A stretch of DNA of 64,000 bases, taken from Hydrogenophaga sp. GTDB lineage: Bacteria > Pseudomonadota > Gammaproteobacteria > Burkholderiales > Burkholderiaceae_C. The stretch lies in NCBI RefSeq assembly GCF_030651625.1, contig NZ_JAUSCF010000006.1:1-64000 (forward strand), in the 5' to 3' direction. Position numbers and translations under genes: made by a program. Of this stretch, positions 1 through 64,000 are shown in pieces. The notes beneath the pieces were generated by a model, which was given only the letters and a program-made list of their open reading frames with translations, was not told the DNA's origin and did no database searches. How positions within the stretch are numbered: position 1 is the stretch's first letter; each line of letters begins with the position of its first letter.

Positions 1-38
1 AACCTCCATCGTGATCGAAAAAGACTCAGGAGGCGTCC

Positions 39-107
39 ATGCCATCCTCCGTGAATCTGCTCTTCTTCGTATCCGTCATTCTCCTGGTGGTTGACGGACT
101 TCACTAA
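39..107 (+). CDS. possible 22-residue membrane peptide
   Basis: A 22-codon open frame starts with ATG six bases after a perfect AGGAGG Shine-Dalgarno sequence and ends in TAA. The product is almost entirely hydrophobic (LLFFVSVILLVV core), so it would be a single membrane-spanning peptide. I recognise no family. No gene can be tied to it because its upstream neighbour lies outside the window. The ideal ribosome site is the only real argument, and an open frame this short can arise by chance. Confidence 0.3.
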   Translation: MPSSVNLLFFVSVILLVVDGLH

Positions 108-246
108 CTTCAGACTGGTACGGCTGGCGGGGGGCAGGTCAGTGGTGCACAACGCAAGCGCGATCCGCTTCGCACTGGATGATGCAGCGCGTGAGGCCAA
201 TCCGGAGTGGCTCTCAGAGAGGCTGTACCTGCCCCGGGCGGGTTGA
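91..246 (+). CDS. possible 51-residue hypothetical protein
   Basis: An open frame from a TTG at 91 to a TGA at 244-246 overlaps the end of the 22-residue peptide and would be converging on the minus-strand gene that ends at 265. The second half uses GC-ending codons like real genes here and reads as a soluble, charged segment (motif AAREANPEWLSERL). No family is recognised and no good ribosome site precedes the TTG. The frame is also open upstream to 55, so it could instead be the remnant C-terminus of a broken gene. Confidence 0.2.
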   Translation: MTDFTNFRLVRLAGGRSVVHNASAIRFALDDAAREANPEWLSERLYLPRAG

Positions 247-264
247 TCCGATGGTGTTTGTGCG

Positions 265-633
265 TCAACTGCCGTAGCCGGCCTCGGCCTGCCAGTCGCC
301 AGCCTCGAACAGCCGGGTGGTTGTGGCCCCCTCTGGCACGGTGCCAGCGAAGAAGGGGCCGTCTGGCTCCATGTACATGTAGAAGTCGCCCTGCAGCGCG
401 CCACAGTGGCTGCAGTGGTTGGCAAAGTAGGTCTGCTCTGCCGTGCGGGAGAAGCCCTTGCGAAAGTTCGGATTGACGGCATGGATGGCCTGCTTCAAAT
501 CCGCGGGAAGGTCGGCGGCGTTGGTGATGCGCACGCCCTCAACGGAGTTCCCCTCGGGACCAGTGACGGCGTGTGCACGCAGGCTCGACACGGGCGTGGA
601 GGCCTTACAGTTCCAGCACTGAGTCTCAGCCAT
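265..633 (-). CDS. small zinc-binding-motif protein, hypothetical
   Basis: A 122-residue protein with a CxxC pair near its N-terminus (CWNC) and a second Cys/His cluster in the middle (NHCSHC), suggesting one bound metal ion in a zinc-ribbon-like fold. The C-terminal third is acidic and aromatic (GDFYMYMEPDGPFF). It lies directly downstream of another zinc-ribbon gene on the same strand, so the two are probably cotranscribed. Neither the chosen ATG at 633 nor the alternative at 666 (133 residues) has a clear ribosome site; 633 was chosen because it puts the CxxC at the N-terminus. Function unknown. Confidence 0.55.
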   Translation of the reverse strand: MAETQCWNCKASTPVSSLRAHAVTGPEGNSVEGVRITNAADLPADLKQAIHAVNPNFRKGFSRTAEQTYFANHCSHCGALQGDFYMYMEPDGPFFAGTVPEGATTTRLFEAGDWQAEAGYGS

Positions 634-686
634 GACCAGGTCAATCGGGGCGTGTATCGTGAGCATGGCCGTGCAGTGGGTGTGAG

Positions 687-1217
687 TTACTCGATTGAGA
701 GATCCAGCAACTGGACGTTTGCACCAGTGAACTGGATTGAGCAGAAATAATTGTTCCTCAGCTTCGCACCGAAGGTGTTCTCGGCGTCCACCCATCCGAC
801 AACAATGAATTTGCCCTGAGTGCGCTCGCTGATCGAGAGCTCCTGAAACGGGGCGAACGATGCCGTTGAGGGGGCCTTCAACCGGCTGGAGACGAAGCGC
901 TGGCATGCCAACTGGGCGCTGACTCCATCATGCACCACCGGCTTGGGCGCCACGGGGCGGTTGTTCCAGGTGCCATACCCCCATGCAGCCGCGAAAATCA
1001 CTGCGATCATCAGCCCAATGACGGCTGGATGTTGCCCATAGGGGCGCCATGGAGGCTTTACCGCGGCAACCTTCTTGGGCGGCTCCTCCTCTTCAATTCC
1101 TGCAGCCTTGCGTGCCCGCGAATAGATCTGTTTGCAGGATGGGCACTGGTTGATCGGGTTCAGGTCGGTAGGTTGTCGCACATAGTCGCACGCAGGGCAT
1201 TGCATCGGTGTTGTCAT
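687..1217 (-). CDS. zinc-ribbon membrane protein, hypothetical
   Basis: A 176-residue protein in three parts. Residues 7-29 form a zinc ribbon with two CPxC pairs (CPAC and CPSC). Residues about 64-85 form one hydrophobic membrane segment. The rest is a soluble domain starting with a conserved-looking ACQRFVSSRLKAPSTA motif. The last domain resembles a small periplasmic module found in many proteobacterial hypothetical proteins with a zinc-ribbon head (family recollection, not tested). The topology suggests a cytoplasmic metal-binding head and an outward-facing domain. It is followed by the second zinc-motif gene. Function unknown. Confidence 0.7.
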   Translation of the reverse strand: MTTPMQCPACDYVRQPTDLNPINQCPSCKQIYSRARKAAGIEEEEPPKKVAAVKPPWRPYGQHPAVIGLMIAVIFAAAWGYGTWNNRPVAPKPVVHDGVSAQLACQRFVSSRLKAPSTASFAPFQELSISERTQGKFIVVGWVDAENTFGAKLRNNYFCSIQFTGANVQLLDLSIE

Positions 1218-1428
1218 CCCGGGGGGGTGTTGTTGGCAATTTATCGGTGAAGCGCAGGGCGTCAGCTCATTTCCAGTGCCAGTACTTCACTTGCGCTGTT
1301 CTCCACGCTGAGATTAGCATCGATGTCGTGGGCCTCGTCGACATGGTCTGGAGTTGGCGTTGACCCACTTTCGTGGACGGTTACAGGTTTAATTTTCAAA
1401 CCGTTTCGGGTGTTGTCTCTTTCGCGGA
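1218..1428. other. non-coding gap with an IS-end-like motif
   Basis: This 211-base gap separates the zinc-ribbon pair from the HAD/AAA+ pair. At 1360-1378 it contains TTGACCCACTTTCGTGGAC, with a CCAC-TTTC-GTGG hairpin, which resembles the short terminal repeats of some IS3-family elements. Shortly after comes GGTTT/AAACC dyad symmetry near 1387-1403. No transposase fragment is visible. The resemblance to an IS end is from memory and weak. Confidence 0.25.
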
Positions 1429-1944
1429 TCAGCTGCTACATGCGGCAAAGGCAGCAAGGCGTTTTCGCAGCTCCTGAATTGTCCCGGGTGCACTGATGCC
1501 AAGCACTTCGTCGGTGTGAATCAGGTCACTTCGATACGCCTCTGGCCACCCTTCAGCATCGTCATCCAGCGCGACCCAGTGCCTCGGCTGTCTTCTCGAG
1601 ACATCGCCCAGGATCTGCACACCACGTGGCAGATCCGTAAATGCCTTTTCATTCATGCGTGTGTGAAAAGTCGCCCCAATCACGCGCTCTCTCAGCGCAG
1701 GACTGAGCCGCTTGACCGAACGGCTGAAGCGACGCACCCGGACCCATGATGTTGAAAGAACGATTCGGACGTCCGGGAACGGCTCCAGAGCCGCTTCCAG
1801 CAGGGGCATGTGCTCGAACAGTGCGTACCCAGGCGTTCGGATGTATGCCCCGCGCCGGGGATGCCACCAAACGTCCTCGTGGTGGAGCACCCCGTCGTAG
1901 TCCAGGTAGAGCACGACGTCGCCTTTGCCTTCAGCGGCCTTCAT
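1429..1944 (-). CDS. HAD-fold hydrolase-like protein
   Basis: A 171-residue protein carrying the haloacid dehalogenase signature: motif I DYDGV with Asp15 and Asp17, motif II Ser/Thr in LSTSW near residues 63-67, and an acidic motif IV DDD at 127-129. The compact layout and LSTSW resemble the HAD domain found alone or fused in RNA-repair proteins (HAD_SAK type), so a nucleotide or nucleic-acid phosphatase role is possible, but the substrate is unknown. A GAGGGGG ribosome site precedes the ATG. It sits 33 bases downstream of the AAA+ ATPase gene and is probably in the same transcript. Confidence 0.75.
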   Translation of the reverse strand: MKAAEGKGDVVLYLDYDGVLHHEDVWWHPRRGAYIRTPGYALFEHMPLLEAALEPFPDVRIVLSTSWVRVRRFSRSVKRLSPALRERVIGATFHTRMNEKAFTDLPRGVQILGDVSRRQPRHWVALDDDAEGWPEAYRSDLIHTDEVLGISAPGTIQELRKRLAAFAACSS

Positions 1945-1977
1945 GTTTTCCCCCTCGCTTGGTTCCGTAGCGGGAGG

Positions 1978-3750
1978 TCAGTGCAGGCGCTCGGGCCGCA
2001 GGTTCTCCGCAGACCATTCGCTCAGGAACTGCATCACCATGCGCCGCAACTCACGGGCGTTCAGCCGTGCACCTTCATACATCGCTTGGGGCGCCAGCGG
2101 CAGCACTCCCAGCGGCAAGCGCCACTCCCTTGCGATGTCTTCGGTGATGCCTTGGACCAGAACCTGCATGTCTTCAGGCCTGGGCTCTGGCATGTAGAGG
2201 ACCGTGAACCGGGAGAGCAAGGCGGCTGGCATGGTCTTGAGACTGTTGGCCGTGGCCCAGAAGCTCAGGCGTGTGAAGTTGCAAGTGGTCTGCAAGAAGC
2301 CGTCGTGCCAGCGCGCAGCGGTTTCTGGCTCCATCAGACCGAGCAAGACAGAGGTGACCGGCGGGCTGTTGGAGTCGGTGACCACGGCCTTGTCAATCTC
2401 GTCGAGCAGAACCAGGCCGCTGGCGGACTTGTGCTGGAGCATCAACCGCAACAAAGGCGTGGGCTCTCCGCCGGCCCACCCTCTGGAGGTTCCGGAGATC
2501 AACTTGGTGTCTGTTCGCCCACCCAGCGGGAGTGGGAGGTAAGGCAGCTTGAGGTGCTCGGCCACGCGCCGGATGAAGCGCGACTTTCCGGCACCTGGAT
2601 ACCCAACGATCAGGACGGGAGACAGACACAGCTCCTTGACCCCAAAAAAACTCCTTGCCCGCAGCATGCTGCCCAGCTCTCCCACCACATTGGTGGCCCA
2701 GGGAAATTCTTTGGCCAGGGCTGTCAGAACGGCATCCACCTCCCGGTGCGATGGCATCACGGCAACCGGCTGCGGGATCAGCAGTGGCTTGTAGGTCCGG
2801 ATCGTCTCGGCATCCTCCTTGTTTGAGGCTGCGGGGATGGGGCCGCGCACGACCAGCAGGGTTCCGGCCTTTGACTCCCCGGTAGGAGGGTCAGGCTCAG
2901 CGAGGATCGCTGCCGAGACACGGTAGATCTCGCTTTGTTCGCTGGTGACGGTTTGATCCACGAAAGCAATCCCGCTGATATGCAGCGCTAGCACGCGTTG
3001 CAGGCTGCCGTCCCAGAAGCATTCGTGATCCTTGGCTTCGCGGGTGGAAGCCAGTTGCTTCGCAACCTCCAGCCACAGACCTTGGCACACCCCCAGAAAA
3101 TAGTCCTTACGCTCCTTGGGCTGGAAAAATGATCGCTTCTGTTCGCTTTCATGTACGGAAAGGATCGCGATGGAGCGAAGAACCGCCAGGCAGTTGGCGC
3201 TGTCCCAGGTCTTGAGCCGATCGTCCCGGACGGCTTTGATGGCTGTATTTACGCAGCTGTTCAACGACCCTGTCGTGCTGACTGGCAAGCGTAATGGGCG
3301 GTCAGAGTCATCTGTGCTGGGGCGCAGCCGCTGCAGCTTGAGAAACGGCAACCCATCAAAGTGAACATCCCGCACTGTCCAAGCTTGACGGGAAAGGTGC
3401 AGCCCCTCCTGGGCAAGTTGCTCCAACGCCCGGTGCTCATGGAGAACGGCCGAGTCGACTGATGAGGTCATGGCATCGAGCCACTCCACCCGAAAGGCGC
3501 TGGCGCTCTCGTCATCAAGCTGGAGGTCGTCCAGGGCGTACAGAACCTCGATAGCCAGAGCGGTCCGTTCCGCTGAAAAGTCTGGAGCTTCCAGCGCGCG
3601 CCGCACCAGGCGGTGAAATTGGCGGAAGCGTTGCGGGGTGTCCTCGACGCCCGTTGCCAGTCGCAGCAAAGGGTGCATGAAGGCATGCACGCCGCGAAGC
3701 TTATTTGAGGAACTGCGACCGCTACTGCGGTCATTACTTGATGCAACCAT
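1978..3750 (-). CDS. Lon-like AAA+ ATPase without protease domain
   Basis: A 590-residue protein. Residues 1-340 are a domain I do not recognise. Residues about 345-575 are an AAA+ module with Walker A GYPGAGKS (383-390), Walker B LVLLDE (446-451), sensor 1 ATANS (499-503), an arginine finger in LLSRF (511-515) and an ARELRR sensor-2-like motif (565-570). The order DEID, short loop, F-x-ATANS, LLSRF matches the AAA+ part of Lon. The protein ends there, so no Ser-Lys peptidase domain follows. GGAG precedes the ATG by ten bases. It leads a probable two-gene unit with the HAD gene. It may be a remodelling or defence ATPase; the role is not established. Confidence 0.8.
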   Translation of the reverse strand: MVASSNDRSSGRSSSNKLRGVHAFMHPLLRLATGVEDTPQRFRQFHRLVRRALEAPDFSAERTALAIEVLYALDDLQLDDESASAFRVEWLDAMTSSVDSAVLHEHRALEQLAQEGLHLSRQAWTVRDVHFDGLPFLKLQRLRPSTDDSDRPLRLPVSTTGSLNSCVNTAIKAVRDDRLKTWDSANCLAVLRSIAILSVHESEQKRSFFQPKERKDYFLGVCQGLWLEVAKQLASTREAKDHECFWDGSLQRVLALHISGIAFVDQTVTSEQSEIYRVSAAILAEPDPPTGESKAGTLLVVRGPIPAASNKEDAETIRTYKPLLIPQPVAVMPSHREVDAVLTALAKEFPWATNVVGELGSMLRARSFFGVKELCLSPVLIVGYPGAGKSRFIRRVAEHLKLPYLPLPLGGRTDTKLISGTSRGWAGGEPTPLLRLMLQHKSASGLVLLDEIDKAVVTDSNSPPVTSVLLGLMEPETAARWHDGFLQTTCNFTRLSFWATANSLKTMPAALLSRFTVLYMPEPRPEDMQVLVQGITEDIAREWRLPLGVLPLAPQAMYEGARLNARELRRMVMQFLSEWSAENLRPERLH

Positions 3751-4213
3751 GGTCGACTCCAGAGATGTGAAGTGATGGTTGCGGTGCAGGCCCAGCGTAG
3801 AGCTGCGCGGTCGGAGAGCAACCTCCGTAAGGCAACAAAACTGTGCCTTGCTTCAAGGCTACTACGGTCTTTTGGACCTCGCAAGTGCCTTCAAGCCGTT
3901 GTTCAGAAGAGACGAAATTGATTGCTTAGGAAAAATGGAATGTTGAGTGGCGCGTTTTCGACAAAGTGGAATGTTGAGTGGCGCGCGAGTGGAATGTGAA
4001 GCTGCAGCACGAATCTTGCAACCCAATCAATTCAACAGGTTACGGCGCTGCCGAGTTGAAGGTTGAATGGCGTTCCGCAGAAACGGCGCCCATCAGGCGT
4101 CGACAAGTCGGGCCGGATCCGGTCGACTGAGTGACGCGTCCAGGGCGCGCCAGGGGCGGGCAGCCCGATCCACCAGGGCGCTTGGCGCGCCACCCGTGCT
4201 GGCGCCCAGTTTG
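3751..4213. other. 463-base gap with short direct repeats
   Basis: No convincing gene is visible. The stretch contains two perfect copies of TGGAATGTTGAGTGGCGCG at 3936-3954 and 3967-3985, a partial copy starting at 3990 (TGGAATGTGAAG) and a variant GTTGAATGGCG near 4063-4073. Tandem terminal repeats of this kind are known from IS21-family elements, but no istA or istB remnant is present. The gap must also hold the promoter of the AAA+ gene at its left edge and the transcript end of the histidine kinase gene at its right edge. Confidence 0.5.
3936..3985. repeat. pair of 19-base direct repeats, 31-base period
   Basis: Two identical 19-mers, TGGAATGTTGAGTGGCGCG, are spaced start to start by 31 bases, about three helical turns. 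A degenerate third copy follows at 3990. They may be a decayed insertion-sequence end or binding sites for a regulator of the divergent upstream region. Confidence 0.7.
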
Positions 4214-6283
4214 TCAGTTGAGCATTGCAAATGCCGAATCGGGCAGCAGCATTTCATGCTCCGGTTCGGGCAAAGGTAGCGTGAAATAGAAGGTGCAGCC
4301 TTGTCCCAGGCTGGTCTCTGCCCAGATCCTCCCGCCATGGCGTTCAATGATGCGTTGCGCCAGTGCAAGGCCGGTGCCGGTACCGTCGAAGTCCATCGAG
4401 TGATGTTGCCGCTGGAACATCACGAACAGGTTGTGTGCCTTTTCGAGGTCAAACCCGACGCCGTTGTCCTGCACATAGAAAGTCAGGTCACCCAGGGGGC
4501 TGCTCTGGCAACCCACCATGATCTTGGCCACATCACGCGGCCGGGTGTATTTCACCGAGTTGCTGAGCAGGTTGCCGCAAGCCTGAGCCAGCAGCATGGC
4601 GTCGCCTTTCACCAGCGGCAGGTTGTCATCGATCACCCATTCAATGTTTCGATCCGGGTTCTCCTGCTTCAAGTGGTTGATCACACCGTTGAGCAATGGT
4701 CCCAGCGGCACATGCTGTGATTCCAGCGTCACTCGACCCAGTCTCGCGTATTCGAGCAAGCCTTCAATCATGAGACTCATGCGTTTGCTCGCCTTGGCGA
4801 TCGAGTTCATGTACTGCAAAGTGAGCACATCCGGGGAGTCTCCCAGCTGCTCCTGGAGCAGGGCGACAAAGCTGGCGATGTGTCGCAGTGGTGCACGCAA
4901 ATCGTGGGAGACCATGTGCGAGAAGACATCCAGATCCTTGTTGGCAGCCACCAGTTGTTGCGTGCGCTCGGCGACGCGCTTTTCCAGTTCGCTGTTGAGG
5001 TCGTTCATGACGTCTTCCAGGCTCTTGGCTGCCGTCATGTCGCGGGTGATGCTGGAAAGTCCCTGCAGTTCGCCTTCTTCATTGCGCAGCGCGGTCAGCA
5101 CAGTATGGGCCCAGAAACGCGAGCCGTCTTCGCGCAGCCGCCAGCCTCTCGTCTCCCATTGTCCGTGGGCCTTGGCCAGGCGCAGCACTTGGTCGGGATC
5201 GACCTCGTCTTCCGACATGCTGTCATTTGCCAGCAGTTTGGTGTAGGGCTGTCCAATGATCTGAACCCGCCCATGGCCGTGCAGTCTTTGTGCACTCTCC
5301 GACCATTCTGTGACGATCCCTTCTTCATCCACGAAATACACGCAGTAATCCTGGATGGCATCGACCATCAGTCGATAGCGTTGCTCGCTCTGGAACAGTT
5401 CGGCACTGCGTTCGCGAACCCGCTCTTCCAGGTCACGGTTGGCCTCAAGAACGTATTCCTCGGTCCGCCGGCGTTCGCTGACGTCATGCAACTCGATGAA
5501 GATGCCTTCCACCACCCCGTTCTGGAAGTCGGGTATGTAGTGAATCTGGTAGTAGTTGCGACTGCCGTCCGAAGATTCTCGCTCAGCTTCAAAGGATTGC
5601 GATTCACCACTCAATGCACTGGCCACGCGAGGCAGGATCTCGGGCAGCAGCTCGGGGCGCACCACCTGGCTCAGGTGCGAGCCCACCATTTCGCCTGCCA
5701 GCTTCCCGTAGCGGGTGGCGTGGGCCGCATTGGCGAACCGGCAGATCAGGTCCTTGTCGTAGTACGCGAGTCGGGCGGGAATGCGGTCCGTGATGGTTTG
5801 CAAAAAACCACCATGTGCCGCCAGGCGCTCTTCCGATGCGTGGCGGTCGCTGATGTCGACCACGGTGGTGTTGCTGTGAAGGAACTGACCCTGGGAATCA
5901 AAGACCGATGTCGAGGACAGCAACGCGTGAAAGCGGCTGCCGTTCTTGCGGGTGATCTCCAGCTCCATGGGTTCGGTGCTGCCCTGTTGCCGTAACAGCT
6001 CCATTCGGTTGGTGGCCAACTGCCGCCAGGAGGGGTCGATCAGATCGAACACACTCATCTTGCCCATCAGCTCTTCCCGGCTGTAGCCAAGCCAGTTGAG
6101 CAACGTCTGATTCACCTGAACAAACCGCAGATCGGCATCCAGTGAGAGAAACCCACATGGCGCCTGCTCGTACAACGCCTCTGCCCTCGCCAGGCGGGCT
6201 TTCAAAGCTTCCATATCGTCGCCTGGTTCAGCACCGCTACTTTGGGCGGTGCGCTCGTCGGCATCGGGGTGTTCGGTTGTCAT
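4214..6283 (-). CDS. triple-PAS sensor histidine kinase
   Basis: A 689-residue protein with no membrane segment, so it is a cytoplasmic sensor. Three PAS domains lie at about 35-150, 155-275 and 300-420, with predicted coiled-coil linkers near 275-300 and 415-455. HisKA follows with the phosphoacceptor His460 in SHDLRAPLR. The ATP-binding domain spans about 550-672 with N box GNLLSNSVKYT (570-580), G1 DNGVGF (606-611) and G2 GTGTGLAL. The kinase core resembles that of bacteriophytochrome-type kinases, but no chromophore domain is present. No response-regulator gene is adjacent, so it is an orphan. Signal and partner are unknown. Confidence 0.93.
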   Translation of the reverse strand: MTTEHPDADERTAQSSGAEPGDDMEALKARLARAEALYEQAPCGFLSLDADLRFVQVNQTLLNWLGYSREELMGKMSVFDLIDPSWRQLATNRMELLRQQGSTEPMELEITRKNGSRFHALLSSTSVFDSQGQFLHSNTTVVDISDRHASEERLAAHGGFLQTITDRIPARLAYYDKDLICRFANAAHATRYGKLAGEMVGSHLSQVVRPELLPEILPRVASALSGESQSFEAERESSDGSRNYYQIHYIPDFQNGVVEGIFIELHDVSERRRTEEYVLEANRDLEERVRERSAELFQSEQRYRLMVDAIQDYCVYFVDEEGIVTEWSESAQRLHGHGRVQIIGQPYTKLLANDSMSEDEVDPDQVLRLAKAHGQWETRGWRLREDGSRFWAHTVLTALRNEEGELQGLSSITRDMTAAKSLEDVMNDLNSELEKRVAERTQQLVAANKDLDVFSHMVSHDLRAPLRHIASFVALLQEQLGDSPDVLTLQYMNSIAKASKRMSLMIEGLLEYARLGRVTLESQHVPLGPLLNGVINHLKQENPDRNIEWVIDDNLPLVKGDAMLLAQACGNLLSNSVKYTRPRDVAKIMVGCQSSPLGDLTFYVQDNGVGFDLEKAHNLFVMFQRQHHSMDFDGTGTGLALAQRIIERHGGRIWAETSLGQGCTFYFTLPLPEPEHEMLLPDSAFAMLN

Positions 6284-6351
6284 GGTTCAGGGCTCCGGGT
6301 CTTGGCATTTCTTCAAGGCAAAATTTGACCTGTAAGGCCATATCGGTCGTT

Positions 6352-6370
6352 GCGCTGAAAAATTCAGCGC
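6352..6370. other. small perfect hairpin upstream of the kinase gene
   Basis: GCGCTGAA and TTCAGCGC pair around an AAA loop, an 8-base-pair stem, 69 bases upstream of the kinase start. It lacks a T-tract, so it is more likely a leader or operator structure than a terminator. Confidence 0.4.
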
Positions 6371-6410
6371 AGGAGCTGACAAAGGGTATCGAAAGAAGGC
6401 TTGCGAGTCA

Positions 6411-6440
6411 AAAAAGGCCCAGAGAAGTATTCTCTGGGCC
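6411..6440 (-). terminator. rho-independent terminator of metK
   Basis: On the minus strand an 11-base-pair stem (GGCCCAGAGAA with its complement, three-base loop) at 6416-6440 is followed directly by six T residues. It lies about 115 bases beyond the metK stop codon and separates metK from the histidine kinase transcript. Confidence 0.85.
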
Positions 6441-6555
6441 TGGACTGGCTTCTGAAATTCAATGCGCATCGCAAGTGGTGATCACGAGACATGCTGGCGG
6501 CGCGGTGTGGTTGCGCCGGGATGGGACCCATGGCCCACCCCCCTTGTCTTGAAAT

Positions 6556-7737
6556 CTACAAGCCGGCTGCCGCCTTCAATGCTGCCGCCTTGTCGGTCCG
6601 CTCCCACGTGAATTCAGGCTCTTCACGACCAAAGTGCCCATACGCTGCAGTCTTGGTGTAGATCGGGCGAAGCAGGTCCAGCATCTGGATGATGCCCTTG
6701 GGGCGCAGGTCGAAGTGTTCGGTGACGAGCGCAGCAATGGCTTCGTCGGGGATCACACCCGTGCCTTCGGTGTACACCGTCACGTTCATGGGGCGGGCCA
6801 CGCCAATCGCGTAGGCCACCTGGATCTGGCATTGCCGTGCCAGACCGGCGGCCACGATGTTCTTGGCCACGTAGCGTGCGGCATAGGCCGCCGAGCGGTC
6901 CACCTTGCTGGGATCCTTGCCCGAGAATGCGCCGCCACCATGCGGGCAGGCACCGCCGTAGGTGTCCACAATGATCTTGCGACCGGTCAGGCCGCAGTCC
7001 CCCTGCGGGCCGCCGATGACGAAGCGGCCAGTGGGGTTGATCAGGTACTTGGTGTCCTGCAACCATTCCTTGGGCAGCACGGGCTTGATGATTTCTTCGA
7101 TGATGGCTTCATTGAAAGATGCCTTCATCTTGGTGGCTGTTTCGCTCTGATCGGGACTGTGCTGGGTGGACAGGACCACCGTGTCGATGCTGTGCGGCTT
7201 GCCATCGACGTAGCGCATGGTGACCTGGCTCTTGGCATCGGGACGCAGGAACGGCAGGCGGCCATCTTTGCGCAACTGGGCCTGCCGCTCCACCAGGCGG
7301 TGCGCGTAGTAGATGGGCGCGGGCATCAGCTCGGGGGTTTCGTCGCAGGCATAGCCGAACATGAGGCCCTGGTCACCGGCACCGGTGTTCAGGTGATCGT
7401 CGCTGGCGTGGTCCACGCCCTGGGCGATGTCGTTGCTCTGCTTGTCGTAGGCGACCAGCACCGCGCAGCCCTTGTAGTCGATGCCGTATTCGGTGTTGTC
7501 GTAGCCAATGCGCTTCAAGGTGTCGCGTGCGACCTGGATGTAGTCGACGTGGGCATTCGTGGTGATTTCGCCCGCCAGGACCACCAGGCCGGTGTTGCAA
7601 AGCGTTTCGGCTGCCACGCGGCTGCGCGGGTCGTGCGTGAAGATCGCGTCGAGAATCGCGTCGGAGATCTGGTCGGACACCTTGTCGGGGTGGCCTTCAG
7701 AAACGGATTCAGAGGTGAAGAGAAAGTCGTTCGCCAT
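6556..7737 (-). CDS. metK: S-adenosylmethionine synthase
   Basis: MetK condenses methionine and ATP to S-adenosylmethionine, the main methyl donor, in the cytoplasm. The 393-residue length is standard. Visible family motifs are GHPDK (15-19), GAGDQG near 120 for ATP/methionine binding, and the glycine-rich GGGAFSGKD loop near 265. A GGAG ribosome site lies eight bases before the ATG. The gene stands alone between its own terminator and the divergent acyltransferase genes. I looked for a SAM or SAH riboswitch in the roughly 140-base leader and saw no recognisable core. Confidence 0.98.
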
Positions 7738-7928
7738 GTATAAACTCCAAGTTGGTTGATCGGCGTTGCCGGTCTGTCAGAGTTCGGCGAACGCTTTAGC
7801 GGAATTTGTGAATCGCCCCGCAATTAGTTCAGTAACTCGGCGATGGCGCGATTCTAGATCAAGCGCCTGAATGCTGTGTGGCGTGTCTGGAGCCCCCCAG
7901 GTCGCGTTGCCGATACCTTGAGTGCATT

Positions 7929-8840
7929 TTGGAATTCTTCGTCCAGTCCCTTTTTCGTTTCCTGAGCTGGTTCCCTCTGCCTGTGCTGCATGGCATGGGT
8001 TGGGTGCTCGGCTGGCTGAGTTTTCTGACATCTGCGCGCTACCGCAAGCGGCTCTTTGCCCATGCTCGGCAGGCGGGATTTTCGCGCTCGGTGGCGCTGG
8101 CGTCGGTGGGCGAATCGGGCAAACTGGTCGCGGAGTTGCCACGCCTTTGGCTCGGTCGACCGGTACGGGTCGGGTGGGAAGGCGCTGCTCACATCGAAGC
8201 GGCACAAGCACATGGAGCAGGGGTGCTGTTTCTCACGCCCCACCTGGGCTGTTTTGAGATCACCGCCCAGGCCTACGCCCAGCGCTTTGGCGTGCGACAA
8301 CCCGTGACCGTGTTGTTCCGGCCCGCCAGGCAGCCCTGGCTGCGGGATCTGGTGGCGAATGCCCGAACGCGTCCCAACCTGGTGGCCGCACCGACCACGC
8401 TGGGTGGGGTCAAGCAGTTGATCAAGGCCATGAAGTCGGGCCAGGCTGTGGGATTGCTCCCCGATCAGGTGCCGCCAGGAGGCCAGGGCGTGTGGGCCCC
8501 TTTCTTCGGGCGCGACGCGTACACCATGACCCTGTCTGCCCGCCTGGCTCACATCGCCGGTTCGCAGGTGGTGCTGATCTGGGGCGAGCGCCTGAGCTGG
8601 GGTAGGGGTTATCTTGTGCGCGTGAGACCGTTTCGACTGCCTGACGGTGAAGTGCTCGCCACCGATGCGGTGCGGGCGGCCGGCCAGATCAATCACGCCA
8701 TGGAGGCTCTGATCAAAGAACGCCCGGCGCAGTACCTGTGGTCTTATGACCGTTACAAAGTGCCTGCCGGCCATCCCCCGTCGGTGAGCGAGCCCGCTTC
8801 GGCAGACAGACCCTTGTTCACGGACCAGCCGGCTTCATGA
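7929..8840 (+). CDS. lipid A secondary acyltransferase (LpxL/HtrB family)
   Basis: An inner-membrane lysophospholipid acyltransferase that adds a secondary acyl chain to lipid A. The HX4E catalytic motif is present as PHLGCFE, and an N-terminal hydrophobic segment anchors the protein. The proposed TTG start at 7929 (303 residues) gives the usual N-terminus EFFVQSLFRFLSW; a GTG at 7878 in the same frame would add 17 residues that do not look like the family. The gene overlaps the next one by four bases, so the two paralogues are translationally coupled. It is divergent from metK. Confidence 0.88.
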   Translation: MEFFVQSLFRFLSWFPLPVLHGMGWVLGWLSFLTSARYRKRLFAHARQAGFSRSVALASVGESGKLVAELPRLWLGRPVRVGWEGAAHIEAAQAHGAGVLFLTPHLGCFEITAQAYAQRFGVRQPVTVLFRPARQPWLRDLVANARTRPNLVAAPTTLGGVKQLIKAMKSGQAVGLLPDQVPPGGQGVWAPFFGRDAYTMTLSARLAHIAGSQVVLIWGERLSWGRGYLVRVRPFRLPDGEVLATDAVRAAGQINHAMEALIKERPAQYLWSYDRYKVPAGHPPSVSEPASADRPLFTDQPAS

Positions 8841-9751
8841 GTCTTCAGCAAAATGCGCCCGCTTCGAGCGGGCTGGCACGTATCGGAAACCGCCTCGGTC
8901 TGGCATTCATGCGCCTGCTTTCGGTGATGCCTTTGTCCTGGGTGCGCGCGATCGGCTGGGCCCTGGGCGTGTTGCTGCATGTGGTGGTGTTGCGCCGGCG
9001 CCGCATTGCCCGAATCAACTGGGCCCTGTGTTTCCCGAACCAGACAGCAGGCGAGCGCAACCGTGCCATCCGACGCCATTTCATCGTGTTTGCTCAAGCC
9101 TGGCTCGACCGGGGCTGGCTGTGGGAAGGTGCGCCTGAGGTGGTACGCAGGCGGCTGAAACTCTGCGGTGACCTGCAGGCCCTCGAAGGCCACTCACCGA
9201 CAGTGTTGTTTGCTCCCCATTTCGTGGGCATGGACGCCGGGTGGACGGCGCTGACCGTGCACCTGGAGCGCCGCTTTTGCGGGATCTACGCGGAGCAGCT
9301 GAACGCTGATGTGGATCGCTGGATGGCGCAAGGGCGCCAGCGGTTTGGGGAGCCACACATCGTGGCCAGACGGCAGGGACTCAAGCCCCTGATCGCAGCC
9401 TTGCGGTCAGGGGAGCCGCTGTACCTGTTGCCCGATATGGATCACGGCGCACGCGATTCGGTGTTTGTACCGTTCTTTGGCGTTCAGACGGCCACGCTGG
9501 CGTCACTGTCAAGGTTTGCACGTCTGTCGGGCGCTTCGGTGGTGCCGGTGGTCAGCCGAATGACGCCGGAGGGCTATGAGGTCACGATTCACCCGGCCTG
9601 GAAGAACTTTCCCACCAGGGATGCCGAAGCTGATACGGCTGTCATGAACCAGCAACTGGAGACCATGATCAGGACCATGCCGGAACAGTATTACTGGGTC
9701 CACAAACGGTTCAAAACCCGTCCGCCAGGCGAGCCTTCGCCGTACGCTTGA
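8837..9751 (+). CDS. second lipid A acyltransferase paralogue (LpxL/LpxM-like)
   Basis: A 304-residue acyltransferase of the same family as its upstream neighbour, with an N-terminal membrane segment and the motif APHFVGMDAG. Here the catalytic pair is His128-x4-Asp133, an HX4D instead of HX4E variant. This variant is known in members of the lipid A acyltransferase family and does not by itself mean inactivity. The ATGA overlap with the upstream gene indicates coupled translation. The two enzymes probably add the two secondary chains of lipid A; which adds which cannot be told from sequence. Confidence 0.88.
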   Translation: MSLQQNAPASSGLARIGNRLGLAFMRLLSVMPLSWVRAIGWALGVLLHVVVLRRRRIARINWALCFPNQTAGERNRAIRRHFIVFAQAWLDRGWLWEGAPEVVRRRLKLCGDLQALEGHSPTVLFAPHFVGMDAGWTALTVHLERRFCGIYAEQLNADVDRWMAQGRQRFGEPHIVARRQGLKPLIAALRSGEPLYLLPDMDHGARDSVFVPFFGVQTATLASLSRFARLSGASVVPVVSRMTPEGYEVTIHPAWKNFPTRDAEADTAVMNQQLETMIRTMPEQYYWVHKRFKTRPPGEPSPYA

Positions 9752-9792
9752 GGCCAGCGGCCAGGGAAGTGTGATGCGATGGCCGTGCCGTC

Positions 9793-10578
9793 TCAATCCT
9801 GGGCAGGTGGCTCGTCTTCGCATTCAGACTCGGCCGCAGCCACTCCTGGTTCGGCCTGTGGCTCATGGGACCAATGCCACAAGAGCTGCGCCACTTCATC
9901 CAGCCCCTGTTTTTTCAGCGCAGAGAACAATCGAGCCTCGCCTCCGCCGCATTGCAACCGGGCGATGGACAGTGCTTTGGTGGCTTCCGCACGGCTGAGC
10001 TTGTCGGCTTTGGTCAGCAGCACCAGAAATTTCAGGCCCTGTTCCACGCGGGGTCGGATCACTTCCAGCAGGATTTCGTCGAGTTCGGTCAAACCCAGCC
10101 GGGGGTCGCACAGCAGCACCACCGCCTTGAGGTTGGGGCGTGTCATGAGGTAGTTGCCCATCACCCGTTGCCAGCGCAGCTTGGCTTCCCTTGGCACCGC
10201 CGCGTAGCCGTAGCCCGGCAGGTCGGCCAGCACGGCGTCGTGCACGCCCTGTTTGCCGAGTGTGAACAAGTTGATGCTCTGGGTGCGGCCCGGCGTCTTG
10301 GACGCAAAGGCCAGCCGTTTCTGCTGGGTCAGGGTGTTGATGCAGGTTGACTTTCCGGCGTTGGATCGCCCGACGAAAGCGATTTCGGGCAGATCCAGAA
10401 CGGGCAGGTGTTCAAGTTGCGGCGCGGTTGTGAGGAATCTGGCCGTGTGCAGCCAGCCATGCGCGATCTTGGGGTCCGGATACCCGGGCGGCGTGATGCT
10501 CTCGGCTTTGAGCGGCTTGCTGCCTGCGGTGCCACCTGGTGGCGAAGGACTTGGAGCTGAGGTAGGGTATTCGGTCAT
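9793..10578 (-). CDS. engB: ribosome biogenesis GTPase EngB (YihA/YsxC)
   Basis: A small essential GTPase needed for large ribosomal subunit assembly. G motifs are all visible: G1 GRSNAGKST (70-78), G2 region TPGRTQ near 95-100, G3 DLPGYGYA (119-126) and G4 TKAD (189-192). At 261 residues it is longer than the usual 200-220 because of a proline-rich N-terminus of about 45 residues and an acidic C-terminal tail. Convergent with the acyltransferase pair and divergent from the cytochrome c4 gene. Confidence 0.95.
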   Translation of the reverse strand: MTEYPTSAPSPSPPGGTAGSKPLKAESITPPGYPDPKIAHGWLHTARFLTTAPQLEHLPVLDLPEIAFVGRSNAGKSTCINTLTQQKRLAFASKTPGRTQSINLFTLGKQGVHDAVLADLPGYGYAAVPREAKLRWQRVMGNYLMTRPNLKAVVLLCDPRLGLTELDEILLEVIRPRVEQGLKFLVLLTKADKLSRAEATKALSIARLQCGGGEARLFSALKKQGLDEVAQLLWHWSHEPQAEPGVAAAESECEDEPPAQD

Positions 10579-10681
10579 TTAGGGGGGTTCACAATAGGGC
10601 ATTGTAAAATCGATTGGCTAACACCAGACAAGCCGCGAATCTTCTTAACCCGAACCCGTCGCCACCGACGCCTGCCCAGTC

Positions 10682-11296
10682 ATGAAATTGTCCGTTTCGT
10701 TCATTTGCGCCGCTGCTGCTGCAGCTTTGTCGTTCAGCGTTCAAGCCCAGACAGTCAAGCCTGACTTGGGCAAGGGCGCGGCCGCATTCGGGCAAGTGTG
10801 CGTGGCCTGCCACGCCGCTGATGGCAACTCCGCCACGCCTGCCAACCCCAAGCTCTCGCAGCAACACCCCGAGTACCTGATCAAGCAGCTGCAGGAGTAC
10901 AAGTCCGGCAAGCGTGACAACGCCATCATGAAGGGCTTCGCCAGTGCGTTGTCCGATGATGACATGCGCAACATCTCCTACTGGCTGGCCAGCCAGAAGG
11001 CGACGCCTGGATTTGCACAGGACAAAGACCTGGTGCGCTTGGGCGAGCGCATTTACCGGGGCGGTATTGCGGGTCGAGACGTGGCCGCTTGTGCGGGTTG
11101 CCACAGCCCCAATGGTGCAGGCATTCCGTCGCAGTACCCGCGTCTGGCGGGTCAACATGCCGAGTACACCTTGGACCAGATGAATCAGTTTCGCAGCGGT
11201 GTCCGCAAGAACAGCGCACAGATGACCAAAATAGCAGCCTACATGACCGACGAAGAGATTCGCGCGGTGGCCGACTACATTGCTGGCCTGCGCTGA
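10682..11296 (+). CDS. dihaem cytochrome c4
   Basis: A 204-residue periplasmic electron carrier. A signal peptide ends at about residue 22 (QAQ). Two haem c sites, CVACH (40-44) and CAGCH (137-141), each sit at the start of a roughly 90-residue half, the duplicated layout of cytochrome c4. It would carry electrons between the bc1 complex, encoded at 59350-62219, and terminal oxidases. It lies just upstream of the System II haem ligation genes that would mature it. No clear Shine-Dalgarno sequence precedes the ATG. Confidence 0.93.
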   Translation: MKLSVSFICAAAAAALSFSVQAQTVKPDLGKGAAAFGQVCVACHAADGNSATPANPKLSQQHPEYLIKQLQEYKSGKRDNAIMKGFASALSDDDMRNISYWLASQKATPGFAQDKDLVRLGERIYRGGIAGRDVAACAGCHSPNGAGIPSQYPRLAGQHAEYTLDQMNQFRSGVRKNSAQMTKIAAYMTDEEIRAVADYIAGLR

Positions 11297-11318
11297 ACGC
11301 TGGCAATGACCCTTGTCG

Positions 11319-11347
11319 TTGACATAATATAAGTTTTCATTGATATT
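11319..11347 (+). promoter_or_regulatory. sigma-70-type promoter
   Basis: A perfect -35 TTGACA (11319-11324), a 17-base spacer and a -10-like GATATT (11342-11347) predict transcription from about 11354. It could drive resB or an independent small RNA that ends at the T-run at 11450. Confidence 0.55.
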
Positions 11348-11353
11348 CAGCGG

Positions 11354-11450
11354 CAAAATGCACGCTTTCAACGCCTGCAATTGAACCCGTCGTCAAAATC
11401 CGCATCACAGTGGGGCGCGTTCTGGTCAATCCGGGCACGCCCTTTTTTTT
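11354..11450 (+). ncRNA. candidate small RNA between cytochrome c4 and resB
   Basis: About 97 bases lie between the predicted start of the promoter at 11319-11347 and a terminator-like hairpin with eight T residues. The 5' half is A-rich and weakly structured; the 3' end is a hairpin. The interval has no open frame that looks coding. It may instead be an attenuating leader of resB. I could not compare it with RNA family models. Confidence 0.35.
11413..11450 (+). terminator. terminator-like hairpin with T8
   Basis: GGGCG (11413-11417) pairs with CGCCC (11438-11442), and the stem extends inward by four more pairs including two G-T wobbles and one mismatch. Eight T residues follow (11443-11450). 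It ends 22 bases before the resB start codon, so it either ends the cytochrome c4 or small-RNA transcript or attenuates resB. Confidence 0.5.
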
Positions 11451-11472
11451 GCCTCCCACTGACTGATTTTCC

Positions 11473-13620
11473 ATGACCATCTCCACGCAGGGCATGCAAT
11501 TGCGTTCAGGCTCTCGCTTTGCCAGCGACGCGGTGGAGTTGCTGTCGTCCATGCGCTTTGCCATCTCACTGCTCACGGTGATCTGCATCGCCTCGGTGAT
11601 CGGAACGGTGGTCAAGCAGCACGAGCCAGCCAACAACTACGTCAATCAGTTTGGCCCATTCTGGGCCGACGTGTTCGCCAGCGCCGGCCTGTTTTCCGTG
11701 TACAGCGCGTGGTGGTTCCTCGCCATACTTGCCTTTCTTGTCATCAGCACCAGCCTTTGCATCGCCCGCAATACACCCAAGATCCTGGTGGACTTCAAGG
11801 CCTACAAGGAGAACATCCGCGAGCAGAGTCTCAAGGCGTTTCCCCACCGAGCAGAGAGTAGTCTGGACGAAAAGCCGGAAGCAGCGGCTCGGCGCATTGG
11901 CCAGTCTTTGCTGGGCTCGGGCTGGAAGGTCAAGCTGCAATCCCGGGAAACGCCCAGCGGATTGGGGTGGATGGTGGCAGCCAAGGCGGGGGCCACCAAC
12001 AAGATCGGCTATCTCGCTGCGCACAGCGCGATCGTGCTCGTCTGCATTGGTGGGCTGCTTGATGGGGACCTCATGGTCCGCGCCCAGATGTGGTTCAACG
12101 GAAAGACGCCGTTCATGGGCGGTGGTCTGATTGCCGATGTACCTGCGCAGCACCGGTTGTCTGCCAGCAACCCCACGTTCCGCGGCAATCTGCTGGTTAC
12201 CGAAGGCACGACGGCGGGCACCGCCATCCTGGCCCAGCCCGCCGGCGTATTGCTCCAGGATCTGCCGTTTCGCGTCGAGCTCAAGAAATTCATCGTTGAG
12301 TATTACGACACCGGCATGCCCAAACTGTTTGCCAGCGACATCGTGATTCACGACAACGAAACCGGTGAGCAGAAAGAGACGCGGGTGGAGGTCAATCACC
12401 CTGCCAGTCACCGCGGCATCAATATCTACCAGTCCAGCTTTGACGACGGCGGCTCTCGCGTCAAGCTGCAGGCGGTGCCGTTGACCAGACCCACTCGCCC
12501 TTTCGAGATCGAGGGCGTGATCGGGGGTTCCAGTGCGCTGAGCAACGGTGATGAACAGATGACGCTGGAGTACACCGGCTTGCGCGTCATCAACGTCGAA
12601 AACTTCAGTGATCAAGGGTCCGACAAGGCCGTTGACGTGCGCAAGGTGGACTTGCGTGGTGCCATCGAAAGCCGGCTGGGTTCGGGCCACAAGACCGTCA
12701 CCGAAAAGGTGTTGCGCAATGTGGGGCCGAGCATCACCTACAAGCTTCGCGATTCGGCCGGCCAGGCCATCGAGTACCACAACTACATGCTGCCCATGGA
12801 GCTTGATGGCATGCGCATGTATCTGCTGGGGCTGCGCGAAAACCCGTCGGACACCTTCCGGTACCTGCGCGTTCCGGCCGATGATCAGGATTCGCTGGAC
12901 GGATTTGTCCGGTTGCGAGCGGGTTTGGCCAGTGCCCCCATGCGTGCCGAGGCGGTGCGGCGCTATGCAGAGCAGGCAGTTGAAGGAGGGCGTCCCGACC
13001 TGGCAGAGGCGTTGATTGCGTCCGCTTCCCGCGCCATCGATCTGTTTGCTGGCGAAGAGCGCATTGCTTTGCCCGAGTCCATGCGGACCGCGCCGGACAT
13101 GCCGCCTATTCTGGGTGGGTTGCCCGCCTTGTCTTCGTTTCTCGAGGCCAACGTGCCGGCGGAAGAAAGGGAACGCGCGAGCGACGTGCTGGTGCGCATT
13201 CTCAACGGCGTCTTGTTCGAGTTGATGCAACTCAGCCGGGAGCGTGAAGGTTTGCCACCCATGGAGCGAGGCGAATTCACCCAGCAATTCATGACGGCAG
13301 CTGTCATCAGTCTGAGTGACAGCTTCCTTTACCCGGCTCCCATGACGTTCCAGCTCAAGGACTTTGAACACATTCAGGCGAGTGTGTTTCAAGTGGCGCG
13401 TGCGCCTGGGCAGAACATTGTCTACCTCGGGTGCCTCTTGCTGATCGTCGGAATATTCGCCATGCTGTATGTGCGCGAGCGGCGCCTCTGGATCTGGCTC
13501 ACGCCCACTGGCGAGCAATCCGCTCAGGCCAGCATGGCGTTGTCCACGAACCGGAAGACCATGGAAGCCGACCGTGAGTTCGATATGTTGAAAAGCCAGT
13601 TGTTGAAGGTAACGCCATGA
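11473..13620 (+). CDS. resB: cytochrome c biogenesis protein ResB (Ccs1)
   Basis: A 715-residue inner-membrane protein and one half of the System II haem ligation machine, which moves haem to the periplasm and attaches it to CxxCH motifs. Membrane segments are visible near residues 25-45 (FAISLLTVICIASVIGTVV), 70-100 and 175-195, then a large periplasmic domain, then a last segment near 645-665. The length fits betaproteobacterial ResB. Its stop codon overlaps the ccsA start (ATGA). Confidence 0.95.
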   Translation: MTISTQGMQLRSGSRFASDAVELLSSMRFAISLLTVICIASVIGTVVKQHEPANNYVNQFGPFWADVFASAGLFSVYSAWWFLAILAFLVISTSLCIARNTPKILVDFKAYKENIREQSLKAFPHRAESSLDEKPEAAARRIGQSLLGSGWKVKLQSRETPSGLGWMVAAKAGATNKIGYLAAHSAIVLVCIGGLLDGDLMVRAQMWFNGKTPFMGGGLIADVPAQHRLSASNPTFRGNLLVTEGTTAGTAILAQPAGVLLQDLPFRVELKKFIVEYYDTGMPKLFASDIVIHDNETGEQKETRVEVNHPASHRGINIYQSSFDDGGSRVKLQAVPLTRPTRPFEIEGVIGGSSALSNGDEQMTLEYTGLRVINVENFSDQGSDKAVDVRKVDLRGAIESRLGSGHKTVTEKVLRNVGPSITYKLRDSAGQAIEYHNYMLPMELDGMRMYLLGLRENPSDTFRYLRVPADDQDSLDGFVRLRAGLASAPMRAEAVRRYAEQAVEGGRPDLAEALIASASRAIDLFAGEERIALPESMRTAPDMPPILGGLPALSSFLEANVPAEERERASDVLVRILNGVLFELMQLSREREGLPPMERGEFTQQFMTAAVISLSDSFLYPAPMTFQLKDFEHIQASVFQVARAPGQNIVYLGCLLLIVGIFAMLYVRERRLWIWLTPTGEQSAQASMALSTNRKTMEADREFDMLKSQLLKVTP

Positions 13621-14984
13621 ACACGACCACCGCCACCCAGACGATCGAGCTCAAGAAGGGTGATCATGGGGCTGGACTTCAGCCTGGCTACTTTGCGCGC
13701 CGCGATGTGTGGGACTGGCTGTTTGCCGTACTGATGCTGGCTGGCGGTGTCGTGGCTTTTGTTCAGTACAGCCATGCAATGGATGGTTACGAAAAGGCGA
13801 TCCTCGTGGGTACGTTGCCTTCGCTTGTCTGGATCGGGTGGTTCTGGCGCCCGCTGAGGGCGCTTGCTGTCGTGGTGGCGGCGCTTTCGCTGCTGGCGAT
13901 CTGGCTTTACCAGGCCCCTGCAGGCGGTGCCGACCTGGCCCGTGCCGACACCGCGTTCCTGCTCAAGTACTTCATCTCCAGTCAGTCGGCCATTCTCTGG
14001 ATGAGCATGCTCTTCTTCATGAGCACGGTCTTCTACTGGCTGGGCATGTTCACCCGTGCAGGCGACACCTTCGAGCTGCTCGGGTCGCGCATGGCTTGGG
14101 TCGCGGTGACGCTGGCGCTGGTGGGCACCATGGTGCGCTGGTACGAGAGCCACCAGATCGGACCCGATATTGGCCACATTCCCGTCAGCAATTTGTACGA
14201 GGTGTTCGTGCTGTTCTGCTGGATGACGGCCACGTTCTATCTGTACTACGAAGACCAGTACCGCACGCGCTCCATGGGCGCTTTCGTGATGCTGGTGGTG
14301 AGTGCTGCGGTCGGATTCCTGCTCTGGTACACGGTGGTTCGCGAAGCACACGAAATCCAGCCGCTGGTGCCAGCCCTGCAAAGCTGGTGGATGAAGCTGC
14401 ATGTGCCAGCAAATTTTGTCGGCTATGGCACTTTCGCCATTGCCGCCATGCTGGCTTTCGCTTATCTCATCAAACAGAGCGCAGGTGAAACGCGCTGGTA
14501 CAAGCTGGCGCCGTTGTGGTTGCTCGGCGTGGTGCTCTGTCTTGAGCCCTTGGTGTTTCGCCAGTCGTCGCTGGAAAAGGGTGGCAGCTACTGGTTTGTG
14601 TACTTTGGCATCTCGGCGCTGATCGTGGGAGGCATCATCGCGGGACGGCATCGCATTGCGTCGCGTCTGCCATCGTTCGAGGTGCTGGACGATGTGATGT
14701 ACAAGGCGATCGCCATCGGCTTTGCCTTCTTCACCATCGCCACGGTGCTGGGCGCTTTGTGGGCTGCTGAAGCCTGGGGTGGCTACTGGAGCTGGGATCC
14801 CAAAGAGACTTGGGCGCTGATCGTGTGGCTCAATTACGCCGCCTGGCTTCACATGCGCCTGATGAAAGGCCTGAGAGGGACGGTGGCGGCCTGGTGGGCG
14901 TTGGTCGGTCTGGCCGTGACCACGTTCGCGTTTCTGGGCGTGAACATGTTTCTCTCTGGATTGCACAGCTACGGCGAACTCTGA
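13617..14984 (+). CDS. ccsB: cytochrome c biogenesis protein CcsA/CcsB
   Basis: A 455-residue polytopic membrane protein, the haem-handling half of System II. The tryptophan-rich WWD-type segment is clear near the C-terminus (WGGYWSWDPKETW), and conserved histidines lie in neighbouring helices. It partners ResB, whose gene it overlaps by four bases. Names differ between schemes (CcsA, CcsB). Substrates encoded in the window include cytochrome c4 and cytochrome c1. Confidence 0.95.
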   Translation: MNTTTATQTIELKKGDHGAGLQPGYFARRDVWDWLFAVLMLAGGVVAFVQYSHAMDGYEKAILVGTLPSLVWIGWFWRPLRALAVVVAALSLLAIWLYQAPAGGADLARADTAFLLKYFISSQSAILWMSMLFFMSTVFYWLGMFTRAGDTFELLGSRMAWVAVTLALVGTMVRWYESHQIGPDIGHIPVSNLYEVFVLFCWMTATFYLYYEDQYRTRSMGAFVMLVVSAAVGFLLWYTVVREAHEIQPLVPALQSWWMKLHVPANFVGYGTFAIAAMLAFAYLIKQSAGETRWYKLAPLWLLGVVLCLEPLVFRQSSLEKGGSYWFVYFGISALIVGGIIAGRHRIASRLPSFEVLDDVMYKAIAIGFAFFTIATVLGALWAAEAWGGYWSWDPKETWALIVWLNYAAWLHMRLMKGLRGTVAAWWALVGLAVTTFAFLGVNMFLSGLHSYGEL

Positions 14985-15044
14985 CAACGGCATTTTCCCT
15001 GCGGCGGGAGTCGCCGGTGATTGTCCCGGGAGCCCTGTGTCCCA

Positions 15045-15066
15045 GAAGGGTTGGCGACAACCCTTC
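15045..15066. other. 9-base-pair hairpin in the leader of msrP
   Basis: GAAGGGTTG and CAACCCTTC pair around GCGA. The hairpin lies 61 bases after the ccsB stop and 71 bases before msrP. No T-run follows, so it may be a weak or Rho-assisted terminator or a leader structure. Confidence 0.4.
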
Positions 15067-15136
15067 CACGCCTTGTCTGGAACTTTGAAAGAATTATGGC
15101 GTTCGCACGACCAACCGGTCACGAAGGAGCTTACGC

Positions 15137-16144
15137 ATGATCATTCTCTCTTCCAGCGATGGTTTCAACCATCCGTTTTCCTCTGAAATCACACCGCGTT
15201 CGACCTACCTGGATAGGCGCGCGTTGCTGAAACGAATGGCGGTGGGGGCTGCGGGTGCTTCCCTGGCGGCATGGGCTTCAAGAAGTGCGCTGGCGCAGGC
15301 CACCTCCATACCCCGTCCCGGGAAGCTTGCTGCATTGGCAGGCGCGAGGTCTGGCGTTTCGGGCGCCAGCACGGTGGAAGCGATCACCAGCTACCAGCAT
15401 GCGTCCTCCTACAACAACTTCTACGAGTTTGGAACGGACAAGTCCGATCCCGCGCGCCGTGCAGGCACCCTGAAAACGAACCCCTGGACGGTCTCGGTGG
15501 AGGGGCTGGTCAACAAGCCCCAGTCCTTTGATCTGGATGACCTTCTGAAGCTCTCCCCGATGGAAGAGCGCATCTATCGGCTCAGGTGCGTCGAGGGCTG
15601 GTCGATGGTGATTCCCTGGGTCGGCTATTCACTGGCTGCGCTCATCAAGCAGGTGCAGCCGCAAGGCAGTGCAAAGTACGTCGAGTTTTTCACCCTCGCC
15701 GATCCCGCGATGATGCCCGGCCTTCGCTCCAATGTTTTGCAGTGGCCTTACGTCGAAGCACTGCGCCTGGACGAGGCGTTGCACCCCTTGAGCATGCTCG
15801 CGTTCGGGATGTACGGCGAAGTCTTGCCCAACCAGAACGGTGCACCGGTGCGGTTGGTGGTGCCCTGGAAATACGGGTTCAAGAGTGGCAAATCACTGGT
15901 GAAGATTCGTTTCACCGAAAAAGAACCCCCCACCTCCTGGAACATGTCAGCACCCCAGGAATACGGGTTCTACTCCAACGTCAATCCCGAGGTGTCTCAT
16001 CCCCGCTGGAGCCAGGCCACGGAGCGCCGCATTGGTGAAGAAGGGGGCTTGCTGGCCAAGCGGCGCAAGACACTGATGTTCAATGGGTATGAGCCGCAGG
16101 TGGGGCAGCTTTATGCCGGCATGGATCTGAAAAAGAACTACTGA
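15137..16144 (+). CDS. msrP: methionine-sulfoxide reductase catalytic subunit MsrP (YedY)
   Basis: A periplasmic molybdopterin enzyme that repairs oxidised methionines in envelope proteins. The N-terminus has a twin-arginine signal ([19 protein letters not shown], residues 26-44) ending near ALA (51-53), so it needs the TatABC system encoded at 53374-55017. The molybdenum-ligating cysteine is Cys151 in RLRCVEGWS. The length of 335 residues is typical. The next gene encodes its haem partner MsrQ. A GGAG ribosome site lies nine bases before the ATG. Confidence 0.96.
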
Positions 16145-16165
16145 CGGCTGCAATGCGGAAAATCA

Positions 16166-16900
16166 TTGTCGGTTCCTGTTCATCTGCACCCCTTGCATGA
16201 AAGAAATGCTCCCCCGTGGGCGGGCCCTGTGAAAACCGTCGCCTACGCGACCACTTCGTTGCTCAAAGCGGTCAACTTTCGCCTGATGCACTGGTCTGCC
16301 AAACCGCTGTTCTTGCTTCTCGGATGCCTGCCCGGCATCTGGTTGTTCTGGAGTGCGGTGAACGATCAACTCGGTGCCAATCCCGCCGAGGCCCTGGTCA
16401 GGTCACTGGGTGACTGGAGCCTTCGCTTTCTCGTGCTCGTGTTGCTTGTGACCCCTTTGCGCATCTGGGCGGGCTGGCCTGTACTGGCCCGGATGAGGCG
16501 CATGGCCGGCCTGTTCGTGTTCTTTTATGCGAGCCTGCATCTGCTGGCCTACGCGTGGTTTGATATGGGGTTTGAGCTGGATCGCATCGTTGAGGATGTG
16601 CTGAAGCGCCCATTCATCCTGGTGGGGATGACGGCCTGGGCACTGCTCTTCTTGATGGCAGCAACCTCATTTGACCGTGTCATACGGGTCATGGGCGCGC
16701 ATCGGTGGCGTTGGCTGCATCGCAGCGTGTACGCGGTGGCCTGTTTGGCAGTTCTGCACTTTTTCTGGATGCGCAGCGGCAAGAACGACTATGCGGAAGT
16801 TGCAGTGTATGCCGGGGTACTCGCTCTTTTGCTGGCTTGGCGGATCTGGCGCAGACTCAAGGTCAATCTGCTTCCCGGCAAGCAAAAACCGCCACGCTGA
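16166..16900 (+). CDS. msrQ: haem-binding membrane subunit MsrQ (YedZ)
   Basis: An inner-membrane b-type haem protein that passes electrons from the quinone pool to MsrP. About six hydrophobic segments are visible, with histidines in helices (FFYASLHLLAYAW, WLHRSVYAV, VLHFFWMRS). The TTG start at 16166 has GGAAA ten bases upstream; a GTG at 16229 would give a 223-residue product closer to the family length. Its last two codons and stop form one arm of a palindrome shared with the convergent lptM gene. Confidence 0.93.
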   Translation: MSVPVHLHPLHERNAPPWAGPVKTVAYATTSLLKAVNFRLMHWSAKPLFLLLGCLPGIWLFWSAVNDQLGANPAEALVRSLGDWSLRFLVLVLLVTPLRIWAGWPVLARMRRMAGLFVFFYASLHLLAYAWFDMGFELDRIVEDVLKRPFILVGMTAWALLFLMAATSFDRVIRVMGAHRWRWLHRSVYAVACLAVLHFFWMRSGKNDYAEVAVYAGVLALLLAWRIWRRLKVNLLPGKQKPPR

Positions 16901-16912
16901 GCGTCAGCGTGG
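16892..16912. terminator. palindrome carrying the stop codons of msrQ and lptM
   Basis: A 9-base-pair perfect stem (CCACGCTGA and complement) with a GCG loop. On each strand the arm reads Pro-Arg-stop, so both convergent genes end inside the same hairpin with only three bases between their stop codons. There is no T-run. It probably acts as a bidirectional transcript end or 3'-protecting structure. Confidence 0.6.
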
Positions 16913-17113
16913 AAGAACCACTTCTTCCGGCAGCGGGGGTGTTTCCGATGAGTAGGGTGTCGTCACGGGCGCTGGTGCACCGCCACCTGGATGGAACAAA
17001 GGACCCTTTTGGCCACACCCGACCAGTAGCAACCCGCCTGACACGAGGGCAAACGCACAAACGGCGCGCGTGGAGCCGATGGTCAAGCCTAGAATCCGGT
17101 TCTTTCTGTACAT
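16904..17113 (-). CDS. lptM: LPS-assembly lipoprotein LptM (YifL-like)
   Basis: A 69-residue lipoprotein. A basic N-terminus and hydrophobic stretch lead to the lipobox [13 protein letters not shown], in which Cys33 is lipidated and followed by the family signature CGQKGPL. The rest is a short proline-rich tail. LptM is known to help oxidative maturation of the LptD translocon at the outer membrane. In many relatives lysA follows directly; here the gene ends 3 bases from msrQ and lysA is absent from the window. The start lies 12 bases from the divergent cyaY start. Confidence 0.88.
17090..17095 (+). promoter_or_regulatory. possible -10 element of cyaY
   Basis: TAGAAT lies 30 bases before the cyaY start codon, inside the lptM coding region. 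No convincing -35 is seen. A promoter must lie here because the divergent start codons are only 12 bases apart. Confidence 0.3.
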
Positions 17114-17125
17114 CTGCGCATTGTA

Positions 17126-17455
17126 ATGACCGATATCGAGTATCTGGACCACGCCGAAGCGCTGTTGCGCAGCATAGAACTGTCTTGTGATCGTATCAAC
17201 GACACCAGCGATGCGGACATCGACAACCAGCGTGTGGGGGGAATGATTACCCTCACGTTCCCCAGTGGCAGCCAGATCATCGTGAACCTTCAGAAACCAC
17301 TGCAAGAAATCTGGATGGCTGCCCGTGCAGGGGGCTTTCACTACCGGTACGACGGCAATCAATGGATGGACACGAAAGGCCAGGGTGAATTCTGGGAGCA
17401 CCTTCGCCGATTTGCATCTGAGCAGGCCAACATGACGCTGGATTTCAGTTCCTGA
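17126..17455 (+). CDS. cyaY: frataxin-like iron-binding protein CyaY
   Basis: A 109-residue frataxin homologue that binds iron and modulates iron-sulfur cluster assembly. It has an acidic first helix (YLDHAEALL...), the [26 protein letters not shown] strand region and the [13 protein letters not shown] signature. It is divergent from lptM with overlapping promoter space, and its 3' end overlaps the mrcA 3' end by 11 bases on the opposite strand. Confidence 0.97.
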
Positions 17456-19865
17456 ACAGATCCAGAATACTTCGCCGGTCATCGGATCGCAGTGGCGCTG
17501 ACGGTGGGTTGGAGCCCTCGGTGCCTCCAAGCAGAGCAGGATCCACGGCCTGTCCTGGCCAGGGATCGCCAAGACCGATGCCGTGCACGCTGTTGCCCGG
17601 CCCGTACTCTTCGTAGTACCACTCGCCCCCGACCCTGATCACGCCACGCGGAGGCGTGTAGGTTGCGACGGGTTCATTCTTGAGTGCTTCAGACATGTAC
17701 GACATCCAGATGGGCAGGCTGAGGCCGCCGCCGGTTTCCCTGCTTCCAAGGTTGCGAGGCGTGTCGTAGCCGACCCAGCTCGCAGCCACCACGGAGGGTT
17801 GGAAGCCGACGAACCAGGCATCCACTGAATCGTTGGTGGTACCGGTCTTGCCATACAGGTCTGGTCTGCCCAGCGACTGGGCGCGTGCAGCGGTGCCGGT
17901 GCGCGTGATTTCCTGAAGCAGGCTGTTCATGACGAATGCATTTCGCTCGTCGATCACACGCATCGAATCATCCAGTGCTGGCGGCGTTGCTTCAAAAATC
18001 ACCTTGCCTCTGTGATCGGTCACCCGCGAAACCAGGGTGGGAGCCACACGGTATCCGCCGTTGGCAAAAACGGCAAAACCAGTGGCCATCTGCATCGGTG
18101 TCACGGCGCCTGCACCCAGCGCCATGGTGAGGTAGGGGGGGTGTTTCTCAGCGTCGAATCCAAAGCGGGCCACCCAGGATTGCGCACTCTGCGTGCCAAC
18201 CAGTTCCAGAATGCGGATCGAGACCATGTTCTTGGACTTTGCCAGCGCCCGGCGCACCGACATGGGCCCTTCAAACTGCCCATCGTAGTTTCTTGGCTCC
18301 CATGGCTTTCCCCCGGTGTCCCTGGCGCTGTAGAACAGTGGTGCATCGTTCACCACAGTCATGGGCGACACACCCTTTTCCAAAGCGGCCGAATAAATGA
18401 AGGGTTTGAAGCTCGACCCGGGTTGGCGCCAGGCTTGGGTCACATGGTTGAACTTGTTCTTCTGGAAATCGAATCCGCCCACCAGCGCCCTGATCGCTCC
18501 GGTTCGTGGGTCCATAGCCACGAATGCGGCCTCCACTTCCGGCAACTGCGTGATCCGCCATGACTTTTCGCCCGTCTTGAAGACGCGAATCACCGCCCCT
18601 GGACGCAGCTTGATATTCGGGCCCGCCTTCTCGGCCAGGCCCGAGCGGGCTGGGCGCAAGCCCTCGCCCGTGATTTCAAACGGCTCGCCATCCTGGCGCA
18701 CAGCCACCACCTTGCGGGGCCCTGCTTCAAGAACGACGGCGGTGAGCAGGTCGCCATTGTCCGGGCGCTCAGTGAGCGCGTTGTCGATTGCGTCGTCCCG
18801 CGCTGCGGGGTCGGTGGGCAAGTCGATGAACAGTTCCGGGCCGCGATAGAACTGTCGGCTTTCGAAGTCGAGCACACCTTTTCGGACTGCGTTGTAAGCC
18901 GCCAGCTGGTCGTCTGCGCGCAAGGTGGTTGTCACGATGAGCCCCCTTGTGTAGGCCTCGTCGCCATATTGCGCCACCATCGCCTGTCTCACCATCTCTG
19001 CCGCGAACTCGGCGTGAATGCGGCTTTGGGAAACGCGACGAACCGCCAGCTTTTCAGCCTTGGCCTCCGAAGCTTCGGCGGAGGTGATGAATCCGTTCTG
19101 TTCCATGCGATCGATGATGTGCAGCTGCCTGGCACGCGAGCGCTTGGGGTTGGATATGGGGTTGTAAGCAGAAGGAGCCTGGGGCAATCCGGCCAGCATG
19201 GCTGCCTCGGCGATGGTCACGTCTTTCAGCTGCTTGCCGAAATAGGTTTGGGAGGCGGCAGAAAACCCATAGGCCCGCTGACCAAGGAAGATCTGGTTCA
19301 TGTAGATCTCCAGAATCTGTTGCTTGGTGAGCATGTGCTCCAGCTTGAACGTCAGCAGAACTTCATAAATTTTTCTTGTGTAGCTTTTCTCTGCCGAGAG
19401 GTAAACATTTCGAGCGACCTGCATCGTGATGGTGGATGCACCCTGGCTCTTGGCGCGCCCGAGGTTTGCCAGGCCGGCACGCACCATGCCGCGATAGTCC
19501 ACGCCACTGTGCTCGAAGAATCGGGTGTCTTCAATCGCAAGGACTGCGTTGATCATCACATCCGGAATTTCCTTGATGGTCAACAGGTTGCGTCTTTCCT
19601 CGCCAAACTCTTCGATGAGTTGTCCGTCAGCGGAGAGCACGCGCAGCGGCAGCTTCGGGCGGTAATCCGCGAGGCTGGTGACGTCAGGCAGGTTGGGGTA
19701 CGCCATTGCAAGGGCAATGGCGATGACGATCAACAGCCCTGCCGCACCTGCCGCCGCCAGTCCGGCCAGACCTACCACAAGGCGAATCGCCCACCACAGA
19801 GCGGGATGGTCCATCCATACTGGTTTGCGAGAGCCGTGGGATGTGGCTGTTTGGTCTTTGGGCAT
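17445..19865 (-). CDS. mrcA: penicillin-binding protein 1A, bifunctional
   Basis: An 806-residue inner-membrane class A PBP that polymerises and crosslinks peptidoglycan. One membrane anchor lies at about 26-55. The glycosyltransferase domain follows with the catalytic motif EDTRFFEH (Glu112). The transpeptidase domain has the nucleophile Ser484 in SSFK, SKN at 544-546 and KTGT at 673-676. An OB-like insert typical of PBP1A lies between the two domains. Divergent from the pilM operon, a conserved arrangement (ponA-pilMNOPQ) in many proteobacteria. Confidence 0.97.
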
Positions 19866-19891
19866 GCAGTGAATCAGTAGATATGCAGCTG

Positions 19892-19897
19892 ATTATA
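19892..19897 (-). promoter_or_regulatory. -10 element of mrcA
   Basis: A perfect TATAAT on the minus strand 26 bases upstream of the mrcA start codon. No good -35 match is seen at 16-18 bases. Confidence 0.5.
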
Positions 19898-20026
19898 AAA
19901 ATGACGCTGCAGCACGGGTGACAGTGAGGGCCCACTTGGCCTGGGTTGGTGGATGTTTGAAGACCGCAGGGTCGTAACCCGTACCTACAAGCGTAAAAAA
20001 ATGCGTATGCTTTTGGCAACGCTCCA

Positions 20027-20052
20027 TTGTCTTCCAAAGACAAAATGTCTTT
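20027..20052. promoter_or_regulatory. nested inverted repeats upstream of pilM
   Basis: TTGTCTT-CCA-AAGACAA (20027-20043) and AAAGACA-AAA-TGTCTTT (20036-20052) overlap and share their middle arm, giving three alternating TGTCTT half-sites. The arms are perfect. This looks like an operator with two overlapping dimer sites, or two mutually exclusive hairpins, about 80 bases before pilM. Confidence 0.4.
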
Positions 20053-20134
20053 GCTGCTCAAGGGGCTTGCTGCTAGCATTCAAGTGAATTCTTAAGTCTA
20101 GCGCCCTTGGGCGCGATCTATTCTGGGGGCCACC

Positions 20135-21214
20135 TTGAGCTCATTGGGGTCGTTATTCAGCCGGGAATCGGCACCATTGCTGGGGATCGATGTCAGTTCA
20201 TCCAGCGTCAAGTTGGTCGAGCTCAGTCGAAACCGGTCGGGAGATCTGGTTCTTGAGCGCTGTGCCATGGAGCCACTTGAGCGTGGCTGGATCACGGACG
20301 GCAACATCGAGAAGTTTGACGAAGTTGCCGACGCGGTTCGTCGTGTTGTCCGCAAGAGCGGCAGCAGGACCAAGAATGTGGCACTTGCGTTGCCGGCTGC
20401 AGCTGTGATCACCAAGAAGATCATCCTGCCGGGCGGTTTGTCTGACAAAGAGCTGGAGGCTCAGGTCGAATCCGAGGCGAACCAGTACATTCCCTTTTCG
20501 CTGGACGAAGTGAGTCTGGACTTCTGTCTTATTGGTCCCAGCGCCAATTCGGTCGGCGATGTGGAAGTGCTCATCGCCGCTTCCCGCAAGGAAAAAGTAT
20601 CCGATCGCCAGGGACTTGCTGAGGCTGCGGGGCTCAAGCCCGTGGTCATGGATGTGGAGTCTTATGCGTCGCGCATGGCGGCCGGGCGCGTGATTGAAAC
20701 GCTGCCAAATCAGGGTGTGGATTCGCTCGTGGCGCTCTTTGAAGTCGGCGCCCTGACCACCAGCATGCAGGTCATCCGTAACGAGGATGTGCTTTACGAG
20801 CGGGATCAGGCCTTTGGTGGCGCGCAGCTGACCCAGTTGATCGTCCGCCAATATGGGTTTTCGTCAGACGAAGCCGAGGCCAAGAAGCGCTCGGGTGAGC
20901 TCCCCGACGACTACCGCTCTGCGGTGCTGGAGCCATTCATCGAAAGCATGGCCCAGGAAATCGGTCGTGCCCTTCAGTTCTTCTTCACCAGCACCCCGTA
21001 CAACAAGGTGGACCACATACTGCTGGCGGGTGGAAGCGCGTCACTGCCTGGGTTGACGGAGGCCATCACCCACCAAACATCCTTTGCGTGCATGGTGATC
21101 AACCCATTCGATGCCATGGAAATGGCGTCGACGGTACAGCCGCGAAAGATTGCCCGTGAGGCCCCGTCCTACCTCACCTCGACAGGTCTGGCTCTGCGGA
21201 GGTTCTACCAATGA
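20135..21214 (+). CDS. pilM: type IV pilus inner-membrane platform protein PilM
   Basis: A 359-residue actin-like cytoplasmic protein that binds the N-terminus of PilN and links the pilus motor to the alignment complex. It has the nucleotide-binding motif LLGIDVSSSSVKLVEL near residue 15 and a second phosphate loop LLAGGSASLPGL near 300. The TTG start is preceded by GGGGGC and fits the usual N-terminus. It is the first gene of pilMNOPQ and overlaps pilN by four bases. Confidence 0.96.
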   Translation: MSSLGSLFSRESAPLLGIDVSSSSVKLVELSRNRSGDLVLERCAMEPLERGWITDGNIEKFDEVADAVRRVVRKSGSRTKNVALALPAAAVITKKIILPGGLSDKELEAQVESEANQYIPFSLDEVSLDFCLIGPSANSVGDVEVLIAASRKEKVSDRQGLAEAAGLKPVVMDVESYASRMAAGRVIETLPNQGVDSLVALFEVGALTTSMQVIRNEDVLYERDQAFGGAQLTQLIVRQYGFSSDEAEAKKRSGELPDDYRSAVLEPFIESMAQEIGRALQFFFTSTPYNKVDHILLAGGSASLPGLTEAITHQTSFACMVINPFDAMEMASTVQPRKIAREAPSYLTSTGLALRRFYQ

Positions 21215-21834
21215 TTTTGATCAACTTGCTGCCTCACCGCGAGGCTGCGCGCAAGCGGCAAAAGGACCAGTTTTTCACTCAGCTCGCGCTGGCCGCGATG
21301 CTCGGCGGCATCATTTGTGGCGCTGTGTTCACCTGGTACCAAGGGGAAATATCCACCCAGGAATCACGCAACAGTTTCTTGCAACGCGAGATTGCCCGCC
21401 TCGATGAAGAGATCAAGGACATCGCTGGACTCCAGCGCGAAATCGCTTCTTTGCGCGCGCGCCAGACGGCCGTGGAAGATCTGCAGGCCGACCGCAACCT
21501 TCCTGTCCACCTGCTGGATGAACTGGTCGCCCAATTGCCCGATGGCATCTACCTCAGGACCATGAAGCAAGAGGGACAAAGCGTGTTGCTGACCGGGACG
21601 GCCCAATCGCAGGAACGGGTTTCTGAGTTATTGAGAAATCTGGGCAATCAAAGCCCTTGGCTAAAGCGGCCTGAGCTGATCGAGATCGTTGCTGCGACGG
21701 TGCCTGTCAACAACAGGGAACAACGCCGGGTATCGAACTTCACTGTCCGGGTTGCGCTCCAGCGGCCGACCCCGAGTGACGCTACCGGGGCCGCCCTGGT
21801 GCCGCGTGCGCCTGGCACGCCTGGCAAAGTCTGA
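21211..21834 (+). CDS. pilN: type IV pilus assembly protein PilN
   Basis: A 207-residue bitopic inner-membrane protein. The short cytoplasmic N-terminus MILINLLPHREAARKRQK carries the conserved INLLP motif that docks on PilM. One membrane segment follows near 25-45, then a coiled coil (EIARLDEEIKDIAGLQREIASL) and a ferredoxin-like periplasmic domain. It pairs with PilO. Start overlaps the pilM stop (ATGA). Confidence 0.95.
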   Translation: MILINLLPHREAARKRQKDQFFTQLALAAMLGGIICGAVFTWYQGEISTQESRNSFLQREIARLDEEIKDIAGLQREIASLRARQTAVEDLQADRNLPVHLLDELVAQLPDGIYLRTMKQEGQSVLLTGTAQSQERVSELLRNLGNQSPWLKRPELIEIVAATVPVNNREQRRVSNFTVRVALQRPTPSDATGAALVPRAPGTPGKV

Positions 21835-21852
21835 CCGAGGTCATTTCATACC

Positions 21853-22533
21853 ATGGCTAAATCTAAATCAATGAATCTGGATTTCAAGCGAATCCAGGAC
21901 CAGCTTCGGAGTCAGTTCTCGGGACTGGATCCCAACGACCCTTCTCAGTGGCCCTACCTGCCAAAGAACCTGTTGTATGTGGTCGTTTGCGCAGCTGTGA
22001 TTGCCGCTCTGTGGTTCGTCTGGCTGAAGGATGTCGACGAGCAGCTCGTGGCTGAGAAAGCTCGGGAAACACAGCTCCGTGCGAGCTACCGGGGCAAATT
22101 GGTGCAGGCGGTGAACCTTGACGCTTTGAGGAAACAGCTTGAGCAGGTGCAAACCTATGTGACCCAGCTTGAGAAGCAACTGCCCAGCAAGGCCGAGATG
22201 GATGCGCTGCTTTCAGACATCAACCAGGCTGGCTTGGGGCGAAGCCTGCAGTTTGAGCTTTTCAGGCCCGGGCAGGTTGCTGTCAAGGAGTACTACGCAG
22301 AATTGCCCATCACGGTGCGGGTCACGGGGGGGTACCACGACATCGGGCTGTTCGCCGCTGACATCGCCAATCTCTCTCGGATCGTCACATTGAACAACCT
22401 CGCTTTGACGCCTGTGCGGGATCGAGAAGGTGTGCTGACTCTCGATGGCATTGCCAAGACCTTCCGCTACCTGGATGAAGAAGAAATTGCGTTGCAACAG
22501 AAGGCAAAACCTGCTGCGGGAGCCAAGAAGTGA
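21853..22533 (+). CDS. pilO: type IV pilus assembly protein PilO
   Basis: A 226-residue bitopic protein with one membrane segment near 38-56, a periplasmic coiled coil (about 70-110) and a C-terminal ferredoxin-like fold containing the RVTGGYHDIGLF motif. It forms the alignment complex with PilN and binds PilP. A second ATG six codons on (MNLDFKRIQDQL) is an equally good start. The stop overlaps the GTG of pilP. Confidence 0.95.
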   Translation: MAKSKSMNLDFKRIQDQLRSQFSGLDPNDPSQWPYLPKNLLYVVVCAAVIAALWFVWLKDVDEQLVAEKARETQLRASYRGKLVQAVNLDALRKQLEQVQTYVTQLEKQLPSKAEMDALLSDINQAGLGRSLQFELFRPGQVAVKEYYAELPITVRVTGGYHDIGLFAADIANLSRIVTLNNLALTPVRDREGVLTLDGIAKTFRYLDEEEIALQQKAKPAAGAKK

Positions 22534-23084
22534 CTCCAAAGAAAATATCTGGCGCCATCCTTCTGACGGTCATTGCCGCATTGCTGAGCGCGTGCTCCGC
22601 TTCGGGTGAAGATGAGTTGCAGCAATGGATGGTGAGCGAGCGCAACAGCATTCGGCCCAGCGTGACGCCCATCCCCGAGCCCTCCAAATTTGATCCTAAG
22701 GCTTACACCGGGGAGAGCCTGGAAGAGCCGTTCAGCAACAGCAAGCTGGCCAGCATTCTCCGCAGTGGTCAGAGTGTTCAGTTATCCAACTCCTCGTTGA
22801 TCGAACCCGAGCTCAATCGGCGCAAGCAGCCTCTGGAGTCCTTTCCGCTGGATGTCATGTCGATGGTGGGAAGCCTGAGTCAGCAAAGCCAGCTCGTGGC
22901 ACTGGTGAAGGTGGACAACCTTCTGTATCAGGTGCGCCCCGGCAACTACCTGGGACAAAACTTCGGCCGCGTCGAGCGGATCACCGAGACGGAGGTCGTT
23001 TTGCGCGAAATTGTGCAAGACGCATCGGGTGAGTGGACCCAACGACCAGCAGCGCTACAGCTACAAGAGGAAGCTTCGAAATGA
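22530..23084 (+). CDS. pilP: type IV pilus lipoprotein PilP
   Basis: A 184-residue lipoprotein with a GTG start that overlaps the pilO stop. A hydrophobic segment leads to the lipobox LLSACSAS (Cys near 22). A disordered linker follows, then a beta-rich C-terminal domain (VALVKVDNLLYQVRPGNYLGQNFGRVERI) that contacts the PilQ N0/N1 region. It bridges the inner-membrane PilNO complex to the secretin. Confidence 0.95.
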   Translation: MTPKKISGAILLTVIAALLSACSASGEDELQQWMVSERNSIRPSVTPIPEPSKFDPKAYTGESLEEPFSNSKLASILRSGQSVQLSNSSLIEPELNRRKQPLESFPLDVMSMVGSLSQQSQLVALVKVDNLLYQVRPGNYLGQNFGRVERITETEVVLREIVQDASGEWTQRPAALQLQEEASK

Positions 23085-23767
23085 ACAAGCCAACAAAGGC
23101 CAAGATGTCCAGCTCCATTCAGCGTCAGTTCGGAAAGGGACTGGTCTTTGCACTGGTTGCCCTGGGTTCCACATGGGCAAGTGCCCAGAATGCCATCAAG
23201 TCGCTTACGGGGGGCGTTCAAGGGGGCGTTGAGGTCATTCGTATCGAGACGAACCAACCGTTGGCGAGCATACCCACTGGATTCACCATTCAGTCCCCCG
23301 CCAGGATTGCGCTGGACTTTCCTGGCATGGCCAACGCGATCGGTCGCAATTCCATCGACCTGAACCAGGGCAATCTGCGCTCGGCCAATGTGGTGCAGGC
23401 GGGTGATCGCACGCGTGTGGTGATCAACCTCAAGCAGCCTTCGGCCTACCAGGCCAGCATGGATGGAAATACCCTGGTTGTGGTGCTGGATCGATCGGCT
23501 GCGACCACGGTGGCTCCCGCAGAGCCTCAGGCCTTTGCTGAAAGCCGAAACAATGCTGTCGCTCCTCTTCGGGACATCGACTTCCGCCGCGGTGCAGGCA
23601 GTTCCGGACGTGTCGTGGTGGAACTGGCCAACAACCAGGTGGGCGTTGACATACGGCAGCAAGGACAAAACCTCGTCGTCGAGTTCCTCAAGACTTCGCT
23701 CCCGGAAGGGCTCAGGAGAAGGCTTGACGTCACGGACTTCGGCACGCCGGTGGAGACCACATCGTGA
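23081..23767 (+). CDS. pilQ: PilQ secretin, N-terminal fragment (signal and AMIN domains)
   Basis: A 228-residue product with a signal peptide ending at WASAQ (about residue 36) and two peptidoglycan-binding AMIN domains (about 45-130 and 150-225). It stops at a TGA inside what is normally continuous PilQ sequence; the homologous reading continues in the next frame from 23764. Inserting one base near 23764 would restore one open frame of about 720 codons, the usual PilQ length. There is no slippery heptamer here. It is either a mutation, a read error, or a split gene with coupled translation. Confidence 0.9.
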   Translation: MNKPTKAKMSSSIQRQFGKGLVFALVALGSTWASAQNAIKSLTGGVQGGVEVIRIETNQPLASIPTGFTIQSPARIALDFPGMANAIGRNSIDLNQGNLRSANVVQAGDRTRVVINLKQPSAYQASMDGNTLVVVLDRSAATTVAPAEPQAFAESRNNAVAPLRDIDFRRGAGSSGRVVVELANNQVGVDIRQQGQNLVVEFLKTSLPEGLRRRLDVTDFGTPVETTS

Positions 23768-25242
23768 CCTCTCAGGCAGGCGACCGGGTGCGCATGGTGG
23801 TGAGTCCCAAGGGGAATTGGGAACATTCCGCCTACCAGAGCGACAACCAGTTTGTTCTGGAAGTGCGCGAACAGGCCATCGACCCCACCAAACTCACGCA
23901 GGGACCAGGCTACAACGGCGAAAAGCTGTCGCTCAACTTCCAGAACATCGAAGTCCGATCGCTGTTGCAGGTCATCGCCGATTTCACGAATTTCAACGTG
24001 GTCACCTCCGATTCCGTCACCGGCGCGGTCACCTTGCGCTTGAAGGACGTTCCTTGGGATCAGGCGCTGGACATCATTCTTCAGGCGAAAGGCCTGGGGA
24101 TGCGCAAGAATGGAAACGTGCTGTGGATTGCACCCAACGATGAGATTGCGGCACGCGAAAAGCAGGAGCTTGAGTCCAAGGCTTCCATCGAAAGTCTTGA
24201 AACGCTGAGAACCCAGGGGTTCCAGATGAACTACGCCAAGGCGGCCGACATCGCCACACAGATTTCAGCGGGTGGCTCGGGTGGAGCAGGAGGAGCCGCT
24301 GGCGCCCGGATTCTTTCCCCACGCGGCAGCGTGATTGCCGAACCCCGAACCAACCAGCTGTTTGTCACCGACATTCCATCGAAGCTGGAGCAGGTTCAAG
24401 CCTTCATTGCCAAGCTGGATATTCCGATTCGCCAGGTGCTGATCGAGGCGCGCATCGTGGAAGCAGATGACCGGTTCGGTCGCTCCATAGGTGTTCGTCT
24501 GGGGGGTAGCGACCTTCGTGGTGTGCGGGGTGGTCAGCCTGGTTATCCCATTGGTGGATCGGATCGCATTGCAATTGGCGGCAGCTACAACGCCGTGTCG
24601 AGCACAACGGTGGAGAGCGTCAACGTGCTTGACACCATCAACACCTCGTTTGTCAATCTGCCCTCTACCGGCGCGGGCGGATTCAACGCGGCCGCATTTG
24701 CCGTCTCGCTTTTCAGTTCGGCGGCCAACAGGTTCTTGAACCTGGAAATCTCCGCCCTGGAAGCCGATGGAAGGGGCAAGATTGTGTCCAGCCCGCGCAT
24801 CGTCACGGCCGACCAGGTGAAGGCCTTGATCGAACAGGGTACAGAATACCCCTACCAAACCGCCACTTCCAGCGGCGCAACGGCGATTGCCTTCCGAAAG
24901 GCCAACCTGAAGCTTGAAGTGACACCGCAGATCACCCCGGAAGGCAACATCATTCTGGATGTGGACATCAACAAGGACAGCCGCGGCGAAACGACCACAG
25001 CCGGTATCGCCATCAATACCAAGCACGTGCAAACCCAGGTGCTGGTCGAGAACGGTGGCACCGTGGTCATTGGCGGTATCTTCGAGTTGATTGAAATTGA
25101 CGATGTGACCAAGGTGCCTTTGCTGGGCGATATTCCTGTGGTGGGTAACCTGTTCAAGAACCGCAGCCGCACCGCAAACAAGTCCGAGCTGCTTGTATTC
25201 TTGACACCCCGCGTGATCACAGATCGCGGCGTGTCGCGCTAA
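23764..25242 (+). CDS. pilQ: PilQ secretin, C-terminal fragment (STN/N1/secretin domains)
   Basis: A 492-residue frame that starts at a GTG overlapping the stop of the upstream fragment. It contains the STN/N0 domain (LSLNFQNIEVRSLLQVIADF), an N1/KH-type domain and the secretin pore domain ending VTKVPLLGDIPVVGNLFKNR...LLVFLTPRVI. It has no signal peptide of its own, so as a separate protein it could not reach the outer membrane by the Sec route. The upstream fragment supplies the missing signal and AMIN domains. Confidence 0.93.
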   Translation: MTSQAGDRVRMVVSPKGNWEHSAYQSDNQFVLEVREQAIDPTKLTQGPGYNGEKLSLNFQNIEVRSLLQVIADFTNFNVVTSDSVTGAVTLRLKDVPWDQALDIILQAKGLGMRKNGNVLWIAPNDEIAAREKQELESKASIESLETLRTQGFQMNYAKAADIATQISAGGSGGAGGAAGARILSPRGSVIAEPRTNQLFVTDIPSKLEQVQAFIAKLDIPIRQVLIEARIVEADDRFGRSIGVRLGGSDLRGVRGGQPGYPIGGSDRIAIGGSYNAVSSTTVESVNVLDTINTSFVNLPSTGAGGFNAAAFAVSLFSSAANRFLNLEISALEADGRGKIVSSPRIVTADQVKALIEQGTEYPYQTATSSGATAIAFRKANLKLEVTPQITPEGNIILDVDINKDSRGETTTAGIAINTKHVQTQVLVENGGTVVIGGIFELIEIDDVTKVPLLGDIPVVGNLFKNRSRTANKSELLVFLTPRVITDRGVSR

Positions 25243-25275
25243 TTTCATCGAGAATTGAATTCATAGGGACCCGTT

Positions 25276-25713
25276 ATGAAGCTTTGGAAACTTTCCAGTG
25301 TTGTTTTTTCTTGTGTTGCACTGACGGCTTGTGGTGGTGGAGGCGATGAGCCGGGGGATGTGGGCGAGATGGCGGTTGATCCAGCAGCGGTCACTTGGAC
25401 GATTTCAAGTTGTGATAGAGCAACCAGCAATGCACTGTCCGTACACACCATCAATGGTGGAAAGCCTCCCTTCCGGCTCTTGAATTCTTTCCCCCAGAAC
25501 TTTGAATTCGGCACCATTCAGGTTGTAAATGGTGCACAGCGGTATGTACCTCTACCTTTGTCTTCGACCGGTGTGGCCGAATTGCGTGGTAAGGATCCTC
25601 AGTTTGCCGTTTTGACATCTGCTGGATGCAGTGATATTTCCTTTATTGTTCTTGATCAGGACTCGCAGCGAGTCAATGTGGAAATCACTGTTGAAGAAGA
25701 TTCTGGAAACTGA
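25276..25713 (+). CDS. hypothetical lipoprotein
   Basis: A 145-residue secreted lipoprotein. The signal segment ends in the lipobox VALTACGGG (Cys19), followed by a glycine- and acid-rich spacer. The mature part is beta-rich with two cysteines (Cys near 46 and near 118) that could form a disulfide. I recognise no family. Codon use is more AT-rich than that of neighbouring genes. It lies 33 bases after pilQ and before aroK, inside an otherwise conserved gene order, so it may be a lineage-specific insertion. Confidence 0.75.
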   Translation: MKLWKLSSVVFSCVALTACGGGGDEPGDVGEMAVDPAAVTWTISSCDRATSNALSVHTINGGKPPFRLLNSFPQNFEFGTIQVVNGAQRYVPLPLSSTGVAELRGKDPQFAVLTSAGCSDISFIVLDQDSQRVNVEITVEEDSGN

Positions 25714-25834
25714 TCCAGGCACAATCCCAAGACCAGTACCGATTTGGTGCCGGCATCAAGGCTGGGAGTTGATCTGGCTTTGTTAAAGCTCCGCCCCTCG
25801 TACGCCTTTGATCTTTTCTCAAGGTTTCATACCA

Positions 25835-26371
25835 GTGAGTTGTATCGCGTTGGTGGGTCTGCCTGGTTCAGGCAAGTCCACTGTTGGCCGGCAACTGGCC
25901 CGTCGCTTCAATCTGTTGTTCGTCGACTCTGATGCGCGAATCGAGCAACGTCTGGGTTGTTCGATTCGCGAGTTTTTTGAGCGAGAGGGCGAAGGGCGGT
26001 TTCGCGAGGTCGAAGCAGACGAAATCGATCAGCTGACCCAAAGAACAGATTGTGTCCTCTCCACAGGCGGAGGCTCTGTGCTCCGAGCTGAAAACAGGCA
26101 ACGATTGCATGAGCGCTGCCAGGTCGTGTACCTGCGCTCATCGCCTGAAGAGGTGTTCAGGCGCTTGCGTCACGACCGCAACAGGCCACTGCTTCAAGTG
26201 GCCGATCCATTGACCAAACTGCGCGATCTGTATGCGGAGCGGGATCCGCTGTACCGGGAGACCGCCCACTTTGTGATCGAGACAGGGAGGCCGTCGGTGG
26301 CCATGTTGGTCAACATGATTGCGATGCAGCTTGAGCTTTCTGGCCATGTGGTCGGAAGGTCTGCCCCATAA
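25835..26371 (+). CDS. aroK: shikimate kinase
   Basis: AroK phosphorylates shikimate at the 3-hydroxyl with ATP in the pathway to chorismate. The 178-residue product from GTG 25835 has Walker A GLPGSGKST (8-16), the shikimate-binding DSD near 32-34 and GGG near 80. An AAGGT ribosome site precedes this GTG; a TTG at 25808 would add nine atypical residues. The next gene aroB acts in the same pathway, and aroK-aroB adjacency is common. Confidence 0.94.
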   Translation: MSCIALVGLPGSGKSTVGRQLARRFNLLFVDSDARIEQRLGCSIREFFEREGEGRFREVEADEIDQLTQRTDCVLSTGGGSVLRAENRQRLHERCQVVYLRSSPEEVFRRLRHDRNRPLLQVADPLTKLRDLYAERDPLYRETAHFVIETGRPSVAMLVNMIAMQLELSGHVVGRSAP

Positions 26372-26497
26372 GTCGGCTGCTCACCTTCCGGCAGCGCGGA
26401 GTTGCCGACTTCTGCAAGGGAGAGATTCGTTCCGCTGACCTGCCCCCACCCTTTTCAGCCGACGCAAGCTCCTTTCGTGCTGATCTAAACTCCGATC

Positions 26498-27622
26498 ATG
26501 AACGAGACAGCTATCAGACCGGGTATGGACTGCGTCGAGATCGCTTTGGGCGAACGCAGTTACCAGATTCACATCGGCTCCGGCCTCATCGACACGGCCA
26601 GCAGCTTTCATGGACTGCCTGCAGGTCGGTCGGCATTGATCGTATGCAACGAAACGGTCGCGCCCTTGTACCTCCATCGGCTTGAAAACGCTTTGGAGGT
26701 GCACCACGCCGTTGTGCATGCGCTGGTGCTTCCCGATGGTGAGGCGCACAAGCATTGGGCCACCCTGAACCTGGTGTTCGACAAACTCCTCCAGCACGAG
26801 TGCGACAGAAAGACCGTGCTTTATGCCTTGGGTGGCGGCGTGGTGGGTGACATGACGGGTTTTGCCGCAGCGTGTTACATGCGTGGCGTCCCGTTTGTAC
26901 AGGTGCCGACAACGCTGCTGGCACAGGTGGATTCTTCGGTGGGTGGCAAGACGGGGATCAACCATCCCCTGGGCAAGAACATGATCGGGGCGTTTTACCA
27001 ACCCCTTCGCGTCATCTGTGATCTGGACACGCTTTCAACGCTGCCTTCCAAAGAACTGAGCGCGGGGCTGGCCGAAGTCATCAAGTACGGACCCATTGCC
27101 GACATGGCTTTCTTCGAATGGATCGAGGACCACGTGGACGCTTTGATGGCTCGCGACAAAGCCTCTCTGGCGTTTGCCGTCAAACGCAGCTGTGAAATCA
27201 AGGCCTGGGTGGTGAGCCAGGATGAGCGCGAGTCGGGGCTGCGCGCGATACTGAATTTCGGTCACACGTTTGGTCACGCCATCGAAGCGGGCATGGGATA
27301 TGGGTCCTGGCTGCACGGCGAGGCGGTTGGCTGCGGCATGGTGATGGCAGGGCGCCTGTCCCTGTCGCTTGGCCTGGTCGATCAGGCCTTTGTTGACCGC
27401 CTGGCGTCACTGGTGAAGAAGGCGGGCTTGCCGGTGGTCGCACCGCTGCTCGATACGCACGACAACGTAGGGCGCTACATGGAGCTGATGCGGGTCGACA
27501 AAAAGGCAGAAGGAGGCGCCATTCGGTTCGTTGTGATTGACGGACCTGGGCGCGCCCGGCTGCAGGAGGTGCCCGACGATCTGGTTGCTGAGGTGATTCG
27601 CAGCAGTTGCGCCTCGGCATGA
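26498..27622 (+). CDS. aroB: 3-dehydroquinate synthase
   Basis: AroB makes 3-dehydroquinate from DAHP, the second step of the shikimate pathway, using NAD+ and a divalent metal. The 374-residue sequence shows the NAD-binding [13 protein letters not shown], the substrate-binding [11 protein letters not shown] and the metal ligands in [10 protein letters not shown] and LHGEAV. It lies downstream of aroK, and its stop codon overlaps the next start (ATGA). Confidence 0.98.
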
Positions 27623-28848
27623 ATGTGGATCAATCCCCTCTGCCGGGGCAACTGGCGCGCTATGCGAGCGATCCGGCGCAAAGTCGTGGCAGACGGATCG
27701 ACGAACCGGCTGCCCCCACGCGCACGGTGTTCCAGCGAGACCGGGACCGGGTCATTCATTCCACCGCATTCAGGCGACTGGTCTACAAGACCCAGGTCTT
27801 TCTGAACCACGAAGGCGATCTCTTTCGCACGCGCCTGACCCACTCCCTCGAAGTTGCGCAACTGGGGCGTAGCATCGCGCGATCCCTGCAGTTGAACGAA
27901 GACCTGGTGGAGGGCATTTCGCTGGCCCACGACCTGGGCCACACCCCGTTCGGTCATGCGGGTCAGGACGCGTTGAACGCCTGTTTGAAGTCGTTGCCAG
28001 TGGGCAGTGCCGAGCAGAGCAGTGGCTTCGAGCACAATTTGCAGAGCCTGCGTGTGGTGGACGAGCTCGAGGAGCGCTACCCCGGGTTTGACGGGTTGAA
28101 TCTCTCATTCGAAACGCGGGAGGGCATTCTCAAGCACTGTTCCCGCGCCAACGCCCAGTGGTTGGAAGTGAAGGAGCCTGGAGGTGTGGGCGCCCGGTTT
28201 CTGCACGGCGGTTCGCCTTCGCTCGAAGCGCAGCTTTGCAACCTCGCTGATGAGATCGCGTACAACGCGCACGACATTGACGATGGTGTGCGTTCTGGCC
28301 TGCTGTCGCTGGAGCAACTGGAGCAGGTGCCGCTGTTTGACGGCCATCGGCGCGCTGCCCTGAAGGTACATGCCGGCTTGAAAGGACGCAGGCTGCTGTT
28401 CGAGTCGATCCGTTTGATGTTGAGCGAGCAGGTCTATGACGTTATTGACACCACACGCCAACGCCTGGGTGAGACCCGTGTGGCATCGACCGAAGACGTG
28501 CGTTCGGCCCCCAACCTGGTGTGCTTTTCAGGCGCCATGCAATCAGCGTCCAGGGCATTGAAATCCTTTTTGCACAAGAACCTGTACCGGCATCCTCAGG
28601 TGATGGAGAACACCGACCGGGCGCGTCAGATCGTGTCCGATCTGTTCGCCGTGTATCTCGAGCGGCCAGCAGAAATGACGGATGGTGCATTGCCCGAGCG
28701 CCCGTTGGCGCGTGCCGTGGCTGATCACATCGCCGGGATGACCGATCGTTTCGCGATCCGTGAGCACGAGCGCTTGATGGGGACGTCGGTCTTTCCCTCT
28801 GGGGCCGAGCCCACATCCGGGACGACCCCGATCTTGGCGGAGCGCTGA
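27619..28848 (+). CDS. dGTPase-like deoxynucleoside triphosphohydrolase
   Basis: An HD-domain enzyme of the dGTPase-like family that hydrolyses dNTPs to deoxynucleosides and triphosphate. From ATG 27619 it has 409 residues. Metal ligands of the HD domain are visible as His75 in [10 protein letters not shown] and His104-Asp105 in [11 protein letters not shown]. The ATG overlaps the aroB stop, and its own stop overlaps the next gene. This aroB-dgt pairing is frequent in betaproteobacteria. Confidence 0.94.
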
Positions 28849-30074
28849 TGTCGTCTGCTCGTCCGGAGTTGAGTCCGCGCGGCACAGCCGCTTTGGTGGT
28901 GCTCGTTGGCGTGACCTGTGCCTTGCATGTCGGGAAGATGCCGGTGGCCATCCCTGTGCTGCAGGCGTCCCTGGGTCTGACCCTGGTTCAGGCCGGTTTC
29001 CTGCTGTCACTGGTGCAGCTGGCCGGCATGTTGCTGGGTTTGCCGGTCGGTCTGATGGCCGATCGCTTTGGACCTCGGCGGCTGATGCTGACCGGTCTGA
29101 TCATCCTTGCCGCTGGCAGTGCCCTCGGCGCATTGGCGCCTGACGTGCGGGTTCTGCTCGCCACCCGGGTGCTGGAGGGCGTGGGCTTCCTGCTGGCGGT
29201 ACTGCCTGCGCCGGCCTTGCTGCGCCAGCAGGTTCGTGAACCCTCCGTGTTGTCCAGGGCGCTGGGCTGGTGGGGTGCCTACATGCCATTTGGAACCGCG
29301 CTGGCCTTGCTGCTCGGCGTACCGCTGCTGGCAGGTATCGGATGGCGCTGGGCTTGGGCAAGCCTTGCCGCGCTGTCGTTGATGGCTGCCTTCGGCTTGG
29401 CGCGCGGGATCGCTGCTGATGGGCCTGAGCGCCATCCGTCGGGTGCGGCATCGGCGCTGGTGCCCAAACTGCTGCGCACCCTGTCGAGCTCCGGTCCCTG
29501 GCTGGTGGCCCTGGCGTTCTTCGTGTATTCGGGTCAGTGGATGGCGGTGGTTGGTTTCCTGCCCACCATTTACGGGCAATCGGGATTTTCAGCCGGGGCG
29601 GCGGGTGTCATGAGTGCCGTGGCTGCCGGTATCAACATGGGCGGCAATATCGCGGCAGGGCGTTGCCTCTCGCTCGGCGTGCGGCCAGGGATTCTGCTGG
29701 CAACGGGGTACGCTGCCATGGCGCTGGGTGCATGGGTAGCCTTCGCTGCGGTGGGGCATCCGGTGCTTCAGTATGGTGCGGTGTTGGTGTTCTCGTGCCT
29801 GGGCGGTTTGATCCCGGGAACATTGTTTGGCCTGGCTGTGGGACTCGCGCCCGACAACAGCACCGTCTCCACGACGGTGGGCTGGATGCAGCAGTTTTCT
29901 TCTCTGGGGCAATTTCTGGGACCACCGCTGGTGGCCTGGGTGGCGGTGGCCATGGGCGGATGGCAGTCCACCTGGGTGGTGACAAGCTTCTGTTCCCTGG
30001 TGGGTTTGTTCCTGGCCTGGCGTCTTCAGGTGGCTTGGAAGTTGTCTCGGCAGCCGCGGGCTGCTGCGGCCTGA
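28848..30074 (+). CDS. major facilitator superfamily transporter
   Basis: A 408-residue inner-membrane protein with about twelve hydrophobic segments. The MFS signature between helices 2 and 3 is clear (GLMADRFGPRRLML). It resembles the CynX/NimT-like branch of MFS, but substrate cannot be assigned. Its ATG shares one base with the upstream stop, so translation is coupled to the dNTPase gene. Confidence 0.9.
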   Translation: MSSARPELSPRGTAALVVLVGVTCALHVGKMPVAIPVLQASLGLTLVQAGFLLSLVQLAGMLLGLPVGLMADRFGPRRLMLTGLIILAAGSALGALAPDVRVLLATRVLEGVGFLLAVLPAPALLRQQVREPSVLSRALGWWGAYMPFGTALALLLGVPLLAGIGWRWAWASLAALSLMAAFGLARGIAADGPERHPSGAASALVPKLLRTLSSSGPWLVALAFFVYSGQWMAVVGFLPTIYGQSGFSAGAAGVMSAVAAGINMGGNIAAGRCLSLGVRPGILLATGYAAMALGAWVAFAAVGHPVLQYGAVLVFSCLGGLIPGTLFGLAVGLAPDNSTVSTTVGWMQQFSSLGQFLGPPLVAWVAVAMGGWQSTWVVTSFCSLVGLFLAWRLQVAWKLSRQPRAAAA

Positions 30075-30196
30075 GCTTTCAGCACCGGTCCGGGCGGCGG
30101 CGTCTGTGGACGCTGGCTGAGACTTCCACGCCCCAGGGCGAGGGCAGGGTTGCATAATCTGCCGGTCCCAACGTTCGGATGCCAACCAATACCCCC

Positions 30197-30883
30197 ATGG
30201 CGCGTTTGCCCCGACTCTCGATTCCCGGCAACCTTCACCATGTCATGCAGCGGGGGAACAACCAGCAAGCGATCGTAAAAACGGATGCCGATCGATCGGC
30301 TTTGCTGACCATGGTGGGGGAGCAGGCCCTGCACTATCGTGTGGCACTGCACGCCTATGTGCTGATGGACACCCATTTCCATTTGCTCCTGACGCCTGCG
30401 ACCCCCGGTGGGATCTCGCTGATGATGCAGGCGGTGGGGCGGCGTTATGTGCGGTATTTCAACGACCTCCACCACCGCAGTGGCACGCTCTGGGACGGCC
30501 GGTACCGGTCGACGGTGTTGCAGGCCGAGCGTCACCTGATCGCCCACATGTGTTTTCTGGACCTCATGCCGGTGCGTGCTGGTGTGACTGCGCAGCCCCA
30601 CCTTTACCCGTGGTCCAGCCATTGCCACTATGTCGGGCAGTTGACCGACAAGCGATTGGTACCGCATCCGGTCTACTGGTCGCTCGGCAACACGCCTTTT
30701 GCGCGAGAGGCTGCTTACGCAGACCGGGTGCGTGAAGGCTTGACCGATGCGCAAGCTGTTGAAATCGCATCCTCGGTCAACCATGGCTGGGCCCTGGGTG
30801 AACCGGATTTCATCGACGGCCTCCAGCAGCAGACCCAAAGGCGCGTCAGCAAAGCGCGTCCAGGCCGTCCCCCCCTTCGGTAG
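30197..30883 (+). CDS. REP-associated tyrosine transposase (RAYT)
   Basis: A single-copy HUH-type DNA nuclease related to IS200/IS605 transposases. Visible features are the N-terminus MARLPRLSIPGNLHHVMQRG, the HUH motif in MDTHFHLLL, the candidate tyrosine region GRRYVRYFN and SGTLWDGRYRS. RAYTs are thought to mobilise short REP palindromes and usually lack terminal repeats of their own. An in-frame ATG at 30179 would add six residues. It interrupts the space between the MFS gene and gltB, and repeat-like sequence follows at 30938-31008. Confidence 0.92.
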   Translation: MARLPRLSIPGNLHHVMQRGNNQQAIVKTDADRSALLTMVGEQALHYRVALHAYVLMDTHFHLLLTPATPGGISLMMQAVGRRYVRYFNDLHHRSGTLWDGRYRSTVLQAERHLIAHMCFLDLMPVRAGVTAQPHLYPWSSHCHYVGQLTDKRLVPHPVYWSLGNTPFAREAAYADRVREGLTDAQAVEIASSVNHGWALGEPDFIDGLQQQTQRRVSKARPGRPPLR

Positions 30884-30937
30884 CAGTTCAAACTCCGCGT
30901 CCGGCACGGTGGCGCGACAGGCTCTGGGTTTTCAATA

Positions 30938-31008
30938 TGTCCCTAATTTATATGGCATGAGTCTGCTCTGGTTATGAATTGTTATCTGACCCCAATTTAT
31001 ACCGCTTG
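30938..31008. repeat. imperfect 22-base direct repeat downstream of the RAYT
   Basis: TGTCCCTAATTTATATGGCATG (30938-30959, written here as key bases CCC-AATTTATA-GC) recurs at 30987-31008 with five differences. The shared core is CCC[T/C]AATTTATA. The pair is AT-rich against its surroundings and lies between the RAYT and gltB, so it may be the short element the RAYT acts on or sites in the gltB promoter region. Confidence 0.45.
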
Positions 31009-31082
31009 GCATTCTTGTTGCATTGCACTATGCTCTGCCTCCGCATCATTTCGCAGCGCCCCCGATTGAAGAAGGAAAAGCC

Positions 31083-35861
<4,779 letters not shown>

Positions 35862-35891
35862 AGAACCGGTCAAGCAAGAAGGACACGCATC

Positions 35892-37358
35892 ATGGGAAAA
35901 GTTACTGGCTTCATGGAATTCGAGCGCCTGGAAGAGGGCTACAAGCCGGTTCCGGAACGACTGAAGCATTACAAGGAATTCGTGATCGGGCTGGACGACG
36001 GTCAGTCCAAGGTCCAGGCAGCACGCTGCATGGACTGCGGCACGCCGTTTTGCAACAACGGCTGTCCAGTCAACAACATCATCCCGGATTTCAACGACCT
36101 GGTGTACCAGGGTGACTGGAAGAACGCGATCACCGTCTTGCACAGCACGAACAACTTTCCCGAATTCACTGGCCGTATCTGTCCCGCGCCCTGCGAGGCG
36201 GCCTGCACACTGAACGTGAATGACGATCCGGTGGGGATCAAATCCATCGAGCACGCAATCATCGATCGCGCTTGGGCCGAAGGATGGGTGGTGCCACAAC
36301 CGGCGCGCCACAGGACCGGCAAGTCGGTGGCGGTGGTCGGTTCCGGGCCTGCTGGCCTTGCGGCAGCCCAGCAACTCGCCCGGGCCGGCCATGCCGTGAC
36401 CGTTTTTGAAAAGAACGACCGGATTGGTGGCTTGCTGCGCTACGGGATCCCCGACTTCAAAATGGAGAAGAGCCATATCGACCGCCGAGTGGCGCAAATG
36501 GAGGCCGAAGGCGTCGTGTTCCGCACCGGTATGCTGGTGGGTGCCATGCCCGCCGACAGCAAGGTGACCAACGATGCCAATGCAACCATCAGTGCCGATG
36601 AGCTCAAGGCCCAGTTCGATGCCGTGTTGCTCACTGGCGGCTCGGAGCAATCGCGCGACCTTCCGGTTCCAGGGCGTGAGCTCGACGGCGTTCATTTCGC
36701 CATGGAGTTCCTGCCGCAGCAGAACAAAGTCAATGCCGGCGACAAGCTGAAAAAGCAGCTCCGTGCCGACGGCAAGCACGTGATCGTGATCGGTGGTGGG
36801 GACACGGGTAGCGACTGCGTGGGCACCAGCAACCGTCACGGTGCGCTTTCCGTGACCCAGTTCGAGGTCATGCCGCAGCCGCCGGAAGAAGAAAACAAGC
36901 CGCTGGTGTGGCCCTACTGGCCCCTCAAGCTGCGCACCAGTTCCAGCCACGAAGAAGGCTGCTCAAGAGAATTTGCCATATCCACCAAGGCCTTCATTGG
37001 TGAAAAAGGAAAGGTCGCCGGGCTCCAGACCGTGCACGTGGAAATGAAGGACGGCAAGCTGGTGGAAATCGCTGGTACCGAAAAAGAGTACAAGGCCGAT
37101 CTCGTGCTGCTGGCGATGGGCTTTGTCAATCCCGTGGCTTCGGTGCTGGATGCCTTCAATATCGACAAGGACGCGCGCGGCAACGCCCGTGCCTCGACCG
37201 AATTCGCAGGTGGCTACGCGACCAACGTGGAAAAGGTGTTTGCCGCTGGCGACATGCGGCGAGGTCAGTCTCTGGTGGTGTGGGCAATTCGCGAAGGCCG
37301 TCAGGCCGCCCGTTCGGTCGACGAGTTCCTCATGGGCTTTTCCGACCTGCCACGCTGA
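35892..37358 (+). CDS. gltD: glutamate synthase (NADPH) small subunit
   Basis: GltD passes electrons from NADPH through FAD and two 4Fe-4S clusters to GltB. The 488-residue protein has the N-terminal cluster cysteines in [18 protein letters not shown] and [12 protein letters not shown], the FAD site [15 protein letters not shown] and the NADPH site [11 protein letters not shown]. It forms the gltBD operon with the preceding gene. Confidence 0.98.
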
Positions 37359-37361
37359 AGT

Positions 37362-37387
37362 CATGGAGCTAGTCAACCGGCTCCATG
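37362..37387. other. hairpin after gltD
   Basis: CATGGAGC and GCTCCATG form a perfect 8-base-pair stem with a ten-base loop, starting three bases beyond the gltD stop codon. A second GC-rich imperfect stem follows at about 37387-37405. No T-run follows; it may protect the 3' end of the gltBD message. Confidence 0.4.
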
Positions 37388-37483
37388 GCCTGCCTGCAGG
37401 CGGCCGCTGTCGGGGCTAGGGGCGTTGAATCGCAGGGCTTTCTTCGCGTGCGACAATGAGGGTTTTCCCAGGCCGCAGGCCAC

Positions 37484-38299
37484 ATGAACGAATCCCCTTT
37501 CATTGAAATTGACCACGTCACGTTCGGCTACGACAGCCGGCGCACGATTCTCAACGACCTGTCGCTGAGCTTCACGCGAGGAAAAGTCACGGCCGTGCTG
37601 GGTGGCTCGGGCTGTGGCAAGACCACCCTGCTGCGCCTGATTGGTGGTGTGCATGCCGCGAACGCCGGGCGCGTGGTGTTTGACGGTGAAGTCATCGACA
37701 CGCGCAACAAGGCCCAGTTGTTCGCCATTCGCCGCCGCCTGGGCATGCTGTTCCAGTTCGGTGCGCTGTTCACCGATCTGTCGGTGTTCGACAACGTGGC
37801 CTTTCCCTTGCGTGAGATGACCGACCTGCCCGAATCGCTGATCCGGGACATTGTCCTCATGAAGCTGAACGCCGTGGGACTGCGCGGTGCGGCCGGACTG
37901 CGCATCAGCGAGGTGTCGGGTGGCATGGCGCGGCGCATTGCGCTGGCAAGGGCGATTGCCCTGGATCCCGAACTCATCATGTACGACGAACCCTTCGCCG
38001 GACTGGACCTGGTGTCGATGGGTGTGGCGGCCAAGCTGATCCGCACGCTCACCGACGTGACCGGTGCCACGACGCTGCTGATTTCTCACGATGTGCCTCA
38101 ATGCATGGCCATCAGCGACTGGGTGGTGCTCATGGCCACCGGCGGGCGCGTGGTGGCTCAGGGCACGCCCGCCGAATTGATGGCCAGCGACGAGCCCGAG
38201 GTGCGTCAGTTCGTGCGTGGTGAACCGGATGGGCCGATCAAATTCCATTACCCAGCGCCACCCGTGGCGGTCGACTTTGGGGTGGAGGCCTCCCGATGA
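37484..38299 (+). CDS. mlaF: Mla phospholipid transport ATPase MlaF
   Basis: The cytoplasmic ABC ATPase of the Mla pathway, which moves phospholipids between inner and outer membranes and keeps outer-membrane asymmetry. The 271-residue protein has Walker A GGSGCGKTT, signature VSGGMARRIALAR, Walker B LIMYDEPFAGLD and the H-loop histidine in ISHDV. It starts the mlaFEDACB operon and overlaps mlaE by four bases. Confidence 0.96.
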   Translation: MNESPFIEIDHVTFGYDSRRTILNDLSLSFTRGKVTAVLGGSGCGKTTLLRLIGGVHAANAGRVVFDGEVIDTRNKAQLFAIRRRLGMLFQFGALFTDLSVFDNVAFPLREMTDLPESLIRDIVLMKLNAVGLRGAAGLRISEVSGGMARRIALARAIALDPELIMYDEPFAGLDLVSMGVAAKLIRTLTDVTGATTLLISHDVPQCMAISDWVVLMATGGRVVAQGTPAELMASDEPEVRQFVRGEPDGPIKFHYPAPPVAVDFGVEASR

Positions 38300-39075
38300 A
38301 CGCGCTGCAGATGCTGGGTCGGCGCGCCCTGGACGTGTTCGCTGCATGGGGTCACGGTGCCGTGTTTTTCATCGAGCTGCTCAGGGCCGTACCGGCAGGG
38401 CTGGCCCGTTTTGGTCTGGTGGTGACGCAGATTCACGCCATCGGCAACCGTTCGCTGGTCATCATCCTTGCGTCGGGGCTCGCGGTGGGGTTCGTGCTGG
38501 CCTTGCAGCTGTACAACACGCTCACCAATTTTGGTGCCGCCGAATCGCTGGGGCTGGTCGTCAATCTCTCGCTGGTGCGTGAACTCGGTCCTGTCGTGAC
38601 GGCGCTGCTGTTCGCTGGTCGTGCAGGCACCTCGCTGACCGCCGAGATCGGTCTCATGAAAGCGGGGGAGCAGATCGCTGCGATGGAACTCATGGCGATC
38701 GACCCACGCAAGCGCGTGCTGGCGCCACGTTTCATCGCGGGCGTGATCGCCATGCCATTGCTGGCGGCGCTGTTTTCTGCGATTGGCATCCTGGGCGCCT
38801 GGGTCGTGGCGGTCGGTCTGATCGGCATTGACGCCGGCAACTTCTGGTCGATCCAGCAAAACGGTGTGGACGTGTGGCGGGATGTCGGCAACGGCGTCGT
38901 CAAGAGCGCCGTGTTTGGCGTGATCTGTACCGCCGTGGCTTTGTACCAGGGCTTTGAAACCGAAGCCACGCCCGAAGGCGTGGCCTACGCCACCACCCGC
39001 ACGGTGGTGACCGCCTCTCTGGGGGTGCTGGCCATGGACTTCATCCTCACGGCCCTGATGTTTTCGACCCCCTGA
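38296..39075 (+). CDS. mlaE: Mla permease MlaE
   Basis: A 259-residue integral membrane permease with about five hydrophobic segments and the family motifs LVRELGPVVTALLFAGRAGTSLTAEIG and EQIAAMELMAIDP. It pairs with the MlaF ATPase and receives substrate from the MlaD ring. Start overlaps the mlaF stop. Confidence 0.97.
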   Translation: MNALQMLGRRALDVFAAWGHGAVFFIELLRAVPAGLARFGLVVTQIHAIGNRSLVIILASGLAVGFVLALQLYNTLTNFGAAESLGLVVNLSLVRELGPVVTALLFAGRAGTSLTAEIGLMKAGEQIAAMELMAIDPRKRVLAPRFIAGVIAMPLLAALFSAIGILGAWVVAVGLIGIDAGNFWSIQQNGVDVWRDVGNGVVKSAVFGVICTAVALYQGFETEATPEGVAYATTRTVVTASLGVLAMDFILTALMFSTP

Positions 39076-39093
39076 TCACTGAGCAGCTCACGT

Positions 39094-39570
39094 ATGAACA
39101 AAAGAAGCATTGAAATTTTCGTTGGCCTGTTTGTCGTGCTGGGTGCGGCGGGGCTGCTTTTCCTGGCACTCAAAGCAGCCAACCTCGGCAGTTTCACCAG
39201 TGGTGGCGCGACCTACACGGTGCAGGCCCGTTTTGACAACATCGGCGGTCTCAAGGCCCGGGCGCCAGTGCGCTCCGCCGGTGTGAATGTGGGTCGGGTC
39301 ACCAGCGTCACACTGGACGCCCAGACCTACCAGGGGCTGGTGACCATGGAAATCAACCAGGGTTTCTTGTTCCCCAGAGACTCGTCGGCCAAGATCCTCA
39401 CGGCGGGATTGCTGGGAGACCAGTACATTGGTCTCGAGCCTGGCGGTGACGAAAAAGATCTGGCCGCAGGCGACGTGATCACCCAGACACAGTCGGCGGT
39501 GGTACTTGAAAATCTGATCGGGCAGTTCCTGTTCAACCGTACCGCCGACGGCCCTGGTGAAGACAAGTAG
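39094..39570 (+). CDS. mlaD: Mla periplasmic MCE protein MlaD
   Basis: A 158-residue protein with one N-terminal membrane anchor (about 8-28) and a single MCE domain (about 40-120) starting TYTVQARFDNIGGLKARAPV. Six copies form a ring on MlaFE with a hydrophobic lipid channel. The short C-terminal tail is typical of betaproteobacterial MlaD. Confidence 0.96.
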   Translation: MNKRSIEIFVGLFVVLGAAGLLFLALKAANLGSFTSGGATYTVQARFDNIGGLKARAPVRSAGVNVGRVTSVTLDAQTYQGLVTMEINQGFLFPRDSSAKILTAGLLGDQYIGLEPGGDEKDLAAGDVITQTQSAVVLENLIGQFLFNRTADGPGEDK

Positions 39571-39662
39571 TGGGGATGCGGCATCACGGTGGCTGGCTAG
39601 AATCTCAGCCGATTACACGCGGCCATGGCTGCGAGCAGAATTGAGCGCTTGACCTTCGGGAA

Positions 39663-40433
39663 ATGCATATGTTGTTCAGGGAAAAAAAAATACACAGGCC
39701 TTTGAAGCTGCTGTGCCTTGCTGGCCTGGTGGCAGTGCTCGGAGCCTGTGCGACGGGGCCGGACGCCAACCCGCGAGATCCGCTCGAGCCTTTCAACCGC
39801 GGCGTCTTCAAATTCAATGACGCGGTGGACGAAGCCGTGATCAAGCCAGTGGCGGTGGTGTATCGGGACATTACCCCCGACCTTGTGCGCACCGGCGTGA
39901 GCAATTTTTTTGGCAACCTGAGCGATTTCTGGTCGTTCATCAACGCCACTCTACAAGCCCGGCCGCAAGAAGCGGTTGAGAATCTGGCGCGATTCAATGT
40001 CAACACCATTCTGGGACTGGGCGGTGTGCTGGACATCGCGTCCGAGATGGGTATTGACCGCACGAAACTCGATTTTGGGCAAACCATGGGACGCTGGGGT
40101 ATTCCCTCCGGGCCGTATCTGGTGCTTCCTCTGCTGGGGCCTTCATCCGTTCGGGATGCGGCTGGATTCAGCGTGGAATCGCGAGGTGACCTTGTCATGG
40201 GTATCAACCATGTTCCGGCGCGAAATTCCCTTTACGGATTGCGTCTGATAGAAACACGGGCCAATCTGCTGCGCGCCAGTGCGATGCTCGAAGGCGCTGC
40301 GCTTGACAAATACAGTTTTTCCAGAGATTTCTATTTGCAGCGGCGCGAAAGCCAGATTGAATCGCTGATCGACAAAGGCGTTGGAAATCGCGACAACGGC
40401 GATGCCGACGAAGATACGAATCGCAACGAATGA
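39663..40433 (+). CDS. mlaA: outer-membrane lipoprotein MlaA (VacJ)
   Basis: MlaA removes misplaced phospholipids from the outer leaflet of the outer membrane and hands them to MlaC. The 256-residue protein has a basic N-terminus and a lipobox LGACATG (Cys near 30), followed by the family signature DPLEPFNRGVFKFNDAVD and RTKLDFGQTMGRWGIPSGPYLVLPLLGPS. In enterics mlaA is unlinked; here it sits inside the mla operon, as is usual in Burkholderiales. Confidence 0.96.
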   Translation: MHMLFREKKIHRPLKLLCLAGLVAVLGACATGPDANPRDPLEPFNRGVFKFNDAVDEAVIKPVAVVYRDITPDLVRTGVSNFFGNLSDFWSFINATLQARPQEAVENLARFNVNTILGLGGVLDIASEMGIDRTKLDFGQTMGRWGIPSGPYLVLPLLGPSSVRDAAGFSVESRGDLVMGINHVPARNSLYGLRLIETRANLLRASAMLEGAALDKYSFSRDFYLQRRESQIESLIDKGVGNRDNGDADEDTNRNE

Positions 40434-40519
40434 GCTGGAACCGATTTCCGCGCCTCATCTCCAATGTATTCCGCAGCCAAGCTGCTGTTCCCAGGGCGTC
40501 TGGCCCGGAAAGGTATTTC

Positions 40520-41146
40520 ATGCTCAACCGTCGAAATCTGCTGGGCGTTGTTGCCATTGCATCAAGTGCGCTGATGTCCATGCCTTCATGGGCTTCCGAT
40601 GAAGCCCCTGACGTGCTCGTCAAGCGCATTTCCGGTGAAGTCATGGCTGCAGTGAAAGCCGATCCGGCTGTGCAGGGCGGCGACGTCAACCGCATCATGG
40701 AGTTGGTGGACGAGAAGATCATGCCCAGCGTCAACTTCTCTCGCATGACGGCATCGGCCGTCGGACGGCATTGGCGTCAGGCCACACCGGAGCAGCAAAA
40801 GCAGCTGCAGAGCGAATTCAAGACCTTGCTGGTGCGCACCTACTCGGGCGCCCTTGGTGAGGTCAAGGACCAGACTGTGACCTTCCGCCCCCTGCGTGCC
40901 CGCCCAGAAGATACCGAGGTGGTGGTCAGGTCTGAAGTGCGCGGTCGCGGCGAACCCATCCAGCTCGACTACCGGATGGAAAAGACAACCGAAGGCTGGA
41001 AGATTTATGACCTGAATGTGCTGGGCATCTGGCTGGTGGAAACCTACCGCACCCAGTTCTCGCAAGAAATCAATGCACGCGGCATCGACGGCTTGATCGC
41101 AGCGCTGTCTCAGCGCAACAAGAGCAACGTCGGAAAGACTGGTTGA
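40520..41146 (+). CDS. mlaC: periplasmic phospholipid carrier MlaC
   Basis: MlaC shuttles phospholipid between MlaA and the MlaFEDB complex. The chosen ATG at 40520 has a GGAAAGG site at ideal distance and gives a 208-residue precursor whose signal peptide ends SWASDEA. An upstream ATG at 40430 overlaps the mlaA stop but would push the signal peptide 30 residues inward. The body shows VNFSRMTASAVGRHWRQATPEQ and the C-terminal helix region of the family. Confidence 0.94.
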   Translation: MLNRRNLLGVVAIASSALMSMPSWASDEAPDVLVKRISGEVMAAVKADPAVQGGDVNRIMELVDEKIMPSVNFSRMTASAVGRHWRQATPEQQKQLQSEFKTLLVRTYSGALGEVKDQTVTFRPLRARPEDTEVVVRSEVRGRGEPIQLDYRMEKTTEGWKIYDLNVLGIWLVETYRTQFSQEINARGIDGLIAALSQRNKSNVGKTG

Positions 41147-41158
41147 AAGCGACGATCC

Positions 41159-41440
41159 ATGTCCAACCCAGCGATCATTGCCATGCCTGACGTGGTGACC
41201 ATGCACGTGGCCTCGGGTGTCCTTCAGGCGTTGTCGAGTTCGCTGGCGTTGCAGACCGACGCGGTGGCCACAGTCGATGCCCACGCTCTACAAACATTCG
41301 ATTCCTCTGCTGTGGCCGTGTTGCTGGAGCTCAAGCGCGAGCTTGCGCAGGGCGGCCGTACGCTGGAGGTGGTCAATCTGCCGCCCAAGCTGAAGGCTCT
41401 GGTGGCCCTGTACGGCGTGAGCGAAATGCTGCCGGCATAA
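41159..41440 (+). CDS. mlaB: STAS-domain protein MlaB
   Basis: A 93-residue single STAS domain that binds MlaF and stabilises the ABC transporter. The central segment TVDAHALQTFDSSAVAVLLELKRELAQGGRTLEVVNLPPKL matches the STAS core, including the DSS motif before the helix. It is the last mla gene of the operon, 12 bases after mlaC. Confidence 0.92.
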   Translation: MSNPAIIAMPDVVTMHVASGVLQALSSSLALQTDAVATVDAHALQTFDSSAVAVLLELKRELAQGGRTLEVVNLPPKLKALVALYGVSEMLPA

Positions 41441-41507
41441 AATACCGATTTCACCAGCCGTACCAGAAACCTGTGCGCGGCCGGTGACCCTTGTGGTCAC
41501 GCCCGCC

Positions 41508-42452
41508 ATGCCAGCAGTTTCCTTTCAGAACGTTTCCAAAATTTTCCCTGCCTCGCGTGGCGATGTCCATGCACTTCGCGAAGTGTCGTTCGATGTCGGG
41601 CAAGGCGAATTTTTCGGTCTGCTCGGCCCCAATGGTGCTGGCAAGACCACCCTCATCAGCATCCTTGCTGGTCTGACACGCGCAAGCAGTGGCCAGGTGC
41701 GCGTGCATGGGCATGATGTTCAGGCAGATTACCAGGCCGCCCGCCGGCAACTGGGCGTGGTGCCACAGGAACTGGTTTTTGATCCCTTTTTCAGTGTGCG
41801 TGAAGCACTGAAAATCCAGTCGGGTTATTTCGGTATTCGCGACAACACCGCCTGGATCGACGAACTGCTGGAAGGGCTGGGCCTTGCGGACAAGGCCGGC
41901 GCCAACATGCGCCAGCTGTCTGGTGGCATGAAGCGCCGTGTACTGATCGCGCAGGCGCTCGTGCACAAGCCGCCCGTGATCGTGCTGGACGAACCCACCG
42001 CCGGTGTGGATGTCGAATTGCGTCAGACACTCTGGAAGTTCATCTCCGATCTCAACAAGCGCATGGGGTGCACGGTCCTGCTCACCACCCACTACCTGGA
42101 AGAGGCCGAGGCGCTGTGTGGACGCATTGCGATGCTCAAGCAGGGACGGGTGGTCGCGCTCGAGGCCACTTCGGAACTGCTGCGACGCGCATCGTCGAAC
42201 GTGCTGCGCTTCAAGACCGATCAGGTGCTGCCGGCGGATCTCAAGTCGCTGGCACGGGTGACCGGGCGGGTCGTTCAGTTGCCCGCGCACGACGCGCTGG
42301 AAGTGGAACGCCTGCTCGCCCGCTTGCGAGAATCCGGACTCATCGCGCAGGACGTCGAGATTCGCAAAGCCGATCTGGAAGACGTCTTTCTGGATCTGAT
42401 GGAAGGACCCGGCGCAGGACGGCAGCGCCGGTTCGAAGGGGCACTGGCATGA
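41508..42452 (+). CDS. ABC transporter ATPase (YadG-like)
   Basis: An ABC-2-type exporter ATPase of about 314 residues with Walker A GPNGAGKTT, signature LSGGMKRRVLIAQ, Walker B VIVLDEPTAGVD and the H-loop in LTTHYLEEAE. A GTG at 41484 in the same frame would add eight residues and has no better ribosome site. It overlaps its permease gene by four bases. The pair recurs next to mla genes in Burkholderiales; the substrate is unknown. Confidence 0.93.
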   Translation: MPAVSFQNVSKIFPASRGDVHALREVSFDVGQGEFFGLLGPNGAGKTTLISILAGLTRASSGQVRVHGHDVQADYQAARRQLGVVPQELVFDPFFSVREALKIQSGYFGIRDNTAWIDELLEGLGLADKAGANMRQLSGGMKRRVLIAQALVHKPPVIVLDEPTAGVDVELRQTLWKFISDLNKRMGCTVLLTTHYLEEAEALCGRIAMLKQGRVVALEATSELLRRASSNVLRFKTDQVLPADLKSLARVTGRVVQLPAHDALEVERLLARLRESGLIAQDVEIRKADLEDVFLDLMEGPGAGRQRRFEGALA

Positions 42453-43204
42453 CCGGTTGGCAGACGCTCTTCTACAAGGAGGTGCTGCGGTTCTGGAAGG
42501 TTGGGTTCCAGACCGTGGGTGCACCGGTGATCACCGCCATCCTGTACCTGATGATCTTCGGTCATGTACTGGAAGGTCGGGTGCAGGTGTACGATTCGAT
42601 CGGATACACGGCCTTCCTTCTTCCTGGCCTGGTGATGATGAGCGTGCTGCAGAACGCCTTTGCCAACAGCTCGTCTTCGCTGGTGCAGAGCAAGATCATG
42701 GGCAATCTGGTTTTCCTGATGCTCACGCCGCTTTCCCACCGGGCGTGGTTTGTCGCCTATGTGGGTTCATCGGTGGTCAGGGGTTTGGCCGTGGGTGCGG
42801 GTGTGATGCTCGTGACCTGGTGGTTTGCCCGCCCACCATTTGAATCGCCCTTGTGGATCCTGGTGTTTGCGTTCATGGGTGCGGCCTTGCTGGGTGCGCT
42901 GGGCCTGATCGCTGGCCTCTGGGCGGACAAGTTCGATCAGATGGCGGCATTCCAGAATTTCATCATCGTGCCCATGACGTTTTTGTCGGGCGTGTTTTAC
43001 TCCATTCATTCGCTGCCGGATTTCTGGCAGGGCGTGAGTCATCTCAACCCGTTTTTCTACATGATTGACGGTTTTCGATTCGGCTTCTTCGGGGTCAGTG
43101 ATGTCTCACCCTGGGTGAGCCTGATCGTCGTTGGTACCGCCCTGGTGGCGGTGAGCGCGATTGCGCTTCACCTGCTGCGCATCGGATACAAAATTCGCTA
43201 CTGA
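42449..43204 (+). CDS. ABC-2 type permease (YadH-like)
   Basis: A 251-residue permease with six hydrophobic segments and the ABC-2 family C-terminal motif QNFIIVPMTFLSGVFYSIHSLPDFWQ. The ATG overlaps the stop of the partner ATPase gene. It probably exports an envelope component, consistent with the Mla, MurA and lipid A genes in the window, but no substrate can be named. Confidence 0.92.
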   Translation: MTGWQTLFYKEVLRFWKVGFQTVGAPVITAILYLMIFGHVLEGRVQVYDSIGYTAFLLPGLVMMSVLQNAFANSSSSLVQSKIMGNLVFLMLTPLSHRAWFVAYVGSSVVRGLAVGAGVMLVTWWFARPPFESPLWILVFAFMGAALLGALGLIAGLWADKFDQMAAFQNFIIVPMTFLSGVFYSIHSLPDFWQGVSHLNPFFYMIDGFRFGFFGVSDVSPWVSLIVVGTALVAVSAIALHLLRIGYKIRY

Positions 43205-43210
43205 ACCCTC

Positions 43211-43453
43211 ATGACTTCCGACGACCTCAGCGCTCTCATCTCCGCCGGCCTGCCGTGCGACCACATTGTTGTTTCTGGCGATGGCCGGCACTGGTCTGCC
43301 GTTATCGTGTCGCCCGCTTTTGAAGGCATGCGTCCGATCGCCCGCCACCAGCGGGTGTACGCAACGCTGGGTACACGGATCCAGAGCGACGAGGTGCATG
43401 CCCTGTCCATGAAGACCTACACGCCCGCCGAATGGGCGGCCACCCAATCCTGA
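43211..43453 (+). CDS. BolA/IbaG-family protein
   Basis: An 80-residue BolA-like protein. The helix-turn region GDGRHWSAVIVSPAFEGMRPIARHQRVYATLG and the conserved VHALSMKTYTPAEW end identify the IbaG/YrbA branch, which binds monothiol glutaredoxins and 2Fe-2S clusters. It lies between the ABC exporter and murA; an mla-ibaG-murA order is also seen in enterics. Confidence 0.92.
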   Translation: MTSDDLSALISAGLPCDHIVVSGDGRHWSAVIVSPAFEGMRPIARHQRVYATLGTRIQSDEVHALSMKTYTPAEWAATQS

Positions 43454-43477
43454 GCGCAGCGCACGGACGAGACCTTT

Positions 43478-44758
43478 ATGGATAAATTGCGAATCACCGG
43501 TGGTCGCACGCTGCACGGTACCGTTCAGATTTCCGGCGCCAAAAATGCTGCGCTGCCGGAAATGTGTGCGTCATTGCTGACGACAGATCTGGTGACCCTG
43601 AACAACATGCCGCGCCTGCGCGACGTGGCCACCATGCGGCACCTGCTCGACAACATGGGTGTGCAAACCGCAGCGCATGGTGACCGCGGCGGGTTGAGTT
43701 TTCGGGCGGCCGATCCGATCCGGCCCGAAGCGTCGTACGACCTCGTGAAGACCATGCGGGCTTCGGTGCTCGTGCTGGGACCGTTGCTGGCACGCTTCGG
43801 GCAGGCCCGCGTGTCTCTGCCCGGGGGCTGTGCCATCGGGTCGCGTCCGGTGGACCAGCACATCAAGGGACTGCAGGCCATGGGTGCCGAGATCGACGTC
43901 GAGCACGGCTACATGGTGGCCCGTCTGGCGTCCGGTCGATCGCGCCTGCGTGGGGCACGCATCGCCACCGACATGGTCACCGTCACCGGGACGGAAAACT
44001 TCCTGATGGCAGCGGCGCTCGCAGAAGGCGAAACCCTGCTGGAGAACGCGGCGCAGGAACCTGAAATCGCCGACCTGGCTGAGATGCTCATTGCCATGGG
44101 CGCGAAGATCGAGGGGCATGGCACCAGCCGGATCCAGATTCAGGGCGTGGATCGCCTGCAGGGGTGCACGCACCAGGTGGTGGCCGATCGCATCGAAACC
44201 GGCACCTTTCTCTGCGCCGTCGCTGCTGCCGGGGGCGATGTGTTGCTTCGCCACGGCCGAGCCGAGCATCTTGAAGCGGTGGTCGACAAGTTGCGGGAGG
44301 CCGGTGCCCATGTGGAAAGCGGACACGACGAACAAGGCGTCTTCATCCATGTGCGCTCCGCCGGTCGGCTGAAAGCCCAGAGTTTCCGGACCACCGAATA
44401 CCCAGGCTTTCCCACCGACATGCAGGCCCAGTTCATGGCGCTGAACAGCATCTCGTCGGGAACGAGCAAGGTGACCGAAACGATCTTCGAGAACCGTTTC
44501 ATGCACGTCAACGAACTGGTGCGTCTGGGGGCTCACATCCAGACCGATGGCAAGGTGGCGGTGGTCGAGGGTGTCGAACGACTTTCGGGCGCCACCGTCA
44601 TGGCAACCGATCTGCGCGCTTCGGCCAGTCTGGTGATTGCCGGTTTGGTTGCGCAGGGCGAGACCACGGTGGATCGCATTTACCACCTCGATCGTGGCTA
44701 CGACCAGATGGAGGCGAAACTGCGCGCCATCGGCGCCGACATCGAGCGAGTCAAATGA
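43478..44758 (+). CDS. murA: UDP-N-acetylglucosamine 1-carboxyvinyltransferase
   Basis: MurA does the first committed step of peptidoglycan synthesis, moving enolpyruvate from PEP to UDP-GlcNAc. The 426-residue protein has the catalytic and fosfomycin-target cysteine Cys118 in [15 protein letters not shown]. The N-terminal [20 protein letters not shown] is the family signature. The last codon overlaps a small open frame that leads to hisG. Confidence 0.98.
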
Positions 44759-44895
44759 ACATCCCCGCCGCACCTCGCTTGATCCCCTTGACGTGGAAGC
44801 GCGAGTGGCCGGGCAAAGCCGGTTCCACCGCGCTCATTGAGTCAGAGGCGCTCACGTTGAATGGTTCGGTTTCTACAGTAGGAACGCTGTCTTGA
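44755..44895 (+). CDS. possible 46-residue linker peptide between murA and hisG
   Basis: An open frame starts at an ATG overlapping the murA stop (ATGA) and ends at a TGA that overlaps the hisG TTG start (TTGA). It fills the whole 133-base spacer exactly. The product contains no histidine, so it is not a classical his leader peptide, and I recognise no family. Exact four-base overlaps at both ends suggest translational coupling from murA to hisG, but a chance frame cannot be excluded. Confidence 0.3.
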
Positions 44896-45545
44896 TCACT
44901 CTTGCTCTCTCCAAAGGCCGCATCTACGACGAGACTCTGCCGCTGCTCAAGGCCGCAGGCATCGAGGTGCTGGAAGACCCCGATAAATCGCGCAAGCTGA
45001 TTCTGCCCACCAACCAGTCCGACGTGCGCGTGGTGCTGGTGCGCGCCACCGACGTGCCCACCTACGTGGAATACGGCGGTGCCGATCTGGGTGTGACCGG
45101 AAAAGACACGCTCATTGAACATGGCGGCCAGGGTCTGTACCAGCCACTGGATCTTCAGATCGCCCAGTGCCGGATGAGTGTGGCGGTTCGTGCCGACTTT
45201 GACTATGCGAGCGCGGTGCGCCAAGGTTCACGCCTGAAGGTTGCCACCAAGTACACCACCATTGCCCGGGAATTTTTCGCCAGCAAGGGTGTGCACGTTG
45301 ACCTGATCAAGCTATACGGAAGCATGGAGCTGGCGCCTTTGACGGGCTTGGCCGATGCCATCGTTGATCTGGTGTCCACCGGCAGCACCCTCAAGGCCAA
45401 TCAACTGGTCGAAGTGGAGCGCATCATGGACATCAGCTCGAGGCTGGTGGTCAATCAGGCCGCTCTCAAACTGAAACAGCGGGCGATACAACCCCTTCTC
45501 GACGCCTTTTCCAAGGCCATCACCAATCCCCCGGTACCGACATGA
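44892..45545 (+). CDS. hisG: ATP phosphoribosyltransferase, short form
   Basis: HisG joins ATP and PRPP in the first step of histidine synthesis. At 217 residues it is the short form without the C-terminal regulatory domain, so it should need the HisZ subunit, whose gene is not in this window. Motifs include [15 protein letters not shown] and the PRPP loop [12 protein letters not shown]. It starts at TTG and overlaps hisD by four bases. Confidence 0.96.
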
Positions 45546-46933
45546 GCCTCTCCGCAGTTCCTGTTCGTCTTTCCACACTGGACCCGGGCTTCGAAGCGCA
45601 GTTCGCGGCCAGGCTGCACTGGGCAGCAGACACGGACGCTGCCATTGAACACCGCGTGGCGGACATTCTGGCCGACGTGCAGAAAAGGGGTGACGCGGCG
45701 GTGCTGGCGTACACAGAGCGTTTTGACGGGCTGGTGGCGACTCGAGTCAGCGAGCTCGAACTGACGCAGGCCGATTTCAAGGCGGCTTTTGATGCATTGC
45801 CGGCGGCACAGAAGGCCGCACTGGAAGCCTCGGCCCGCCGCGTGCGCAGCTACCACGAGGCCCAGAAGAAAGCCGGCGGCGAAAGCTGGAGCTACCGCGA
45901 TGAAGATGGCACCTTGCTGGGCCAGAAGGTCACGCCACTGGATCGCGTGGGGATCTACGTGCCGGGTGGCAAGGCGGCCTATCCCTCCAGCCTGATCATG
46001 AATGCCGTGCCTGCGCATGTGGCAGGCGTTCAGGACATCATCATGGTCGTGCCCACGCCGGTGCGGGGCAGCGTGGCCACCGGCGGCAGCGGTGCGGCCA
46101 CTTCCACGCGCGGTGAGCGCAACGACCTGGTGCTTGCTGCGGCCTATGTGGCCGGCGTCACGAGGGCCTTCACCATCGGGGGTGCCCAGGCCGTGGCGGC
46201 GCTCGCTTACGGCACCGAAACCGTGCCCAAGGTGGACAAGATCACCGGTCCCGGCAACGCTTATGTTGCGAGCGCCAAAAAGCGGGTGTTCGGCACTGTC
46301 GGCATCGACATGATCGCCGGACCCAGCGAGATTCTGGTGCTGGCCGACGGCAGCACGCCCGCCGAATGGGTCGCGATGGACCTGTTCAGCCAGGCCGAAC
46401 ATGACGAGCTGGCGCAGAGCATCCTCCTGTGCCCTGACGCGGCTTTTATTGCCGAAGTGCAGCGCGAGATCGACCGCCTGCTGCCCACCATGCCGCGCGC
46501 GGCCATCATCGCCAAAAGTCTGAACGACCGGGGTGCGCTGATCCAGACCCGCAGCATGGAAGAGGCTTGCGCCATCAGCAACCGCATCGCACCGGAACAC
46601 CTGGAAATCTCCAGCAACGACCCGCACCGCTGGGAGCCGTTGCTCAAGCACGCCGGAGCCATTTTTCTGGGGGCGTATACCAGCGAAAGCCTGGGTGACT
46701 ATTGCGCGGGGCCCAATCACGTGTTGCCCACCAGCGGGACCGCACGTTTTTCCTCGCCGCTGGGCGTGTACGACTTCCAGAAACGCAGCAGCCTGATCGA
46801 AGTCAGCCAGGCTGGCGCACAGAACCTGGGCAAGATTGCCGCCGAAATGGCGTATGGCGAAGGCCTGCAGGCGCACGCCCGCGCGGCCGAGCTGCGCCTG
46901 AAGGTGGTGCCCCCGATGCGAGGTGGCGCATGA
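45542..46933 (+). CDS. hisD: histidinol dehydrogenase
   Basis: HisD oxidises L-histidinol to histidine in two NAD+-linked steps with zinc. The 463-residue sequence shows [40 protein letters not shown] and the catalytic region RIAPEHLEI. The start overlaps hisG and the stop overlaps hisC (ATGA at both joints). Confidence 0.98.
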
Positions 46934-48030
46934 ACCCGCCGGAACTCCCCGACCCGCTGGCGATGATCCGCCAGGACGTTCAGTCCATGCACGCCTATGC
47001 CATTCAGGAAAGTGCGGGCATGGTCAAGCTCGACGCGATGGAGAACCCGTTCGTGCTTTCACCCTCGTTGCAGGCCGAGCTCGGTGCCCGCCTCGGTGCG
47101 GTGGCGATCAACCGTTACCCGGGCTCGCGCATCGAGGACCTCAAGCGGGCACTGGCCCGCAACATCGACCTGCCCGCCGGCCATGCGCTGATGCTGGGCA
47201 ACGGATCGGATGAGCTGATCTCGCTGCTGGCCATGGGCTGCGACCTGCCCGGTGCGAGCATCCTGGCACCAGTGCCCGGCTTCGTCATGTACGCCATGAG
47301 TGCGCAGTTGCAGGGCCTCGCGTTCCACGGCGTGTCGCTGACCGTGGACTTCGGGCTCGATGAGCTGGCCATGCTCTCGGCCATGCGAACGCACCGCCCA
47401 GCGATCACCTACATCGCCTACCCGAACAACCCCACGGCCAACCTGTGGGACAAGGCGGTCATCCGCCGCCTGATCGCCGAAGCCGCCACCCTGGGCGGGC
47501 TGGTGGTGATGGACGAGGCCTACCAGCCGTTTTCCAGCCACACCTGGCTCGACGAAATCCGGGCCCAGCCCGAGGCCCATGGCCACGTGCTGTTGATGCG
47601 CACCATGTCCAAGTTCGGTCTGGCCGGGGTGCGCATTGGCTACATGGTGGGGCCGCAGGCATTGCTCCAAGAGATCGACAAGCTGCGACCGCCTTACAAC
47701 GTGAGTGTGCTGAACGCCGAATGCGCCTTGTTTGCGCTGGAACACGCCGAAGTGTTCGCTGCCCAGGCGGCAGAAATCCGGCTGCAGAGGGCATTTCTAA
47801 TGGAAGCTCTGGGCGCAATGCCGGGTGTGACGGCTTACCCCAGCGACGCCAACATGGTGCTTGTGCGGGTTCCAGATGCCCAGCGGATGTTTGAGGTGCT
47901 GAAGTCGCAGGGCATTCTGGTGAAGAATGTTTCTAAAATGCACCCATTGCTGGGCAACTGTTTGCGCCTCACGGTGGGGACACCCGCAGAAAACGCGCAA
48001 CTGGTTCAAGCCCTGAAAACCACCCTATGA
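46930..48030 (+). CDS. hisC: histidinol-phosphate aminotransferase
   Basis: A 366-residue PLP enzyme converting imidazole acetol phosphate to histidinol phosphate. The PLP lysine lies in [17 protein letters not shown], and the substrate region is [12 protein letters not shown]. Overlaps hisD and hisB at each end, so translation is coupled. Confidence 0.96.
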
Positions 48031-48647
48031 ACGCCACCCCTTCAGACGCTTCCCCTGGCGACCGCACCGCGGTTGTCCAGCGCAACACCGCAGAAACCCA
48101 GATCACTGTCCAGATCAACATCGATGGCCGGGGGACTGCCAATCTGTCGACAGGCATTGGTTTTTTTGATCACATGCTGGACCAGATTGCACGTCATGGC
48201 CTGATCGATCTCGATGTGCAGGCCGTCGGCGATCTGCACATCGACGGGCACCACACCGTGGAAGATGTCGGCATCACGCTCGGGCAGGCCTTTGCCCAGG
48301 CCGTGGGTGACAAGAAGGGCATCCGTCGCTACGGCCATGCCTATGTGCCGCTGGACGAAGCCTTGTCGCGCGTGGTGATCGATTTTTCAGGCCGGCCCGG
48401 CCTTCACATGCGCGTGCCTTTCAAGAGTGGCATGGTGGGAGGGTTCGATACGCAGCTTGCGTTCGAATTTTTCCAGGGCTTTGTCAACCATGCGGGTGTC
48501 ACGCTTCACATCGACAACCTGCACGGTGAGAATGCCCATCACCAGGCCGAGACGGTATTCAAGGCCTTCGCCCGTGCGCTGCGCATGGCGCTGGAGCGCG
48601 ATCTGCGCCTGGGCGATGTGATTCCATCCACCAAAGGTTCACTCTGA
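48027..48647 (+). CDS. hisB: imidazoleglycerol-phosphate dehydratase
   Basis: A monofunctional HisB of 206 residues without the N-terminal histidinol phosphatase domain found in enteric bacteria. Metal ligands lie in [28 protein letters not shown] and [18 protein letters not shown]. The histidinol phosphatase activity must come from another protein. Confidence 0.97.
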
Positions 48648-48654
48648 GCTTTCG

Positions 48655-49317
48655 ATGAAATCCAAGACAGTGGCCGTGGTGGACTACGGCAGTGGCAATC
48701 TGCGATCGGTGTCTCAGGCGGTGAAGCATGTGGCCCAGGGCAGCGATGTGGAGGTGCTGGTCACTTCAGATGCCAGTGAGGTGCTTGCAGCCGGGCGCGT
48801 GGTGTTGCCTGGACAAGGCCACATGGCCGATTGCATGCGGGAGCTGGCGGGTTCCGGATTGCTGGACGCCGTGTTGCACGCTGCGTCGAACAAGCCATTG
48901 TTTGGCGTCTGCGTGGGCATGCAGATGCTGCTGGATCGCAGTGAAGAAGGACCAACAGAAGGCCTGGGGTTGATCCCGGGTGAGGTGGTGCGCTTTCGCC
49001 TCGAAGGACAGCTGCAGGCCGACGGCAGTCGCTTCAAGGTGCCGCAGATGGGGTGGAACCAGGTGTCCCACGAGCTGCATGGCGCTCCCTCGCACGCGCT
49101 CTGGCAGGACATTCCGGATGGTGCCTACTTCTATTTTGTTCACAGTTTTTTTGCACGACCCGTTCACAGCCAACACAACGTGGGCGAGGTCGACTATGGT
49201 GGGCGGTTCGCCGCGGCCATTGCGCGAGACAATATCTTTGCTACACAGTTTCACCCTGAGAAGAGCGCTGACCAGGGACTGGCGCTCTACCGCAACTTTC
49301 TGTCCTGGAACCCCTAA
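48655..49317 (+). CDS. hisH: imidazole glycerol phosphate synthase, glutaminase subunit
   Basis: A 220-residue class I glutamine amidotransferase that feeds ammonia to HisF. The nucleophile cysteine lies in GVCVGMQML, and the His-Glu pair in [19 protein letters not shown] opens the family. Seven bases after hisB. Confidence 0.97.
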
Positions 49318-49340
49318 CTGTCTTTTTTCACCAGACCACC

Positions 49341-50084
49341 ATGCTGCTGATTCCCGCCATTGATTTGAAAGACGGCCAGTGCGTTCGCCTCAAGCAAGGG
49401 GACATGGACCAGTCCACTGTGTTTGGCGAAGACCCGGCGGCCATGGCCCGGAGCTGGGTCGACAAAGGTGCCAGACGCGTGCACCTGGTGGACCTGAACG
49501 GAGCTTTCGCCGGTAAACCCAGAAACGAGCAGGCCATTCGCGCGATTCTCAAGGAAGTGGGCTCGGAGGTGGATGTTCAGCTGGGTGGCGGGATTCGCGA
49601 CCTCGACACCATCGAACGTTACCTGGATGCCGGACTGCGCTACGTGATCATCGGCACCGCGGCCGTGAAGAACCCCGGTTTTCTGCAGGACGCCTGCACG
49701 GCCTTTGGCGGCCACATCATCGTGGGGCTGGACGCCAAGGACGGAAAGGTGGCCACCGACGGCTGGAGCAAGCTCACCGGGCACGAAGTGGTCGACCTGG
49801 GCAAGAAGTTCGAGGACTACGGGGTCGAAGGGATCATCTACACCGACATCGGCCGCGACGGCATGTTGTCGGGCATCAACATCGAGGCCACAGTGAAGCT
49901 GGCACAGGCCTTGTCGGTGCCGGTCATCGCCTCTGGCGGTTTGTCCAATCTGGAAGACATTCGCGCGCTGTGCGAGGTGGAAGAAGAGGGCGTCGAAGGC
50001 GTGATCTGCGGTCGTTCCATCTACAGCGGCGATCTGGATTTTGAGGCGGCCCAGCAACTTGCGGATGAACTCAACGGCGCCTGA
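49341..50084 (+). CDS. hisA: phosphoribosylformimino-5-aminoimidazole carboxamide ribotide isomerase
   Basis: A 247-residue beta/alpha barrel enzyme, fourth step of histidine synthesis. The N-terminus [16 protein letters not shown] and the phosphate-binding loops VQLGGGIRD and [13 protein letters not shown] identify it. It is homologous to HisF, encoded next. Confidence 0.98.
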
Positions 50085-50165
50085 CGGACCGCATCCGATG
50101 GCGCGCGCGGTGCCGCTGATCACAAGAGACGCAGGCCATCATGGCCAACCCAACGGATTTTCGAC

Positions 50166-50945
50166 ATGCTTGCCAAACGCATCATTCCCTGTCTTGACGT
50201 CACCGGTGGCCGGGTCGTCAAGGGCGTCAATTTCGTTGAACTGAGAGACGCGGGCGACCCCGTCGAGATTGCGGCACGCTACAACGACCAGGGCGCAGAC
50301 GAGCTCACGTTCCTCGACATCACTGCGACCAGTGACGGGCGTGACCTGATTCTTCACATCATCGAGTCGGTGGCGTCGCAGGTCTTCATTCCGCTCACCG
50401 TCGGGGGTGGCGTGCGCACGGTGGACGATGTGCGTCGCCTTCTCAACGCCGGTGCCGACAAGACCAGCTTCAATTCCGCAGCCATCGCCCGTCCCGATGT
50501 GATCCGTGAGGCTTCGGAAAAATATGGATCACAGTGCATCGTGGTGGCCATCGATGCCAAGAGACGGTCTGCCCAGGATGCGGCCGCAAGGGGCGAAGGC
50601 TGGGATGTCTACAGCCATGGCGGCCGACAGAACACGGGGCTGGATGCGGTGGCCTGGGCCAGGCAGATGGCCCAGTTCGGAGCAGGCGAAATCCTGCTCA
50701 CCAGCATGGACCGCGATGGCACCAAAGCCGGGTTCGATCTGGCGCTGACCCGCGCCGTGGCCGACGCGGTGGATGTGCCTGTCATCGCATCGGGTGGGGT
50801 GGGCACGCTGGACCACCTTGCCGATGGTGTGCAACAAGGTGGTGCCGATGCGGTGCTCGCAGCCAGCATTTTTCACTACGGCGAGTACACCGTGGCGCAG
50901 GCGAAGGCGCGCATGGCGGAACGCGGCATTCCCGTCCGTCTTTGA
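50166..50945 (+). CDS. hisF: imidazole glycerol phosphate synthase, cyclase subunit
   Basis: A 259-residue beta/alpha barrel that closes the imidazole ring with ammonia from HisH. Catalytic aspartates lie in [15 protein letters not shown] and [14 protein letters not shown]. An 81-base spacer separates it from hisA. The histidine genes are interrupted after this one by a reversed gene. Confidence 0.98.
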
Positions 50946-51035
50946 ACGCATCTGTTGGTGGGCGTCGCGCCCTCCTGCATGGTGGGCATCCATTCACCCC
51001 TGTTTGTGTGAAGGGCGATGCTCCGGGCGAATGGT

Positions 51036-51527
51036 TCAGCTGTCCTGGTTGCGTTTGAATTGCTGTTCCAGCCGGTCCTCCAGCTCGCCCAGGCTCGCGC
51101 CTAGACCGTTGCCGGTCTGTTCAATCACCAGGGTCAGGCGCTCCTGCATGGCGTCCATCTTCTGCTGAAGCTGGTTTGAAATGTCCTGCTCCCGGGCAGC
51201 CGCAGTCTGCAGCTGTGTCTGCATGAACTCGCGCAATTCCACAAAACGGGAAGCTTCGGCCTTGTCTGCCAGGTGGCGCTGCTCACTTGCTTCGCGCGTC
51301 ACCTGCCTGACCTCCATGAGGTGGGTGGTCTGGTTGAAGACCAGCATCACCAAAAACACCACGATCACCAGTGTCAACAGGCCAAGCAGCACCAGACCGA
51401 TCGGTGCCTCAACACTGGAGACGCCCAGATCAAGCGGGGTTGGCCGAAGGATTTCCTCAAAATTCAAAGCCACCATGGCAGCGATCATCAGGATGAAGAC
51501 GACAAGAATCAGGGTGCGGAATTTCAT
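51036..51527 (-). CDS. LapA-like membrane protein with coiled coil, hypothetical
   Basis: A 163-residue protein with two N-terminal membrane segments (about 3-22 and 40-62), then a charged coiled-coil tail (about 70-160). The layout resembles LapA/DUF1049 proteins, which carry two helices and a cytoplasmic coil, but this is recollection. An upstream ATG at 51560 would add 11 residues. It is reversed between hisF and hisI, so it breaks the his transcript. Confidence 0.7.
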   Translation of the reverse strand: MKFRTLILVVFILMIAAMVALNFEEILRPTPLDLGVSSVEAPIGLVLLGLLTLVIVVFLVMLVFNQTTHLMEVRQVTREASEQRHLADKAEASRFVELREFMQTQLQTAAAREQDISNQLQQKMDAMQERLTLVIEQTGNGLGASLGELEDRLEQQFKRNQDS

Positions 51528-51632
51528 GCTGGCTCCTTCGGTGGCCTCGTGTGTCTGCAAGCTTGCAGGTGGATGCGTGCTGCATCCTATCCTCTACCGG
51601 CATCACCAACTGTGCACGACTGGCGCACATGT

Positions 51633-51638
51633 TAGATT
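51633..51638 (+). promoter_or_regulatory. possible -10 element of hisI
   Basis: TAGATT ends six bases before the hisI ATG, so transcription would begin at or next to the start codon. No Shine-Dalgarno sequence is present. The -35 match (CTGTGC) is weak. An own promoter is expected because the gene upstream is reversed. Confidence 0.3.
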
Positions 51639-51644
51639 CCGTCC

Positions 51645-52034
51645 ATGAACTGGCTGGACAAAGTGAAATGGAATGCCCAAGGACTGGTCCCTGTCATCGC
51701 GCAGGAGCTTGGCTCAGGCGATGTGCTGATGTTTGCTTGGATGAACCGCGAGGCGCTGCAGAAGACTGCCGAGCTCAAGCAGGCCGTGTACTTCAGCCGC
51801 TCCAGAGGCAAGCTGTGGTTCAAGGGTGAGACATCGGGTCATGTGCAAACGGTGCACGACATCCGCCTGGATTGCGACAACGACGTGGTCTTGCTCAAGG
51901 TGACTCAGCTGGGACATGAGCCGGGCATCGCCTGCCATACTGGCCGACACAGCTGTTTCTTTCAACATTACCAGGACGGGCAATGGCATGCGGTGGAACC
52001 GGTGCTCAAAGACCCCGAATCCATTTACCGCTAG
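51645..52034 (+). CDS. hisI: phosphoribosyl-AMP cyclohydrolase
   Basis: A 129-residue zinc- and magnesium-dependent hydrolase, third step of histidine synthesis. Metal ligands lie in [13 protein letters not shown] and [10 protein letters not shown]. HisI and HisE are separate genes here rather than fused as in enterics. hisE follows after three bases. Confidence 0.97.
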
Positions 52035-52037
52035 ACC

Positions 52038-52403
52038 ATGACATCCACAGACGCACTGGCGCGGCTCGCGGCCCTGATCGAAAGCAGAAAACCGCACGCC
52101 GGAGGGGATCCTGAAAAAAGCTACGTCGCGCGGCTGCTTCACAAAGGCCCCGACGCTTTCCTGAAAAAAATTGGCGAAGAGGCCACCGAGGTGGTCATGG
52201 CGGCCAAAGATTGCGACCATGGGGGAGACACCAGCAAGCTGGTCAATGAAGTGGCCGACCTGTGGTTTCATTCCATGGTTGCCCTTGCCCACTATGGGCG
52301 GTCGCCTGCTGACGTGGTGCAGGAACTGCTTCGACGTGAAGGACAGAGTGGCCTTGAAGAAAAAGCCCTTCGCAAGGCGCAGGCCCGCGAGGCGAATGGG
52401 TGA
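52038..52403 (+). CDS. hisE: phosphoribosyl-ATP pyrophosphatase
   Basis: A 121-residue all-alpha NTP pyrophosphatase, second step of histidine synthesis. Family motifs [15 protein letters not shown] and [16 protein letters not shown] are clear. It lies directly after hisI. Confidence 0.97.
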
Positions 52404-52442
52404 TGGGTCCACAAAGTCCGCGAGATTGAAAATGGAGCCCGA

Positions 52443-52841
52443 ATGAAAACCGATTCTGACGTCGCACTTGTGGAAAGCGCGGACAGTGAGACCGCACAAT
52501 CGCTCAAGACGGTGGGATGGTTGAGTTACATCCTGCACCTGGTTGTCGCGGTGGCCGCGGTCGTACCAAGCGCCCAACCCAGCATTGCCTTGCTTCTGGT
52601 CGCACTCGTGATCGATCTTGTCAAACGCGGTGACGCCGTGGGCACCTGGCAAGCCAGCCATTTCTCCTGGCGCATCCGCACGGTGCTTTGGGCCGCTTTC
52701 TGGTACCTGATCACGCTGCCCTTGTTCTTGTTTCTATTACTCCCCGGCATGGCGGCCTGGCTGATCATTTCCGTCTGGTTTCTCTATCGAATCGTCAAAG
52801 GCATGGTGCGCATGAACGACAGCAAACCTGTCAGCTCATGA
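52443..52841 (+). CDS. small membrane protein, DUF4870-like
   Basis: A 132-residue protein with three or four hydrophobic segments (about 25-60 and 80-115). The pattern VGWLSYILHLV, then a loop with HFSWRIRT, resembles DUF4870 membrane proteins, whose function is unknown. It stands between hisE and the HIT gene on the same strand. Confidence 0.8.
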   Translation: MKTDSDVALVESADSETAQSLKTVGWLSYILHLVVAVAAVVPSAQPSIALLLVALVIDLVKRGDAVGTWQASHFSWRIRTVLWAAFWYLITLPLFLFLLLPGMAAWLIISVWFLYRIVKGMVRMNDSKPVSS

Positions 52842-52887
52842 CGCCTCGAAGGACATTCGCTCGGCATTCTTCAAGGACCCCTGCTTC

Positions 52888-53244
52888 ATGCACGACCCCA
52901 ACTGCATCTTCTGCAAGATCATCGCAGGGCATATTCCCTCTACCCGGGTTTATGAAGATGAGGAAATCTTTGCCTTTCACGACATCCACCCGTGGGCGCC
53001 GATTCACTTCCTCATGGTGCCCAAGGTGCACATCCCGTCCATGGCCCAGTTGCTGCCCGAGCATGAAGCCTTGCTCGGGCGGATGATGGTACTGGCCCCG
53101 AAACTCGCGTTCGAGCAGGGCTGTGGGCCTTATCCCGAGGGCGGGTTCCGTGTCGTGTGCAATACCGGTGCGCTTGGAGGGCAGGAGGTGCATCATTTGC
53201 ACATCCACGTGATGGGCGGGCCCAGGCCATGGGCAAAGGGATAA
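52888..53244 (+). CDS. hinT: HIT-family nucleotide hydrolase (HinT-like)
   Basis: A 118-residue histidine-triad protein with the active-site motif HHLHIHVMGG at the C-terminus and the N-terminal FCKIIAGHIPST. HinT enzymes hydrolyse AMP-linked phosphoramidates. The hisE-hinT-tatABC order is typical of betaproteobacteria. Confidence 0.95.
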   Translation: MHDPNCIFCKIIAGHIPSTRVYEDEEIFAFHDIHPWAPIHFLMVPKVHIPSMAQLLPEHEALLGRMMVLAPKLAFEQGCGPYPEGGFRVVCNTGALGGQEVHHLHIHVMGGPRPWAKG

Positions 53245-53373
53245 CCCTGCCATTGCGCTGCCCAGGTATTTCTGATGAGCAGGTATTCTTCTTCAAGGTC
53301 GCCTGAACTCATCCCCGGGCTTAGAATCCCATGAATGGCGCACTGCGCCTCATTTCTATATTTGGAGAGTCTC

Positions 53374-53613
53374 ATGGGTGCATTTTCTATCTGGCACTGG
53401 TTGATCGTTTTGCTGATCGTGGTGATGGTCTTTGGTACCAAAAAACTCAAGAACATCGGCTCGGATCTGGGTGGAGCCGTCAAGGGCTTCAAGGACGGCA
53501 TGAAAGAGGGTGGTCAGACCCCTGAAGAAGCCGCCGCCCAACCTGGGCAAGTCGCCCAGGACGCTCGCATCGACAAGAGCGCCATCGACGTCGAAGCCAA
53601 GCAAAAGAGTTGA
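53374..53613 (+). CDS. tatA: Tat translocase subunit TatA
   Basis: A 79-residue protein with the N-terminal membrane helix [20 protein letters not shown], the amphipathic helix [16 protein letters not shown] and an acidic tail. It oligomerises to let folded proteins cross the inner membrane. GGAGAG precedes the chosen ATG. Tat substrates in this window include MsrP and the Rieske protein. Confidence 0.96.
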
Positions 53614-53635
53614 GCCCCTCGCGGCCAGCGGTTGT

Positions 53636-53652
53636 GGCGGGCTTCGCCCGCC
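53636..53652. other. GC-rich hairpin between tatA and tatB
   Basis: GGCGGGC and GCCCGCC pair around TTC. The hairpin lies 22 bases after the tatA stop, inside the tatABC transcript, and has no T-run. It could stabilise the 3' end of tatA message or reduce read-through into tatB. Confidence 0.45.
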
Positions 53653-53704
53653 CGCCGTGCTGTTACGCCCACTTTCCCGACCTCGCCCGCAAATTGGCTG
53701 AAAC

Positions 53705-54214
53705 ATGATTGATCTGGGCATCTCCAAACTCGCCCTCATTGGTGTGGTGGCGCTCATTGTCATCGGGCCAGAGAAGCTGCCCCGGGTGGCACGGACCGTG
53801 GGAGCCCTGCTGGGCAAGGCCCAACGCTATGTGGCTGACGTGAAGTCCGAAGTGAGTCGGTCGATGGAGCTGGAAGAGCTCAAGAAGATGAAGGACTCGG
53901 TGGAAAGCGCTGCCCGGGATGTGGAGTCTTCGGTCCAGAGCGGGGCGAGTGACTTTGAAAAATCCTGGTCAGAGGCCACCGCAGGCCTCGAGGGCGCCAA
54001 TGCCGGCTATGACCAGAACAATCACCAGGATGCTCTGGGCTCCATCGGATCGCCGGTGCATCCGGTTTACAAGCACCCGAAGAAGAACTGGCGCGTGAAA
54101 CAAAAAGCCATGCCACAGTGGTACAAGGCCCGTGCCGGGGTGCGAACGCGCACCCAGTCCGGCGCGGCCCGCGTGGCGCGATTCAGGCCACGCTCCTCCT
54201 CCGTTCCCCGCTGA
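53705..54214 (+). CDS. tatB: Tat translocase subunit TatB
   Basis: A 169-residue protein starting [30 protein letters not shown], the TatB signature with the conserved Glu and GPEKLP hinge, then an amphipathic helix and a long charged tail that ends in Arg. With TatC it forms the twin-arginine signal receptor. The stop overlaps the tatC start (TGATG). Confidence 0.96.
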
Positions 54215-55017
54215 TGTCAGACCAAAAAGAAAAAGCCGACGAGCTCGCCGGCACAGAGCAGCCGTTTGTCCAGCACCTGATGGAGTTGCGCGATCGCCTG
54301 CTCTATGGCATCGCTGGATTGGGGTTGTGCATGGCGCTGCTGGCGTTCTGGCCAGGCCCGAGTGGCTTGATCGACCTCATCGCAGTGCCTATTCGGGCGC
54401 ACATGCCGCCCGACGCCAAACTGATCGCCGTGGGAGTCTTTTCGCCTTTCTTTGTGCCGCTCAAAGTGCTGGCGATGGCTGCGCTTCTGTTGTCGTTGCC
54501 ATGGTGGATGTATCAGGTCTGGGCGTTTGTTGCACCTGGCCTTTACAGCCACGAAAAGAAATTTGCCATTCCCCTGATCATTCTGGGAAGCTTGCTGGCG
54601 TACGTCGGGATCGCGTTTGTCCAGTTCTTTGTGCTGGACAAGATGTTTGGCTTCATTCAGGGATTCACGCCTTCGAGCGTGGCCGCCACACCTGACATTG
54701 CCTCCTATGTGGAAGCCATTCTGTCGCTGTACCTCGCGTTTGGACTCGCGTTTCAGGTGCCCATCGTGGTGGTGCTGCTGGTGCGGTTGAACATGGTGTC
54801 GATCCAGAAGTTGAAGGACTTTCGGGGGTACTTCATCGTGGTGGCCTTCATCATTGCGGCCGTTGTCACGCCACCTGACGTTATTTCTCAGCTGGCGCTG
54901 GCGATCCCGATGATCTTGCTTTACCAGATCGGGATCTGGGGAGCACATTGGTTCGTGAAATCTTCGGCCAAGCCGGAAGAGGACGCGGATGATGAAGCGT
55001 CTTCCACCAAAAAATGA
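54214..55017 (+). CDS. tatC: Tat translocase subunit TatC
   Basis: A 267-residue inner-membrane protein with six helices. Family motifs FVQHLMELRDRLLY at the N-terminus and YQVWAFVAPGLYSHEKKF in the first periplasmic loop are present. It recognises the RR signal peptide. Its 3' end lies 20 bases from the palindromic element at 55038-55202. Confidence 0.97.
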   Translation: MSDQKEKADELAGTEQPFVQHLMELRDRLLYGIAGLGLCMALLAFWPGPSGLIDLIAVPIRAHMPPDAKLIAVGVFSPFFVPLKVLAMAALLLSLPWWMYQVWAFVAPGLYSHEKKFAIPLIILGSLLAYVGIAFVQFFVLDKMFGFIQGFTPSSVAATPDIASYVEAILSLYLAFGLAFQVPIVVVLLVRLNMVSIQKLKDFRGYFIVVAFIIAAVVTPPDVISQLALAIPMILLYQIGIWGAHWFVKSSAKPEEDADDEASSTKK

Positions 55018-55037
55018 GCGCTCAATATCCGTCAGCG

Positions 55038-55202
55038 AGGAGCCTGCGCGGCAGAACGACATCGGCTGCAACGCATGGAGAAAAGTTCCACCTCGCCCCC
55101 GTTTTTCCGGCTGTGGCTGCGGCCACAGTCCTCAAAATCGGCGCCAAACTGGGCTCTTTTCCCACGCCTTTCGCTTCGATGCCTTCTGCCGCGCAGGCTC
55201 CT
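55038..55202. mobile_element. 165-base palindromic MITE-like element
   Basis: AGGAGCCTGCGCGGCAGA at 55038-55055 is a perfect 18-base inverse of 55185-55202. Beyond these ends the two halves stay complementary, with some mismatches, up to a central CTGTGGC-TGCG-GCCACAG hairpin at about 55112-55129, so the whole element can fold into one long hairpin. It is flanked by AGCG on both sides (55034-55037 and 55203-55206), a likely 4-base target duplication. It encodes no protein. Its right end supplies the first two bases of the complement of the DegS-like stop codon. Confidence 0.7.
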
Positions 55203-56355
55203 AGCGTGGTGGTTGCCGCGACGGTGCATTTCGCCGACCGGGCGTGATCTGAAGCACGCTCTTACCCTCCCGGCGCATGATCTCAAGTTCAGCAGGTGTG
55301 CCAGGTGGCAAGGCAGCCACCGCCGAGAGCAACTGGGCCACGCTTCGGACTTCCTGATTCGCGACACGGGTGATCACATCGCCCGGCTTGAGGCCCGCCT
55401 GGGCTGCAGGACCGTTCTGAAGGACGCCGGTGATGATGACCCCGGCTCCTTGCTGGATGCCAAAACTCTCGGCCAATTCCGGGCTCAGGTCTTGCGGTTC
55501 AACGCCGATCCACCCACGGGTGACTTGCCCATCCTTCACGATCGAGTCCAGTACGCTGCGCGCGGTGGAGGTGGGAATGGCAAACCCGATGCCCATGGAC
55601 CCACCCGAACGGGAGTAGATCGCCGTGTTGATGCCCATCAGGTGCCCATTGATGTCGACCAGTGCACCGCCTGAATTTCCAGGATTGATCGCCGCATCGG
55701 TTTGAATGAAGTTTTCGAACGTGTTGATGCCGAGCTGGGTGCGGCCCAGCGCGCTGACGATACCGCTGGTGACGGTTTGCCCAACGCCAAACGGGTTTCC
55801 AATGGCGAGCACCTGATCCCCGATTTCCAGCGCATCGGAGTTGCCCAACGTGATCACGGGAAGGTCCGTCAGTTCTACCTTGAGGATGGCGAGATCGGTT
55901 TCCGGGTCGGTTCCGATGACTTGAGCCACGCCTTTTCTTCCATCGTTGAGAAAGACTTCGATTTCATCGGCCTCCTCGATCACGTGGTTGTTGGTGAGGA
56001 TGTAACCCGCAGGGCTGACGATCACGCCAGAACCCAGGCCTGTCTGCGCTTGTGAGCGGTCCTGCTCTCCAAAAAAGAAGCGAAACCAGGGATCGGCGCT
56101 TTGCGGCGTATTGACGGGCGCCTTGCTGGTGTTGATGCTCACCACCGCAGGGGACGCGTTGCGGGCAGCTGCACGAAAGCTGGTCGAACCATTCGATTCC
56201 GGGTTGCCCGATGCAGGCGGCGCCTCGAACACGGGAACGATCGACGTGGTCGATGGGCGTCGATCCAGCCATTCGGGCTTCAATGAAGCAACAACAAAAA
56301 AGACCGCCAGAAGCACAGTCACGGATTGGGCAAATACCAGCCAGAGTCTTTTCAT
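55201..56355 (-). CDS. DegS-like trypsin-type serine protease
   Basis: A 384-residue HtrA-family protease with an N-terminal membrane anchor (about 5-25), a protease domain with the triad His in TNNHVIEEA, Asp in ETDLAIL and Ser in GNSGGAL, and one C-terminal PDZ domain. A single PDZ and a membrane anchor fit DegS rather than DegP. It may cleave an anti-sigma factor or act as a general periplasmic protease; no sigma gene is nearby. Its TAG stop codon lies across the junction with the palindromic element. Confidence 0.94.
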   Translation of the reverse strand: MKRLWLVFAQSVTVLLAVFFVVASLKPEWLDRRPSTTSIVPVFEAPPASGNPESNGSTSFRAAARNASPAVVSINTSKAPVNTPQSADPWFRFFFGEQDRSQAQTGLGSGVIVSPAGYILTNNHVIEEADEIEVFLNDGRKGVAQVIGTDPETDLAILKVELTDLPVITLGNSDALEIGDQVLAIGNPFGVGQTVTSGIVSALGRTQLGINTFENFIQTDAAINPGNSGGALVDINGHLMGINTAIYSRSGGSMGIGFAIPTSTARSVLDSIVKDGQVTRGWIGVEPQDLSPELAESFGIQQGAGVIITGVLQNGPAAQAGLKPGDVITRVANQEVRSVAQLLSAVAALPPGTPAELEIMRREGKSVLQITPGRRNAPSRQPPR

Positions 56356-56796
56356 GTCGGATCAGTGAGTACAAACTTGGGTTGCAGGCGTTGGAGTGTG
56401 GGTCGACCCGCGTGGCCTGATTGTGCTGCATATGGCACCCTGTGTTCATTGTTCAACCCGCTTGATGCAAGTCGAGCGAGGGAGGTGTCCACAGGTTGAC
56501 ATGATCTTCTGTGATGCCAGAAATACAGAGCTGGCAATCAAAGCCATGGGGGACTTTTCAACCAAATGCGACCGGTTCAGCGGTGCGGGCTTCGTGTTCC
56601 TGATCGGTATGGGAACCTGGCTTTTGACGCCTTTTTCATGCGAGAGTTGGTTGAGGCTGGGCTCATACAGGGTTCCAGTTGCTGAAAATGGCGGCGCGGT
56701 TGGGTCGCCATTGCGCGCCGGGCTGTCAGAATACGGCGGATGCTTGACCGTCGCCTCAAGCGCCTGCCAGATCTGTAGCCTTTCCCACCCTTGTTC
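56356..56796. other. 441-base divergent intergenic region
   Basis: This stretch separates the DegS-like gene from the Nif3-like gene. A TTGACA lies at about 56497-56502, with no good -10 at normal spacing. One plus-strand open frame of 134 codons crosses most of it from a GTG at 56396, but it is cysteine-rich with no recognisable family or ribosome site. I see no RNA gene or terminator. Confidence 0.5.
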
Positions 56797-57573
56797 ATGA
56801 CCTCCCCAGCTTCTCCCGTCTCTCGCGCTGCCCTGCTGGCGTCTTTTGATGGACTTCTGCAGCCCTCGATGTTTCAGGACCATGGACCCAATGGACTGCA
56901 GGTGGAAGGGCGGGCTGACGTGCGGAAACTGGTTTCCGGGGTCACAGCAAGTCTGGCCTTGATCGACGCGGCCATCGCGGAGAACGCCGATGCCATCCTG
57001 GTCCATCATGGTCTTTTCTGGAGAGGTCAGGATGGCCGGGTCACCGGATGGATGAAGCAGCGCCTTTCGCGCCTGCTGGCGCACGACATCAACCTGTATG
57101 CGTACCATTTGCCGCTGGACGCTCACCCCGCGCTGGGCAACAACGCTCAACTGGCCAGACGCCTGGGTATCGAGCTGCAGGAAGGTCCGGATGGCCGGTT
57201 TGGTGAGCAGTCGCTGGGGTTCCTGGGTTGGCGTTCCACGGCGTCTGCGTCCGCGCTGGCTGAGCATGTCGCCCAGGCGCTGGGTCGGCCGGTGACCCTG
57301 GTGGCCGAGCCGGACCGATCGATCGAACGCATTGCCCTTTGCACTGGCGGCGCTCAAGGGTATTTTGAGTCCGCCATTGCGGCTGGTGCTGACGTGTTCA
57401 TCACCGGCGAAATCTCGGAACCACAGGCCCACTACGCCCGCGAATGCGGCGTGGCTTATATCGCCTGCGGGCACCATGCGTCCGAGCGCTATGGCGCACC
57501 GGCAGTGGCTGGCCATGTCGCCACGGCGCTCGGTTTGCAGCACATCTTTATCGATATTCCCAATCCAGGCTGA
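56797..57573 (+). CDS. Nif3-like dinuclear metal centre protein
   Basis: A 258-residue NIF3/YbgI-type protein with the histidine pair in LVHHGLFW, YHLPLDAHP and a C-terminal CGHHASERYG, which bind two metal ions. A GTP cyclohydrolase type 1 role has been proposed for relatives but is not settled. An in-frame TTG six bases upstream is a less likely start. pdxA follows after 14 bases. Confidence 0.92.
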   Translation: MTSPASPVSRAALLASFDGLLQPSMFQDHGPNGLQVEGRADVRKLVSGVTASLALIDAAIAENADAILVHHGLFWRGQDGRVTGWMKQRLSRLLAHDINLYAYHLPLDAHPALGNNAQLARRLGIELQEGPDGRFGEQSLGFLGWRSTASASALAEHVAQALGRPVTLVAEPDRSIERIALCTGGAQGYFESAIAAGADVFITGEISEPQAHYARECGVAYIACGHHASERYGAPAVAGHVATALGLQHIFIDIPNPG

Positions 57574-57587
57574 GCCACGTTGGCAGC

Positions 57588-58643
57588 ATGACGGCATCAG
57601 AACATCTGTCTTCCGCCCCACAGGGTCCTGTGCTGCTGACCATGGGCGATCCGGCGGGCATCGGCCCGGAGATCATCGCATTGGCCGTGCGGGAACGCCC
57701 CGCCCTGTTGAGCCAGTTGGTGGTGGCGGGCGATGTGGAGACGATGCGCAGAGCCACCCATGTTGCGGCCCTGCGATCTCAGCCGGCATGGCCAACCCCG
57801 ATCGCCGAATTGTCAATGCTTTCGGATTGGCGCCAGACCCCGCCGGGCTGTTTGGCCGTTGTGCAGGCGTGTCATGCGCCAGACGCTGTTGCCTGGGGCC
57901 AGGTGAGTGCTGTTGCAGGGCGGGCCGCAGCAGAGTGCATTCGTTTCGCTGCAGAAGCGGCACTTCGAAATGAAGCGAAGGCCTTGGTGACCGCACCTGT
58001 GCACAAAGAGGCACTGGCCTTCGCTGGCGTATCGCATCCGGGGCATACCGAAATGCTGCAGTCGATCGCGGCGGAGCATCTGGGTGTTTCGCTGGATCGA
58101 CTGCCAGTTCGCATGATGCTGAGCTGCCCGGGTTTGAGTACCGTGCTTGTCAGCATTCATGTTTCTTTGCGCGACGCGCTGGCGGCCGTGAGCGTTGAGC
58201 AGGTGGCAAAAACCATTCGGCTGACCCATGTTCACTTTCAGCGTGCGGGCCATGACAGGCCAAGGATCGCTGTGGCGGGCCTGAATCCCCATGCAGGGGA
58301 GGGTGGCCTTTTTGGGCGGGAGGAGATCGACGTCATCGCGCCAGCAATCGGACAGGCTCAGGGGGAAGGCATCGATGCCACTGGCCCCCATGCGCCTGAT
58401 ACCGTTTTCATGCGGGCCCGGCGGGGCGAGTTTGATGTTGTGATCGCGATGTACCACGACCAAGGACTGATTCCAGTCAAGCTGCTGGGGCTGGACGATG
58501 GTGTCAACACCACGATCGGGCTGCCTTTTGTTCGCACCAGCCCGGATCACGGCACGGCGATGGACCTGGCCGGAACTGGGTTGGCCAGCCCATCAAGTTT
58601 GCTCGCTGCGATTGAGGCGGCTGTGAGCGATTTCTCACGTTGA
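57588..58643 (+). CDS. pdxA: 4-hydroxythreonine-4-phosphate dehydrogenase
   Basis: PdxA catalyses an NAD-dependent step in pyridoxal phosphate synthesis. The 351-residue sequence opens LLTMGDPAGIGPEI and has metal ligands in SHPGHTEML, GLNPHAGEGGLFGREE and AMYHDQGLIPVKL. It probably shares a transcript with the Nif3-like gene. Convergent with mscL. Confidence 0.96.
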   Translation: MTASEHLSSAPQGPVLLTMGDPAGIGPEIIALAVRERPALLSQLVVAGDVETMRRATHVAALRSQPAWPTPIAELSMLSDWRQTPPGCLAVVQACHAPDAVAWGQVSAVAGRAAAECIRFAAEAALRNEAKALVTAPVHKEALAFAGVSHPGHTEMLQSIAAEHLGVSLDRLPVRMMLSCPGLSTVLVSIHVSLRDALAAVSVEQVAKTIRLTHVHFQRAGHDRPRIAVAGLNPHAGEGGLFGREEIDVIAPAIGQAQGEGIDATGPHAPDTVFMRARRGEFDVVIAMYHDQGLIPVKLLGLDDGVNTTIGLPFVRTSPDHGTAMDLAGTGLASPSSLLAAIEAAVSDFSR

Positions 58644-58676
58644 TCCGAACCTCGTGCCATACCCCTGCGCGAGCGC

Positions 58677-59099
58677 CTATTTCTGCAGGCTGTCCCGGAT
58701 CTCTCGAAGCAGCAGTACGTCCTCGGGTGTGGCCGGAGGTGCCGCTGGCGGCGTCGCCCTTTTGAGGCGGTTCACTTGCTTGACCATCATGAAGATGATG
58801 AAGGCAAGGATGATGAAATTGATGGCCACGGTGATGAAGCTTCCGTACGCCAAGACAGGCACACCAGCCTCTTTCATGGCCGCCAGGGTACGTACTGTGC
58901 CCTCGGGTACATTGCCCAGCGTTACAAACAGGTTGGTGAAATCAAGATTGCCGAAGATGGATCCGACCACGGGCATGATCACGTCGTCCACCAGAGATCC
59001 CACGATCTTCCCGAAAGCCCCGCCAATGATCACGCCGACCGCCAGGTCGATCACATTCCCTTTGACGGCGAATTCCCTGAATTCCTGCATCATGCCCAT
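58677..59099 (-). CDS. mscL: large-conductance mechanosensitive channel
   Basis: A 140-residue channel that opens under membrane tension to release solutes. It has the N-terminal amphipathic [31 protein letters not shown] (TM1), the second helix [23 protein letters not shown] and a C-terminal helix. The chosen ATG has GGAG eight bases upstream. The frame is open 48 codons further but that part does not fit the family. Confidence 0.97.
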
Positions 59100-59349
59100 G
59101 CTGACTCTCCTGAAACTGCGTGTGGAAAAAATTGCTGCCGCCCCTCTGGGTTCAGACTCTTGAATAGCGAGATTCTCACATGCCTGCAGAGTGCTGGCCC
59201 GGCTTCGGTGTTGGACGCGACGGAAGTGATTCCCCGTATTCACGGAATAGCCAAGCTGTCCACCCAGACAACTGGGGAGGGGTGAGAATCGCTCCAGTAC
59301 AATGCCGGGTTGTCCCTAACGTCTTCTCGACTCTGATTGAAAGATCCCC

Positions 59350-59958
59350 ATGAGTGAAGCAACCGTCGCTGCGCCCGTCGACAGCAGCCGCCGTACCTGG
59401 CTGATCACTTCCTGCGCCATGGGTGGCGTTGGAGCAGCCGCAGTCGCCGTTCCTTTTGTGAGCAGTTTTCAACCTTCCGAGCGTGCCAAGGCAGCTGGTG
59501 CTGCTGTCGAGGTGGACGTTTCCGGCATTGCCCCCGGCGAGAAACTGGTGGTGGAGTGGCGGGGCAAGCCCGTGTGGATCATGCGACGCACGCCTGAGCA
59601 ATTGGCATCGCTTGAAAGCCAGGAAAATCAGCTGGCCGACCCCCAGTCGGTTCGCACCGCCTACCCCACGCCCGAATACGCAAGAAATCGTCACCGCTCG
59701 ATCAAGCCCGAAATTCTGGTCGCGGTAGGCATCTGCACCCATCTGGGTTGCTCGCCCAGCGACAAGCTCACTCCCGGGCCTCAGCCTTCGCTGCCGGATG
59801 ACTGGCAAGGTGGTTTTCTGTGTGCGTGCCACGGCTCCACATTTGACGTGGCTGGCCGGGTCTTCAGGAACAAGCCCGCGCCCGACAACCTGGAAATCCC
59901 GCCTCATTACTACACGTCGGACACCACTGTGATGATCGGCGAAGAGCAACAAGCCTGA
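59350..59958 (+). CDS. petA: Rieske iron-sulfur subunit of cytochrome bc1
   Basis: A 202-residue protein with an N-terminal RRTWL twin-arginine-like segment and membrane anchor (about 14-40), consistent with Tat export. The 2Fe-2S ligands are Cys129 and His131 in CTHLGC and Cys158 and His161 in CACHGS, with Cys134 and Cys160 as the stabilising disulfide. A possible -10, TACAAT, lies at 59298-59303. First gene of petABC. Confidence 0.97.
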   Translation: MSEATVAAPVDSSRRTWLITSCAMGGVGAAAVAVPFVSSFQPSERAKAAGAAVEVDVSGIAPGEKLVVEWRGKPVWIMRRTPEQLASLESQENQLADPQSVRTAYPTPEYARNRHRSIKPEILVAVGICTHLGCSPSDKLTPGPQPSLPDDWQGGFLCACHGSTFDVAGRVFRNKPAPDNLEIPPHYYTSDTTVMIGEEQQA

Positions 59959-60007
59959 GCGGGTGCTCCCCTCCGCGCAAACAGACACCTGACATCCGAG
60001 GCATCAC

Positions 60008-61429
60008 ATGGCTGAATTCAAAGAGATCTCCCCTGACGCGCCAATTGGTCAGAAGGCGCTGAACTGGGTCGACAACCGGTTTCCCCTGTCCAAGCTGTAC
60101 AACGAGCACCTGGCCGAGTACTACGCGCCGAAGAACTTCAACTTCTGGTATTTCTTCGGCTCGCTCGCGTTGCTGGTGCTGGTGATCCAGATCGTGACCG
60201 GCATCTTCCTGGTCATGCACTACAAGCCAGATGCAAACCTCAATGCTGCGGGCGTACCGGTGGCGTTTGCGTCGGTGGAATACATCATGCGCGATGTTCC
60301 ATGGGGCTGGCTGATCCGGTACATGCATTCCACAGGCGCATCGGCGTTTTTCGTGGTCGTCTACTTGCACATGTTCCGAGGCCTGATCTATGGGTCCTAC
60401 CGCAAGCCACGCGAACTGGTGTGGGTATTTGGTTGTGCCATTTTCCTCGTGCTGATGGCAGAAGCCTTTATGGGCTACCTGTTGCCCTGGGGGCAGATGT
60501 CGTATTGGGGTGCGCAGGTGATCGTGAACCTGTTTTCTGCAATTCCCTTCATCGGGCCTGACCTCGCCTTGTTGATTCGTGGCGATTTCGTCGTCGGTGA
60601 TGCGACGCTCAACCGCTTCTTCAGCTTCCACGTGATCGCAGTCCCTCTGGTTCTGCTGGGCCTGGTCGTTGCGCACATCATTGCCTTGCACGAAGTGGGT
60701 TCCAACAACCCCGACGGGGTGGAAATCAAGGCGCTCAAGGACGACAAAGGCATTCCCCTGGACGGCATTCCGTTCCACCCCTACTACAGCGTGCACGACA
60801 TCCTCGGCGTCTCGGTGTTCCTGATGGTGTTCTCGGCGGTTGTGTTCTTTGCGCCTGAGTTTGGCGGCTTCTTCCTCGAATACAACAACTTCATTCCGGC
60901 CGATCCGCTGGTCACGCCGCTGCACATTGCGCCAGTTTGGTACTTCACTCCCTTCTATTCCATCCTGCGAGCGGTCACCAGCGAGATGATGTATGCGTTG
61001 GTTGCCTGCGTGGTGCTCGCCGCGGTACTTGGTGTTATCAAGACCCAGTTGAGCACCCTGATGAAGGGTGTGGTGGTGGGTGGCGCACTGGCGCTGGTGG
61101 CCATGATGCTGAGCATCGACCCCAAATTCTGGGGTGTGGTGGCCATGGGTGGCGGTGTCGTGATCCTGTTTTTCCTGCCCTGGCTGGACAACAGCCCGGT
61201 GAAGTCGATCCGCTACCGTCCAAACTGGAACAAATGGCTCTACGCGCTGTTTGTGATCAATTTCCTGATTCTGGGTTATCTCGGCGTGCTGCCACCTTCA
61301 CCGATTGGCGAGCGGGTTTCGCAGGTCGGCACACTGTTTTACTTTGGCTTCTTCCTGCTGATGCCTTGGTGGAGCCGTTTGGGCGAGTTCAAGACTGTGC
61401 CCACCCGCGTCACATTCAAGCCGCACTGA
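60008..61429 (+). CDS. petB: cytochrome b of the bc1 complex
   Basis: A 473-residue membrane protein with eight or more helices. Paired histidines for the two b haems lie in YMHSTGASAFFVVVYLHMFRG and FSFHVIAVPLVLLGLVVAHII, and the quinol-site motif is present as PVWYFTPFY (usually PEWYFLPFY). The Glu-to-Val change at the PEWY motif position is notable. It passes electrons between quinol and the Rieske and c1 subunits. Confidence 0.96.
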   Translation: MAEFKEISPDAPIGQKALNWVDNRFPLSKLYNEHLAEYYAPKNFNFWYFFGSLALLVLVIQIVTGIFLVMHYKPDANLNAAGVPVAFASVEYIMRDVPWGWLIRYMHSTGASAFFVVVYLHMFRGLIYGSYRKPRELVWVFGCAIFLVLMAEAFMGYLLPWGQMSYWGAQVIVNLFSAIPFIGPDLALLIRGDFVVGDATLNRFFSFHVIAVPLVLLGLVVAHIIALHEVGSNNPDGVEIKALKDDKGIPLDGIPFHPYYSVHDILGVSVFLMVFSAVVFFAPEFGGFFLEYNNFIPADPLVTPLHIAPVWYFTPFYSILRAVTSEMMYALVACVVLAAVLGVIKTQLSTLMKGVVVGGALALVAMMLSIDPKFWGVVAMGGGVVILFFLPWLDNSPVKSIRYRPNWNKWLYALFVINFLILGYLGVLPPSPIGERVSQVGTLFYFGFFLLMPWWSRLGEFKTVPTRVTFKPH

Positions 61430-61460
61430 GCCAGCCAGAACCAAACAGAGAGCCACAGCA

Positions 61461-62219
61461 ATGAAAAAACTGATTTCGAGCTTCGTGCTGGCCCTGGCCG
61501 TGTCGGGCACGGCATGGGCAGCGGGTGCCACCATTCCCATGGACAAGGCACCTCAGCGCACCAACGACATGTCAGCGCTGCAGAACGGCGCCAAGCTTTT
61601 CGTCAATTACTGTCTGAACTGCCATTCGGCATCGTTCATGCGATTCAATCGCTTGCGCGACATCGGCTTGACCGACAAACAGATCGCCGAAAATCTTGCC
61701 TTCACGACCGACAAAATTGGTGACACGATGAATGCGGCGATCAGCCCAAGTGACGCCAAAACCTTTTTCGGCAAAAACCCGCCCGACCTCACTTTGGTCG
61801 CCCGTTCCAGAGCTGCCATCGGCAGTCATTCCGGACCCGACTACCTCTACACGTTCCTGCGCACTTACTACCGGGACGAGAGCACGCCCACTGGCTGGAA
61901 CAACAAGGCCTTTCCTGCCACCGGGATGCCCAATCCGTTGTGGGAGCTCCAGGGTGAGCAACGTCCGTTGTACAACAAGGTGGAAAGCCACGGGCAAGAG
62001 GTGGAAGTGCTGCGCGGTTGGGAACGCGTGAGCCCGGGCACCATGAGCTCCGTGGAGTTTGACCAAAATGTGGGCGACCTCGTTGCTTTCCTGCAGTGGA
62101 TGAGCGAGCCGGAGCAAAACACCCGTGTGCGCATTGGCGTCTGGGTCATGCTGTTTCTCGCCGCCTTCACGGTGGTCGCCTGGCGTCTCAACGCGGTTTT
62201 CTGGAAAGACATCAAGTAA
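61461..62219 (+). CDS. petC: cytochrome c1 of the bc1 complex
   Basis: A 252-residue protein with a signal peptide ending at AWA (18-20), one haem c site CLNCHS (Cys51, Cys54, His55), the axial methionine region in FPATGMPNPLW and a C-terminal membrane anchor (about 222-245). It would be matured by ResB/CcsB. The gene is followed by a strong terminator. Confidence 0.97.
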   Translation: MKKLISSFVLALAVSGTAWAAGATIPMDKAPQRTNDMSALQNGAKLFVNYCLNCHSASFMRFNRLRDIGLTDKQIAENLAFTTDKIGDTMNAAISPSDAKTFFGKNPPDLTLVARSRAAIGSHSGPDYLYTFLRTYYRDESTPTGWNNKAFPATGMPNPLWELQGEQRPLYNKVESHGQEVEVLRGWERVSPGTMSSVEFDQNVGDLVAFLQWMSEPEQNTRVRIGVWVMLFLAAFTVVAWRLNAVFWKDIK

Positions 62220-62269
62220 TTCGACCCGGCTTGGCAGAGCGTGCCTGAGCGCTCATGCCGACCGTTCCA

Positions 62270-62318
62270 CAGTGGTTTGCATCACCTCCGAGGTGATTCT
62301 GCAAACCACTGTTTTTTG
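62270..62318 (+). terminator. rho-independent terminator of petABC
   Basis: A 13-base-pair outer stem (ACAGTGGTTTGCA with its complement) encloses a second short hairpin and is followed by six T residues. It lies 50 bases after petC and 18 bases before sspA, so it insulates the two transcripts. Confidence 0.92.
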
Positions 62319-62335
62319 CATTAAGGAGCTCCCCC

Positions 62336-62947
62336 ATGATGGTCTTGTATTCAGGCACCACCTGCCCGTATTCCCACCGCTGCCGCTTTGTCCTTTTCGA
62401 GAAGGGCATGGACTTTGAAATCCGCGACGTCGATCTCTACAACAAGCCAGAAGACATCGGTGTGATGAACCCCTATGGCCAAGTGCCCATTCTGGTCGAA
62501 CGTGATCTGATCCTCTACGAATCGAACATCATCAATGAGTACATTGATGAGCGATTTCCTCATCCACAGCTCATGCCCGGTGACCCGGTGGACCGCGCTC
62601 GAGTCAGGCTGTTCCTGCTGAACTTTGAAAAAGAGCTGTTTACACACGTGTCCATGCTGGAGTCACGCAGCTCCAAGGGCAATGAAAAAGCGCTCGAGAA
62701 GGCCAGAGCCCATATCCGCGATCGACTGACCCAGTTGGCGCCCGTGTTCCTGAAAAACAAGTTCATGCTGGGAGACAATTTCTCGATGCTGGACGTGGCA
62801 ATCGCGCCGCTGCTGTGGCGTCTTGATTTTTACGGCATCGAACTCAGCAAGAACGCGGCTCCCCTGCTCAAGTATGCGGAACGCATCTTTTCCCGCCCGG
62901 CCTACATCGAGGCGCTGACGCCTTCAGAGAAAGTGATGCGCAAATAG
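62336..62947 (+). CDS. sspA: stringent starvation protein A
   Basis: A 203-residue GST-fold protein that binds RNA polymerase and helps stress and starvation responses. The N-terminal thioredoxin-like half has TTCPYSHRCRFVLFEKGMDFE and QVPILVERDLILYESNIINEYIDE; the C-terminal half is helical. AAGGAG precedes the ATG. In enterics sspA is usually after rpsI; here it follows petABC, as in other betaproteobacteria. Confidence 0.95.
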   Translation: MMVLYSGTTCPYSHRCRFVLFEKGMDFEIRDVDLYNKPEDIGVMNPYGQVPILVERDLILYESNIINEYIDERFPHPQLMPGDPVDRARVRLFLLNFEKELFTHVSMLESRSSKGNEKALEKARAHIRDRLTQLAPVFLKNKFMLGDNFSMLDVAIAPLLWRLDFYGIELSKNAAPLLKYAERIFSRPAYIEALTPSEKVMRK

Positions 62948-62970
62948 TTGCTGCGCGGTCGTTCGTTTCC

Positions 62971-63501
62971 ATGAGTGCACTCGATACATCTTCTTCGTCG
63001 ACACGCCCGTACCTGATTCGTGCACTCCACGAATGGTGTACGGACAACGGGTTCTCGCCCTACATTGCCGTGCAGGTCGATGGTTCGGTGCAGGTGCCAG
63101 GCGAGTTTGTGCAGAATGGAGAAATCGTTCTGAATGTGAGCTTTGATGCGACCAGCTCACTGCGCCTGGGCAACGACTGCATTGAATTCAAGGCCCGCTT
63201 CGGCGGGGTTGCACGGGAAATCGTTGTGCCAATCAGCCATGTGGTGGCGATCTATGCGCGTGAAAATGGTCAAGGCATGGCCTTTCCGGCGCCCTCGGCG
63301 ACAAGCACGCCAGGCGACAGTCAGCGCATGGGTGCTGCCGAGCCTTCCGACCCATCACCCACTCCTGACAGCTCGCGTGCGCTTTTGCGATCCGTGCCCA
63401 GCGATGAGAGCGCTGGTGGACCCTTGGGCGAAACGCCAGAGCCGCCAACCGACGGTCCACCGCGACCGGGTGGCCGCCCCAAGCTCAAACGGGTCAAGTA
63501 A
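62971..63501 (+). CDS. sspB: ClpXP adaptor SspB
   Basis: A 176-residue adaptor that brings ssrA-tagged peptides to ClpXP. The folded domain (about 10-110) shows RPYLIRALHEWCTDNGFSPYIAVQVD and NVSFDATSSLRLGNDCIEFKARFGG. A flexible linker leads to the C-terminal ClpX-binding motif GGRPKLKRVK. It is in one unit with sspA. Confidence 0.96.
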   Translation: MSALDTSSSSTRPYLIRALHEWCTDNGFSPYIAVQVDGSVQVPGEFVQNGEIVLNVSFDATSSLRLGNDCIEFKARFGGVAREIVVPISHVVAIYARENGQGMAFPAPSATSTPGDSQRMGAAEPSDPSPTPDSSRALLRSVPSDESAGGPLGETPEPPTDGPPRPGGRPKLKRVK

Positions 63502-63519
63502 ACTCGTGTTTTTTCGTGG

Positions 63520-63595
<76 letters not shown>

Positions 63596-63637
63596 TCTCT
63601 CGAACCATCTTGCCTTCTGTCACCCTTGCGTGCTCAG

Positions 63638-63955
63638 TCAGCGTCTGGCATGTTGGACTTTGATGCGAATTGCGTTAATCTTCGCACCATTTTGGTTCAG
63701 GGTCTGCAACAAAGCAGGCAACATCTGGCGAATTTTTGTCGATGCGGCGGCGCTGTCCACCAGCAGACACCATTCGGTATCGTCGAGTGGGCCTGGGTGG
63801 ATGTGGGGTCTCAGGCCCGTTGGGATCAGGTGGCCCACTTGTTCGATCAGTCCTTGAGATTTCCGGACGCGCTCACAAAGCGCTGCAAGAGTCGGGGCCG
63901 CACCCACGGCTTCGTTCAGGCTGAACATCGGGTTTGAGCGCGAGGCAGAACTCAT
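63638..63955 (-). CDS. DciA-like (DUF721) protein
   Basis: A 105-residue protein resembling the DUF721/DciA family, which loads the replicative helicase DnaB in bacteria that lack DnaC. The segment LNEAVGAAPTLAALCERVRKSQGLIEQVGHLIP and the LLVDSAAASTKIRQMLPALLQTLNQNG helix fit the family pattern. Family assignment is by pattern recall and moderately sure. Its promoter would lie near the window edge. Confidence 0.72.
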   Translation of the reverse strand: MSSASRSNPMFSLNEAVGAAPTLAALCERVRKSQGLIEQVGHLIPTGLRPHIHPGPLDDTEWCLLVDSAAASTKIRQMLPALLQTLNQNGAKINAIRIKVQHARR

Positions 63956-64000
63956 GCGGTTTGGTGTGGGTTATGCGTGATTGTCTGGAAAGGACGAACG

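Follow-up and report, generated by a model that had tools for sequence, protein, structure and literature searches.

A 163-bp MITE at the tatC–htrA locus of Hydrogenophaga: its copies, its target site and the upkeep of its palindrome

In Hydrogenophaga sp., the convergent genes tatC (plus strand) and htrA/degS-like (minus strand) have between them a long imperfect palindrome that reaches into the stop codon of the protease gene. What is this sequence, how did it come to lie in a stop codon, and what keeps its two halves complementary? It was first noticed in a 64,000-nucleotide stretch of DNA (the whole of which we call ‘the window’), and was taken from the letters alone to be a MITE-like insertion between two convergent genes. 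Both parts of that description hold. The palindrome is a transposable element, and it has the features expected of a MITE: it is short and carries no transposase of its own, it has 18-bp terminal inverted repeats (TIRs), it is flanked by a target-site duplication, and it occurs in multiple dispersed copies. Below, genomes are given G numbers (G000 is the window's own), loci L numbers and contigs C numbers.

The element and its copies in the genus

Table 1. Features of the tatC–htrA locus (window coordinates)
Feature	Position	Strand	Remarks
Element, 163 bp, subfamily A	55039..55201	.	Aligned copies; nested empty site in Massilia
Left TIR, GGAGCCTGCGCGGCAGAA	55039..55056	+	
Right TIR, perfect complement of left	55184..55201	-	
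Central hairpin of long imperfect palindrome	55109..55130 (approx.)	.	CTAG position in Massilia aquatica copies
Left target-duplication copy, GA at this locus	55037..55038	+	
Right target-duplication copy, TA	55202..55203	+	With base 55201, forms the htrA TAG stop (minus strand)
htrA/degS-like serine protease gene, 384 aa	55201..56355	-	Trypsin_2 and PDZ domains
tatC, convergent neighbour	54214..55017	+	TatC, E 6e-59; start is an ATG chosen by us within a longer ORF listed from 54118

The 18-nt ends are perfectly complementary, as predicted, and the longer inverted arms in which they lie (55035–55056 and 55184–55205, 22 nt each) are 95% complementary. The element was originally placed at 55034–55206, as 165 bp; the boundaries in Table 1 are better, and leave as flanks TA on the right and GA, an altered TA, on the left. 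The TAG stop of the htrA/degS-like gene is formed at the element junction, its G being the terminal base of the element. At 163 bp the element is too short to encode a transposase, and the several predicted ORFs listed across it extend into its neighbours. Folded as DNA, it forms a full-length hairpin with a minimum free energy of -51.8 kcal/mol, versus -32.8 ± 3.2 for 200 dinucleotide shuffles (z -5.9), none of which is as stable. This bears out the long-range complementarity that had been noticed between the halves; the central hairpin that had been noticed is present as well.

The window's own genome (4.27 Mb in 39 contigs) matches the element in 19 places, over 138–173 bp and with 90–100% identity. 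Contig ends truncate six of the 19, three on each side of the element, and some of these could therefore be opposite ends of a single copy. A fair count for this type, which we call subfamily A, is therefore 16–19 copies, and with at least 16 the palindrome is no single-copy sequence. A sister subfamily, B, is represented by two additional copies (C24:16549 and C18:29032), whose ends are of this kind but whose interior is different. Seven contig ends (on C7, C18, C22, C23, C31, C36 and C37) fall within the element or at most two bases away, so this repeat limits the assembly.

Among 40 sampled genomes, five including its own matched the element, all of them in the same genus, of which 24 genomes were searched. 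Among the matches listed from an extended search of 60 genus genomes is one more, a partial one in G069. The lengths of elements with these ends vary from 44 to 163 bp in G005 and G007. Miniature forms (44 and about 35 bp), at L119 and L120 (G007) and L358 (G253), consist of little beyond the two ends, and are likely internal deletions. In the other genus genomes (60 searched), tatC and htrA match separately and the element is absent from the locus among the matches listed, contrary to what would be seen if the 165 bases were conserved here across distant genera.

Target site, empty sites and stop codons

To define the target, we assembled a set of 90 copies for which both flanks are available: the window's own genome contributed 14, G005 and G007 together 15, and loci in named genomes 61. 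Up to four mismatches were allowed in each 18-nt end, and in 36 copies the ends are imperfect. The set includes one artefact row, in which the outer left end of a nested pair of copies (L246, below) is paired with the inner right end. Most copies fit the pattern C(T/C)A-GGAGCC...GGCTCC-(T/C)(A/G)G, where hyphens mark the edges of the element. On the left of GGAGCC the three positions are C in 81, T/C in 81 and A in 78 of the 90 copies; on the right of GGCTCC they are T/C in 87, A/G in 88 and G in 75. The adjoining dinucleotide is TA (45/90) or CA (28/90) on the left, and TA (55/90), CA (14/90) or TG (13/90) on the right. Left and right dinucleotides are identical in 43 copies, versus a mean of 32.6 after random re-pairing, and 14 of 5000 re-pairings were as high.

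The flanks and the empty sites show that the target is CTAG, and that the duplicated bases are TA (or CTAG, with an element of 161 bp). The existence of CA, TG and GA flanks means that TA is not an absolute rule, or that the duplications have decayed. The original prediction named a different duplication, AGCG, and this does occur on both sides of the window copy. At the 165-bp boundaries, however, a 4-bp repeat is present in only one of the 90 copies, the window copy itself, and the match is coincidental. The left flank of this copy is GA, where TA is commonest, and AGCG arises because TA changed to GA beside GC.

Three observations touch on the flanks. On the left TA is often CA (CTAGG to CCAGG) and on the right CA or TG, which recalls the bias of very-short-patch repair. 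In Dokdonella, six copies (L266, L268, L270, L294, L277 and L280) lie inside one other repeat, about ACTTGTTCAGANNTTCCC(T/C)AGG, possibly an insertion hotspot. And in Pelomonas, L279 contains at 3535–3794 a 260-bp element with similar ends (three mismatches each) and the flanks CTA and TAG.

When the target is a perfect CTAG, a 2-bp duplication of TA and a 4-bp duplication of CTAG are indistinguishable. The element might then be an IS5-type MITE of 161 bp (GAGCC...GGCTC) that duplicates CTAG, as does MITEPsy1 of Pseudomonas syringae, and identical 4-mers do adjoin the 161-bp boundary in 36 of the 90 copies (31 CTAG, 5 CCAG). We consider this unlikely, since the outermost G and C do not vary beside flanks other than TA (CA-GG...CC-CA in L130, L115 and L111), and so behave as part of the element. 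Because the CA-flanked copies keep these two bases unchanged, we favour the 2-bp duplication.

Empty sites exist, as the original prediction had anticipated for relatives. At L246 of Massilia aquatica, one copy is nested within the central CTAG of another; once 162 bp and one TA are removed, the remaining 162 bp match the sister copy L281 without a mismatch. Sites within the genus are weaker than this one. In four of five usable comparisons the filled flanks are two bases longer: the window site versus G064 (52 bases filled, 50 empty), L129 versus G052, L129 versus G064, and L130 versus G052. In the fifth, L130 versus G064, filled and empty flanks are equal. These five comprise four of 13 comparisons (L129 twice, L130 twice) and that of the window with G064, added separately. 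The other nine of the 13 were unusable: in three the junction was uncovered (L007, L011 and L008), and six aligned too poorly (L130 in G011, L010, L013 three times, and L017).

The target also accounts for the position in a stop codon. Because the element begins with GG and ends with CC, insertion into C-TAG rebuilds TAG on either strand; such hits should be translationally neutral, as follows from the sequence. In G000, the 19 subfamily A places (12 of them assessable on both sides) give 31 flanks, and in six of these an ORF of 150 aa or more has its TAG stop. Each of the six ORFs has Pfam domains; they are htrA and ORFs with the domains ApbA, RibD_C, PF00144, PALP and FMN_bind_2. Elsewhere, the share of flanks that are stops (16 of 118) is barely above that among strand-sides of the remaining CTAG sites in those loci (22 of 213); the corresponding control in the window's own genome, 1/5, is too small. 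About a tenth of the CTAG strand-sides in the loci of other carriers being ORF stops, insertions in stop codons are common by choice of target. The landing at htrA is no one-off, and since it follows from the CTAG target it needs no special seeking of stop codons.

It had been proposed that the element landed in an old TGA stop, the gene reading CGC TGA once the element and one AGCG are removed, and that the protein was left unchanged. Landing in the stop codon and an unchanged protein both stand, and the arithmetic is correct. The former stop, however, was most likely TAG, to judge by the CTAG target that the flanks point to. G064, the nearest genome with an empty site, reads CGT TAA there instead of CGCTGA. 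At two of the stop-codon sites, the stops of the nearest relatives are TAA (htrA) and TGA (the RibD_C gene, L010), and TAG at neither, which is a point against our explanation.

Distribution, interiors and upkeep of the palindrome

Named genomes were scanned with the pattern CCTGCGCGGCAGAA N110-140 TTCTGCCGCGCAGG, which fixes 14 inner bp at both ends and restricts overall length to 146–176. It found 58 loci (two of them, L247 and L269, with the same flanks): 24 in a Dokdonella MAG, nine in a Thermoanaerobaculum MAG, six in a gammaproteobacterial MAG, six in Massilia, four in Wenzhouxiangella, three in a Burkholderiaceae MAG, two in Noviherbaspirillum, and one each in Lysobacterales, Pseudofulvimonas, Hydrogenophaga and Pelomonas. 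Several regularities are not imposed by the pattern: the outer GGAG (50/58) and CTCC (48/58), the CTA and TAG flanks, and the clustering of lengths at 161–163 (52/58). The carriers are scattered over beta- and gammaproteobacteria and a MAG whose label, Thermoanaerobaculum, would place it in the Acidobacteriota. Among 399 sampled genomes of the window's order, two, its own included, contain the exact 18-mer. The distribution is thus patchy and in bursts. Viral contigs gave no exact match to the 18-mer, and plasmids gave none to one query element each of subfamilies A, B, C and D.

The interiors of 26 elements of our choosing fall into about six groups. Group A comprises elements from the window's own genome and Massilia; B, from its own genome, G007, Noviherbaspirillum and the Burkholderiaceae MAG; C, from G007, Hydrogenophaga and Pseudofulvimonas; and D, from Dokdonella, Wenzhouxiangella and Lysobacterales. 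The fifth and sixth groups are those of Pelomonas and Thermoanaerobaculum. Groups A–D may be old relatives, because some pairs between A, B and C are 62–64% identical and, by eye, A to D have some subterminal bases in common. With the 20-bp ends excluded, self-complementarity of the interior exceeds that of 60 dinucleotide shuffles in 22 of the 26 (z 2.4 or more). Three short forms (82–99 bp) and one Thermoanaerobaculum copy are the exceptions.

How do the interiors remain palindromic as they change? In an alignment of D-type elements (35 sequences, 34 distinct), 98.0% of cells are paired, and changes on both sides occur in 11 of 50 pairs versus 4.9 when shuffled and 1–7 when slid. In the A-type alignment (18 sequences, 15 distinct), changes on both sides occur in five of 54 pairs versus 2.3 when shuffled (8/500 as high) and 0–2 when slid; further pair types (A2) do not exceed the shuffles (365/500 as high). 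Both structures were derived from these same alignments, which favours them on cells paired. In one copy, L011, a 20-bp tract of the left arm reproduces exactly the right arm read in reverse complement; in the 11 other aligned copies of the same genome such runs reach at most nine. We read this tract as a single event that copied the other arm, the one clear case that we have. Substitutions at arm mismatches go toward the other arm in 8/20 (A) and 44/103 (D), little above one third, in counts that include inherited changes repeatedly.

Template switching at quasipalindromes has been reported in Escherichia coli, according to part of the text of PMC7202029, and has been proposed, in a portion of PMC8794818, to create and maintain RNA hairpins. 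Our data suggest that template switching helps to keep the palindrome here; selection on the hairpin is another possible cause.

The putative mobilizing enzyme and comparison with known elements

The explanation that we hold with good confidence is that of a non-autonomous, 163-bp MITE that depends for its movement on a DDE-type transposase acting in trans, inserts at TA in CTAG, hits stop codons neutrally, and has a palindrome copied from arm to arm. A putative DDE-type transposase, of IS630/Tc1 or IS5 type to judge by the target habit, would recognize ends of ~18–20 bp and insert the element at TA within CTAG, duplicating TA. Insertion into a C-TAG stop would rebuild TAG on either strand and leave translation unharmed. 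The interior would then drift, while length (~162 bp) and self-complementarity persist, one arm being copied onto the other, at least partly, by template switching in the hairpin, a role that we infer to be general. Mobilization in trans was part of the original prediction, and we agree, inasmuch as the 163-bp element has no transposase.

A full IS with the same 18-base ends, which had been suggested as something to look for, was not found in the window's own genome, in Dokdonella or at the 58 named loci. In the first, no inverted pair of ends occurs at IS spacing with up to three mismatches; in Dokdonella, with one mismatch allowed, ends either pair at about 162 bp or are single, with no near partner; and at the 58 loci, pairs spaced at 0.4–5 kb are neighbouring copies or weak ends (3–4 mismatches), with no transposase recognized. 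MITEs that share their ends with an autonomous IS are often known, but not always, and so shared ends are not obligatory for a MITE.

Several candidates were rejected. What lies inside a 2.3-kb pair of ends in G007 (L109) is a transporter of the AI-2E family and no transposase; the ORFs within a 2.2-kb pair in L284 (three mismatches each) include no transposase recognized by eye; and in L291 a 459-bp pair (four mismatches each) falls inside one long ORF, which we take to be that of aconitase. A single end at C22:75944 has no partner, and no transposase was recognized there by eye. Derivation from IS630/Tc1 agrees with the TA duplication and the CTAG preference; a cognate DDE_3 transposase was not found. 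Genes of the IS630-type DDE_3 family (PF13358) occur in five of 13 carrier genomes and are absent from G000, and ends near them do not match, so an IS630 partner was rejected.

A REPIN, formed by two inverted REPs (GGAG plus the small palindrome CTGCGCGGCAG) and mobilized by a RAYT (TnpA-REP, a Y1 HUH enzyme), would have the GGAG at its foot, a small palindrome in each end and a full-length hairpin, as this element has. A single Y1_Tnp gene is present in each of the first five carrier genomes, and that of G000 lies within the window. Presence of the two does not coincide, however: the Y1 gene occurs in 51 of 60 genus genomes, the element in five of 24 (its own included) plus G069, and four of 13 further carriers have no Y1_Tnp (Pseudofulvimonas G089, G086, G088 and G095; some are MAGs, maybe incomplete). 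The 33 Y1 loci lack a convincing element end, the best being a single end with 3/18 mismatches (L348), and one Y1 locus each in Dokdonella and G091 carries another repeat, GCCGAGCTTGCTCGGC. The duplication at insertion also speaks against a RAYT, as HUH insertion is not known to give a 2-bp duplication. On these grounds the REPIN explanation is largely refuted and very improbable.

The RAYT-like Y1_Tnp gene of the window (30179–30883, plus strand, 234 aa) is single-copy and lies about 24 kb from tatC–htrA. Because its distance from these genes is similar in several genus genomes (G064, G075), it looks vertically inherited. The Y1_Tnp genes at L332 (the gammaproteobacterial MAG) and L337 (Dokdonella) stand among copies of that different repeat, GCCGAGCTTGCTCGGC.

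That the palindrome is an immobile RNA or terminator hairpin conserved by selection at gene ends, for which its strong hairpin, covarying pairs and several copies at most 90 bp from an ORF end could be cited, is barely credible given copies at unrelated loci, empty sites in relatives, no Rfam match to the element at E up to 1 and, already contradicting it, one copy inserted in another.

The favoured trans-mobilized MITE has counterparts in other bacteria. Passages of PMC2229807 and PMC10969869 describe ERIC/IRU (RU-1) of enterobacteria, a mostly intergenic repeat of 127 bp with TA termini and target duplication; those of PMC2229807 also describe Correia/NEMIS of Neisseria (MITEs of 107 and 155 bp with 24-bp TIRs and TA termini and target duplication) and RUP of Streptococcus pneumoniae (107 bp, TA targets, thought to be mobilized in trans). 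Autonomous IS630, from Shigella, has the TA of CTAG as its target and duplicates that dinucleotide (PMC2170065, in part). MITEPsy1, as parts of PMC3189936 present it, is a 100-nt element with 18-nt TIRs (GGAAGGTCTG) that inserts at CTAG with a 4-bp duplication, has been shown to move, and probably derives from an IS (ISPsy2).

Compared at the level of these descriptions, ERIC has the TA duplication in common with our element, but its TIR is 7 bp versus 18 bp and its length and hosts are different; Correia/NEMIS is likewise a MITE with TA target duplication. The ends and interior of Correia/NEMIS probably differ from those of our element. RUP has ends in common with IS630-Spn1 of its own genome, whereas no partner was found here. 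IS630 has an equal target habit but is autonomous, and its type of catalytic domain is absent from G000. MITEPsy1 comes close in target habit and has TIRs of 18 nt, and differs in length, ends and the 4-bp duplication.

No text match to the end sequence GAGCCTGCGCGGCAG was found in the literature. Matches listed for a MITE of Comamonadaceae concerned arthropod mites or were unrelated, and Polaromonas with MITE gave one review. A Polaromonas MITE was reportedly described by Mattes in 2008, and the element may possibly be related to it. We regard the element as a new MITE family resembling ERIC, Correia and RUP, with ends of its own, a CTAG target, the repair of stop codons as a side effect, and an interior that varies under a lasting fold; no earlier description was found in a search of mostly open literature.

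More tentatively, the elements might form a single superfamily across phyla, in which ends of ~20 bp, a length of ~162 bp and self-complementarity are kept as interiors turn over, with a template-switched palindrome, a single transposase and harmless insertions at CTAG stops. We find this possible, and on balance somewhat doubtful. If one transposase does serve hosts of two phyla, finding that transposase would explain the patchy bursts. The family also offers many natural replicates for the question of how long imperfect palindromes are kept while the sequence of a MITE changes, a question that can be tested because arm copying leaves visible tracts. And it supplies a simple rule by which a selfish element can hit gene ends free of cost: a CTAG target, together with GG and CC edges, rebuilds TAG stops.
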